NCBI GenBank assembly: GCA_029556545.1
Contig: JAKQEQ010000084.1
Span: forward strand, 64,305-106,438
Length of the DNA stretch: 42,134 bases
Reading direction: 5' to 3'
Source of the DNA: Candidatus Hydrogenedentota bacterium
Lineage (GTDB): Bacteria > Hydrogenedentota > Hydrogenedentia > Hydrogenedentales > JAGMZX01
A model generated the notes under the pieces. It was given only the letters and a program-made list of their open reading frames with translations, was not told the origin of the DNA and made no database searches. Positions 1-42,134 of this stretch are shown in pieces. Made by a program: the position numbers and the translations under genes. How positions within the stretch are numbered: the stretch's first letter is position 1; every line of letters starts with the position of its first letter.

Positions 1-576
1 CTGCTCGTCTTCGTCGGCGTACTCGGCGTTGTCCTGGTGGCCCTGGCGCTCGGCGCGCAACTCTACGAATCGACCGCGCAACAACTGCCTGATCTCGAAG
101 TCTCCCTCAAGGCGCGCGTCGAGGAAATGCGCGGCGCATGGGACACCTTCCTGCGGCATCCGCTCACGGGCGCGGGCATGGGAAGTTCCTTCGAGGGCAT
201 GGGCTGGGTCGCGAAACAGAGCACCATCGCTTACGGTCAGACCACCTACCAGACCGTCCACAACGTCTGGATGTATTACTTGTTCAAGGGCGGCATCGTC
301 GGCATGGCGCTCGTGCTCGCCGGACTCGGCGGCATCCTCGCCCGCGCGTACTTGACCATCGAGCGCATCCAGGACGCCCGCGACCGCTGCCTCCTGCGCG
401 GCCTCGTCGCCGCGACCGCCGGGCAACTCGTCGCCTCCCTCGCCATGCCCCGGCTCACCTACCCCATCGGCGCCGTCTTCCTCGCCATGATGACCTGCGC
501 GTTCTTCCTGCTCGCCCGGCAGCCCATGGCCGAGACACCGGTCGGCCCGGAGGATAGACCGTGTTGCGGTTACTGA
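1..576 (+). CDS. O-antigen ligase-like membrane protein, C-terminal part (5'-truncated)
   Basis: The reading frame is open from base 1 with no start codon in sight, so the gene begins upstream of the window; 191 residues are visible. They show a hydrophobic helix at the very start (LLVFVGVLGVVLVALALG), a soluble loop, the segment VHNVWMYYLFKGGIVGM, and two more hydrophobic helices before a short polar tail. A periplasmic loop containing a 'HP..G.G.G' element (here RHPLTGAGMGSS) followed by H-N-x-[WY]-x-x-x-x-x-x-x-G-G is the signature of the Wzy_C/O-antigen ligase family, which joins or polymerises lipid-linked glycans at the outer face of the inner membrane. The exact acceptor cannot be told. 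The stop codon lies 16 bases inside the next gene, so the two are probably cotranscribed. Confidence 0.72.
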   Translation: MLVFVGVLGVVLVALALGAQLYESTAQQLPDLEVSLKARVEEMRGAWDTFLRHPLTGAGMGSSFEGMGWVAKQSTIAYGQTTYQTVHNVWMYYLFKGGIVGMALVLAGLGGILARAYLTIERIQDARDRCLLRGLVAATAGQLVASLAMPRLTYPIGAVFLAMMTCAFFLLARQPMAETPVGPEDRPCCGY

Positions 577-1610
577 CTTGTGTTGGGGCACTCTTGCTTC
601 TTCCGAAGGTGGCGTCGTCTCAGATCGATCAAGGCGAAGAACGCATCAAAGCCTTCTGCATCGACTTCAATTGGGGGCCATCGGGCTTCGCGACACCCGG
701 CATGTACGCTCAGGCGTCGCCCTCGAAACACCTCGCGTGGTACCGCGCCCTCGGCGTAAACACCATCCAGACCTTCTGCGTCAGTTGCCCCGGCTATGCC
801 TGGTACCGCGGCGAGGCCGCGCCCGTCCAGCCCGGCATGCAAGGCGATTTTCTCAAGGAGATCGCCGAACTCGGTCACGCCGACGGCATGAAGGTCATGG
901 GCTACTTCTGCATCGGCGCGAATACCTATTGGGACGAGACGCACCCCGACCAGAGCCACCGCTTCCCGAGCGCCATCTCGATCCCGTTCACGCGCGACTA
1001 CCTCGACTATCTCGCGAAGGTCATCCCGGAAGCCCTCGAAAAGACCGCCATCGACGGCTTCATGATCGATTGGGTCTTCAACGGCTCCCATTTCTATCCG
1101 GACAAGCAATACGCCTGGCTCGATTGTGAAAAGCAGATGTACCAGGAACTGTTCGGCGTTCCGTTCCCCGGAGACGACGCCATGACCGCCGAACGCATCC
1201 AGGAATTCAACCGCCGCGCCCTCGACCGCTGCTGGGCGACCATCCGCGACGCCGCCAAGACCGCGAAACCCGACTGCATTATCTGGCTGAGTTGCTACGA
1301 CCTCGAACACCCGCAGGTCGTCGGCTCGAAATTGCTCGAAGAAGTGGACTGGCTCATGAATGAACACCCTGACGCGGCGAAACTCGACGCCGCGCGACGG
1401 GCCGTCGGGCCGCGCACGCGCCTGATCCAGTGTCTGAGCGGCTGGGGCGGGAAACATGACGCCGCCGCGTTCATCCACGACGACCGATTCCGCGACGTCG
1501 GCCTGTACGGGTTCATCAAGCCCGACCTCGACACCACCTTGCCCGTCGAAGGCGCCACCGGCGACGCCGCCAACATCGCCGCACTGCGCGAGGCGTTCAA
1601 CGCGCCGTAG
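561..1610 (+). CDS. Secreted TIM-barrel protein, putative glycoside hydrolase
   Basis: 349 residues from a GTG start, chosen because a GGAGGA ribosome site lies 7 bases upstream and the product opens with a signal peptide (residues 1-20, cleavage near VASS-Q). The body looks like a (beta/alpha)8 barrel of the putative glycosyl hydrolase type: HLAWYRALGVNTIQTF near the N-terminus, KVMGYFCIGANTYW on strand 3, and IDGFMIDWVFN with D170 at the place where such hydrolases carry a catalytic acid on strand 4. Several cysteines are present (FCVSCPGY), which fits an exported protein. I cannot assign a substrate or GH family. It overlaps the O-antigen ligase-like gene by 16 bases, so a role in surface-glycan trimming is plausible but inferred. 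Next gene is on the opposite strand, 9 bases away. Confidence 0.6.
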   Translation: MLRLLTCVGALLLLPKVASSQIDQGEERIKAFCIDFNWGPSGFATPGMYAQASPSKHLAWYRALGVNTIQTFCVSCPGYAWYRGEAAPVQPGMQGDFLKEIAELGHADGMKVMGYFCIGANTYWDETHPDQSHRFPSAISIPFTRDYLDYLAKVIPEALEKTAIDGFMIDWVFNGSHFYPDKQYAWLDCEKQMYQELFGVPFPGDDAMTAERIQEFNRRALDRCWATIRDAAKTAKPDCIIWLSCYDLEHPQVVGSKLLEEVDWLMNEHPDAAKLDAARRAVGPRTRLIQCLSGWGGKHDAAAFIHDDRFRDVGLYGFIKPDLDTTLPVEGATGDAANIAALREAFNAP

Positions 1611-1619
1611 ACAACCCGA

Positions 1620-2600
1620 TCACCAGCCCCGTCGGCGCATCGCGTCCATCGGCTCGCGGTCCGTCGCCGACGGCGGGTCCGGGGACAACGCCGTGATCGC
1701 CGCGCGCTCCTCCGGCGAAAGCCGCATATCGAGGCACTGCAACGTTTCGTCAAACTGATCGAGGCTCCGCGCGCCCACAATGGTCGAGGTCACCAGCGGA
1801 TGGCTCATGACCCACGCCACGGCCAGCGCCGCCGGCGAGCGGCCCTGCTCCGAGGCGTGCGCGATGAAGCGCTTGGTCACCTCGATGTACTGCGGGTTGC
1901 CGTAGCGCTGCCGGTACATCTCGACCTCGGTCAGCCGCCCGGACGCGCCCCGCAGGTACTTGCCCGTCAACATCCCGGCGGCCATCGCGTTGTACGGCAC
2001 AACCGCCAGCCCTTCGTACGCCGCCAACGGCAGTATCTCGACCTCGGCCTGCCGCTTCACCAGGCTGTACATGGGCTGCGTCGCCACGACCGGCGGGTAC
2101 CGCCCCGCCGCCGCGACCGCCAGCGCCTTCATCGTCTGCCATGCCGCGAAGTTCGACACGCCGCAGTAGATCACCTTCCCCTGCTCGACGAGCGTATGCA
2201 CTGCGGCCAGGGTCTGTTCGATGGCGACGTTCTCGTCCCAGTGGTGCAGATAGAGCAGATCGAGTTTGTCGGTTTGTAGCCGTTTAAGGCTGTTTTCGAC
2301 TGTTTGCAGCAGATTGCGTCGCGATAATCCCTCGTCGTTGCGACCGCCGCCCGTCGGGAAGAACACCTTCGACGCCAGGATGATCTCGTGTCGATGGGGG
2401 CCGATCCAGCGTCCGATAATCTCCTCCGTCGCCCCCTTGTTGTAGTTCGTCGACGTGTCGAAGAAGTTGATCCCAACGTCGAGCGCGCGCGCCATCAACC
2501 GCCGCGACGTCGCCTCGTCCGCCTCGTTCCCGAAGGTCATCGTGCCCAGGGAGAGTTCCGAAACAAGGATGCCCGTCTTGCCGAGCCGCACGTATTCCAT
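1620..2600 (-). CDS. Aldo/keto reductase
   Basis: 326 residues. It is an NAD(P)H-dependent cytosolic carbonyl reductase of the AKR superfamily. The N-terminus MEYVRLGKTGILVSELSLGTM, the GINFFDTSTNY segment and the LVEQGKVIYCGVSNF segment are typical. The catalytic tetrad is visible: D48, Y53, K78 and H119 (LLYLHHWD). The C-terminal half has the cofactor loop region (STIVGARSLDQFDE). Length matches the AKR11/12-like bacterial group (about 310-340). A strong AAGGAGGG ribosome site lies 8-9 bases before the ATG. The substrate is unknown. It stands 62 bases downstream of the zinc-ribbon gene on the same strand and could be the last gene of a coaE-led transcript, but the spacing leaves room for its own promoter. 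Confidence 0.9.
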   Translation of the reverse strand: MEYVRLGKTGILVSELSLGTMTFGNEADEATSRRLMARALDVGINFFDTSTNYNKGATEEIIGRWIGPHRHEIILASKVFFPTGGGRNDEGLSRRNLLQTVENSLKRLQTDKLDLLYLHHWDENVAIEQTLAAVHTLVEQGKVIYCGVSNFAAWQTMKALAVAAAGRYPPVVATQPMYSLVKRQAEVEILPLAAYEGLAVVPYNAMAAGMLTGKYLRGASGRLTEVEMYRQRYGNPQYIEVTKRFIAHASEQGRSPAALAVAWVMSHPLVTSTIVGARSLDQFDETLQCLDMRLSPEERAAITALSPDPPSATDREPMDAMRRRGW

Positions 2601-2662
2601 TACACGCCGCCCTCCTTCCGATGGGGTTGCCTTCTCTTGCGGCGGGTATTATGGCAAATCGG

Positions 2663-3169
2663 CTACAGGTAGCGGTAGCGTTTCACCGTCTGCGCGGCGA
2701 TGGGGTTGGACCGCGCCGTGGTCATGCGGGCGCGCTTCGCTTCGAGCATCTGCGCCACGGTAGGCGGGGGCGCGGGCTCCGGTTCGTCTTCAAGCCGCTC
2801 CGCGTCGTCGTAGGCGGCGTCGCTCGCGGTGCGCAACTCGTGCAGCGTGTCGATGTGGCATTGCAGACAGAGATGGGACCCCTCGATGGGCGCGCGGCGT
2901 TTGCACTCGGTGCACACCTCGGCCTGATCGACGTACCGCGCCAGGACCGGCAGTTCGCGCAGGACGCGCCGCACCTCGTTCCGGGAAAGCCCGGTGCGCT
3001 CGGCGATGCCCTCCGTCGTGCGCAGGTTGTCCCGCTCGACGGCGTCGCTCACGCGCTTGAGCGCCTCGTCCCGGGCAAGCGCGCACTCGCGGCAGTACGG
3101 CAGGCCCGTTTCCGCCGAGTACAAGCGCCCGCAATCCACGCAGCGCCCTATGAGTGTCGGTTCGATCAT
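2663..3169 (-). CDS. Double zinc-ribbon / helix-turn-helix protein (YvyF-like architecture)
   Basis: 168 residues starting MIEPTLIGRC. The ATG overlaps the coaE stop as ATGA (3166-3169), which fixes this start; a longer in-frame reading would run antisense-free but inside coaE and is rejected. Two treble/ribbon zinc sites are visible: C10/C13 with C26/C29, and C86/C89 with C101/C104. Between them residues 50-72 (TTEGIAERTGLSRNEVRRVL) form a winged or simple helix-turn-helix. The C-terminal 60 residues are acidic then basic and proline-rich, likely flexible. The same order (ribbon-HTH-ribbon) is known from the YvyF/TIGR03826 flagellar-operon proteins of Firmicutes; similarity here is architectural, from memory. 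Function is unknown: nucleic-acid binding or regulation is likely. Coupling to coaE implies equal expression. Confidence 0.72.
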   Translation of the reverse strand: MIEPTLIGRCVDCGRLYSAETGLPYCRECALARDEALKRVSDAVERDNLRTTEGIAERTGLSRNEVRRVLRELPVLARYVDQAEVCTECKRRAPIEGSHLCLQCHIDTLHELRTASDAAYDDAERLEDEPEPAPPPTVAQMLEAKRARMTTARSNPIAAQTVKRYRYL

Positions 3170-3762
3170 GCTTCCATAATCGCTTTCGCTATGTCGTCCA
3201 CCCGGGCGTACAGGTCCGCCCGTGTGCCCGTGTTCTCGATGACCCAGTCCGCCGCCGCCAGCTTGCTCTCGGGCGGCGTCTGCATGTTCAGCCGCCGCTC
3301 GACGTCCTCGCGGGCCATGCCGCGCAATTCCACCAGCCGCCGCAGCCGCTCGGCCCGCGGGCAATCCACCACGATGAGCCCGTCGAGCCAAGGCTCGCGC
3401 TCGCCGCGCTCCGCAAGCAGCGCCGCGTCGATCACCACCGCCGCATGACCCGCCTCCGCCAGCGCCCGGCAGCGCGCCATGACTTCCCGCGCGATCGCCG
3501 GGTGCACCAAGGCGTTCAACTGTCTCAGCGCCGCCGCATCGCCGAACACCGCCGCCGCCAGCTTCTCTCTATCAATTGTACCCGACGTCGCCACCGCCTC
3601 GCCGAACGCCGCCATCACCGCCTGCTCCGCCGCGCCGCCGGGACCGATGACTTCGTGACCGATCTTGTCCGCGTCAATGACCGGGATGCCGCGCTCCGCG
3701 AAGCGTTTTGCCGCCGCGCTCTTGCCGCTGCCCGCGCCGCCGGTCAATCCGATGATCCGCAT
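3166..3762 (-). CDS. coaE: Dephospho-CoA kinase
   Basis: 198 residues. It catalyses the last step of coenzyme A synthesis, ATP-dependent phosphorylation of the 3'-OH of dephospho-CoA, in the cytosol. The P-loop is G8-S15 (GGAGSGKS) directly after the first strand (MRIIGLT). The VIDADKIGHEVI segment carries the family's D-A-D motif, and HPAIAREV and VVIDAALLAE match the CoA-binding and lid regions. Length is normal for CoaE (about 200). A weak AGGGA ribosome site lies just before the ATG. The stop codon overlaps the start of the downstream zinc-ribbon gene (ATGA). Its upstream spacer of ~550 bp contains repeats but no clear promoter. Confidence 0.95.
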   Translation of the reverse strand: MRIIGLTGGAGSGKSAAAKRFAERGIPVIDADKIGHEVIGPGGAAEQAVMAAFGEAVATSGTIDREKLAAAVFGDAAALRQLNALVHPAIAREVMARCRALAEAGHAAVVIDAALLAERGEREPWLDGLIVVDCPRAERLRRLVELRGMAREDVERRLNMQTPPESKLAAADWVIENTGTRADLYARVDDIAKAIMEA

Positions 3763-3872
3763 TGTCCCTGCTTCCGTTCCGGTTGCCGCGCGGCCCCGAA
3801 GCCGCGCCAGACCCGAATCCTCGGCGGCATTATGGATTATCGGCGAAAATCCGTCAATCTAAAGACCACCCC

Positions 3873-3913
3873 GGGGACTGGCACAAGCGCTCCTGCGGGG
3901 ACTGGCACAAGCG
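3873..3913. repeat. 17-bp direct repeat pair
   Basis: GGGGACTGGCACAAGCG occurs at 3873-3889 and again, identically, at 3897-3913, separated by 7 bases (24-base period). It lies in the spacer upstream of coaE. It may be a slipped-strand duplication or part of a dispersed family; only the two copies were seen in this window. Confidence 0.8.
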
Positions 3914-4050
3914 AGTCTTCGAGACGTGCCTGACCGTTGACACGGGGCCACCTAATGGGTGTCCCCGATCCCTCAATCACGCACCCCCTTCCCGAGACGT
4001 CTCTGTCCCCATTCGCACCTATAATTAGCGCCGATTAGCTTCGATTAGTG

Positions 4051-4070
4051 TTCCTCTTCCTCTTCCTCTT
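4051..4070. repeat. TTCCTC hexamer array
   Basis: Three perfect TTCCTC units at 4051-4068 followed by TT, inside the loop of the inverted repeat 4044-4096. It shares a period of six with the longer arrays at 11450-11497 and 24662-24709, but the unit differs. Confidence 0.75.
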
Positions 4071-4206
4071 GCACTGAAGATATGGGGAACACTAATTGCC
4101 ACTAATCTTCACTGATTCAGATTCAGCTACAAATAATCTTCAGATCCCCGCGGAAATAATAAAGAGACCTGACACGCTGGGCGCATCAGGCCTCCGCGGA
4201 AGGAGA

Positions 4207-4224
4207 AACGCCACATGTGGCGTT
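4207..4224. promoter_or_regulatory. Perfect 18-bp palindrome
   Basis: AACGCCACATGTGGCGTT reads the same on both strands. It lies about 90 bases beyond the 3' end of glpK on the minus strand. A zero-spacer palindrome of this kind can be a repressor operator or a cruciform site. It is centred on CATG like the second palindrome at 35469-35484. No regulator gene is adjacent, so the role is unknown. Confidence 0.5.
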
Positions 4225-4314
4225 GACCGCTAAAATTCTACCACCGGATCGTGGGGGCGGCAAATGGCGAAAAGTGTGATCACGCGCGGCGCGACGTGCG
4301 GATCGTGCGAAATT

Positions 4315-5787
4315 TCAGGATTTCGTGCGGCGGACGGCGTCGGCCCAGCCCGCAAGGGCCGCTTCGCGGCGGGCCGGGTCCCATGCGGGCTCGAACGCGC
4401 GGTCGAGTCGCCAGATAGCCGCCAGTTCGTCAAGTCCGGACCAGAATCCGACGGCGAGTCCGGCGAGGAAGGCCGCGCCGAGGGCCGTGGTCTCGATGGT
4501 CTTTCCGCGCACCACGGGGATGCCGAGCAGGTCCGCCTGGAATTGCATCAAGAGGTTGTTGGCGCAGGCGCCGCCGTCCACTTTGAGTCGGGGGATGTGG
4601 GCCGCGGTGTCTTTTTCCATCGTGTGGACGAGGTCGGCGGACTGGAATGCGATGGATTCGAGGGCGGCGCGGACGATGTGGGCGCGGTTCGCGCCACGGG
4701 TAAGCCCCGTGATGGTGCCGCGGGCGCGCATGTCCCAATAGGGCGCGCCGAGGCCGACGAATGCCGGCACAAGGTGGACGCCGTTCGCGTCGGGGACTTG
4801 CGCGGCCACGGCCTCGCTCTCGGCGGCGCTGTCGATGATCTTGAGTTCGTCCCGCAGCCACTGGACCACGGCGCCCGCCACGAAGACGCTGCCTTCGAGG
4901 GCGTAGGTCACTTCGTCGCCGATGCCCCACGCGATAGTCGTGAGCAGGCCGCTCTCGGAGACCACCGGTTTCGCGCCGGTGTTCATGAGGAGGAAGCAGC
5001 CGGTGCCGTAGGTGTTCTTGCAGTCGTTGGCGTTGAAGCCGGCCTGTCCGAACAGCGCGGACTGCTGGTCGCCGATGAGCGCGGCCACCGGGATTTCGCC
5101 GCCGAGCGCCTTCGTGACGCCGAAGACGCCGCTACTGGGCCGCGCCTCGGGGAGCATCGCCGCGGGCACGTCCAGTTTTTCGAGCAGGAGCGGGTCCCAG
5201 GCGCGCTCATGGATGTTGAACATCAGTGTGCGCGAGGCGTTCGCGTAGTCGGTCGCGTGGACGCCCGCGAGATTGTACAGCAGCCACGAGTCGATGGTGC
5301 CGAAGCACAGTTCGCCCCGTTCCGCCCGTTCCCGCGCCCCGGCCACGTGGTCCAGAATCCACTTCACTTTCGTGCCGGAGAAATAGGCATCCACCACGAG
5401 CCCCGTGCGCTTCCGGAACTCGTCTTCGAGTCCCGCCGCCTTGAGCCGCTCGCACGTGTCCGTCGTGCGACGGCATTGCCACACGATCGCGTTGTGCACG
5501 GGCTGCCCGGTGGCGCGGTCCCAGACCACGGTGGTCTCGCGCTGGTTGGTGATGCCGATCGCGGCGATGTCCTCGGGGCCGGCGCTTGCGCGTTCGAGGA
5601 CCGCCGCCGCGGTCGCGATTTGGGTTTCCCAGATAGCGAGGGGGTCATGCTCGACCCAGCCGGGCCGCGGATACACCTGCGGAAATTCCTGGCTCGCGGC
5701 GGTGACGATCGCGCCGTCGTGGTTGAAGAGGATTGATCGCGAGCTTGTGGTGCCCTGGTCCAGCGCAAGGACATACTTCCCAGCCAT
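4315..5787 (-). CDS. glpK: Glycerol kinase
   Basis: 490 residues, cytosolic FGGY-family kinase converting glycerol and ATP to sn-glycerol 3-phosphate. Start at [17 protein letters not shown]: the GTTSSR phosphate loop sits at the usual place and an AAGGAGA ribosome site lies about 6 bases upstream of this ATG; an open frame continues upstream but is not gene-like. Other family landmarks: [19 protein letters not shown], the KVKWILDHV region, [30 protein letters not shown], and [19 protein letters not shown]. Length is slightly shorter than E. coli GlpK (502). No glpF or glpD is adjacent. A sigma70-like promoter and an inverted repeat lie in the 169-bp divergent spacer shared with the GGDEF gene. 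Glycerol 3-phosphate would feed membrane lipids and the storage lipid made by the DGAT encoded at 23123. Confidence 0.96.
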
Positions 5788-5823
5788 GTCGGTCTCCTTC
5801 CGTACCCCCGGTGTGCCGCGGCT

Positions 5824-5853
5824 ACGATAGCAATGGGAGCCGATCACAGGCAA
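5824..5853 (-). promoter_or_regulatory. Predicted glpK promoter
   Basis: On the minus strand: TTGCCT (5848-5853), 18-base spacer, TATCGT (5824-5829) preceded by TGC, an extended -10. It ends 36 bases upstream of the glpK ATG. The -35 box is inside one arm of the inverted repeat 5847-5870. Confidence 0.45.
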
Positions 5854-5870
5854 GCGGGACGACTTGCCTG
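5847..5870. promoter_or_regulatory. Inverted repeat between glpK and the GGDEF gene, possible operator
   Basis: Arms CAGGCAAG (5847-5854) and CTTGCCTG (5863-5870) are perfect 8-bp complements with an 8-base spacer. The left arm contains the minus-strand -35 box of glpK. This geometry fits a dimeric regulator that could act on both divergent genes, but the sequence alone does not name it. Confidence 0.4.
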
Positions 5871-5956
5871 CGCGGTGAATTGCCGCGGGCCGTGTTATAC
5901 TTCGGCGACGCACGGGGAACGGGAAAAGCCGCCAAGTCACGGGAGGGCGCGCCGCC

Positions 5957-6865
5957 ATGCTTCAATCGCCGGACCTGTTTCGCACCTTGCTGGACCATCT
6001 TCACGAAGGCGTCTACTTCCTGGACCCCCAGCGCCGCATCCAGTATTGGAACCGGGCAGCGGAGCGCATCACGGGCTACACCTGCAAGGAAGTCGAGGGC
6101 ACATGTTGCGCCGACAACATCCTCATGCACGTCGATGACGATGGCAATCTCCTGTGCAAGTCCGAATGTCCCGTTTCCGCGAGTCTTCGGGACGGCGCCG
6201 AGCGGCAGGTCCGTGTGTTTCTGCACCACAAGGACGGCCACCGCGTCCCGGTACACGTGAGCGTGGCCGTCATCCGCGATGAAAAGGGCGAGACCATCGG
6301 CGCGCTCGAAACCTTCCACGACGACACGCCGACCCTGGCCGCGCTGCGGGAGGTCGAGGCGGCCCAGGAGACGCCCCTAATCTGCGCGTTGACCGGCGTC
6401 GGGAATCGCCGCCTGAGCGAACGCGCGCTCGCGCAACGGCTCGATGAAATGCGACACGCGGACAGTCGGCTCGCCCTGATGCTCGTGGATATCGACGGCC
6501 TCAATGCCGTCAACGACGCCTACGGCCGGCCCGTCGGCGACGTGGTGCTCAAGATGGTCGCCCGGACGCTCCACAACGCCTTGCGCCCGTATGACTTCAT
6601 CGGCAGGTGGGCCGGCGAGGAATTCGCGGTGATCGCGCCGAACATCCGGCCGATCCAATTGCTGCCCGTCGCGGAGCGGCTCCGCCGTCTCGTCGAGATG
6701 TCCAGCCGCGAAGTCAGCAACCGCAACGTGACGGTGACGGTCTCGATTGGCGGCTGCCTGTCGAACGAAGACGACTACGTGGAGAGTATCGCGGCCCGCG
6801 CCGAACGCCGATTGTTCGAGGCCAAGGCCGCCGGTCGCAACCGCGTTTCGGTGGACACGGAATGA
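5957..6865 (+). CDS. PAS-GGDEF protein, predicted diguanylate cyclase
   Basis: 302 residues, no membrane segment or signal peptide, so a cytosolic sensor. Residues ~5-125 are a PAS domain ([22 protein letters not shown]) with a cysteine-bearing insert [16 protein letters not shown]...LCKSECPV; this insert recurs in PAS-GGDEF proteins and could hold a metal or redox sensor. Residues ~140-300 are a GGDEF domain: DALTG-like start ([10 protein letters not shown]), [14 protein letters not shown] for metal and substrate, and the signature A219-G-E-E-F223 in place of GGEEF. The RxxD inhibition site R210-P-Y-D213 lies exactly five residues before it, as in product-inhibited cyclases. Activity (c-di-GMP synthesis) is probable but the first Gly is Ala. 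GGGAGG ribosome site precedes the ATG. Divergent from glpK. Confidence 0.88.
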
Positions 6866-6968
6866 TCGTGGCGGCGATTCTTCGCCGACGAACCGGCCCA
6901 AGACGAAGACGCCGACGGACTTGAAAATCCCGGCGACGCCGTGAGATAAGATGAATCGCACAAAGGGT

Positions 6969-6997
6969 TTGCCCGGCTGGGGCGTCCCTCGTATAAT
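6969..6997 (+). promoter_or_regulatory. Sigma70-type promoter of the HU gene
   Basis: TTGCCC (6969-6974), 17-base spacer, and a consensus TATAAT (6992-6997). Transcription would begin near 7004, giving a leader of about 65 bases before the HU start. Best promoter match in the window. Confidence 0.65.
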
Positions 6998-7069
6998 GCT
7001 TGGTCGGCGTGCGGCAGCGCGCCAGTATTCGCCTGCGTGGGCCGCGGTAAATGAAGGAGACGGATCCCC

Positions 7070-7417
7070 GTGACGATGACAAAGCGCGAACTCGTCATCC
7101 GCGTGGCGAATCGGTTGGGCAAGACCCAAAATGACATCGCCCGAATGGTCGAAGCCACCTTCGACACGCTCGCGCAATCGCTTGCGAAGGGAGGACGCTG
7201 GGAACTGCGGGACTTCGGCGTCTTCGAGATCAAGGTGCGCGCCTCCCGCATCGGGCGCAATCCGCGCACGGGCGATCAGGTGCCCGTGCCGGAGCGCCGC
7301 GTCGTTACCTTTCGCCCGGGCAAGAAGATGAAGGAACTGATCGGAGGCCCGTCCTCCGAAGCCGAAGCGGAGACCGAGCCCGCGGCCGCGGCTCCAACCA
7401 CGCGGCCCGTGGAGTAG
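7070..7417 (+). CDS. HU/IHF-family DNA-binding protein
   Basis: 115 residues from GTG 7070; an AAGGAG site ends 10 bases upstream. ATG 7076 (two codons later) is the alternative. The nucleoid protein dimer bends DNA. The N-terminal helical part (TKRELVIRVANRLGKTQNDIARMVEATFDTL) and LRDFGVFEIKVR are typical, as is the DNA-wrapping beta arm RIGRNPRTGDQVPVPERRVV with the intercalating Pro. FRPGKKMKELI closes the fold near residue 95. The last ~20 residues are an Ala/Glu/Pro extension not found in minimal HU (about 90 residues). HU or IHF cannot be told apart by eye. It has a strong own promoter and stands 152 bases before tsaB. Confidence 0.93.
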   Translation: MTMTKRELVIRVANRLGKTQNDIARMVEATFDTLAQSLAKGGRWELRDFGVFEIKVRASRIGRNPRTGDQVPVPERRVVTFRPGKKMKELIGGPSSEAEAETEPAAAAPTTRPVE

Positions 7418-7564
7418 CGGCTTAACGCACCAGGGGATTCGCATGCACTGCCCGCAAGTCAGGGAAACTTCCGGCGCGCGGATGCGCGGGGCACGCCCTC
7501 TTGTCGCAAACCCGAACGCGAGCGCCTTCGGCTCCCCCGATCGGCGCATTCGGTCTTTCCCAAA

Positions 7565-8275
7565 ATGACGACTATCCTCGCCACCGACACCAGCACCGCC
7601 GTCAGCGCCGTGGCGCTCTGGCGCGACGGCGCCGTGCTGGCGGAAACGCTCTCCGAATGCGGGCGGCGGCATTCGGAGCGGTTGCTGATCGCCGTTCGGT
7701 GGGCCTTCGAGGAAGCGAGGCTCGAATTGCGCGACGTGGATGCGCTCGCCGTATCGATTGGACCGGGTTCGTTCACAGGACTCCGTATCGGCGTCGCCGC
7801 CTGGAAGGGCCTCGCGCTGGGCATGGACCGCCCGCTCATCGCTGTGCCGACGCTCGACGCGATGACCCGCCTGGGCCTCTTCCACGATGTAACGGTGTGC
7901 CCGCTGCTGGACGCGCGCATGGGCGAGGTGTACGGAGCGATCTATCGCTTTGCCGGAACCGAACGCGAGAAACTGACGCCGGACAGGGTGTGCGCCGTGG
8001 AAACCCTGCTCGATTCGCTGCCCGAAGGCCCGGCTTGGTTCCTGGGCGACGGGGCGGCGCTGTATCGCGAACGGATCGAGCGCCGCGCGCCACAGGCGCA
8101 TTTCGCGTCGGGGCCGTGCGCCGTGCCGCGCGCTTCCGCCGTCGCCGAAGAGGCGGCATTGCTCTGGAAACGCGGCATCGCGACGGACCCGGCACAGGCG
8201 GCGCCGTTGTACCTGCGGCAGTCGCAGGCGGAGATAAACCGCGCCCTGCGCCGACGGGAGGCACAGACGGCATGA
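7565..8275 (+). CDS. tsaB: tRNA threonylcarbamoyladenosine biosynthesis protein TsaB
   Basis: 236 residues. TsaB is the ASKHA-fold, inactive partner of TsaD; with TsaE the complex transfers threonylcarbamoyl to A37 of ANN-reading tRNAs. The first strand (MTTILATDTSTAVSAVALW) and GPGSFTGLRIG at 66-76 are diagnostic, as is PLLDARMGEVYGAIY. No ribosome site is evident before the ATG (CTTTCCCAAAATG), so it may start on a short or weak leader; no upstream in-frame start was found. Its TGA stop overlaps the rimI ATG as ATGA. The tsaB-rimI pair is a conserved arrangement in bacteria. tsaD and tsaE are not in the window. Confidence 0.94.
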   Translation: MTTILATDTSTAVSAVALWRDGAVLAETLSECGRRHSERLLIAVRWAFEEARLELRDVDALAVSIGPGSFTGLRIGVAAWKGLALGMDRPLIAVPTLDAMTRLGLFHDVTVCPLLDARMGEVYGAIYRFAGTEREKLTPDRVCAVETLLDSLPEGPAWFLGDGAALYRERIERRAPQAHFASGPCAVPRASAVAEEAALLWKRGIATDPAQAAPLYLRQSQAEINRALRRREAQTA

Positions 8276-8766
8276 GTGTTTCCCGGGAGACGGCGCTCCG
8301 CTTCGAACGGCTGCGCATCGAGCACATCGGGCCGTTGCTCGACATCGACGCCGAAGCCTACCCGGACCCGTGGACTTTCGGCATGTTTCAACAGGAAATC
8401 ACCAATCGATCGTCTCATTTCTTCGTGGCGTTCGCCGAGGATAGCGTGGCCGGCTACGGCGGGTTCTGGCTGGTCGCCGACGAGGCCCACATCACCAAGG
8501 TGACGGTCGTCGCCCCCTTGCGCGGCTTGGGCTATGGCCGTGAAATCATGGCGCATCTGCTCGAGATGGGCGCGACGCTCGGCGCGACCGTCGCGCGCCT
8601 CGAAGTGCGCGAGAGCAATTCGCGCGCGCGCACGCTCTATGAGCGACTCGGCTTCGAGGCAACGGGCGTGCGTCACGGATACTATGCGCGGTGCCCGGAA
8701 GCCGCGCTCGTCATGACGAGGAATCTTGCCGGAAAGGCGGAACTGGAAACGGGCCTGACGGAATAA
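8272..8766 (+). CDS. rimI: Ribosomal protein-alanine N-acetyltransferase RimI
   Basis: 164 residues, GNAT fold. RimI acetylates the N-terminal alanine of ribosomal protein S18 using acetyl-CoA. The acetyl-CoA pyrophosphate loop is V-APLRGLGYGREIM (R/Q-x-x-G-x-G), followed by VARLEVRESNSRARTLYERLGFEATGVRHGYY, with the N-x-x-A-x-x-x-Y-x-x-x-G-F signature of RimI-like enzymes. The ATG is fixed by the 4-base overlap with tsaB, so translation is likely coupled. The last ~12 residues run past the fold. A different GNAT target cannot be excluded, but linkage to tsaB supports RimI. Confidence 0.92.
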   Translation: MSVSRETALRFERLRIEHIGPLLDIDAEAYPDPWTFGMFQQEITNRSSHFFVAFAEDSVAGYGGFWLVADEAHITKVTVVAPLRGLGYGREIMAHLLEMGATLGATVARLEVRESNSRARTLYERLGFEATGVRHGYYARCPEAALVMTRNLAGKAELETGLTE

Positions 8767-8793
8767 GCGCGACGCGCTGGCGGACACTTGCAT

Positions 8794-11445
8794 ATGGCGG
8801 CCTCGGCATATCGCGATGCGGCAGAAGGCGGGGACGGGGCCGCCGTGCCGTTGGGCGGACTCGGCACGGGCGCCATTGAAGTCGGCGAGGACGGCTGGTT
8901 CCGCAACATCACCATAAACAACAACCGCACGACCACGGAGCGGATTCCGCTGGCCAGCGCCTCGTTTCTCGCCGTATCCATTCGCAGGGGCGACCAGGTT
9001 TACACGCGCTACCTGCAATCGGAGATTCCGGGCCTTCCGGAGCAAGCGCCGGCCGAGCCCGCGCGGCTGCCGATGGACGACCTCGAATGGCGCGCGGTGT
9101 ATCCCACGGCGCATTTCCATAACGTGGACCCGGAAGCGCCCGCGGACATCACGTGGACCTATTTCTCGCCGGTCGTGCCCTACGATCACGACGCGGCCAC
9201 CATGCCCGTCATGCTCGCGTCGCTCTGCGTCAAGAACACAAGCGAAACGCCTATTGCTGTGACGGCGCTATTCAATTGGGAAAACCTTTGCGGACACACG
9301 GCGTCAACGAAGCCCGCCGCGCCCGCGCAGGTCGCGCCTGTTCGCGTCGAGGAAACCTCCCGCTACGAAATCAAATTCCAGCACAAGGAGCCGCCGCCGC
9401 CGTCATTCATCCCCCGGAAGAAGCCCGAACCCGCCCCCGAGCCGCCGCCAACCCCGCCGATAAACGCGATCCGATTCGGAACCGCGGCGAGTCCCGCCAC
9501 AAACGCCGACGGCGAGCATTGCCTTGCGGTGCGGGTGCTTCCGGACGCACGGATCGGCGCGACGGCATGGGATCACAACGACTCCGATCAACGGCGCGCG
9601 TTCTGGGAGGCCGTCGCGGCGGGCGGACTGCCGCCCGGCGACTCCATGGCGGCCGCGGCCGCGCCGTCGGGCGCCGTATCGCTCAGCATCGACGTGCCGG
9701 GCGACGCCGTGCAACGTATCGACTTCGCCTTGGCGTGGTACTGCCCCCGCTTCGAGGTAAACGGCGTCAACTTGGGGAATGCGTACACCAACAAGCGCAA
9801 GAGCGCGTATGAAATCGCGCAACACGCGCTCGACCACGTCGAGTACCACTACGTCGCCACGAGCAACTGGCAGAAACGGCTCTTTTCCTCGTCGTTGCCG
9901 CCCTGGTTTATCCGCGCGCTGATCAACAGTTGCTCCGTATTCACGACGAACTCCCTGTATACGCGCGAGGGCGCGATCGTCCTATTCGACAGTCCGGACA
10001 CGCCGGAGGTCGCGCGCATCGACCGCCGCTTCTACAGTTCCTTCGGCATGCTGCTGTTCTTTCCCCGCTTCGAGGAAACGGAACTCGCCCTGATCGCCGC
10101 GGCGGAACAGCCCGACTGCACGGGGCGTCTGCCGCGACGGCTCGGCATGCTTACGCCGCTCGAGCCGGACTTCAACGCGCCGCCGGGCCTCTACGTCGAG
10201 TTGGGCAGCCAGTTCGTGTTGATGGCGTACCGAAACTACTTCCTCTCGGGCAAACTCGTGCGCCTGCAAGACCTGCTCCCGATGCTGCGGGCGATCATGG
10301 CGCGTATCGCGGCGGGCGACGCCAACGGCGACGGCCTCCCGGAATTGCCCCGCTCGTGCGCGACCTACGACGGGATCGAAGGCCCGGGACTCCATTGTTA
10401 CGGGGCGGGCCTATGGGTGGCCGCGCTGTGCGCCTACGCCCGTCTCGCCGGTCGCCTCGGCGAGAAGGAAGAGGCGCGACGCTACGGATTGCTGCTGCGC
10501 CGGGCGCAGGCGGCGTTCGAGCAAGTCTATTGGTGCGAGGAGGTGGGCTTCTACCGGCTGTTTCCCCGAGAAGAGGGAGCCGCGCCCGCTGACGCCGTCT
10601 GTCATGCGGCCCAACTGGCCGGGCAGTGGTACGCCGACTTTCTGAGTCTCGGGACCCTGTTCGCGCGGGAGCACATGACGCGCGCACTCAAGAACATTCA
10701 GCGTCTCAACCGTTGCGGCACCGCGTATCTCGGCGCGGTGCGCGCCGATGGCCGCGCCTGTGTGAATCCGCCGGGCGCGGCGGCCACGGCGGAGGCGCAT
10801 TGGGCGTGGCCCGCCCAGACCCGGGCCCACCTCCACTGCCTGCAACTGTATCGCGGGGCCGTGGCGGAAGGATTGCGCGGCGTCGAGGGGATATTCCAGG
10901 CCGTCGCCGCGCGGCAGCGGCGCTGGTTTGACGAGCCCCTGCAATGGAACCCCGATTCGGACGACGCGCCGCCCGGCAGCACCGGCCGGCACGCCGGCGC
11001 GTTGTCATACTGGTACGTCCTGTATGCGTTGCAGGGTTTTCTGCTCAACATCCCGGAGCAGTATCTGCGCGTGACGCCGAACCTGCCCGAGGGCGTTCGC
11101 GCTCTGAGCGCGCCCCTAATCACCCCAATCTGTCTCGGCTGGCTCAAGTACAAGATCGACGACCACGAGGGTTATCGGCAACGCCTGAAGGTTTCTTTCG
11201 ACAGTCCGGTGCACGTCAAACACGTCGAATTGCGCGTGCCAGGCGAGGTGAAGGCCGTCAACGTCACCTGTGAGACGGCCGACGGCGTCCTGCCGCTCAA
11301 ATACGTGCTCAAGGAAGACGGCGACACGCGCCGACTGCTCATTCAATTCGACAAGCCCGCCGGCGTCGCCCCGACCGGCCTCGCCATAAGCGTGGTCCGG
11401 GCCGCCACGGCGCCTCCCTCGCCCCAAGCGAGAGGGCCGGCGTAA
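8794..11445 (+). CDS. GH116-family (GBA2-like) glycoside hydrolase
   Basis: 883 residues from ATG 8794 (TTG 8788 is an alternative; neither has a clear ribosome site). No signal peptide, so cytosolic. The N-terminal beta domain starts with the GH116 signature VPLGGLGTGAIEVGEDGWFRN. The C-terminal (alpha/alpha)6 domain has FYSSFGMLLFFPRFE, LVELGSQFVLMAYRNYF, GDANGDGLPE, TYDGIEGPGLHCYGAGLW, and HAAQLAGQWYADFLSLG. By motif alignment to human GBA2 (beta-glucosylceramidase), the acid/base Asp corresponds to TYD (codon 10369-10371). The nucleophile Glu position ('YLEGQE' in GBA2) aligns with LFDSPD, giving an Asp (codon 9988-9990). A proline-rich stretch (~205-225, PPPPSFIPRKKPEPAPEPPPTPP region) is a low-complexity linker. 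Substrate unknown; a beta-glucoside or beta-xyloside is likely if active. Confidence 0.82.
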   Translation: MAASAYRDAAEGGDGAAVPLGGLGTGAIEVGEDGWFRNITINNNRTTTERIPLASASFLAVSIRRGDQVYTRYLQSEIPGLPEQAPAEPARLPMDDLEWRAVYPTAHFHNVDPEAPADITWTYFSPVVPYDHDAATMPVMLASLCVKNTSETPIAVTALFNWENLCGHTASTKPAAPAQVAPVRVEETSRYEIKFQHKEPPPPSFIPRKKPEPAPEPPPTPPINAIRFGTAASPATNADGEHCLAVRVLPDARIGATAWDHNDSDQRRAFWEAVAAGGLPPGDSMAAAAAPSGAVSLSIDVPGDAVQRIDFALAWYCPRFEVNGVNLGNAYTNKRKSAYEIAQHALDHVEYHYVATSNWQKRLFSSSLPPWFIRALINSCSVFTTNSLYTREGAIVLFDSPDTPEVARIDRRFYSSFGMLLFFPRFEETELALIAAAEQPDCTGRLPRRLGMLTPLEPDFNAPPGLYVELGSQFVLMAYRNYFLSGKLVRLQDLLPMLRAIMARIAAGDANGDGLPELPRSCATYDGIEGPGLHCYGAGLWVAALCAYARLAGRLGEKEEARRYGLLLRRAQAAFEQVYWCEEVGFYRLFPREEGAAPADAVCHAAQLAGQWYADFLSLGTLFAREHMTRALKNIQRLNRCGTAYLGAVRADGRACVNPPGAAATAEAHWAWPAQTRAHLHCLQLYRGAVAEGLRGVEGIFQAVAARQRRWFDEPLQWNPDSDDAPPGSTGRHAGALSYWYVLYALQGFLLNIPEQYLRVTPNLPEGVRALSAPLITPICLGWLKYKIDDHEGYRQRLKVSFDSPVHVKHVELRVPGEVKAVNVTCETADGVLPLKYVLKEDGDTRRLLIQFDKPAGVAPTGLAISVVRAATAPPSPQARGPA

Positions 11446-11449
11446 GGAT

Positions 11450-11497
11450 TCCTACTCCTACTCCTACTCGTGCTCGTCTTCGTAATCGTAATCGATC
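11450..11497. repeat. Period-6 degenerate array, copy in convergent gap
   Basis: Eight consecutive hexamers: TCCTAC three times, then TCGTGC, TCGTCT, TCGTAA, TCGTAA, TCGATC. On the minus strand the units read NNACGA/GTAGGA, matching the NCGAGN array at 24662-24709 in the opposite orientation. It starts 5 bases after the stop of the GH116 gene. Confidence 0.75.
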
Positions 11498-11554
11498 CCC
11501 TCTGCCCGCGAAAGAAACCCGGGGTATGCGCTGGCTCTTGGAAAATATCCGTCG

Positions 11555-11582
11555 GGCCGGTGGCGCAGTCTGCACACCGGCC
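11555..11582. terminator. Hairpin between convergent genes, possible bidirectional terminator
   Basis: GGCCGGTG (11555-11562) pairs perfectly with CACCGGCC (11575-11582), and the 12-base loop can itself pair GCA/TGC. It lies between the ends of the plus-strand GH116 gene and the minus-strand isomerase-like gene. No good T-run follows on either strand, so termination is only probable. Confidence 0.4.
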
Positions 11583-11593
11583 ACAACAAAGCG

Positions 11594-12499
11594 TCATTGC
11601 GGATACCGATAGCGCCCAGTGTACAGATCGAACAACGTTCGATAATACTTCATGAACCGCTCGGGCTCGGGGTTATATGCGATTTCCGCGAGACAAAAAC
11701 CGGTGTAGTTGATCGCGGTCAAGCGATCGAACAGGTCCTGCCACGGGTACTGATAAACGCCAATGTCCGTGATGTGCACCTCGCCGATGGCGTGCTTCAG
11801 CAGGTCGAAACTCGCCGCGATACTCCCGTTCTCGTCCATGTCGCTCCGGTTCGAGTTCCAACACACGAGCGCGTTCGGATGGTCCGCCGCGTCCAGCATC
11901 GTGCGCACGTTCTCGGGGAGCGACGATCCTCTCCCGCCGTGCACCTCCATCCGCACCTCGACCCCGAGGCCCGCCGCGAACGCCGCCACTTCCCGCCACG
12001 CCTTCCCGATCCGTTCGCAGGTCTGGTCCGCCGGCTCATCGTCGTAGAGGCCGTTCGGGCGAACCTTGATCCCCGGCGCGCCCACGTCCGCCGCCAACTG
12101 CGCGTAGGCTTTGCTCTCTGCAACGTTCCGCGCCACCTCCGCCGGGTCTTTCGCGTGATACTCGAAGGCCGACCCGAGCCCCGCAAGCGCCACCGGCGAA
12201 TCCGCGAACCGCGCGCGCACCTGCCGCCGCTCCTCGGCGCTCAACGACGTCTCGACCCCGTGCGCATGCGTCGTGCGCAATTCGACGCCCTCCAGCCCCG
12301 TCGCGACGCAGAACTTGATGAGCGCCTCCACGTCCATGTCTTTGCCCATGTTATACGTGACCATGCCCAGCCTGTACGGCGGCACCATGACAGCCTCCTT
12401 CTCGTCCTGCGCGGACGCCGCGCGCTCCGATGCCAAACCCGCCCCCGCAACGACGGCGGTCGTCGTTTGCAGGAAACTCCTGCGCGATACGCGATGCAT
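11594..12499 (-). CDS. Tat-exported sugar phosphate isomerase/epimerase-like TIM-barrel protein
   Basis: 301 residues starting MHRVSRRSFLQTT, with a strong AAGGAGGG ribosome site before this ATG; the longer open frame upstream lacks gene character. Twin arginines R6-R7 followed by SFLQ and an Ala-rich hydrophobic stretch to ~residue 31 form a Tat signal, so the folded protein is exported. The rest is a xylose isomerase-like/AP endonuclease 2 barrel: YRLGMVTYNMGKDMDVEALIKF, GLEGVELRTTHAHG, VEVRMEVHGG (metal-ligand Glu and His), ALVCWNSN, IGEVHITDIG, and TGFCLAEIAYNPEPERF with the last metal Glu. Family members isomerise or epimerise sugars or polyols with a divalent metal; the substrate here is unknown. 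Divergent from ilvC, 268 bases apart. Confidence 0.85.
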   Translation of the reverse strand: MHRVSRRSFLQTTTAVVAGAGLASERAASAQDEKEAVMVPPYRLGMVTYNMGKDMDVEALIKFCVATGLEGVELRTTHAHGVETSLSAEERRQVRARFADSPVALAGLGSAFEYHAKDPAEVARNVAESKAYAQLAADVGAPGIKVRPNGLYDDEPADQTCERIGKAWREVAAFAAGLGVEVRMEVHGGRGSSLPENVRTMLDAADHPNALVCWNSNRSDMDENGSIAASFDLLKHAIGEVHITDIGVYQYPWQDLFDRLTAINYTGFCLAEIAYNPEPERFMKYYRTLFDLYTGRYRYPQ

Positions 12500-12620
12500 A
12501 GGCCCTCCTTCCACCGGCACAGCGGACACGATACCGACTTGCGGCGCGCGGAAGCAATTTCCCTCATCCTCGGGGAGAGGGTGTTTCCCGTGCCACGCGA
12601 GGATGTGCCGCTTCGTGCAT

Positions 12621-12650
12621 TTGCATCGAATTTCCGTCATGCCATAGAAT
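12621..12650 (+). promoter_or_regulatory. Predicted ilvC promoter
   Basis: TTGCAT (12621-12626), 18-base spacer, TAGAAT (12645-12650). Transcription near 12657 would leave a leader of about 110 bases before the ilvC ATG, long enough for a structured attenuator, although no leader peptide rich in Leu/Val/Ile was recognised. Confidence 0.4.
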
Positions 12651-12767
12651 AGGGCCTCTTTCAGACTGGGGCACGCAAGGCCGCGCGCCGCGCGGCAGAC
12701 CCGCACAGGTCCGCATTCAGGATGGTTTTGGCGGCGTCGTGTCGTAAACAACGGAGGTTCGAGTTCG

Positions 12768-13862
12768 ATGTTGATTGATTTTGGCGGAGAGAAGGAAAAC
12801 GTCGTCACGCGCAAGGAGTTCCCGATGGCAAAGGCGCGCAAGGCGCTGAAGAACGAGACGATCGCGGTCATCGGGTACGGCGTGCAGGGTCCGGCGCAGG
12901 GACTGAACATGCGGGATAACGGGTTCAACGTCATCATCGGCCAGGCGAAGGAATTCAAGCGGGACTGGGACCGTGCGGTGAAGGACGGGTGGAAGCCGGG
13001 CAAGACGCTTTTCGGGATCGAGGAGGCGTGCGAGCGCGGGACCATTATCCAGATGCTGGTGTCGGACGCGGCGCAGAAGGCGATCTGGCCGACGGTGAAG
13101 AAGTATCTGAAGCCTGGCGACGCGCTGTATTTCTCGCACGGGTTCTCGATTGTGTACAAGGACCAGACCAAGGTCATTCCGCCGGATTTCGTGGACGTGA
13201 TCATGGTCGCGCCGAAGGGCTCGGGCACGTCGGTGCGGCGCAATTTCCTGAACGGGGCGGGCATCAATTCGAGCTACGCCGTCGCCCAGGATTACACGGG
13301 CCGCGCGGTCGAGCGCACGCTGGCCGTCGGCATTGGCGTGGGTTCGGGCTACCTCTTCCCCACCACGTTCGAGCAGGAAGTCTTCAGCGACCTGACCGGC
13401 GAGCGCGGCGTGCTCATGGGCGCGCTCGCGGGGATCATGGAGGCGCAGTACGAGGTGCTGCGTTCGCACGGGCACAGCCCGAGTGAGGCGTTCAACGAAA
13501 CCGTCGAGGAATTGACGCAGAGCCTCATCCGGCTGGTCGACGAGAACGGCATGGACTGGATGTACGGCAATTGCTCCGCCACCGCGCAGCGCGGCGCGCT
13601 GGACTGGAAACCCAAGTTCAAGAAGGCGACGCTCCCGGTGTTCAAGGAGTTGTACAAGCGCGTGAAGGGCGGCGTCGAGACGAAGCGGGTGCTCAGCGCC
13701 ACGGGCGGGAAGGACTACCAGGCCCGTCTACGCAAGGAACTCGAAGAACTGCGCAACTCCGAGATGTGGCGCGCGGGCGCGGCAGTCCGTTCGCTTCGCC
13801 CCAAGACGTCCGAAGGCCGGCGGATCAAGTCCGTCACGGGCACCAAGGGACGCAACGCCTGA
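12768..13862 (+). CDS. ilvC: Ketol-acid reductoisomerase (class I, fungal Ilv5-like)
   Basis: 364 residues, cytosolic. It converts acetolactate or acetohydroxybutyrate to the dihydroxy acids of valine, leucine and isoleucine synthesis, using Mg2+ and NADPH. The Rossmann loop is G36-Y-G-V-Q-G41. Phrases such as PAQGLNMRDNGFNVIIG, YFSHGFSIVYKD, VAPKGSGTSVRR, INSSYAV, FSDLTGERGVLMGA (metal Asp/Glu) and GHSPSEAFNETVEELTQSL are present, and the C-terminus EMWRAGAAVRSLRP resembles yeast Ilv5 more than the common bacterial IlvC (GYGSQGHAHA). The single C-terminal knotted domain makes it class I. GGAGG ribosome site upstream. No ilvBN or leu genes neighbour it, and an intrinsic terminator follows at once, so it is monocistronic. 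Confidence 0.95.
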   Translation: MLIDFGGEKENVVTRKEFPMAKARKALKNETIAVIGYGVQGPAQGLNMRDNGFNVIIGQAKEFKRDWDRAVKDGWKPGKTLFGIEEACERGTIIQMLVSDAAQKAIWPTVKKYLKPGDALYFSHGFSIVYKDQTKVIPPDFVDVIMVAPKGSGTSVRRNFLNGAGINSSYAVAQDYTGRAVERTLAVGIGVGSGYLFPTTFEQEVFSDLTGERGVLMGALAGIMEAQYEVLRSHGHSPSEAFNETVEELTQSLIRLVDENGMDWMYGNCSATAQRGALDWKPKFKKATLPVFKELYKRVKGGVETKRVLSATGGKDYQARLRKELEELRNSEMWRAGAAVRSLRPKTSEGRRIKSVTGTKGRNA

Positions 13863-13900
13863 GTGGCTTTAGAGTTCCGGGTGTCGCAGCCGAAGACGGC

Positions 13901-13924
13901 CGCGGCGCCCGGAGCCGCGTTTTT
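13901..13924 (+). terminator. Intrinsic terminator of ilvC
   Basis: CGCGGC (13901-13906) pairs with GCCGCG (13914-13919) around a 7-base loop and is followed by TTTTT (13920-13924). It begins 38 bases after the ilvC stop. Confidence 0.7.
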
Positions 13925-14035
13925 GCAATCTTTCCCGGGTATGTGCCATGCTCTCCGCAAACCCGTGCAAACGGGCTATTTTGTTGAGGTGCCGATAGTG
14001 AGTTCGACGGCGGCAGCGCGGGGATAGGCGAATCG

Positions 14036-14959
14036 ATGCAGCAAGTGGAATTGCACGATCATATCCCCATGACGGAATGTGGCCCCCATGACGGCGAGGA
14101 TTACGAGTATTCGTGGGAAGGCGCATTCCTGCGGGCGTGCTTCATCTCGAACGTGGGCAAGAAACGCAAGAACAACGAGGACGCCTGCCTGATCTGCGCG
14201 CCGGAGGACCCCGACCTCGCCGGGCGACGCGGGATGTTTTTTGCCGTGGCGGACGGGATGGGCGGGGCGAGCGCGGGCGAGTTCGCCAGCCGCATGGCGC
14301 TGCGCCTGACCGCGAACGCCTACTACCGGAGCCCGGCCCCCGCGATCCCGCAGGCCCTGCGCGAGGCGGTCGAGGCCGCCAACCGCCAAGTCTTCGAGGA
14401 GGCGGAAATAAACCCTCTGCTCTCGGGCATGGGCACCACCATCTGCGCCCTCGTCGTCATGGGCGAATACGGCTATATCGCCCACGTGGGCGACAGCCGC
14501 GTATACCTGCTGCGCTCCGCCGGGCCCATCCGGCAGATCACGCACGATCATTCGCTGGTCGCAGAGCAGATGCGCTGCGGCATCCTCACCGAGGCGGAAG
14601 CGCGCAACCACTCGCTGAAGAACCTCATCACCCGGGCCGTCGGCATCAAAAACGAGGTCAACGTGGATATGTACGCCGCGCACCTTGAAAAAGGCGACCA
14701 ACTGCTCATCTGCTCCGACGGACTCTCCAACCTCGTGCAGGACGACGAAATCGCGGCCCTGCTCCAGTCCGCCGCCCCGAACGAGGCCGCACGCGCCCTT
14801 ATCGAGGCCGCCCTCGACGGCGGTGGTCCGGACAACATTACCGTCGCCGTCCTCCATGTCTCGGACAAGCCGCCCAAGAGCACTATCGAGCACGGCATCG
14901 AAGAGTTCCCTATCCCCCACAGCGGGATCGTCACCCGCATTCGACGGCTCTTCTCGTGA
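14036..14959 (+). CDS. PP2C-family serine/threonine phosphatase
   Basis: 307 residues, soluble. It is a metal-dependent (Mn/Mg) phosphoprotein phosphatase of the PstP/Stp type that reverses Hanks-kinase phosphorylation. Eleven-motif landmarks are seen in order: GKKRKNNEDA (46-49), VADGMGGASAGE with metal Asp73, SGMGTTICALVV, AHVGDSRVYLLR, ITHDHSLVAEQM, KNLITRAVG, LLICSDGLSN, and GGPDNITVAVLHV. An N-terminal acidic lead (~1-30) precedes the domain. After it ~40 residues end in basic IVTRIRRLFS, short of a clear membrane helix, so it may contact lipid or a partner. No Ser/Thr kinase gene is nearby. It follows the ilvC terminator and has its own unit; no strong ribosome site was seen. Confidence 0.93.
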   Translation: MQQVELHDHIPMTECGPHDGEDYEYSWEGAFLRACFISNVGKKRKNNEDACLICAPEDPDLAGRRGMFFAVADGMGGASAGEFASRMALRLTANAYYRSPAPAIPQALREAVEAANRQVFEEAEINPLLSGMGTTICALVVMGEYGYIAHVGDSRVYLLRSAGPIRQITHDHSLVAEQMRCGILTEAEARNHSLKNLITRAVGIKNEVNVDMYAAHLEKGDQLLICSDGLSNLVQDDEIAALLQSAAPNEAARALIEAALDGGGPDNITVAVLHVSDKPPKSTIEHGIEEFPIPHSGIVTRIRRLFS

Positions 14960-15113
14960 CGTCCGACTAGGCACTGCAACCTGAAAAAGGCTCACCGCGA
15001 AGGGCTCGCCGTACCGCGTATGCTCGAAAGGCTGGCGCGACTCATGTATTGCTGGACACGCGTGTGCTATGGTGTGGCGCTGATTCCCATCGAGACATCG
15101 GGAGAACCGCACC

Positions 15114-16427
15114 ATGACCGTCTTGACCCGGAGGAAGTTCCTCCAACGCTCGGCCCTTGCGTCCGCCTCCGCGTGCGGCGCCGCGCTTGTTGCGCCGCGC
15201 ACCGCCGGCGCCGCGGTCCGGCGCGTGGCGGCCAACGAGAAGATCGTGTTGGGCTTCATCGGCGTAGGCGGCATGGGGCGATCGCACTTTGATCGCCTGT
15301 GCAAACACCCCGAGGCAATCATCGCCGCGGCCGCCGATCCCGACACCCAGCGACAGCAGGCCGCAAAGACCCATGCCGCCGGATTCGGCGTGGCCATCCA
15401 GACCTACGTGGATTTCCACGAGATGATCGATCGGCATCCCGAGATCGATGCGGTGTTTATAGCCACGCCGGACCACTGGCACGCGCTCGCGACTATCCAC
15501 TGCCTGCGCGCGGGCAAGGACGTCTACTGCGAGAAGCCGCTCGCTTTGACCATCGCGGAGGGCCGCGCGATGGTCGAGGCCGCGCGCCGCTTCGGGCGGA
15601 TCGTGCAGGTCGGCACGATGCAGCGCAGCGATCAGGCCCATTTCCGCCACGTATGCGAACTGGTGCGCAACGGACGCATCGGCGAGGTCTCGCGGGCCGT
15701 ATGCTTCTTCGACGCAAACCCGCATCACGAGTATATCCCCTCGGAGGACCCGCCGGAATACCTCGACTGGAATCTGTATCTCGGCCCCGCGCCGTGGCGG
15801 CCCTTCAATCGTCTCATCCATCCCTACAACTTCCGGTACTTCCGCGATTACTCCGGTGGACTCTTGACGGACTGGGGCGTACACCTGTTCGATATCGCGC
15901 AGTGGGGGCTCGGCAAGGACGATACCAGCCCGATTCGCGTCGAGTCGGAATCGGAGATGTATCCCGACAACATGTACGAGTTCCCCCGGTTTCAGCACGT
16001 GGTCTACGACTACGGCGACGCGCGCATCGAGTGGTGGTCCGATTCGACGCCCCACGCCTTCGAGCCGGGCCAGGGCTACGGCACGAAGTTCTACGGGACC
16101 GATGGCGAGATTTGCGTGAACCGTGGCGGCTACTGGGTCCACGGCAAGGACGGCCGGCAGATCGACGAGACTTTGGGGCCTGGTGACTTGCGCCTGTACG
16201 CCAGTCCCGGCCATCACCAGGACTTCTTCAACGCGATGCGGACGCGAAAGCCGCCCATCTGCGACGTCGAAGTCGGGCATCGCGCCACGGCCATCTCGCA
16301 CTTGGGCAATATCGCGGCCCGGGTCGGCAGGCCCCTGGCCTACGATCCCGCGCGGGAACTCTTCCCCGAGGACACCGCGGCGAGCAAACTGCTGCACAAA
16401 CCCATGCGCGCCCCGTGGCGACTATAA
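15114..16427 (+). CDS. Tat-exported Gfo/Idh/MocA family oxidoreductase
   Basis: 437 residues. R6-R7 in LTRRKFLQRSALASAS start a Tat signal ending near AGA-A, so the protein is exported folded with its nicotinamide cofactor. The Rossmann fold follows with G50-V-G-G-M-G55, and CEKPLAL supplies the catalytic Lys (K141, E-K-P). IATPDHWHALATIHCLRAGKDV and the C-terminal alpha/beta domain with GGLLTDWGVHLFDIAQW (Gfo/Idh C domain D-x-x-x-H) are typical of secreted planctomycete-type members. The reaction is redox on a sugar or glycan-derived substrate; the substrate is not evident. The HEAT gene follows after 14 bases in the same direction, so the two are likely an operon. Confidence 0.92.
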   Translation: MTVLTRRKFLQRSALASASACGAALVAPRTAGAAVRRVAANEKIVLGFIGVGGMGRSHFDRLCKHPEAIIAAAADPDTQRQQAAKTHAAGFGVAIQTYVDFHEMIDRHPEIDAVFIATPDHWHALATIHCLRAGKDVYCEKPLALTIAEGRAMVEAARRFGRIVQVGTMQRSDQAHFRHVCELVRNGRIGEVSRAVCFFDANPHHEYIPSEDPPEYLDWNLYLGPAPWRPFNRLIHPYNFRYFRDYSGGLLTDWGVHLFDIAQWGLGKDDTSPIRVESESEMYPDNMYEFPRFQHVVYDYGDARIEWWSDSTPHAFEPGQGYGTKFYGTDGEICVNRGGYWVHGKDGRQIDETLGPGDLRLYASPGHHQDFFNAMRTRKPPICDVEVGHRATAISHLGNIAARVGRPLAYDPARELFPEDTAASKLLHKPMRAPWRL

Positions 16428-16441
16428 GCGGGAGACTCGTC

Positions 16442-17566
16442 ATGCGCCGGACACGATACCTTGTTGCGATCGCCGTGGCGGCCCTCTGTTCGGCCGCCGT
16501 GGCGCGGGGCGACGTCGCCGAACTGGTCTCCGCGCTGTCCGGTGACAGCGCTGAGGCGCGGCACCACGCCTTCGAACACGCCGACAAGTACGGCCCCGAA
16601 GCCATCATTGCCGTGGCTGCGCTGCTTGACAGCGACAGGCCCGGCGTCGTCTATGCCGCGCGCAACGCTCTCGAAATGATCGCCGGCGCCGCGACGGCGC
16701 GGGAAGACACGCGCAAGGCCGCAAGTAACGCGCTCACCGTCGCCGCGCTTGCGACGAAGAACCGCGACCCACTGCTCCGGCTTCTGGCGTACGTCGGCGA
16801 CGCCGAGGCGATTCCCGCGTTGGCCAACCTGCTCGTCAAGGCGCCGGAATCGTTTGACGCCGCCCTGCACGCCATCGAGAACATCGGCGTACACGCCCGG
16901 CGCGCGAACGACACGGACACCACCGGCGTCGTGTGCGAGGCGCTGCTGACCCACCTCGCGCGCAGCGAAGGGCGCGCACGGACCGCCGTCATCAACGCGC
17001 TCGGGGCCGTGGGCCATCCTCGGGCCGTCGACTCGCTGATCGACGAGTTGCGCGCGCGCGGTCCGTCCGCGGACGCCGCGGCGCAGGCCCTGGGCTACAT
17101 CGGCGACCTCAAGGCGTGGGACCCGCTCTGGGAAGCCTTCGAGAGACACGGCTCAGGCGTCGCGCTCGAAGCGTGTTTGCGCATTGCGGAAAACCAACCC
17201 GACGCGCGCGCCGTCAAGCTGTACACGCGGATGCTCGACCAAAGTACGCCGAAGGCGGGCGCGCGGCGGGACGCCGCACCAGGCGACCCGCGTGTCCTGT
17301 GCGCCGCACTGCGCGGCATCGGGAAAACAGCAACGTCCAACAAGGCGCTGAAAACACTGCTGCCCTATCTCGACGCGGAACGGGCGGACGTCTACGGAGC
17401 CGCGTTCGAGGCCATCGCGGGGCTGCCCGGCGACAACGTAACGCGCGCATTGCTGAAAGAAACGCGCGGGGCGTCCCCCGCACGAAAGGCGGCGCTACAG
17501 GAGATTCTGGAAATCCGCGGCGCATCTGCCTCGACCACGCCGCCGGAGACGGGGATCGAGGAGTAG
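16442..17566 (+). CDS. Exported HEAT-repeat protein
   Basis: 374 residues from ATG 16442, chosen for the GGGAG ribosome site 7-8 bases upstream and the signal peptide (MRRTRYLVAIAVAALCSAAVARG); a longer start inside the previous gene is less likely. The mature part consists of ~30-residue HEAT/PBS-lyase helical repeats: AIIAVAALLDSDRPGVVYAARNAL, AIPALANLLVKAPESFDAALHAI, RAVDSLIDELRARGPSADAAAQALGYIGD, WDPLWEAFERHGSGVALEACLRIA. Such solenoids are protein-binding scaffolds with no catalysis. Cotranscription with the Tat oxidoreductase suggests a periplasmic partner, but this is inference. The C-terminus ends in a short acidic, Thr/Pro-rich tail. It converges with the kinase gene across the heptamer array. 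Confidence 0.85.
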   Translation: MRRTRYLVAIAVAALCSAAVARGDVAELVSALSGDSAEARHHAFEHADKYGPEAIIAVAALLDSDRPGVVYAARNALEMIAGAATAREDTRKAASNALTVAALATKNRDPLLRLLAYVGDAEAIPALANLLVKAPESFDAALHAIENIGVHARRANDTDTTGVVCEALLTHLARSEGRARTAVINALGAVGHPRAVDSLIDELRARGPSADAAAQALGYIGDLKAWDPLWEAFERHGSGVALEACLRIAENQPDARAVKLYTRMLDQSTPKAGARRDAAPGDPRVLCAALRGIGKTATSNKALKTLLPYLDAERADVYGAAFEAIAGLPGDNVTRALLKETRGASPARKAALQEILEIRGASASTTPPETGIEE

Positions 17567-17725
17567 GAACCTGCGCCGCCGAGGGCACAGCGACGCAAGC
17601 GACGAAAGGAACGGAGCGGCGGGATTGTCCACACTCAGCCAACCCTCTCCCTCACGCGGCGAAACTTGTCCGCCTTTGGCGGAACGCCTGTGCCACTCGC
17701 TAGGACAGAAAACACTTATATAGTT

Positions 17726-17788
17726 CCCTAGTCCCTAGTCCCTAGTCCCTAGTCCCTAGTCCCTAGTCCGTAGTCCCTAGTCCGTAGT
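17726..17788. repeat. CCCTAGT heptamer tandem array
   Basis: Nine head-to-tail 7-base units: CCCTAGT six times, then CCGTAGT, CCCTAGT, CCGTAGT; a degenerate CCCTGCT follows at 17789-17795. On the minus strand the units read ACTAGGG and run through the 3' end of the histidine kinase gene, supplying its TAG stop (17749-17751) and the tail RTRDYGLGTRD. A 7-base period means each unit added or lost shifts the frame. Confidence 0.9.
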
Positions 17789-20136
17789 CCCTGCTCCAGC
17801 GCGTGGCGCACTTCGCTCAAGAGCACATTCGCGCGATACGGCTTCTGGATAAAGCTCACGTAGCCGCCGCTATCGCGCAGCGCCGCGTCGAACCGTTCAC
17901 TGTACCCACTCGAAAACACCACCGGAATCCCCGGTCGGATTTCTCGAATCAGCCCGAACAATACGTCGCCGTCCATGTGCGGCATCGAGATGTCCAGAAC
18001 CACAACATCAATCTCCTCCGCGTGCAGTTTGAATACCTCAAGTCCCTCGCGTCCGTCGCACGCAAGCAACACCCGCAGCCCCGCGCGCTCAAGAAACGCC
18101 TGAACGACTTCTCGCACCGGCGCCTCGTCATCCACGACCAGGACGGTTCCGCGGGCTTTCCAGCCCTCCAAACCCTCCCCGTCAATGGACGCGTCCGTCC
18201 CCTCGGCATGGAGTATCGGGAAAATGGCCTCGAAGGCGGCGCCCTCTCCGAGACGACTTTCGACGCAGATACCGCCGTGATGTCCCCGCACGATCCCGAG
18301 TGCCGCGGCCAGCCCGAGCCCGCGCCCGATGAACCGCGTCGTAAAGAAGGGGTCGAAAATGCGTTCGAGCGTCTCCGCGTCCATGCCGTGGCCGGAATCC
18401 GTGACCCGCAAGAACACGTACCTGCCCGCTTCGAGCGTCGTATCGCTATGCGCCCGCAGGAGAAAGGCCGCGTCGCACTCGCGAACGCCGGTCTGAATTC
18501 GGATGTTCCCGGCGTCGTCCTCGATGGCGTCCGCGGCGTTTATGACGAGATTCAGCACCAACTGCCGCAACTGCGTCGCGTCGCCCTGGATCACCGGGAT
18601 GCTCGCGTGAACGTCGTAGGTGACCGTGATGGTTTTCGGTATGGATACGGCGATCAGCGGGATCATCTCCTCGACCAGTTTGCCCAGGTCGATGGACGCC
18701 ATGCTCAAACGGCCCCGCCCCGCGTAGGCAAGCAATTGATGCGTCAATTCGGCGGCCCGTTTCGCCGACCGCTCGATCTGAAGCAGGCACTCGCGCGCCG
18801 GCAAATGGGGCGGCAGTTCAAGGAGCGCCATCTCCGCGTAGCCCAGAACGCCGACGAGCAGGTTGTTGAAATCGTGCGCCAGCCCGCCGGCCAATGTACC
18901 CAGACTTTCGAGCTTCTGGGCCTGCCGCATGTGCGCCTCGATCGTCCGCCGCTCCTGGTCCGCGCGCTTGATCGCCGTAACGTCGTTTCCTATGCACAGT
19001 ATCTCCACAATCTTGCCGCTTGCGTCGCGAATGGCCTTATTCGTCCAGGCCACCCATACGCGCTCGCCGTCGCGACGCACGTTCTCATTTTCATTGGACG
19101 CATACTGCTCGGGGTTAAGTCCGATATCCCGCGCCATCGCCGCAAGATCGCGTCCGTTGGAATCCGTCTCCGCCATAATGGTTCCGACGATGTTCTTCCC
19201 CAGGATTTCGCTCTCCGAATACCCGAAGAACCGCTGCGCGTACTCGTTGAAGAAGGTGATGACGCCGGACGGATCACGCCGCAGAATGATGCTGTTGGCG
19301 TTCTCGACCAGTTCCCGGTACTTCTCCTCGCTGGACCGCAACGCGGCCTCCGCCGCTTTTTGCCTCGTGATGTCGCGGCAGACCGCCTGATAACCGCAAA
19401 TGGCGCCGTTCTCCTCCAGTATCTCCAGGTTCTGACCAAGCCATACCGTCGCGCAGTCCTTCGCGATCACTGGGAATTCGTGATACACGCGACGCCGCCC
19501 CGCCGCGTATTCGGAACGCACAAAGTAGCGCGCCTCTTCGCGCATGGCCGGATGCACGAATTCCGAGTAGTGACGCCCGAGAATCTCATCAAGGCTATAG
19601 CCGAGCGTCCGTATCGCCACAGGATTGGCGTATACAAAGCGCGCGTCCGCGTCCATCTGATAAATAATGTCGCCGGCGTTCTCGACCAGGCGCCGAAAGC
19701 GCTCCTCGCTGCGTTGCAGCGTCTCCTCGATGCGCTTCCGCTCCGTAATGTCCTGCACGATGGCCTGAATCACTTCCTGGCCCGTAGCGGGGTCCCGAAC
19801 GAGGTACGAACTGTGGGCCGCCCATTTCGGGGTGCCGCGCAAGGTGCGAAATGGATACGCAAGATCGCGAACGACACGTTCCGCGCGCATGCGATTCCGA
19901 ATCGTCCCCAGCGGCATGATGTGCTGCACCAGTTCCGCAACGTTGAGCCCCACAACGGCTTCGGGATTGGGGTACGTCCCTTCAAGCTCCAATAACTCGA
20001 AGACGGTACGGTCCATGTACAGCACGGTGCCGTCAAAGGCATAGCGAAAAACGCCGAAGCCCGCAAGCCGAAGCGCGTCGGGCGGAATATGGGCCATCGC
20101 CCCCGGGCCCCCCTCCAACTCGCGGTCTTCCGCCAT
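17749..20136 (-). CDS. Hybrid sensor histidine kinase with three PAS domains and a receiver
   Basis: 795 residues from the ATG at 20136, preceded by GAGGAAG; a longer frame upstream has no ribosome site. No membrane helix, so cytosolic. Three PAS/PAC units at about 20-130, 145-258 and 270-392 (PAC signatures DITERKR, DITRQKA, DVTAIKR), with two intervening coiled linkers (LQRSEERFRRLVENA, LRSSEEKYRELVENA). HisKA has LAGGLAHDFNNLLVGV with phospho-His H421. The ATPase shows N box NLVINAADAIED, G1 DSGHGMD and G2 GRGLGLAAALG. The C-terminal receiver has DD, phospho-acceptor D715 (VVVLDISMPHMDG) and IQKPYR. No output gene is adjacent; a HDFNN kinase with internal receiver probably feeds a phosphorelay. 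The last ~11 residues are encoded by a tandem repeat and are likely recent. Confidence 0.93.
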   Translation of the reverse strand: MAEDRELEGGPGAMAHIPPDALRLAGFGVFRYAFDGTVLYMDRTVFELLELEGTYPNPEAVVGLNVAELVQHIMPLGTIRNRMRAERVVRDLAYPFRTLRGTPKWAAHSSYLVRDPATGQEVIQAIVQDITERKRIEETLQRSEERFRRLVENAGDIIYQMDADARFVYANPVAIRTLGYSLDEILGRHYSEFVHPAMREEARYFVRSEYAAGRRRVYHEFPVIAKDCATVWLGQNLEILEENGAICGYQAVCRDITRQKAAEAALRSSEEKYRELVENANSIILRRDPSGVITFFNEYAQRFFGYSESEILGKNIVGTIMAETDSNGRDLAAMARDIGLNPEQYASNENENVRRDGERVWVAWTNKAIRDASGKIVEILCIGNDVTAIKRADQERRTIEAHMRQAQKLESLGTLAGGLAHDFNNLLVGVLGYAEMALLELPPHLPARECLLQIERSAKRAAELTHQLLAYAGRGRLSMASIDLGKLVEEMIPLIAVSIPKTITVTYDVHASIPVIQGDATQLRQLVLNLVINAADAIEDDAGNIRIQTGVRECDAAFLLRAHSDTTLEAGRYVFLRVTDSGHGMDAETLERIFDPFFTTRFIGRGLGLAAALGIVRGHHGGICVESRLGEGAAFEAIFPILHAEGTDASIDGEGLEGWKARGTVLVVDDEAPVREVVQAFLERAGLRVLLACDGREGLEVFKLHAEEIDVVVLDISMPHMDGDVLFGLIREIRPGIPVVFSSGYSERFDAALRDSGGYVSFIQKPYRANVLLSEVRHALEQGLRTRDYGLGTRD

Positions 20137-20159
20137 AGAAAGAGACTTCCTCAATTCCC

Positions 20160-20180
20160 GTCCGCCACACCATGGCGGAC
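20160..20180 (-). promoter_or_regulatory. Leader hairpin before the histidine kinase gene
   Basis: GTCCGCCA (20160-20167) pairs perfectly with TGGCGGAC (20173-20180), loop of 5. On the minus strand it lies between a TATACT box (20199-20204) and the ribosome site, in the 5' leader. The 281-bp gap to anmK (20137-20417) holds no gene. Confidence 0.4.
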
Positions 20181-20417
20181 CTGCCCGCAACAACTACCAG
20201 TATACACGCACGAGGTGATGCGGGGAAGACGGACGGGCTCACGACGCCTTCATGCATTGCCGCCCGCATCGGTTCACCCGCCGGAACGAGGCGAATCCGG
20301 GTACAGCCGCAAACGGATCGGAACCCAAGCACGGCAACCGGGGTTCCGAATAAGACCTCTCGTCCGCGCGGCCGACACCGCCTTCGCGCGCAAATGCGGA
20401 CAGTACCGCCGGATCTC

Positions 20418-21575
20418 TTACGGGGGCGTAATCTTGCCCAGGACCGCCTGGCGTCGCGCGCCCGTCGCCCGCGGCACGTTCGCGGGCGTGCCGCAAACCG
20501 TTTCGTTGCCGAGGATGGCGAAAGCGATCGCCTCCCGCGCCTCGATCGGAATCCCATACTGGTCGCTGGTGAATATGTTGACGCCGCGCAGTTGCTTGCG
20601 CAACAGCTTCATGAGCGTCCTGTTCTTCGCCCCGCCGCCGCCCACCACAATATGGGAGATATCATGCTGCGGCTGAATGAACCGCTTGAAAGCGTCCGAG
20701 ATACTCTGCGCGACGGCGTGGGTCACGGTGGCCACGAGATCCTCGTAAGACTGCTCCCTACGCGCGGCCAACGCGTCGCGAAGATATACCGCCGCGCCGA
20801 ATTCCTCGCGCCCCGTGCTCTTCGGCGGCACCTTGCGGAAATAGCGCGGACTCAGCAGGTATTCGAGAAACTCGTCGATCACCATCCCCTTCGCCGCCGC
20901 CTCGCCGTCCTTGTCCATCTCCTTCGTGCCCCGCGTCAAGAGGCGGACCGCCCCGTCGATGGCCATATTCCCGGGGCCCGTGTCGAAAGCGATCACGTCA
21001 TCGAATTCCGGCGTCACAACGGTGAAGTTCACGATGCCCCCGATGTTGAGACACGCCACCGGATTCTCCAGCTTGCGAAACAGCACCCAGTCCGCATAGG
21101 TCACCAGCGGCGCGCCCTGCCCCCCCGCCGCCATGTCGCGCGGACGAAAATCCGACACGACCGGAAGCCCCGTGCGCTCCGCGACCACCGCCGATTCCCC
21201 GATCTGCAGCGTGCCGCACTGTTCCTCCGTCGCGGGCGGATAATGCGCCACGGTATGCCCGTGGGACGCGACAAAGTCCACGGTACAGTCGTTTTCCTCC
21301 GCCACCTTCAGCATCTCGACGACGGCGTCGGCGAACCGATCCCCCAACTCGAAGTTGAGCAGGCAAATCTCCTTCGCGTCCATGTGCTCCGCGAGCAGCC
21401 GCGTGCGAAACCAGGGCGTGTAGGGAAAATGCTTGTGGGCGATCAGCTTCATAGCCAAGCCCGGCCCCGTCCCCTTGATGCGCACCAGCGCCGCATCCAG
21501 GCCGTCGCTCGAACTGCCCGACATCAGGCCGACGATAAACCGCGCCGGCTTACTCCGCAATTCTTCCAGATTCAT
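20418..21575 (-). CDS. anmK: Anhydro-N-acetylmuramic acid kinase
   Basis: 385 residues, cytosolic ASKHA-fold enzyme. It opens the 1,6-anhydro ring of anhydro-MurNAc and phosphorylates it to MurNAc-6-phosphate for cell-wall recycling. The nucleotide loop is GLMSGSSSDGLD (16-27), a Thr-to-Ser variant of the usual GLMSGTSxDGxD. DFVASHGHTVAHYP, LQIGESAVVAERTGLPVVSDFRPRDMAAGGQGAPL, ACLNIGGIVNFT, IAFDTGPGNMAIDG and VVGGGGAKNRTLM follow in the standard order. Length is a little over E. coli AnmK (369). A GGGAGG ribosome site precedes the ATG. No murQ, nagZ or ampG is adjacent. It is probably transcribed separately from the kinase downstream. Confidence 0.95.
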   Translation of the reverse strand: MNLEELRSKPARFIVGLMSGSSSDGLDAALVRIKGTGPGLAMKLIAHKHFPYTPWFRTRLLAEHMDAKEICLLNFELGDRFADAVVEMLKVAEENDCTVDFVASHGHTVAHYPPATEEQCGTLQIGESAVVAERTGLPVVSDFRPRDMAAGGQGAPLVTYADWVLFRKLENPVACLNIGGIVNFTVVTPEFDDVIAFDTGPGNMAIDGAVRLLTRGTKEMDKDGEAAAKGMVIDEFLEYLLSPRYFRKVPPKSTGREEFGAAVYLRDALAARREQSYEDLVATVTHAVAQSISDAFKRFIQPQHDISHIVVGGGGAKNRTLMKLLRKQLRGVNIFTSDQYGIPIEAREAIAFAILGNETVCGTPANVPRATGARRQAVLGKITPP

Positions 21576-21891
21576 GGTCCAACCACCTCCCGCTTAAGGC
21601 GAACACAGACCTTTCATCCTTATAGTACCACATTCGCGCTGTCCCATTGCTTCTCGGCCATGTGCCCATGGGACGCGGTACTGCAGCGCGGCCGCGCATC
21701 GGACTCCGGCTGGCCGCGCAGGCTCGTTGATTGGTGTATAATCCCACTGACAAGAAACAATCGCGGAGAAAGGGTTCTTGAGCCGGATTGCGCGGATCCA
21801 GATGCTTGTTCGTCATGGGCTCTACTACTTGACTGAACATGATGATGAGGAAGCCGCCGAGGACGGCTTCGACACCCATGGAGGGTACCCG
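21576..21891. other. Divergent spacer between anmK and the SHOCT gene
   Basis: A 316-base gap. A TATAAT box at 21738-21743 on the plus strand lacks a convincing -35. A 19-codon micro-ORF (21839-21895, MMMRKPPRT...) ends TGA overlapping the SHOCT ATG; it is within reach of translational coupling but no evidence says it is real. A hairpin sits at 21850-21870. On the minus side ACTATAAGG precedes anmK but has no -35 match. Confidence 0.45.
21850..21870 (+). promoter_or_regulatory. Leader hairpin upstream of the SHOCT gene
   Basis: GAAGCCG (21850-21856) pairs perfectly with CGGCTTC (21864-21870), 7-base loop. It ends 10 bases before the GGAGGG ribosome site (21880-21885). Confidence 0.4.
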
Positions 21892-22206
21892 ATGAGCATG
21901 GTCGATTAACTCGAGAGACTGCGGGAATTGCACGAACGCGGCGCACTGAGCGACGACGAGTACGCCAAGGCCAAGGCCGCGGTCTTAGACGGCGCATCGA
22001 CGCGCGGCGACGCCGGGCGCGCCCTCGGAGGACCGCTTGGCAGACTCCTCGGGGACCGCGAAGCGAATCTCGGTCATGTCGCCAACCGATGGGTCAATCT
22101 TCAGATCGTGACGGGAATTGTCGGTCTGATCGTGTTTCTACTCTTCCTGTTCCTTATATTCCTGCCTATGTGGAACAGTTTTCCCTGCGGCCTCTTTCGG
22201 AAGTGA
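21892..22206 (+). pseudogene. SHOCT-domain membrane protein with an in-frame TAA at codon 6
   Basis: ATG 21892 has a GGAGGG site 6 bases upstream and would encode MSMVD, then TAA (21907-21909), then LERLRELHERGALSDDEYAKAKAAVLDG in the same frame, and on to a TGA at 22204. The post-stop segment is a complete SHOCT domain (short C-terminal oligomerisation motif), and residues ~65-90 (NLQIVTGIVGLIVFLLFLFLIFL) form one membrane helix. If TAA were GAA the product would read MSMVDELERL..., a perfect SHOCT start, so a single G-to-T change explains it. Alternatives: initiation at TTG 21928 after the stop (MHERGAL..., with only a weak GCGGGA upstream), a sequencing error, or read-through. Function of small SHOCT membrane proteins is unknown. 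The rest of the frame is intact, so the stop is recent or false. Confidence 0.6.
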
Positions 22207-22270
22207 AGCGCAACGCCGGGACCGCCTGGTGTGCCGCGCCAACAGTAATTCGCATCGCAAGGTCAAGATT

Positions 22271-22279
22271 TGCTATAGT
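22271..22279 (+). promoter_or_regulatory. Extended -10 box upstream of cysC
   Basis: TGCTATAGT (TGC at 22271-22273, TATAGT at 22274-22279) ends 52 bases before the cysC ATG. No good -35 box accompanies it, as is usual for extended -10 promoters. Confidence 0.4.
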
Positions 22280-22330
22280 TTCGCCTCTCGCCGGATTGGG
22301 ATTCCGAAGCAACAATAAGAGGAACGGTTC

Positions 22331-22945
22331 ATGGCAAACGAGATTAAGGCGACGAATATTACCTGGCACGACCACGCGGTAACGCTCGACGAGCGCGAGG
22401 CCCGCAACGGGCACAAATCCGCCGTGCTGTGGTTTACCGGCCTGTCCGCGTCCGGCAAGTCCACTATCGCCCAAAACGTGCAGTCGGAACTCTTCGACCG
22501 CGGCTGTCAGGCCTTCGTGCTTGACGGCGATAATATCCGCCACGGGCTTAACAAGGACCTCGGTTTCTCGCCCGAAGACCGGGAAGAAAACATTCGCCGC
22601 ATCGGCGAAGTGGCCAAGTTGTTCGCGGATGCCGGAATGATCGCCATGACCGCGTTCATCTCGCCGTATCGGGCCGATCGCGACAAGGCGCGCGCCATCG
22701 CGGGCGACCGGTTCATCGAAGTGTACGTCAAGGCCGACGTGGCCGTCTGTGAGGATCGCGATCCGAAGGGCCTATACAAGAAGGCCCGCGCCGGCGCAAT
22801 CCCGGAGTTCACGGGCATCTCCGCGCCTTACGAGGAACCGCTGAACGCGGAACTCGTGGTGGACACGGGCGTCGAATCGCTCGAAGAATGCACCGCCCGC
22901 GTACTGAACTGCCTCGTCGAACGCGGGATTCTGCGCGCCGACTGA
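22331..22945 (+). CDS. cysC: Adenylyl-sulfate kinase
   Basis: 204 residues. It phosphorylates adenosine 5'-phosphosulfate (APS) at the 3' position to make PAPS, the donor for sulfate reduction or sulfotransfer, in the cytosol. P-loop GLSASGKS at 37-44; [27 protein letters not shown] is the APS-binding part; [12 protein letters not shown] carries S111 at the usual phospho-serine position; [20 protein letters not shown] completes the family signature. Length is standard (about 200), with no fusion to CysN. GAGGA ribosome site before the ATG. No cysD, cysN or sulfotransferase is adjacent, so PAPS use cannot be decided. Confidence 0.96.
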
Positions 22946-23037
22946 CGCGCCGTCATTCGCTTTCCGAGGGGCGCCCAAGACGCTGTCGTTCCCGTTGCAC
23001 CCCGACTGGCGACGGCATCGCAACCTATGACGGCGCC

Positions 23038-23066
23038 TTGTGTTACAGCCCGTCATTCGATATACT
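23038..23066 (+). promoter_or_regulatory. Predicted promoter of the WS/DGAT gene
   Basis: TTGTGT (23038-23043), 17-base spacer, TATACT (23061-23066); a second box TATAGT follows at 23068-23073. Transcription near 23073 would leave a 50-base leader. Confidence 0.45.
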
Positions 23067-23122
23067 TTATAGTTTCATGATTCGCTGGAAACGCGGAACG
23101 GTCAACCCAGGGGAATCGAGGC

Positions 23123-24625
23123 ATGTCGGAAGACGGTCTGGAACGGCGTCTGTCTCCAATGGACGCTTTTTTCCTGTACCTCGAACGCGAGGAACAGCCG
23201 CTGCACGTCGGGGCGGTCTGCGTATTCGAGCGGCGGATGCCCTTCGGGAAGTTCGTGCGGACGCTCGAGTCGCGGCTGCACCTCGTGCCGCGCTACCGGC
23301 AGCGCGTACTCTTCACGCCGCTGCATCTCGGGCACCCGACGTGGGAGGTAGACCCGGATTTCGATATCAAGAACCACGTGTTTCGCCTGCGATTGCCGGC
23401 GCCGGGCACGGACGAAGAACTGCGCCAACTGACGGGACAGGTTTTTACCGGTGTACTCGACCGGAACAAGCCGTTGTGGGAGCTCTACTTCGTCGAGGGA
23501 CTCGAGGACAATCGCACCGCGCTCATCGTGAAGGTGCATCATTGCATGGTGGACGGCATTGCGGGCATCGGCTTGGCGCTCGTCCTGCTCGATATCGTGC
23601 CCAATGCGCCCAAGATAAACAAGCCTCGCTTCCGACCCACGCCGCTGCCGGACGCCAAGACACTGTGCGTCGATGCGCTGTGGGACAATGCCGCCGATGC
23701 CTTGCGCCACTGGTCCCGGTGGCAGCGGAGCTTCGCGGCCTATGCGCGCGGCTTCGACCTGCTCGACGTCGCCCGCAACATCAAGCGGTTCGCCGCGACG
23801 ATGGGCCATTTCCTTCTGCCGTTCACGCGCATGCCGTTCAACGTGGCCCTTAACGGCGAGCGCATCGTGCACTGGCGTGAGTATTCTTTCGCGGACGCGC
23901 GCGCCATCCGCACCGTGATCGGGGGTACGGTAAACGACGTGATCCTCACGGCGCTCGGAACCGCGGCGCGCAGGCTCTGGCAGGAAACCCAGGGCTCGAA
24001 ACGCATCCCGCAGACCCTGCGCGTCCTCGTCCCGGTAAACGTGCGCCGTGAAACCGAGCGCGCCGCTCTGGGCAACCATATCTCGCTCATGCCGGTCGAA
24101 CTCCCGCTGCATCCGGAAGGCCCGGTCGAGCGGTTGCGGGCGACGGACGTGTTGATGCGCCAGTTGAAGGAAGCGCGGGTGGCGGAAGCGATCGCGCTCA
24201 TGTTCGACGTGGTCCAGGGCACACCCGCGTTTGTGCAGGCGCTCGCGTTGGGGACCGTCGGCCACCCGATCGTCCAGGAGACCGCCGCGACCTTCGCCGC
24301 ACCCATTCCCCCGGCAAACCTCATCTGCACCAATGTGCCAGGACCGCAAATCCCCCTCTATTCCTGCGGACACAAGCTGCTGGCCATGTACCCCGCGCTG
24401 CCCGTCGCGCTCGAAATGGGCGTCAACCTCGCCATCACCAGCTACGACCAGAAGCTGTTCATCACGTTCATCGGCGATGGCAAGGCCGAAGGGGAACTCG
24501 AACGGGTCGCGGAATTGTTCGATGTCGCGTTCCAGGAATTGCTGGAGGCCGCGGCGGTAAAGCAAGCGCAGTACGTCGAGATCACGCGCCGCCGTCACGA
24601 AACGGCCACGGAGGCGACAGCGTAG
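23123..24625 (+). CDS. Wax ester synthase / acyl-CoA:diacylglycerol acyltransferase (WS/DGAT)
   Basis: 500 residues. This bifunctional enzyme esterifies long-chain acyl-CoA to fatty alcohols (wax esters) or diacylglycerol (TAG); it is amphitropic, at the membrane or lipid-body surface. Opening LSPMDAFFLYLEREEQPLHVGAVCVFE is the family start. The catalytic HHxxxDG motif is H139-H140-C-M-V-D144-G. Later motifs: GGTVNDVILTALGTAARRL, VPVNVRRETERAALGNHISLMPVELP, and PANLICTNVPGPQIPLYSCGHKL near the C-terminus (N-V-P-G-P). Length matches (about 460-500). Starts 177 bases after cysC behind its own predicted promoter and ends in a strong terminator. A phasin-like gene lies 0.9 kb away on the other strand. 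Confidence 0.95.
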   Translation: MSEDGLERRLSPMDAFFLYLEREEQPLHVGAVCVFERRMPFGKFVRTLESRLHLVPRYRQRVLFTPLHLGHPTWEVDPDFDIKNHVFRLRLPAPGTDEELRQLTGQVFTGVLDRNKPLWELYFVEGLEDNRTALIVKVHHCMVDGIAGIGLALVLLDIVPNAPKINKPRFRPTPLPDAKTLCVDALWDNAADALRHWSRWQRSFAAYARGFDLLDVARNIKRFAATMGHFLLPFTRMPFNVALNGERIVHWREYSFADARAIRTVIGGTVNDVILTALGTAARRLWQETQGSKRIPQTLRVLVPVNVRRETERAALGNHISLMPVELPLHPEGPVERLRATDVLMRQLKEARVAEAIALMFDVVQGTPAFVQALALGTVGHPIVQETAATFAAPIPPANLICTNVPGPQIPLYSCGHKLLAMYPALPVALEMGVNLAITSYDQKLFITFIGDGKAEGELERVAELFDVAFQELLEAAAVKQAQYVEITRRRHETATEATA

Positions 24626-24661
24626 GGCCCTCGAGGACAAGGCCCGTTGTCGAGCGCCCGT

Positions 24662-24709
24662 GCGAGTGCGCGGACGAGGACGAGTGCGAGCGCGAGTACG
24701 AGTACGAAA
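24662..24709. repeat. Period-6 (NCGAGN) degenerate array
   Basis: Eight hexamers in register: GCGAGT, GCGCGG, ACGAGG, ACGAGT, GCGAGC, GCGAGT, ACGAGT, ACGAAA. It lies between the stop of the WS/DGAT gene and its terminator. The array at 11450-11497 is the same kind in the opposite orientation. Confidence 0.8.
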
Positions 24710-24714
24710 CACGC

Positions 24715-24750
24715 GGCGCCCGAGACCGGGGTCTCGGGCGCCGATTTTTT
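24715..24750 (+). terminator. Strong intrinsic terminator of the WS/DGAT gene
   Basis: GGCGCCCGAGAC (24715-24726) pairs perfectly with GTCTCGGGCGCC (24731-24742) over a 4-base loop, followed by GATTTTTT. On the minus strand only an A-run precedes it, so it acts mainly on the plus strand and lies just beyond the end of the convergent GNAT gene. Confidence 0.85.
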
Positions 24751-24775
24751 GACTCTGACACTGTCGGAAACTGGC

Positions 24776-25339
24776 CTACGATTCCTCCAAGCGGCACGAC
24801 ATCACCAACAGGTCATGCGTGCGGCCGGCGGCGTCCATCAGCCAGTCCGTCAATAACGCTTCCGCCTTGAACCCGAGGCGTTCGAGCATCTGCTGCACAT
24901 GTATCTGGTCGCGGCGCATGTTCACCACGATGCGCTGCAGCTTGAGTTGACGGCCCACCTCGAACATCTCGTGCACGAGCCGTCTGCCGAGCCCGATTCC
25001 CCGGAGTTTCGGGGAAATGACGACCCGAATCTCGCCGAGGTGGCGCGTCCACAGCAGTTGGTCAAGATGCAGACTGGCGTATCCCACGATATCGCCCTTC
25101 TCATTATGGGCCAACACCGTCTTCGTCGCCCCACGGCGGATCTTCTCGATCCAGTCGTCGATGATGACGGGCTGCGTGATGTCTTTGCGGAGAAACATCA
25201 CGTCGTCCGCCGGCAAGGACTGCGTGAAGCGGAGCATCCGGTCACGGTCCTCTGGCTTCATCAACTCGAAGGTGATCGTGTGGTCCCCGACCTTGTCCGT
25301 CCAGGGATAGGCGCGTTTCGACTTCTTCCGCGTTGCCAT
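24776..25339 (-). CDS. GNAT-family N-acetyltransferase
   Basis: 187 residues from ATG at 25339 with GGGGAAG upstream; ATG at 25360 (MEAAGKHMATRK...) is the alternative. The first ~12 residues are basic (MATRKKSKRAYPW). The GNAT fold follows: KPEDRDRMLRFTQSLPADDVMFL (strand 1/helix 1), KTVLAHNEKGDIVGYASLHL, LGEIRVVISPKLRGIGLGRRLVHEMFEVG with the acetyl-CoA loop R-G-I-G-L-G, and VQQMLERLGFKAEALLTDWL in the C-terminal part. The FLRKDIT motif near residue 50 resembles acetyltransferases of the pimeloyl/BioF2-unrelated 'GNAT with FLRxD' group often found with Ac-CoA synthetases, but the target is not evident. No fusion to a cyclic-nucleotide domain. Confidence 0.85.
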   Translation of the reverse strand: MATRKKSKRAYPWTDKVGDHTITFELMKPEDRDRMLRFTQSLPADDVMFLRKDITQPVIIDDWIEKIRRGATKTVLAHNEKGDIVGYASLHLDQLLWTRHLGEIRVVISPKLRGIGLGRRLVHEMFEVGRQLKLQRIVVNMRRDQIHVQQMLERLGFKAEALLTDWLMDAAGRTHDLLVMSCRLEES

Positions 25340-25503
25340 ATGCTTCCCCGCTGCCTCCATTGCTCCGAAAACAGGCGGCGCGCCGCACACCCGCTCGCGC
25401 CGCACACCCGGGACGCACTCTACTCCCTCATCACGCACGAACACAAATGGCCGGGCGGGCGGATTTCAAGAACGGCCTGAAGACCGCACTGCCAACAGGT
25501 GGA

Positions 25504-26013
25504 TTATGCGCCGGCCTTCTTCTTCGCCGCGGATTTCTTCTTCGCAGGCCGCTTTTTCGCGGTGGACTTCTTCGCAACGACTGGTTTCGGCGCCTCTTCG
25601 GCCTTCACCACCCGCTCGAAGTAATCCGTCACCAAGTCAAAGCTCTTGTCAACCGTCTTCTGGAAATCGCTGCGCCCGACACGCAGCATGCGAATCCACT
25701 CCTTGATGATCGCCTTGCCTTCCTTCGGCAGCCAACTCGCGTCTTCGATCAGGTTCTGGATCGCCTTTTCCGACTGCTCCTGCACTTGGCCGATGATCTT
25801 GAAGGTGTTGTCAAACGTGGTCTTCTGAAAGTCGATAACGGACAACATGACCTTCGTCGCGCGACGCTGCGTGCCGGTGGCGGCGTCTTCCGCGCGCTTG
25901 CTGATCGTCTCCTTCAGCTTCTCGGCCCGATCCGTGATCTTGTCCACGGCGTCCTTCACGATCTTCGGGGTCTTGTCGATCGTTTTCGCGACCGCGCTCT
26001 TCTGTTTCGCCAT
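25504..26013 (-). CDS. Phasin-like protein with lysine-rich tail
   Basis: 169 residues, no signal peptide or membrane helix. Residues ~1-135 are amphipathic helices with heptad-like spacing (IVKDAVDKITDRAEKLKETISKR, FDNTFKIIGQVQEQSEKAIQNLI, FQKTVDKSFDLVTDYFERVV), including FQKTTFDNTF-type segments seen in phasins that coat storage granules. Residues ~143-169 (AKKSTAKKRPAKKKSAAKK) are a histone H1/AlgP-like basic tail, as in PhaF, which could bind DNA and help partition granules. Strong AAAGGAGAA ribosome site 10 bases from the ATG. The WS/DGAT gene nearby suggests the granule is wax ester or TAG rather than PHA, as no phaC is present; this is inference. A palindrome lies ~90 bases upstream. 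Confidence 0.65.
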   Translation of the reverse strand: MAKQKSAVAKTIDKTPKIVKDAVDKITDRAEKLKETISKRAEDAATGTQRRATKVMLSVIDFQKTTFDNTFKIIGQVQEQSEKAIQNLIEDASWLPKEGKAIIKEWIRMLRVGRSDFQKTVDKSFDLVTDYFERVVKAEEAPKPVVAKKSTAKKRPAKKKSAAKKKAGA

Positions 26014-26099
26014 CAGTATGTTCTCCTTTCCGAGGTGGGCCGAGGCCCCCGTAATTCACCTGTTTCCACTGGTATGCATCTGTGGCCATCGCGGTATAT

Positions 26100-26113
26100 C
26101 TACCGGTCGGTAG
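26100..26113 (-). promoter_or_regulatory. TetR-like palindrome upstream of the phasin-like gene
   Basis: CTACCG (26100-26105) and CGGTAG (26108-26113) are perfect inverted arms around 2 bases. On the minus strand the site reads CTACCGACCGGTAG directly followed by ATATACC, a possible -10. Sites of this form are common for TetR-family regulators of lipid metabolism. It lies 86-100 bases upstream of the phasin ATG. No TetR gene is in the window. Confidence 0.4.
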
Positions 26114-26167
26114 GTCCGCCGGCCCAACACAGCCGCCCGCACTCGCGAGCGCCCTATTCTACCCCAC

Positions 26168-26207
26168 CCGCGGCGAAGCCTTCAATCGAGACTTCGCTCC
26201 TCCGCGG
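26168..26207 (-). terminator. Imperfect hairpin after the ptsN-like gene
   Basis: CCGCGG with GCGAAG (26168-26178) pairs with CTTCGC (26192-26197) and, after a 4-base bulge, CCGCGG (26202-26207). It begins about 20 bases beyond the last gene of the V-ATPase operon (minus strand). No T-run, so termination is only possible. Confidence 0.3.
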
Positions 26208-26226
26208 CCTGCCGTGCGGGCCACGC

Positions 26227-26694
26227 CTACTCCCCAAGTTCCGCGCGCTTGATCAACTCGTAGATGCCGCGCGGATCGCACTCGTCGACAAGGCGGCAAA
26301 CCAACGCCGACCCGCCCAGGAGCCTGCCGACGCAGGCCATGGCGCCCACGCGTCCCGCGAAGTTCCGTTTGGGCGTGATCATCAGGAGCACCAACCGGGC
26401 CGGAGCGCCGTCGAGCGACTCGAAGGGGATGCCCGTGGGCGCGGTGCCGAGGGCGCACAATATGTCCTCGACAAGATCAGTTCCGGCGTGCGGGATGGCC
26501 ACACCATGCTCCATGCCGCTGCCCATGGCGCTCTCACGGGTCAACACGGCTTCGAGCACCTCGTCCCGACGCGCATAAGGGATTTCGTGGGCTTGGACAA
26601 GCACGTCGACGAGTTCGCCGATGGCCTCCTCGCGCGTCTCGGCCTCGAGGCCCACCTTAATCAGATCGGGGCGCAGTAATTCACACAGCAGCAT
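26227..26694 (-). CDS. PTS EIIA (nitrogen/fructose type, PtsN-like) protein
   Basis: 155 residues starting MLLCELLRPDLIKVGLEAETREEAIGELVDVL; this ATG gives the normal PtsN length. The phospho-acceptor His is H69 in GMEHGVAIPHAGTD, matching G-[IV]-A-[IVL]-P-H of EIIA(Ntr)/EIIA(Fru). The tail KRAELGE is standard. In the PTS-Ntr phosphorelay such proteins take phosphate from NPr and regulate potassium transport, kinases and transporters by binding; sugar transport is not implied without EIIB/C. The ATG lies inside atpD (14-base overlap), so it is the last cistron of the V-ATPase operon and is probably translated with it. No ptsO, ptsP or HPr is in the window. This is an unusual partner for a rotary ATPase. 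Confidence 0.9.
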   Translation of the reverse strand: MLLCELLRPDLIKVGLEAETREEAIGELVDVLVQAHEIPYARRDEVLEAVLTRESAMGSGMEHGVAIPHAGTDLVEDILCALGTAPTGIPFESLDGAPARLVLLMITPKRNFAGRVGAMACVGRLLGGSALVCRLVDECDPRGIYELIKRAELGE

Positions 26695-27364
26695 GTCCCG
26701 AATCCTTGGTCTCGCTCGACCGTTTCGCACGGTTCTGTCGGGCTTTCTTGCCCTTGATCCGCTTGAGGCGGAAAACGTCTTCCCGCTCGCGTTCGTCGAG
26801 GACGCGCGCAATGGCCCGCATTTCCCCGCGCAGCTTGGGGATCAGATACTCCTCAAGCGCGTTGATGCGGCGGCTGACTTTCTTCACTTCCTCGCCGATG
26901 ATCTGCAGATTACGCTCCCGCGGCGCGCATTTCAAGAGTTGTTCGAGCATTTCCTCGTAGGTCTCGGCCACCTCGTGGACATGCGCGGAACTGTCCAGCA
27001 TGCCGATGCCACGTTCATCCGCCCGGCGCACCACGCCGTCCAGGTCGATGTCGCCCAGGCTCAGCCCCCAGACCCTCTCCGTCCGCACGGAGACGTTCAA
27101 GTCGCGTCGCCCGGCGACGGCCGCGGAACGCAACTCGGGCGTGCCGCGCACCGCGCGCGCCAACGCCAGCGCGACGCAGGCGGCGCGGCCGCGCTCGTGG
27201 AGTTCGTCGCGGAACGCGCGGAGCTCGCGTGCGCGCGTGAGCAGTTCCTGAAGAAGCGCATCGCGCTTGCCCTTTAACAAGGTCACGCCGTCTGACGCGA
27301 GCTTGATCTGCCCCTTTCGTTGGAGCAGGTTCATCCGCGTCGGCGCGAGGGCGTCCACACTCAT
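26681..27364 (-). CDS. atpD: V-type ATP synthase subunit D
   Basis: 227 residues, the central rotor shaft of the A/V-type ATPase, linking the A3B3 head to subunit C and the c-ring. LAPTRMNLLQRKGQIKLASDGVTLLKGKRDALLQEL is the long N-terminal antiparallel coiled coil start (A-P-T-[KR]); the matching C-terminal helix is EMLEQLLKCAPRERNLQIIGEEVKKVSRRINALEEYLIPKL. The last ~35 residues are Lys/Arg-rich (RIKGKKARQNRAKRSSETK), extending past the family core and probably surface-exposed. AAGGAAA precedes the ATG; the start lies 17 bases after the atpB stop. The 3' end overlaps the EIIA-like gene. Confidence 0.95.
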   Translation of the reverse strand: MSVDALAPTRMNLLQRKGQIKLASDGVTLLKGKRDALLQELLTRARELRAFRDELHERGRAACVALALARAVRGTPELRSAAVAGRRDLNVSVRTERVWGLSLGDIDLDGVVRRADERGIGMLDSSAHVHEVAETYEEMLEQLLKCAPRERNLQIIGEEVKKVSRRINALEEYLIPKLRGEMRAIARVLDEREREDVFRLKRIKGKKARQNRAKRSSETKDSGHAAV

Positions 27365-27381
27365 GGCCCGGTTTCCTTACG

Positions 27382-28830
27382 TCACATGGCGGACGGCACT
27401 TCATCCATGAACGGAGAGTGCAGGCCGTCTTCCATGATCGGCGTGTAATACGAGTCGATGGTCTTCTTATTGATGCGCGTGAGTTCTTCCTTGGGCAGCA
27501 TGCCGAGCAGTTTCCACCCGATCTCGAAGGTCTGGCTGAGCGCCCGGCGGCTGAAGCCCTGGCCGGTCATCTCCCGCTCGAAGGCGTTCGCGAACGCCAG
27601 ATACTTGCGATCGAGTTCGGTCAGGGCATCCTCGCCCACAATCGCCATGAGCTTGCGCACGTTCGTGCCCTGGGCATACGCCGCGTACAACTGGTTCGCC
27701 CATTCGCGATGGAACTCTTCCGTCTTGTCCTTGCCGATACCGTTGTTCATAAGCCGCGACAGGCACGGCAGGATGTCCACCGGCGGGAATATCCCTTGCC
27801 GATGGAGCCCGCGCCCGAGCACAATCTGCCCCTCGGTGATGTAGCCGGTGAGGTCCGGGATCGGATGCGTGATGTCGTCGTCCGGCATCGTCAGCATCGG
27901 GATTTGCGTCACCGAGCCCTGCTTCCCGCGGATGCGGCCCGCCCGCTCGTAGATCGTGGAGAGGTCGGTGTACATATAGCCGGGATAACCGCGCCGGCCC
28001 GGAATCTCCTCGCGGGCCGACGACACCTGCCGCAGCGCTTCGCAGTAGTTCGTCATGTCCGTCAGGATGACGAGCACCTGGTAGTCCTTCTCGAAGGCGA
28101 GGTATTCCGCCACTGTAAGGGCGCATCGCGGCGTGAACAGCCGCTCGATTGCCGGGTCGTCCGCCTGGTTGAGAAAGGCGACGACGCGCCCGCCCTGGCC
28201 GCCCTCGTCAAAGGCGCGCAGGAAATACTGGGCCTCGCGGGCGGTGATGCCCATCGCGCCGAAGACAATCACGAACTGTTCCTCGGCCCGCGTCGTGCCG
28301 GCGTTCTGCACAATGAGGTTCGCCAGTTCATTGCCGGGCAGGCCCGAACCCAGGAAAATCGGGAGTTTCTGGCCGCGCACCAGCGTATTGAATCCGTCGA
28401 TGGCGGAGACGCCGGTCTCGATGAAGTCGTTCGGTTGCGCCCGGGACACGGGATTGATCGCGCTGCCCGAGATTTCCAGTTCCTTCTCCGGCACGACGGG
28501 CGGCAGACCGTCGATCGGTTGTCCCACGCCGTTGAAGCGCCTCCCGATAACGTCCGGCGAGCACGCCACGCGCGCCGCGTCGTCCCGCAGGGAGACGGAC
28601 GTCCCCTTCACGTCGATGCCGACCGTCCCTTGGAGGACCTGCACGACGGCATGGGTCGTGGTGGCCTCGAGCACCTGTCCCTGGCGGGACTCGCCGTTTT
28701 CGAGATGGATATTGAGAATCGCGCCGGTCGGGAACCGCCGCGCGTTCTGAAGAAAGACAAGGGGGCCGGAAACGTAGGTCAGGTCCCAGTATTCCTTGTG
28801 CAACATCTGTTCGCCGCTGGATTCCGTCAT
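27382..28830 (-). CDS. atpB: V-type ATP synthase subunit B
   Basis: 482 residues from ATG at 28830 with AGAAGG about 11 bases upstream; an in-frame MLHKEYWDL a few residues later is also possible. It is the non-catalytic, nucleotide-binding stator subunit of the A3B3 hexamer. RFNGVGQPIDGLPPV, ETGVSAIDGFNTLVRGQKLPIFLGSGLPGNELA (no Walker A Lys, as expected), FGAMGITAREAQYFLRAFDEGG, FLNQADDPAIERLFTPRCALTVAEYLAFE, TDMTNYCEALRQVSSAREEIPGRRGYPGYMYTDL and PMLTMPDDDITHPIPDLTGYITEGQIVL are all characteristic. Start lies 32 bases after the atpA stop. Nothing is odd. Confidence 0.96.
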   Translation of the reverse strand: MTESSGEQMLHKEYWDLTYVSGPLVFLQNARRFPTGAILNIHLENGESRQGQVLEATTTHAVVQVLQGTVGIDVKGTSVSLRDDAARVACSPDVIGRRFNGVGQPIDGLPPVVPEKELEISGSAINPVSRAQPNDFIETGVSAIDGFNTLVRGQKLPIFLGSGLPGNELANLIVQNAGTTRAEEQFVIVFGAMGITAREAQYFLRAFDEGGQGGRVVAFLNQADDPAIERLFTPRCALTVAEYLAFEKDYQVLVILTDMTNYCEALRQVSSAREEIPGRRGYPGYMYTDLSTIYERAGRIRGKQGSVTQIPMLTMPDDDITHPIPDLTGYITEGQIVLGRGLHRQGIFPPVDILPCLSRLMNNGIGKDKTEEFHREWANQLYAAYAQGTNVRKLMAIVGEDALTELDRKYLAFANAFEREMTGQGFSRRALSQTFEIGWKLLGMLPKEELTRINKKTIDSYYTPIMEDGLHSPFMDEVPSAM

Positions 28831-28862
28831 CGTATGCTCAACCTTCTTTCCTGTTGACGCCC

Positions 28863-30650
28863 CTAATGGGCTTGCAACCCCGCAAGCGCCTGCTTCATGC
28901 GCTCTTGCACATCGGCTTTCTTCGCCGGGAATTCCTCGTTGCTCATGTCGCGCAGGCGCGAAATCTCTTCGCGAATGGGCAGGTCCAGCACGCGGCTCAA
29001 CGGGACTTCGCGCTTGAGCGTCTCGCGACACGCCTCGTGGAAGTTCAAGAGGATATCGAGCAGTCCCCCCATCTTTTCGAGGCCGCAGAACATGTCACTT
29101 TTCGAGAAGGCGTTTTGTTGCAGGAACATCTCGCGCAACATGCGCGCGATCTCGAGGACCAGTCGCTCTGCGTCCTGCAGCGCGTCCGGGCCCACCAGTT
29201 GGACCACTTCCTGCATTTCGGCGTCCCGCTGGAGCAAGGTCATGGCCTCCTGCCGCAGCGTGATCCAGTTCGCCGGACCGTGTTGTTCGAACCACGGCTT
29301 GAGCGCGTCGAAATAGAGCGAGTAACTGCGGTTCCAATTCACCGAGGGGTAGTGACGCCGGTACGCCAGCGCCGCATCGAGCGCCCACACCGCCCCCGAC
29401 ACCCGCTGCGAGGTTTGCGTCACCGGCTCCGAGTAATCGCCGCCGGGCGGCGACACCGCCCCCACAGCGGTCAGCGATCCGATGCGCGGCGTCTCGCTGT
29501 CGGCAAGCACGCCGCAACAGACCACACGCCCGGTCCGCTCGTAGAATTCCGCGATGCGCGCGGACAGATACGTCGGGTAGCCCTCTTCGCCGGGCATCTC
29601 TTCGAGGCGCGACGAAATCTCCCGCAGCGCCTCGGCCCAGCGGGAGGTCGAGTCCGCCATGAGCGCGCAGTCGTAGCCTTGGTCGCGGTAATACTCGGCG
29701 AGTGTCATGCCGGTATAGACCGAGGCGTCGCGGGCGGCCACGGGCATGTTCGACGTGTTTACGACAAGGATGGTACGGCTCATGAGCGATTCGCCGGTAT
29801 TGGGGTCCTCAAGGTGCGGGAACTCGCTGAGCACTTCCGTCATCTCGTTGCCCCGCTCGCCGCAGCCCACGTACACGATGACCTGCGCGTTGCAGAACTT
29901 CGAGATGCTCTGCTCGACTACGGTCTTGCCCGTGCCAAAGCCCCCCGGAACAATCGCGGACCCGCCCATCGCTATCGGGAACAGGCAATCAAGCACCCGC
30001 TGCCCCGTCAGGAAGGGCGTGTCCAGCAACAGCTTCTTCGCGAAGGGCCGCCCCTGTTTCACCGGGGATCGATGCATCATGCGCAGTTCCGTACCGTCCT
30101 CCAGGCGCGCGATGACGTCCGTCACCGTGTATTCCCCCTCCGGTGCGACCCACGCGATTACGCCCGTCATCCGCGGCGGCACGAGAATGCGATGCTCGAT
30201 TACCCGCGTCTCCTGCGTAACCCCAAGGATATCGCCGCCGAGGACCGCCTGGCCCGGGGTTACGCGGGGCGCGAAGGGCCATTTCTTTTCACGATCGAGT
30301 GCGACGGCGGTGATGCCGCGCCCGATGAAATCGCCCGAGGACTGCCGCAGGTCTTCGAGGGGACGCTGAATGCCGTCAAAGGTCGCGCCGAGCAATCCCG
30401 GCCCGAGTTCGACGCACAGGGGCGCGCCCGTGGCGACCACGGGCTCGCCGAGAAACATGCCTTCCGTGCTCTCGAAGACTTGGGCGTACACCTTGTCGCC
30501 GTCAATGCGGATAACCTCGCCCATGAGCCCGAGCTTGCCCACGCGAACAATCTCGCCCATGCCGACGCCGAGCATCTCGTCGGCCTCGATCATGGGCCCC
30601 GAGATGCGCACGAGCTTCCCCGTAGTCTGTTCCTGCACGGCTACCGCCAT
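28863..30650 (-). CDS. atpA: V-type ATP synthase subunit A
   Basis: 595 residues, the catalytic subunit that makes or splits ATP. The N-terminal beta barrel (TTGKLVRISGPMIEADEML) and the A-type non-homologous insert (residues ~110-185) are present. The Walker A is GGFGTGKT (K242, IVPGGFGTGKTVVEQ); archaeal and V-type A subunits more often read GPFGSGKT, so the first variable residue is Gly. EMPGEEGYPTYLSARIAEFYERTGRV and DFDGLLDE-like parts follow, with GAVSPPGGDYSEPVTQ in the Walker-B downstream segment. The C-terminal helical domain ends QRMKQALAGLQAH-like. A 79-base gap with a cloverleaf repeat separates it from atpF, unlike the other tight junctions. Ion and direction are not decided by this subunit. 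Confidence 0.96.
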   Translation of the reverse strand: MAVAVQEQTTGKLVRISGPMIEADEMLGVGMGEIVRVGKLGLMGEVIRIDGDKVYAQVFESTEGMFLGEPVVATGAPLCVELGPGLLGATFDGIQRPLEDLRQSSGDFIGRGITAVALDREKKWPFAPRVTPGQAVLGGDILGVTQETRVIEHRILVPPRMTGVIAWVAPEGEYTVTDVIARLEDGTELRMMHRSPVKQGRPFAKKLLLDTPFLTGQRVLDCLFPIAMGGSAIVPGGFGTGKTVVEQSISKFCNAQVIVYVGCGERGNEMTEVLSEFPHLEDPNTGESLMSRTILVVNTSNMPVAARDASVYTGMTLAEYYRDQGYDCALMADSTSRWAEALREISSRLEEMPGEEGYPTYLSARIAEFYERTGRVVCCGVLADSETPRIGSLTAVGAVSPPGGDYSEPVTQTSQRVSGAVWALDAALAYRRHYPSVNWNRSYSLYFDALKPWFEQHGPANWITLRQEAMTLLQRDAEMQEVVQLVGPDALQDAERLVLEIARMLREMFLQQNAFSKSDMFCGLEKMGGLLDILLNFHEACRETLKREVPLSRVLDLPIREEISRLRDMSNEEFPAKKADVQERMKQALAGLQAH

Positions 30651-30671
30651 TATGATTCACTCCGCTTGTTT

Positions 30672-30721
30672 GTAGTGCAGCCTTCAGGCTGCCCCGAAGA
30701 GCAGGCTAAAGCCTGAACTAC
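30672..30721. repeat. Cloverleaf-forming repeat, copy 1 (inside the V-ATPase operon)
   Basis: Outer arms GTAGT (30672-30676) and ACTAC (30717-30721) enclose two hairpins: GCAGCC-TTCA-GGCTGC (30677-30692) and CAGGC-TAAA-GCCTG (30702-30715). It fills the atpF-atpA gap. A second copy with the same plan is at 35668-35714. Confidence 0.75.
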
Positions 30722-30729
30722 GAACCTAT

Positions 30730-31053
30730 CTAATCCAATCGAATCTCGAAGCCCACCGCCGGCTTCAAGATGGCGTTTATATACGCGTCCGTGCCGGCTT
30801 CCTCCTCCTCGAAGGCGGGACAATAAATGACCAACGGACGGCCCTTGTGTCGCGCCAACCGGTTGCGACGCCACTCCGAGAGCTTGTCCCGAAGGCTCTC
30901 GTCGATGATGAGCACTTCCGTGTCGCCCGCAAGCAATTCCTCGATCAGGGCGTCCGCTTCCTTGACGTCGCGCGTCTCGTGAACGCGAACGCCCGTCAGC
31001 CCGAGTCCCAGGCTCATCGTCGGCTGCCCTATCGCCACAATATTCGTCGCCAT
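30730..31053 (-). CDS. atpF: V-type ATP synthase subunit F
   Basis: 107 residues, the small Rossmann-like subunit that sits on subunit D in the central stalk and tunes ATP hydrolysis. MATNIVAIGQPTMSLGLGLTGVRVHE shows the strand and G-L-x-G-[IV] pattern; EVLIIDESLRDKLSE and PLVIYCPAFEEEEAGTDAYINAILKPAVGFEI match family ends (I-[KR]-x-A-[IV]-G). Length is normal (about 100). Start lies 26 bases after the atpC stop. Downstream is the 79-base repeat gap before atpA. Confidence 0.92.
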   Translation of the reverse strand: MATNIVAIGQPTMSLGLGLTGVRVHETRDVKEADALIEELLAGDTEVLIIDESLRDKLSEWRRNRLARHKGRPLVIYCPAFEEEEAGTDAYINAILKPAVGFEIRLD

Positions 31054-31079
31054 CCGTCTTACTAGCCTCTAGCCTCTCC

Positions 31080-32141
31080 TCAAACAAACACCAGTTCCTC
31101 GCGAACGCGCCCCGACGGCAAGTGGCCCGCAAGACCCCGCGCGATCAGCCGCAGGTTGATCCCCTCGTTGTACTTCCGCCACGAATAGTCCATCGCGACG
31201 GCCAACCCGAGCGGGTCACGCACCGCAAGCCGGCGGAGTTCGCGCAGAAGCGCCTGCTCGAAAAGCCGCTCGACCGGCGAAAACCGGTGCGTCTGCATAA
31301 ACTGATACAGTTCCTCCAGAAAATCCCGGTAGCGGGTGCCGCCCAACATTTCCGCCGCTTGCGCCGCGTCGTCAGCCTCGATGAGGCGCCGCAGCAGCGC
31401 GGGCGCCAGCGTGCCCTCGGGCAACAGCCGGTCCATTGATGCCGGGACCGGGGCCGGTTCCCGAAGACGCTCGAAGATCAACCGCAGGTTGATCCGGTCT
31501 ATCTCGAGTTGGAAGAAGAAGTGGAGCAGCCGGCTGTCCTGATCCTCCGCGTCCTTCAATCGCGCCGCGCCGCGCACGAAGTAGTGCCTGTCCAGCGCCT
31601 CGTCGAGCAGCGCCAGGTCGCGCGTCGCGCTGTAAGCGGGCAGCGCCGCGCTCAATCCGCCGCACAATTCCGAGTCCCAGACGATCAACTGGCCGCAGAG
31701 CGCTTCCACGGTCTCGCATTGCGCGAGCCGCCGCTGCACTCCCGGAGGCATGTGCGCACCGGGCGCCAGCGCGCCGAGGGCCTCATCCAGATCAAGTCCC
31801 TGGTGCCGGACCCGCAGAAGCGACTTGACCGAGTTCAAGTCCCACCGCCGAAGGAAGAGATCCAAGAACTCACGCGGGCGTCCCGCGGCGCGCACCGTGA
31901 GCAGACGCGCCGTTGCGACCAGGTTGCGCGTCACGGCTTCCTCGACGGCGTCGGCCCCCTGATTGTGCGAAAGGGCCTCGGCCATTTGCTCATGGTACGG
32001 GGAATCCAGCAGGGCGTCAATCATCTTGGCAAGGTCGTTCTGATGGAGAAACTCCTCAAGCCGCGCGCGAGTGAAGAGCAGGCTCTTCAAGCTGCGCACG
32101 CGCGCGTTCATATACGCGAATTGAGGATCAATCACCGGCAT
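31080..32141 (-). CDS. atpC: V-type ATP synthase subunit C
   Basis: 353 residues, subunit C/d, the funnel that docks the shaft on the c-ring. All-helical, three repeat-like bundles, no membrane span: FAYMNARVRSLKSLLFTRARLEEFL, FLDLFLRRWDLNSVKSLLRVRHQG (a hallmark W/Y-D-[LIV]-x-N-[LIV]-[KR]-x-[LIV]-[LI]-[KR]), FFQLEIDRINLRLIFERLR (second N-L-[KR]-x-[IL]), and YSWRKYNEGINLRLIARGLA (third, with C-terminal N-[LIV]-R-x-I). Length fits the family. The ATG lies 3 bases after the atpE stop, so translation is coupled. Confidence 0.93.
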   Translation of the reverse strand: MPVIDPQFAYMNARVRSLKSLLFTRARLEEFLHQNDLAKMIDALLDSPYHEQMAEALSHNQGADAVEEAVTRNLVATARLLTVRAAGRPREFLDLFLRRWDLNSVKSLLRVRHQGLDLDEALGALAPGAHMPPGVQRRLAQCETVEALCGQLIVWDSELCGGLSAALPAYSATRDLALLDEALDRHYFVRGAARLKDAEDQDSRLLHFFFQLEIDRINLRLIFERLREPAPVPASMDRLLPEGTLAPALLRRLIEADDAAQAAEMLGGTRYRDFLEELYQFMQTHRFSPVERLFEQALLRELRRLAVRDPLGLAVAMDYSWRKYNEGINLRLIARGLAGHLPSGRVREELVFV

Positions 32142-32144
32142 CAG

Positions 32145-32741
32145 TCACTTCTCCGGCTCAAACAGCCGCTCCATGCAGAGCCTTCGCGCCGCGTTCTCCC
32201 GCCGCGCAAGGCGTGCGCTCAGCGAATTGGTCGTCCGCCGCGTGCGCGCCCGGTCCTGTACAGCAACACCGTCGCGCAGCGTCGCCAGCGGTATCACCTC
32301 GACCGCCGCGCGGCCATGCGCCGCAAGCCAGTCGCGAACCGCGTCCACGTGCCGCGGCGGCGCCAGCACCACGGCGTCCTCCGGCGCGTCCCTGAACAAC
32401 TCCGCAAGCAACGCATGCAGCACCGGCGCGAACTCGGGACCATCCGCCATGCCCCGGAGATCGTCCATCACGGTCCGAAGAACTTCGTCCGCAATCACGT
32501 CCTTCGTGTTCAGGATGAGCTTCCGGGCTTCGGTCTCCGCATGCTCACGCGCGCGCGCATCGAGGTTCCCGATCTCCGCACGCACAGCGGCCAGCGCCGC
32601 CGCGAGATCCGCTGCGGCGTGCTTTCGGGCCGCTTCGCGAAGAGCCACCGCCTCACACCGCGCCTGCGCGAGAATCTCCTCGCGCTGCCGCGCAACCTGC
32701 GACGACATCAATTCCAACAGGGGAGCCGCTTCCACGGGCAT
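32145..32741 (-). CDS. atpE: V-type ATP synthase subunit E
   Basis: 198 residues, peripheral-stalk subunit pairing with subunit G/H. A long N-terminal helix (LLELMSSQVARQREEILAQARCEAVALREAARKHAAADLAAALAAVRAEI, ~8-60) is Ala/Arg/Glu-rich coiled coil, and the C-terminal half is a small alpha/beta domain (PEFAPVLHALLAELFRDAPEDAVVLAPPRHVDAV...DGVAVQDRARTRRTTNSLSARL with the R-T-x-x-N-[ST] end). The last ~20 residues are basic. Length matches E (about 190-210). Start lies 16 bases after the atpK stop. Assignment rests on operon position plus fold, as sequence identity in this family is low. Confidence 0.85.
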   Translation of the reverse strand: MPVEAAPLLELMSSQVARQREEILAQARCEAVALREAARKHAAADLAAALAAVRAEIGNLDARAREHAETEARKLILNTKDVIADEVLRTVMDDLRGMADGPEFAPVLHALLAELFRDAPEDAVVLAPPRHVDAVRDWLAAHGRAAVEVIPLATLRDGVAVQDRARTRRTTNSLSARLARRENAARRLCMERLFEPEK

Positions 32742-32757
32742 AACTGATCGCTCCGTA

Positions 32758-33120
32758 CTACAGATTCAGGGCAATCACAATCCCCAATACGAACCCGAGC
32801 ACGACCATCGTCTCGGGCAGCGCGACCAAAATGAACACCCGGCCGAACAGTTCCGGCTTCTCGGCCATGGCGCCCGTGCCGCCCGCGCCGATGGCCGACT
32901 GGGCACGACCGGTGGCAAAGGCCCCGCCCGCAACGCACAGCGCGGCGGCGAGCGCGATCCCGAGCGCGCGGATGCCCGCGCCCACCGAGATGTTCCCGAC
33001 CGCCTGCGCGGCGTCCGGCGCTTCCTCCGCTGCGAAGACCGCGGGCGCGGCAAGCAGCATCGTCGCCACGAGCACGGCCGAGAGTAGACCGACGTTACTT
33101 ACAAACGATCCTTTTACCAT
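32758..33120 (-). CDS. atpK: V-type ATP synthase subunit K (c-ring proteolipid)
   Basis: 120 residues, the membrane rotor ring that carries H+ or Na+. An N-terminal hydrophobic segment with AAPAVFA-AE (residues ~11-31) looks like a cleavable signal peptide, and then one hairpin: helix 1 ~44-75 (VGAGIRALGIALAAALCVAGGAFATG) with G-A-x-G-x-G-type turns GAGGTGAMAEKPELFG, and helix 2 ~94-119 with the ion carboxylate E103 (VALPETMVVLG). So it is a single-hairpin proteolipid. Q74 in helix 1 and T104 beside E103 are candidates for Na+ coordination, but ion specificity cannot be fixed by eye. Overlaps the atpI stop by 7 bases; AAAGGAA precedes its ATG. Confidence 0.92.
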   Translation of the reverse strand: MVKGSFVSNVGLLSAVLVATMLLAAPAVFAAEEAPDAAQAVGNISVGAGIRALGIALAAALCVAGGAFATGRAQSAIGAGGTGAMAEKPELFGRVFILVALPETMVVLGFVLGIVIALNL

Positions 33121-35048
33121 GACAGTTCCTTTCTAAACGGTTCGTAACTCCGTCCTTCCGGTTCATAAAACTTGGGCAGGAACTCGACGTAATTCAGACG
33201 CAACGAGTGGATCGTCGGGCTGAATACGCCGATCCCGATATTGAGCAGATGAATAATCCCCGCGAGAGGAATGCCGATGACGATCCCCGACCACCCCGGC
33301 ATCCCCAGCACGGCGTTTGCCAGGTCCGCAAGGACTACGGACGCCAGGCCCAGCGCCATCAGACGGCCATAGGACAGAATGTTCGAGGTCAGGCCGATAA
33401 TCTCCATAACGCCCATCGCAGCCATGGCGCCCATGGCGTGGACCAGCAACACGATCGCGGCCGCAAACAACAGCCCCGCCGTGAGAAGTGTCGGTCCCAT
33501 GCCGCCCGGGAAGTAACCGAGAATGCCCGCCACCGCGACAAGGAGCGCGGCCAGACCCAGCAACATGCCGAGCTTCTCCTCCGCGTGCTCCCTGTGCCCG
33601 TGCCGATACCCCTCAACAGCGCCCAAAACAAGGCTGATCGGAACGTGCACAATGCCGTAGCCCACGGCAACGCCGAGCAGCACCAGCGGCTGATGCATCC
33701 GGTGAAATAGAGGATGAAGCCCGAGATACAACTCCGGCAAATTACCGAAAAACTCGCCATATACAATGCCCCAAACGATCGAGGACGCGCCCATCCACTG
33801 GGCGATGCTGAAGGCGTCACGCATCAGTTCGTTGCGACCCCACCGCCGCTTCGCCCACGCCGCTACGCCGACGATGAACAATCCGTAACCCGCGTCGCCG
33901 AGGATGAACCCGTAAAACAACACGAACGATATGGCGACTATCCACGTCGGGTCGAGCGTCCCGTATTTCGGCGGGTCGAACATGCGCAGAATAAGCTGGA
34001 ACGGCTTAAATATGCCGTAATTGCGCAGCAGCGTCGGGATGCGCCGTCGGTCCAACTCCGTCTGCGGCAGTCTGCCCACCACCGCCTGCGCGCCGAAGCG
34101 CTGCTGGACCGCCCGGCGAAACGCCTCATAGGTGTCCGTCGGAATCCAGCCGTGCACCACCGTGACGAGTCGGCTCTCAGCCAGGGAACGTACGACGGAC
34201 AACTGCGCCAATCGGTCCGTAATAGCCCGGTCAAGCGCATGGAGAGCCGGGCCTTGCGCCAACGAGAACTCCGCGCGCTCGACCCCCAGTCGCTCAAGTT
34301 CCGCGTCGAAGCCGCGAAGCTTCGCGTCGATGCGCCGAAGCGCCTCCTCGATGGTAATCCCCGTCAGCGTCTTGTCGGGCACATCGAGCGGTATGATGCC
34401 CCGTTCGCGCAGAATCTCGCCCACAGCGTCCCCGCGACCCGCCGGATGCGTGACCACGGCGACGATGTTCGTGCGGTCCATCATCCGCCGCGCGAGGTCG
34501 CACTCGGGACCCACGTCCCGGATGATCTGCTTTTCGAGGTCGTCGAGGTCTTCCGCCGCCGCAGCGGGGATAATCATGGCCTTTGCCGTCACCCCAAGCA
34601 GCGCGCGGCGCTCGGCCATCAACGGCGCCACGTTCTCGAGTACGCGGCGATAGTTGCGCAGGACGTCCTTATTATCCTGAATGTTCAACCGCCGCCGCGC
34701 CAGAGACCGCAACGTGCGGTGGCACATGCGCACCGTGTTCCCCCACGCTTCAATATCGGGATTATCTCCCGCGAAGTCCCGCGCCGCGGCGTCAACGGCG
34801 TCAAGCAACGGCGTCACGGCCAACAACGGCATAGCCTCGCGTGCCAGACGCCGCAGTTCCTCGAGCGTGTCGAATTCCTCCTTCCGCTCGCGCGGCAGGT
34901 GCACCCGGTGCAGGTAGCCCGGGTAGTTCTCCAGCGCCAAGGGCACGTCTTCCATGTGCATGACGCCCTGCTCCTGGAGGAACGCAATCATGGCATCGAG
35001 CTCCGACCGGAGAAAAACCACCTCGACACGTTCCATGGCGGCAATCAT
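33114..35048 (-). CDS. atpI: V-type ATP synthase subunit I (a-subunit)
   Basis: 644 residues, membrane stator that carries the ion path. The soluble N-terminal half (~1-345) is coiled-coil and alpha/beta (MERVEVVFLRSELDAMIAFLQEQGVMHMEDV at start). Seven to eight membrane helices follow after residue ~365 (PTWIVAISFVLFYGFILGDAGYGLF...). The essential stator arginine is R562 in NILSYGRLMALGLASVVLA, the conserved S-Y-x-R-L-x-A-L-G-L-A motif. The C-terminus LRLNYVEFLPKFYEPEGRSYEPF is highly conserved. Start chosen at ATG 35048, which overlaps the upstream stop as ATGA; ATG 35036 (MERVEVV) is the alternative. No oddities. Confidence 0.95.
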   Translation of the reverse strand: MIAAMERVEVVFLRSELDAMIAFLQEQGVMHMEDVPLALENYPGYLHRVHLPRERKEEFDTLEELRRLAREAMPLLAVTPLLDAVDAAARDFAGDNPDIEAWGNTVRMCHRTLRSLARRRLNIQDNKDVLRNYRRVLENVAPLMAERRALLGVTAKAMIIPAAAAEDLDDLEKQIIRDVGPECDLARRMMDRTNIVAVVTHPAGRGDAVGEILRERGIIPLDVPDKTLTGITIEEALRRIDAKLRGFDAELERLGVERAEFSLAQGPALHALDRAITDRLAQLSVVRSLAESRLVTVVHGWIPTDTYEAFRRAVQQRFGAQAVVGRLPQTELDRRRIPTLLRNYGIFKPFQLILRMFDPPKYGTLDPTWIVAISFVLFYGFILGDAGYGLFIVGVAAWAKRRWGRNELMRDAFSIAQWMGASSIVWGIVYGEFFGNLPELYLGLHPLFHRMHQPLVLLGVAVGYGIVHVPISLVLGAVEGYRHGHREHAEEKLGMLLGLAALLVAVAGILGYFPGGMGPTLLTAGLLFAAAIVLLVHAMGAMAAMGVMEIIGLTSNILSYGRLMALGLASVVLADLANAVLGMPGWSGIVIGIPLAGIIHLLNIGIGVFSPTIHSLRLNYVEFLPKFYEPEGRSYEPFRKELSW

Positions 35049-35383
35049 GTTCCACCGCCCTCCTGGCCGGCGGGCAGGATGAGCCGCAGGACCTCCTCCT
35101 TCACCCGGTCCACCTTCCCGGCGGTCTCCCGGCGAATCCGGTCCACTTCCCGTTCCGCCGCATCGAGCGTCTCACGGGCCAGGCGCTCGCGCGTCGCGGC
35201 CGCCTCGGCCCGCAGGCACGCGACTTCGGCGTTCAATTCCGCCTCCGCGCTCTGCTCCAGGGCAGCGACTTCCGCGCGGGCATCGTCGAGCAGACGTCGC
35301 GCCTCCGCTTCAGCGGCCGCGACTTGCTGCATGAGCGCCTGTTCGTGCTCGGCGACGATTTCCAATGGGGTACGTTCGTTCAC
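35045..35383 (-). CDS. V-type ATP synthase subunit G/H (peripheral stalk)
   Basis: 112 residues, first gene of the operon, from a GTG start (MNERTPLEIVAEHEQALMQQV). It is one continuous Ala/Glu/Arg-rich helix (~8-100), the expected shape of the AhaH/NtpG stalk subunit that pairs with subunit E. The C-terminal GQEGGGT is flexible. Its stop overlaps the atpI ATG. Only weak ribosome complementarity (GAGGCAGG) is visible. Position and shape give the assignment, since coiled coils are uninformative in sequence. Confidence 0.8.
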   Translation of the reverse strand: MNERTPLEIVAEHEQALMQQVAAAEAEARRLLDDARAEVAALEQSAEAELNAEVACLRAEAAATRERLARETLDAAEREVDRIRRETAGKVDRVKEEVLRLILPAGQEGGGT

Positions 35384-35468
35384 ACTACAACACCTGCCTC
35401 AACTTCAGATGGGAACGACGGGTGTTGCCCGCCGCAGGCCGCCGGATACGACTCTCCGCTCGCGTCGC

Positions 35469-35484
35469 TTCCCGCATGCGGGAA
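35469..35484. promoter_or_regulatory. Perfect 16-bp palindrome
   Basis: TTCCCGCATGCGGGAA is self-complementary. It lies about 90-100 bases upstream of the V-ATPase operon start, inside its predicted leader. Centred on CATG like 4207-4224. Operator or hairpin; role unknown. Confidence 0.5.
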
Positions 35485-35587
35485 AACAGGGACAAGACCC
35501 GTGCAAATCGAAGATGCGTGCGCCGTCTCGGACCCTCTTCCGCCACAGGGCCGATCGGCTGCTCTAATTGCGAAAAACTCGGGGCGA

Positions 35588-35617
35588 ATCATGGCAACTA
35601 CACACACTCCAAGTCAA
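35588..35617 (-). promoter_or_regulatory. Candidate V-ATPase operon promoter
   Basis: On the minus strand TTGACT (35612-35617), 18-base spacer, CATGAT (35588-35593). The leader to the first gene would be about 200 bases. The -10 is poor, so this is tentative. Confidence 0.28.
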
Positions 35618-35667
35618 CATCCGGCCTGAAGCTTGTGCCCCCCGCGAGCAGTCCCCATGAACAGTAG

Positions 35668-35714
35668 GTAGCGCGCCCTTCAGGCCGTTGGAGACGGGCT
35701 TCAGCCCGCGCTAC
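35668..35714. repeat. Cloverleaf-forming repeat, copy 2
   Basis: Outer arms GTAGCGCG (35668-35675) and CGCGCTAC (35707-35714), 8 bp perfect, enclose CC-TTCA-GG (35677-35684) and CGGGC-TTCA-GCCCG (35695-35708, sharing two bases with the outer stem). Same plan and CTTCAGG core as the copy at 30672-30721. Confidence 0.7.
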
Positions 35715-36068
35715 TTACCTCGGCGACGATCGGGTGGTGCGCAGTCGGCCGTTACGCTATCTCCGCGTCTCACCGGTCAGGCCGCGACATCATACCGGCG
35801 TCTGTCAGCGATAAACCACACCCTCCACGACCCGACCCGGGCCGGAAAGGGAAATGTCTCGCTTGTTGACGCGTTGGGTTAACGCCCGAACCTGCCAGTT
35901 CATTCCTTATTTCGGATATCTTTGTCGAATTTTCGCGTTTAGCCGGCCGCCATCGGCAGTTCCAGCCGATTTCGCCCGAATTCCGCAAGAAACACGGCCA
36001 AGACCGATCTGATCACGGCCATGGCATAAATCGTTATTGAGAATTGTTAGCAAGCTTGCAAGGAATGA

Positions 36069-36127
36069 GCTGCCGCCTGTGGGTTAGGTAAACAGACCCG
36101 TTTGCGGACCCGGCGTGAGGCGGCAGC
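36069..36127 (+). ncRNA. Structured leader upstream of actA
   Basis: GCTGCCGCCT (36069-36078) and AGGCGGCAGC (36118-36127) are perfect 10-bp inverted arms. The 39-base interior can form further pairs (GGGT/ACCC). It sits 123-181 bases before the actA start on the plus strand. I matched it to no riboswitch or SRP/RNase P/tmRNA consensus I know. It could be a 5' leader, a small RNA or an operator. Confidence 0.35.
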
Positions 36128-36249
36128 AACGTTGCGTTCCCGGTGGGCATCTTGAACCTTGGCCGGGGGCGTTGGCGCACGGGTGGGATGCGATGCGGTG
36201 GTCTTCAGCGGTCCTCTCGAGGCCGTCTCGATGAAAGGGCTAAGTGCAC

Positions 36250-36906
36250 GTGGCACAAGTGTTTAACGAGAGCGCCAACACACTCGCGCGGGCAAGCCTC
36301 GTGGTGGCGGCGGTGGCGCTGATTGCGGGCGGCGGACTGGCGGTAGCGCTCTATCGTTCGTCCTACGTGACCCAGGTCGGCATCGCCAAAGACCAGCCGA
36401 TACCGTTCAGTCATCAACGCCATGTCGCCGGCAACGGCATCGACTGCCGCTATTGCCACACTTCCGTTGAAACCGGCGCCTTCGCGGGAATCCCTCCCAC
36501 CGAGACCTGTATGACCTGCCACTCGCAGGTGTTGACCGAAGCGAACCTCATTCAGCCCCTGCACGACAGTTGGAACTCCGGCGCGCCGGTCCGCTGGACC
36601 CGCGTAAGCGACCTGCCCGACTTCACCTATTTCGATCACAGCATTCATATCGCGAAGGGCGTCGGCTGCACGACGTGCCACGGCCCCGTCGATCAGATGC
36701 CGCTCACGTGGAAAGCGGAAACGTTCCACATGTCGTGGTGCCTGCAATGCCATCGCGCCCCGGAGAAGTTCGTCCGCCCGAAGGAACTCGTCTTCGACGT
36801 GAAGTGGACGCCGCCGACGGACCAGTTTGCGCAGGGGGCGCGACTTGTCGAGGAATACGGCATCAAGAAGGAACAACTGACCGACTGCTCGGTCTGTCAT
36901 CGGTAG
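36250..36906 (+). CDS. actA: Alternative complex III pentaheme cytochrome c subunit ActA
   Basis: 218 residues from GTG 36250 (MAQVFNESANTLARAS, the family's usual start; AAAGGG ends 10 bases upstream); GTG 36244 is two codons earlier. A membrane anchor at ~14-36 leaves the rest in the periplasm. Five CxxCH heme sites: C66-H70, C87-H91, C140-H144, C164-H168, C213-H217, the count expected for ActA. It carries electrons from the Fe-S subunit toward the acceptor (cytochrome c or an oxidase) in the quinol-oxidising alternative complex III. First gene of act, 42 bases before actB. Divergent from the V-ATPase operon. Confidence 0.95.
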   Translation: MAQVFNESANTLARASLVVAAVALIAGGGLAVALYRSSYVTQVGIAKDQPIPFSHQRHVAGNGIDCRYCHTSVETGAFAGIPPTETCMTCHSQVLTEANLIQPLHDSWNSGAPVRWTRVSDLPDFTYFDHSIHIAKGVGCTTCHGPVDQMPLTWKAETFHMSWCLQCHRAPEKFVRPKELVFDVKWTPPTDQFAQGARLVEEYGIKKEQLTDCSVCHR

Positions 36907-36948
36907 GGCGGCGCGGAAGCACGCCACCGGATATATGGTCTGGAGAAC

Positions 36949-39900
36949 ATGGAAGCAAGCGTAGAACACGCACCGGTCGATTACGAGGCGCTGCGGGCGC
37001 GCCTTGCGCACGAGACGGGGCCATTGTATTGGCGCAGCCTTGAAGAACTCGCCACGCTCGATGAATTCGACGCGCTGGTCCACCGCGAGTTCCCGAGCGG
37101 CGCGACCGATCCCCTCGATCCCGTGAGCCGGCGCAATTTCCTCAAGGTCATGGGCGCATCCATCATGCTGTCGGGACTCGCCAGTTGCGCGCGCCAGCCC
37201 GACGAGCAGATCGTCCCCTACGTCAAGCAGCCGGAGCAGACCGTCCCCGGCAAGGCCCAGTATTTCGCCACCGCGACAACGCTGGGCGGGTACGGCCTCG
37301 GTCTCGTCGCGACAAGCCACACGAACCGCCCGACCAAGCTTGAGGGACTCAAGGAACACCCCTCGTCCCTCGGGCGTACCGACGCCTTTGCGCAGGCGAC
37401 GCTGCTCGACCTCTACGACCCGGACCGCCTGGACACCGTCCGCCAGGACGGCCACGAACGCGATTACCAGGCGCTTGTGTCGGCCCTGCGGCCCGTCCTC
37501 GAACGCATCGCCACGAACCAGGGCGCGGGCCTCCACCTCCTCACCGAAACGGTCACCTCGCCCACGTTCGGGCGGCAGATGGCCCAATTACGCGAGCGCT
37601 TCCCCCAACTCCGGTGGCATCAGTACGAGCCGGCAAACCGCGACAACGCGCGCCAAGGGGCGCTCGACGCCTTCGGCGTATATGTCCAGACCCTCTACGA
37701 CTTCAAGAAGGCGGCGCTAGTGCTCTCCCTTGACGCGGACTTCCTGTGCGTCGGGCCGGGCCGCGTGCGGTACGCGGCGGACTTCGCCGACGCGCGCGAC
37801 GCCGACAACGGCGCCATGAACCGCCTCTACGTCGCCGAATGCGCACCGACGTTGACCGGCGCGAACGCCGACCACCGCCTCTCGCAGCCGTTTTCGCAGA
37901 TCGAGACGCTCGCCCGCGCCCTTGCGCGTCTCTTGGGCGTTTCCGGCGTCGAAGTGGACGCCGAAGCCGTTCGCGCGTTACCCGAAGCCTGGGTGAACGC
38001 CGTGGCGCAAGACCTGCGCGCGGCGGGCCGGGGTCGGAGCATCGTCATCCCCGGCGACGGCCAGCCGCCGGCGGTTCACGCGCTCGCGCACGTCCTCAAC
38101 GACGCGCTCGGCAACGTCGGCGAGACGGTCTTGTACAAGAATCCCATCGAGGTCGAGCCGACCGATCAGACCGCGTCGTTGCGCGGCCTGGTCGAGGACG
38201 CTGCCGCGGGCCGGATCGAGTTATTGGTTATCCTCGGCGGCAATCCCGTTTACAACGCGCCTGCGGATATCGACGTGCTCGGCGCGCTCGAAGCGTTGCG
38301 CGGGAAAACGACGGTCCACCTGACCTCGCACTTCAACGAGACCTCGGCGCACTGCGCGTGGGCCGTGCCGGAAGCCCATTTCCTCGAAGCATGGGGCGAC
38401 GTGCGCGGCCACGACGGTGTCGCGTCCATTGTGCAGCCCCTTATCCTGCCGCTCTATCCCGACGCCAAGTCGGCCCACGAGATACTTGCCCTCCTGCTCG
38501 GCGAGGAAAACGCCTATGGACTCGACATCGTGCGCGAGACGTGGCAGTCAACGCTCGACGACAATGCTTGGAAGACAGCGCTGAGCCGCGGGATTATCCA
38601 AGGTACCGCCGCAGCCGCCGCGCGGTTGCCGCAGCCGCCCCAACCGCCGGGTCCGCACACCCCTCCCCCGCGCTCGGGCGTGGACGTGGTCTTTCGCACG
38701 GACCCCGGCGTGTACGATGGCCGGTTCGCGAACAACGGCTGGCTCCAGGAATTGCCGCGCCCGCTCACGAAGCTGACGTGGGACAACGCGGTGCTGTTGA
38801 GCCGCGCGACGGCCGCGAAATTGGGCGTGCGGGACGAAGACCTTGTCGAGGTGACGATTGCGGGCCGCGGCGTGCGCGGCGCGGCGCTCGTGCAACTCGG
38901 GCACCCCGACGACACGGTGACGCTGCACCTCGGCTATGGCCGCGAACGGGCCGGGCGCGTCGGCGCGGGGCTGGGCTTCAACGCTTACGCCGTGCGCACG
39001 GCGCAAGCGCCGTGGTACGCCACCGGCGCGACGCTCAAGAAGGCCGGCGGGCGGTATCCGCTGGCGCGCACCGAAAGCCATCACCTTATCGAGCAGAGCG
39101 AACACGCGGGCCGCCGCCATCTGGTGCGCGAAGCGCCGCTGGCCCATTTCCGGGAACACCCCGACTTCGCGCAACACATGGGCGCGCACGCGCCCGCCGC
39201 GCATAAGACCCTGTACAAGCCCGAAGAGAAGGCGTACGACGGCTACGCCTGGGGCATGACCATCGACCTGAACCGCTGCATCGGCTGCAACGCCTGCATC
39301 GTGGCGTGTCAGTCCGAGAACAACATCCCGGTTGTCGGCAAGGATCAGGTCATCCGCCAGCGCGAGATGCAGTGGATTCGCGTGGACCGCTACTACAAGG
39401 CGGGCGGCGCCGCGGGTTTCGACGATCCCGAGGTCGTGTTTCAGCCCATCCCGTGCATGCAGTGCGAAAACGCGCCGTGCGAGCCGGTGTGCCCCGTCGG
39501 CGCGACGATGCACAGCAAGGAGGGGCTGAACGACATGGTCTACAACCGCTGCGTCGGCACGCGCTATTGCTCGAACAACTGCCCGTACAAGGTGCGGCGC
39601 TTCAACTTCTACAAGTTCGCCGACCACGACACGCCGCAACTCAAGCTGATGCACAACCCGAACGTGACCGTGCGCGGCCGCGGTGTCATGGAGAAATGCA
39701 CCTACTGTGTGCAGCGCATCAACGCCGCGCGCATCGAGGCGAAACGCGAGAACCGGAGCGTCCGTGACGGAGAAATCGTGACGGCGTGCCAGTCGGCGTG
39801 CCCGGCGGGCGCCATCGTCTTCGGCGACACGCGCGACGCGGCCAGCCGCGTGGCCAAGCTCAAGGCCAACCCGCGCAATTACGGCTTGATCGAAGAGATC

Positions 39901-39996
39901 GGCACGCGCCCGCGCACCACGCACCTCGCGAAATTGCGGAATCCGTCGCCCGCGCTCGCGGAGTCGCGCCCGGCCCAACCCGAGGAGCACGCATAG
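36949..39996 (+). CDS. actB: Alternative complex III molybdopterin-like/Fe-S subunit ActB
   Basis: 1015 residues, exported. A 60-residue lead precedes the Tat motif R61-R62 (VSRRNFLKVMGAS) and a hydrophobic stretch ending LASC, as usual for ActB. Residues ~110-760 resemble a molybdopterin oxidoreductase but have no recognisable Mo-binding Cys/Sec/Ser site, so this part is structural. The C-terminal ~240 residues are a ferredoxin-like unit: C777-x2-C-x2-C-x3-C, CMQCENAPCEPVCPVGA, CVGTRYCSNNCPYKVRR, and CTYCVQRINAAR...CQSACPAGAI, i.e. three [4Fe-4S] and one [3Fe-4S] cluster in known ActB. GGAG precedes the ATG. 6 bases separate its stop from actC. Confidence 0.95.
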   Translation: MEASVEHAPVDYEALRARLAHETGPLYWRSLEELATLDEFDALVHREFPSGATDPLDPVSRRNFLKVMGASIMLSGLASCARQPDEQIVPYVKQPEQTVPGKAQYFATATTLGGYGLGLVATSHTNRPTKLEGLKEHPSSLGRTDAFAQATLLDLYDPDRLDTVRQDGHERDYQALVSALRPVLERIATNQGAGLHLLTETVTSPTFGRQMAQLRERFPQLRWHQYEPANRDNARQGALDAFGVYVQTLYDFKKAALVLSLDADFLCVGPGRVRYAADFADARDADNGAMNRLYVAECAPTLTGANADHRLSQPFSQIETLARALARLLGVSGVEVDAEAVRALPEAWVNAVAQDLRAAGRGRSIVIPGDGQPPAVHALAHVLNDALGNVGETVLYKNPIEVEPTDQTASLRGLVEDAAAGRIELLVILGGNPVYNAPADIDVLGALEALRGKTTVHLTSHFNETSAHCAWAVPEAHFLEAWGDVRGHDGVASIVQPLILPLYPDAKSAHEILALLLGEENAYGLDIVRETWQSTLDDNAWKTALSRGIIQGTAAAAARLPQPPQPPGPHTPPPRSGVDVVFRTDPGVYDGRFANNGWLQELPRPLTKLTWDNAVLLSRATAAKLGVRDEDLVEVTIAGRGVRGAALVQLGHPDDTVTLHLGYGRERAGRVGAGLGFNAYAVRTAQAPWYATGATLKKAGGRYPLARTESHHLIEQSEHAGRRHLVREAPLAHFREHPDFAQHMGAHAPAAHKTLYKPEEKAYDGYAWGMTIDLNRCIGCNACIVACQSENNIPVVGKDQVIRQREMQWIRVDRYYKAGGAAGFDDPEVVFQPIPCMQCENAPCEPVCPVGATMHSKEGLNDMVYNRCVGTRYCSNNCPYKVRRFNFYKFADHDTPQLKLMHNPNVTVRGRGVMEKCTYCVQRINAARIEAKRENRSVRDGEIVTACQSACPAGAIVFGDTRDAASRVAKLKANPRNYGLIEEIGTRPRTTHLAKLRNPSPALAESRPAQPEEHA

Positions 39997-40002
39997 GACA
40001 CC

Positions 40003-41385
40003 ATGGAGAACCGACTCTCACATCCCGGGTTACAGCCCGTTGCGCCGCTCATCGAGCCGGGGCACGACGACGCCAGCATCACCGCGACGGTGAGCGACAT
40101 TGTGCTCGAAAAGCCGCAGCCGAAGGCGTGGTGGGCGGTGTTCTTCTTGTCCGGCGGTTTGCTTACGATACTCGGGCTGTCCACGTTGTGGCTCTTCTGG
40201 ATGGGACTGGGCATCTGGGGCATCAACGTCCCCGTGGGCTGGGGCTTCGCCATCGTGAACCTCGTCTGGTGGATCGGCATCGGCCACGCGGGCACGCTCA
40301 TTTCGGCAATCCTCCACCTGTTCCATCAGGGGTGGCGGACGGCGATCAACCGCTTCGCCGAGGCCATGACGCTCTTCGCCGTCATGTGCGCGGGCCTCTT
40401 CCCCCTGCTGCACGTCGGGCGACCCTGGGCCATCTATTTCATCCTCCCCTACCCCAACACGATGGCGCTGTGGCCGCAATTTCGCAGTCCGCTGCTCTGG
40501 GACGTCTTCGCGATCTCGACCTACGCCACGGTGTCCATGTTGTTCTGGTACACCGGCCTGCTGCCCGACCTCGCGACGCTGCGCGACCGCGCCCCGCGCG
40601 GAATCAAGAAGACCCTCTACGGCATATTCGCCCTTGGCTGGCGCGGCTCGGCCCGGCACTGGCACCGCTACGAAACGGCGTACCTCCTCTTCGCGGGGCT
40701 GTCCACGCCGCTGGTCGTATCGGTACATAGCGTGGTTTCGCTCGACTTCGCCATCAGCGTAATCCCCGGCTGGCACGCGACCATCTTTCCGCCCTATTTC
40801 GTGGCGGGCGCTATTTACTCGGGGTTCGCGATGGTGCTCACGCTGCTGATCCCGATTCGCAAGCTGTACAAGCTCGAAGACTTCATCACCCTCCACCACC
40901 TCGACCTGATGGCGAAGGTCATGTTGGCGACCGGGCTCATCGTGCTCTACGGGTACGCAAGCGAGGTCTTCTACGGCCTCGTCTACAGCGGAAGCGAACA
41001 CGAGACGTTCATGATGTGGAACCGCATCACCGGCCCCTACGGCTGGTCGTACATCGCGCTGCTGCTGTGCAACGGCGTGGCCCTGCAATTCCTCTGGTCC
41101 AAGCGCGTGCGCACGAGCGCCGTGCCGCTCTTCATCCTCTCGATCATCGTGAATATCGGCATGTGGCTCGAACGCTTCGTTATCGTGGTCACCAGCCTCA
41201 CGCGCGACTATCTGCCGTCGTCATGGGGCCATTACACGCCGACGCTGTACGACTGGGCCGCGTACGTGGGCTCGATCGGCCTGTTCTTCTTCATGGTGTG
41301 CCTGTTCGTGCGGTATCTGCCGATGATCAACATTTTCGAAATGCGGCATCTGAATCGCCACATCCGGCATGAGTCTCATTCCTGA
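40003..41385 (+). CDS. actC: Alternative complex III membrane subunit ActC (NrfD-like)
   Basis: 460 residues, about ten membrane helices of the NrfD/PsrC family, quinol-binding and possibly ion-translocating. WWAVFFLSGGLLTILGLSTLWLFWMGLGIWG, GFAIVNLVWWIGIGHAGTLISAILHLFHQGWR, AVMCAGLFPLLHVGRPWAIYFILPYPN and LSTPLVVSVHSVVSLDFAISVIPGWHATIFPPYFVAGAIYSG are typical, with a conserved His after GIGHAGT. The C-terminus (NRHIRHESHS) is cytosolic and polar. Length is normal. The actB stop is 6 bases upstream and actD starts 15 bases after. No oddities. Confidence 0.95.
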   Translation: MENRLSHPGLQPVAPLIEPGHDDASITATVSDIVLEKPQPKAWWAVFFLSGGLLTILGLSTLWLFWMGLGIWGINVPVGWGFAIVNLVWWIGIGHAGTLISAILHLFHQGWRTAINRFAEAMTLFAVMCAGLFPLLHVGRPWAIYFILPYPNTMALWPQFRSPLLWDVFAISTYATVSMLFWYTGLLPDLATLRDRAPRGIKKTLYGIFALGWRGSARHWHRYETAYLLFAGLSTPLVVSVHSVVSLDFAISVIPGWHATIFPPYFVAGAIYSGFAMVLTLLIPIRKLYKLEDFITLHHLDLMAKVMLATGLIVLYGYASEVFYGLVYSGSEHETFMMWNRITGPYGWSYIALLLCNGVALQFLWSKRVRTSAVPLFILSIIVNIGMWLERFVIVVTSLTRDYLPSSWGHYTPTLYDWAAYVGSIGLFFFMVCLFVRYLPMINIFEMRHLNRHIRHESHS

Positions 41386-41399
41386 AGGGTGAATCGCTT

Positions 41400-41954
41400 A
41401 TGAGTGCGACACATGAAGCCACGTCGAGCGGGACCTACGGCCTCATCGCCGAGTTCCGCGATCCCGAGCCCTTGCTCGATGCGGCCAAACAAGCCTACCG
41501 CGCCGGATTCCGGCACATGGACGCCTACACGCCCTACCCGGTCGAGGGACTGGCCCAAGCCGTCGGGTTCCGCAAGAACGGCGTCGCGCCGCTGGTCTTC
41601 ATCGGCGGCGTGCTCGGCGCGATCGGCGGGTTCGCCATGCAGCACATCGCGTCCGTAATCCACTACCCCTACGACGTGGGCGGCAAGCCGTTCTTCAGTT
41701 GGCCCGCCTTCATCCCGGTGACTTTCGAACTGATGGTGCTCGTGGCGGCGTTCGCATGCTTCGGCGGGATGCTCGCGCTGAACGGCCTGCCGCGGCCGCA
41801 CCACCCGGTATTCAACGCGAAACGCTTCGAGCGCGCCTCGAACGACCGATTCTTTCTGTGCATCGAGGCCGCCGACCCGCACTACGACCCCGAGCGCGTC
41901 CGCGCGTTCCTCGAAGGACTCGGGGCCGTCGAGGTCTCCGAGGTCAAGGAATAA
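41400..41954 (+). CDS. actD: Alternative complex III membrane subunit ActD (DUF3341)
   Basis: 184 residues. TYGLIAEFRDPEPLLDAAKQAYRAGFRHMDAYTPYPVEGL is the DUF3341 signature; two helices follow (APLVFIGGVLGAIGGFAMQHI ~62-84, and FELMVLVAAFACFGGMLALNGL ~103-125) and a C-terminal alpha/beta part with FFLCIEAADPHYDPERVRAFLEGLGAVEV. ActD anchors and stabilises the complex near ActC; it binds no cofactor. Start 15 bases after actC; stop 6 bases before actE. Confidence 0.95.
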   Translation: MSATHEATSSGTYGLIAEFRDPEPLLDAAKQAYRAGFRHMDAYTPYPVEGLAQAVGFRKNGVAPLVFIGGVLGAIGGFAMQHIASVIHYPYDVGGKPFFSWPAFIPVTFELMVLVAAFACFGGMLALNGLPRPHHPVFNAKRFERASNDRFFLCIEAADPHYDPERVRAFLEGLGAVEVSEVKE

Positions 41955-41960
41955 GCGCCG

Positions 41961-42134
41961 ATGAGCAGGACAATGAGAACATACTTGAAGATTCGGCTGC
42001 GGCGGCTCGCGGCGGCCCTCCTGCTCGTCGCGCTTGCCGGCTGCCACCAGGACATGTGGAATCAGCCGAAACTGCGCGGCCTGCGCGGCAGCGAATTCTT
42101 CTCCGACGGCGCGGGCGCGCGCCCGGCCATCCAG
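41961..42134 (+). CDS. actE: Alternative complex III cytochrome c lipoprotein ActE (3'-truncated)
   Basis: 58 codons are visible before the window ends. The N-terminus has a signal and lipobox LAGC with the lipid-anchored Cys at residue 28 (VALAGCHQDMW). The following QPKLRGLRGSEFFSDGAGARPAI matches ActE, a monoheme c-type lipoprotein; its CxxCH lies beyond the window. Gene order actABCDE is standard; actF and cytochrome oxidase genes commonly follow. The start is 6 bases after the actD stop. Confidence 0.88.
   Translation, partial: MSRTMRTYLKIRLRRLAAALLLVALAGCHQDMWNQPKLRGLRGSEFFSDGAGARPAIQ

Follow-up and report, generated by a model that had tools for sequence, protein, structure and literature searches.

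In Escherichia coli, unphosphorylated PtsN, the terminal protein of the PTS-Ntr relay, binds and inhibits the K+/H+ antiporter YcgO, as reported from copurification, and phosphorylation of PtsN weakens this binding (PMC11808508). Further targets of PtsN are TrkA and KdpD, many PtsN targets are known elsewhere, and in some alpha-proteobacteria the kdp operon contains an additional ptsN, as described in a 2026 review (PMC13104625). The main text of the same review contains the words 'ATPase' and 'ATP synthase' 0 times each. No description of an EIIA protein tied to a V-type ATPase was found in open-licence papers, consistent with the initial annotation, which knew of no standard account of such a link. 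Here, a gene for a PtsN-type protein is described that closes a V/A-type ATPase operon in a bacterium of the phylum Hydrogenedentota. It lies in a window of 42,134 nucleotides, the whole stretch of DNA that was analysed, from a metagenome-assembled genome (MAG) of 6.1 Mb in 195 contigs.

The Thermus-order V/A-ATPase operon reads G-I-L-E-C-F-A-B-D. The Hydrogenedentota operon is alike in gene order and subunits, and differs by an extra tenth gene, EIIA, at its end. It runs head to tail on the minus strand from 35383 to 26227 as G-I-K-E-C-F-A-B-D-EIIA, with small gaps or overlaps between the ten genes. The operon is complete, as V/A-type subunits A, B, C, D, E, F, G, I and K are all present, with E falling slightly under the Pfam cut-off. 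The features from first gene to last are as follows:

35045..35383, minus strand: subunit G, first gene of the operon (V-ATPase_G_2, E 2.8e-09)
33114..35048, minus strand: atpI, membrane subunit a (V_ATPase_I, E 7.1e-21)
32758..33120, minus strand: atpK, c-ring subunit (ATP-synt_C, E 3.8e-13), carrying the Na+-type motif (helix 1 Q, helix 2 P-E-T)
32145..32741, minus strand: atpE, subunit E (vATP-synt_E, E 4.5e-05, slightly under the Pfam cut-off; NCBIfam PRK03963, E 5.2e-09)
31080..32141, minus strand: atpC, subunit C/d (vATP-synt_AC39, E 1.5e-56)
30730..31053, minus strand: atpF, subunit F (ATP-synt_F, E 9.4e-08)
28863..30650, minus strand: atpA, catalytic subunit A of the V/A-ATPase (NCBIfam PRK04192, E 5.1e-246)
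27382..28830, minus strand: atpB, V/A-ATPase subunit B (NCBIfam PRK04196, E 1.2e-209), start codon picked by eye
26681..27364, minus strand: atpD, V/A-ATPase subunit D (ATP-synt_D, E 1.1e-45)
26227..26694, minus strand: EIIA(Ntr)-like PTS protein of 155 aa with phospho-acceptor H69, last gene of the operon (PTS_EIIA_2, E 2.2e-21)

Past the operon, 213 bases beyond EIIA, the minus strand of the window encodes a Lys/Ala-rich protein of 169 aa (P0010, 25504-26013) that is without a Pfam match and resembles a phasin or histone, judged by eye. P0010 shows 81% identity in a genome of the same genus (G001) and was not found in the other loci compared.

EIIA begins with an ATG at 26694, within atpD, whose stop codon occupies 26681-26683, so that the two genes overlap by 14 bases, as the initial annotation had stated. 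An AAGGA motif located 8 bases 5' of this ATG, inside atpD, plausibly provides the ribosome site for EIIA. Between 25900 and 27500, no terminator-like site was found and the sole promoter-like match falls past the EIIA end, which makes an independent EIIA transcript unlikely. The distance from the atpD stop to the EIIA start was compared at 20 loci. At 14 of these it falls between -14 and +4 bases; 19 do not exceed 51, and the remaining locus has 671. Judged from these sequence features, atpD and EIIA are likely co-transcribed and translationally coupled, in agreement with the shared transcript and joint translation proposed at the outset.

EIIA is a PtsN (EIIA-Ntr)-type protein. Its PTS_EIIA_2 score in Pfam is 76.8 bits against a cut-off of 27, whereas its five NCBIfam matches, PtsN among them, all fall under their cut-offs. 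Because the curated cut-off of the PtsN equivalog TIGR01419 is missed (33.8 vs 138.7 bits), the protein is named PtsN-type and not PtsN proper. An AlphaFold model built from a 21-sequence alignment reached a pLDDT of 94.7, and its best fold matches are the solved PtsN structures 3urr, 2a0j, 1a6j and 4gqx, the first of which (E 1.3e-11, TM 0.85) confirms the EIIA-Ntr/Mtl fold. Ordinary PtsN is likewise the best match of the sequence profile. The fold search with the EIIA model (26227-26694) also returned 1hyn (E 1.2e-05), the cytoplasmic part of human band 3; this ion exchanger domain has a fold similar to that of EIIA.

The phospho-acceptor H69, part of GVAIPH (A-x-P-H motif), is intact in the alignment, as first read from the window, and this position is His in all 113 of the 113 aligned EIIA domains. 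With both H69 and the fold intact, a pseudogene or degraded EIIA was ruled out. The second active-site His is replaced by Arg here (R115); among the ATPase-linked EIIAs, 14 of 30 retain His at this position and 16 have it replaced, and among the others 66 of 83 retain it. In PtsN, the second-His residue points away from the active site, according to the 2026 review (PMC13104625), so R115 would fit a terminal acceptor without onward phosphate transfer.

The genome holds further parts of a phosphorelay. The ptsP/NPr genes that the initial annotation had proposed to look for have a counterpart elsewhere in the genome, a ptsP/ptsO-like EI-HPr pair with intact active histidines. Altogether two EI and two HPr proteins are present, all with intact active histidines (HPr motifs GLHARPA and GVHARPA, EI motifs SHTAILAR and SHSAMLAR, read from the translations), and on contig C167 one HPr adjoins one EI. 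A family search with PF02378, which was positive in 7 of 14 control genomes, gave 0 EIIC matches in this 96% complete genome, which makes a regulatory relay probable. The PTS of this genome looks like a regulatory, sugar-independent system, and with no EIIC found EIIA is unlikely to be a sugar-PTS component. Six EIIA domains are encoded, of which one is joined to a Na+/H+ exchanger and another comes with a CBS domain; among the five besides the operon EIIA, one is apparently standalone (L002, a 159-aa frame). Phosphate would pass from PEP to EI, HPr and EIIA independently of sugar, with the host HPr presumably phosphorylating EIIA.

To what extent EIIA accompanies the ATPase was assessed in 68 Hydrogenedentota genomes. 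AtpD of this ATPase type (at least 221 bits; other V-ATPase types at most 83) is encoded in 30 of them. An EIIA ortholog (at least 93 bits; best paralog 81.8) is present in 30/30 genomes with this ATPase vs 5/38 without, and is absent from 33 of the 68; within a set of 40 genomes, comprising the own genome and relatives, orthologs score at least 93.7 bits and paralogs at most 72.7. In 29 of the 30 ATPase-bearing genomes, EIIA and atpD are neighbours on one contig and in one orientation, a count that includes one with a GNAT gene between the two (G023). In the exception, G011, atpD stands at a contig end and EIIA on a different contig. Adjacency in relatives, set as a test in the initial annotation, is therefore strongly positive, and chance adjacency is ruled out by these 29 genomes; the conserved gene order is common descent, not 29 independent events. 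The EIIA and AtpD distances are correlated (r 0.62, reached in 0 of 2000 permutations). In the next 2.5 kb downstream of EIIA, no gene is common to more than four of the 17 informative ATPase-linked loci, an 18th with 197 bases only being left out. EIIA is the last conserved gene of the operon, and past it conservation stops. Longest-frame ORF maps are unreliable in this GC-rich DNA and were used as a guide only.

In 17 of 17 rows from 16 distinct contigs, helix 1 of the c-subunit of the EIIA-linked ATPase contains Gln and helix 2 contains P-E-T (Q...PET). Gln in helix 1 together with Glu-Ser/Thr in helix 2 is what we take to be the signature of a Na+-binding ring, and by this motif the EIIA-linked V/A-ATPase would be Na+-type. 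A second V-type ATPase is encoded in the same genome (L131, G000:C170:33138-35172), with AtpB 52% and AtpD 27% identical, and no EIIA was found beside it. In another V-ATPase type of Hydrogenedentota, EIIA follows shortly after atpD in four of the seven operons examined (L128, L129, L139, L140). The c-subunit of that second type is without the Na+ motif (L128, L129), and the EIIAs of these two loci form a clade of their own in the EIIA tree. A universal stress protein lies between atpD and EIIA in L129, confirmed as Usp by Pfam; in L128 it was read from similar letters, Pfam confirmation being limited to L129.

In the EIIA tree of 105 rows, from which L003, L004, L130, L032, L034 and one domain of L098 were left out, the Hydrogenedentota EIIAs form one clade with support of 99/95. 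The clade comprises 26 ATPase-linked rows out of 32, and the six unlinked ones are scattered through it, which reads as several losses of linkage. Outside the phylum, class-1-like ATPase operons ending in EIIA were identified in a Lentisphaerae MAG (L059) and in an unclassified bacterium (L047), and transfer of the operon including EIIA would explain both. Among 240 Lentisphaerae/Verrucomicrobia genomes, 125 had an EIIA match and the best 30 loci were compared: class-1 AtpD was found in 1/240 genomes and linkage of EIIA to a V-ATPase at 1/30 best loci, the query L059 itself in both cases, so that no general linkage was found in this group. In the phylum of L047, this AtpD occurs in 2 of 19 genomes and EIIA in one of those two, the second having no EIIA within 1.5 kb of its ATPase. 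Planctomycetota EIIA neighbours were compared as ORF lengths only. The Lentisphaerae V-ATPase operon also contains a gene for a 23S rRNA intervening-sequence protein between atpB and atpD (L059:1513-1875).

EIIA domains also occur near other ion transporters. Among the 80 best named EIIA loci, this V/A-ATPase lies directly upstream in 19, 17 are single-frame Na+/H+ exchanger-EIIA proteins and 2 more adjoin an exchanger; neighbour labels here and for the Lentisphaerae/Verrucomicrobia loci are BLAST matches to seeds from the same loci. Pfam confirmation was confined to L107, L072, L053 and L005 for the exchanger, and to L121 and L122 for the CNT transporter. The exchanger-EIIA genes of KSB1 (L107) and USDV (L072) come after another V-ATPase operon, and a terminator-like stem with a T run, identified by eye, separates the two, so that the antiporter-EIIA is probably on a separate transcript. 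In the spirochaete L096, an exchanger-EIIA gene follows the F1 alpha and beta genes. Standalone EIIA was observed directly beside a Na+/H+ exchanger at 8 of the 30 best Lentisphaerae/Verrucomicrobia loci (L148, L150, L152, L153, L157, L162, L163, L171).

The best explanation of the joint production of EIIA and the V/A-ATPase, put forward tentatively, is that a PtsN-type terminal phospho-acceptor is co-produced with a Na+-type V/A-ATPase since it adjusts this enzyme, or the Na+ circuit that the enzyme drives, to the PEP/energy state. In its favour stand the phylum-wide adjacency, the single well-supported EIIA clade, the end of conservation behind EIIA, the correlated EIIA and AtpD distances, the intact H69 and relay histidines, the lack of an EIIC match, the Na+ motif, the recurrence of EIIA beside other V-ATPases and Na+/H+ exchangers, and the YcgO precedent. 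Besides EIIA in ATPase-less genomes, the separate contig in G011, the EIIA-less ATPase genome in the phylum of L047, the probable separate transcript in KSB1 and USDV, the replaced second His and the common descent of the gene order count against it. By analogy with PtsN and YcgO, EIIA would report the PEP supply to the ATPase or to the Na+ circuit it serves. EIIA probably acts on the ATPase or its ion circuit; that it binds the ATPase directly, and in which direction the effect would run, we infer. The phosphorelay control of the ATPase suggested in the initial annotation has conserved adjacency, the EI-HPr pair and likely coupling in its favour, and the retention of EIIA in five genomes without this ATPase against it; the control itself would follow by inference. 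A broader proposal is doubtful: that the PTS phosphorelay directly controls the Na+-type rotary V/A-ATPase phylum-wide through a co-translated EIIA, as one case of EIIA modules repeatedly recruited to Na+/H+ machines (antiporters, Na+ symporters and two V-ATPase kinds), with PEP status setting the membrane ion circuit.

Close behind the best explanation, and nearly as likely, EIIA may be the general PtsN of the organism, placed in the ATPase operon for co-expression with energy-metabolism genes and having its targets elsewhere, such as K+ transport, sensor kinases and the stringent response. The five genomes just mentioned (G061, G062, G063, G064 and G066) bear most directly on this: AtpD and AtpB were both not found and EIIA is kept, so that EIIA has at least one job independent of the ATPase. 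In these assemblies, which are 78-90% complete, the ATPase was either lost or missed, and they are the principal argument against a regulator dedicated to the ATPase. A general role would also agree with ordinary PtsN as the best sequence and fold match, with 41 of the 80 best named loci having none of the neighbour types tested, with many homologs in other phyla without an ATPase neighbour, and with the many-targeted PtsN described elsewhere (PMC13104625). However, a housekeeping gene is not expected to be tied to one operon throughout a phylum while the downstream genes vary, or to be missing from 33 of 68 genomes, and the five other EIIA domains of the genome, including the apparently standalone one, likewise speak against a general PtsN.

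It is improbable that EIIA is functionally tied to a downstream CNT-type Na+ nucleoside transporter and phosphomethylpyrimidine kinase, its position after atpD being incidental. The order EIIA, CNT-type transporter, phosphomethylpyrimidine kinase is found in the ATPase-less G061 and G062, and CNT comes after EIIA at 6 of the 80 best named loci, directly so at the 5 that are among the 19 ATPase-linked ones, yet a CNT behind EIIA was found neither in the window nor in the sampled ATPase-bearing loci of families f1, f8, f10 and f11. A CNT-type Na+-nucleoside transporter directly 3' of EIIA was observed at L121, L122, L050, L057, L075, L084 and L085; in the first two a phosphomethylpyrimidine (ThiD-type) kinase gene comes next in turn, and the transporter may carry a thiamine precursor. 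Less probable still is a linkage by inherited order without functional meaning, or by chance, since, although common descent alone can preserve gene order and the 29 cases stem from few events, mean pairwise identity over 27 compared pairs is down to 48% for EIIA and 62% for AtpD with differing downstream genes, a second EIIA clade follows a second V-ATPase type, and 14 of 20 gaps fall between -14 and +4 bases.

Rotary ATPases are among the main cellular energy converters, and to our knowledge few control inputs have been described for bacterial V/A-type ATPases. If the preferred explanation holds and the pump is a target of EIIA, ion pumping would respond directly to glycolytic PEP status through histidine phosphorylation. 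Ion control by PTS-Ntr, so far concerned with K+ transporters, an antiporter and a K+ sensor kinase, would then reach a rotary machine, and PTS relays in genomes without sugar permeases would gain a testable role.

Compared with known systems, the Hydrogenedentota EIIA shares its fold and active-site His motif with Proteobacterial PtsN, and resembles it as a terminal phospho-acceptor without sugar transport, PtsN itself being a regulator of TrkA, KdpD and YcgO (PMC13104625, PMC11808508). Unlike PtsN, it scores under the NCBI equivalog level and has R115 in place of the second His, and it is encoded in the V/A-ATPase operon, whereas Proteobacterial PtsN is encoded in the rpoN operon. The ptsN2 of alpha-proteobacterial kdpABCDE is likewise a PtsN copy within the operon of an ion-pumping ATPase, as described in PMC13104625. 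In Kdp, however, the ATPase is of the P-type and transports K+, and PtsN targets a sensor kinase, whereas the Hydrogenedentota operon encodes a rotary ATPase and contains no kinase gene. In the Na+/H+ exchanger-EIIA fusions (L107, L072 and L005, by Pfam), an EIIA of the same family is covalently joined to a cation/proton transporter; in contrast, the Hydrogenedentota EIIA is a separate protein and its neighbour is a rotary ATPase. PtsN-type regulation itself is already known; what is new, as far as open-licence papers show, is the phylum-wide genomic partner of the PtsN-type regulator.
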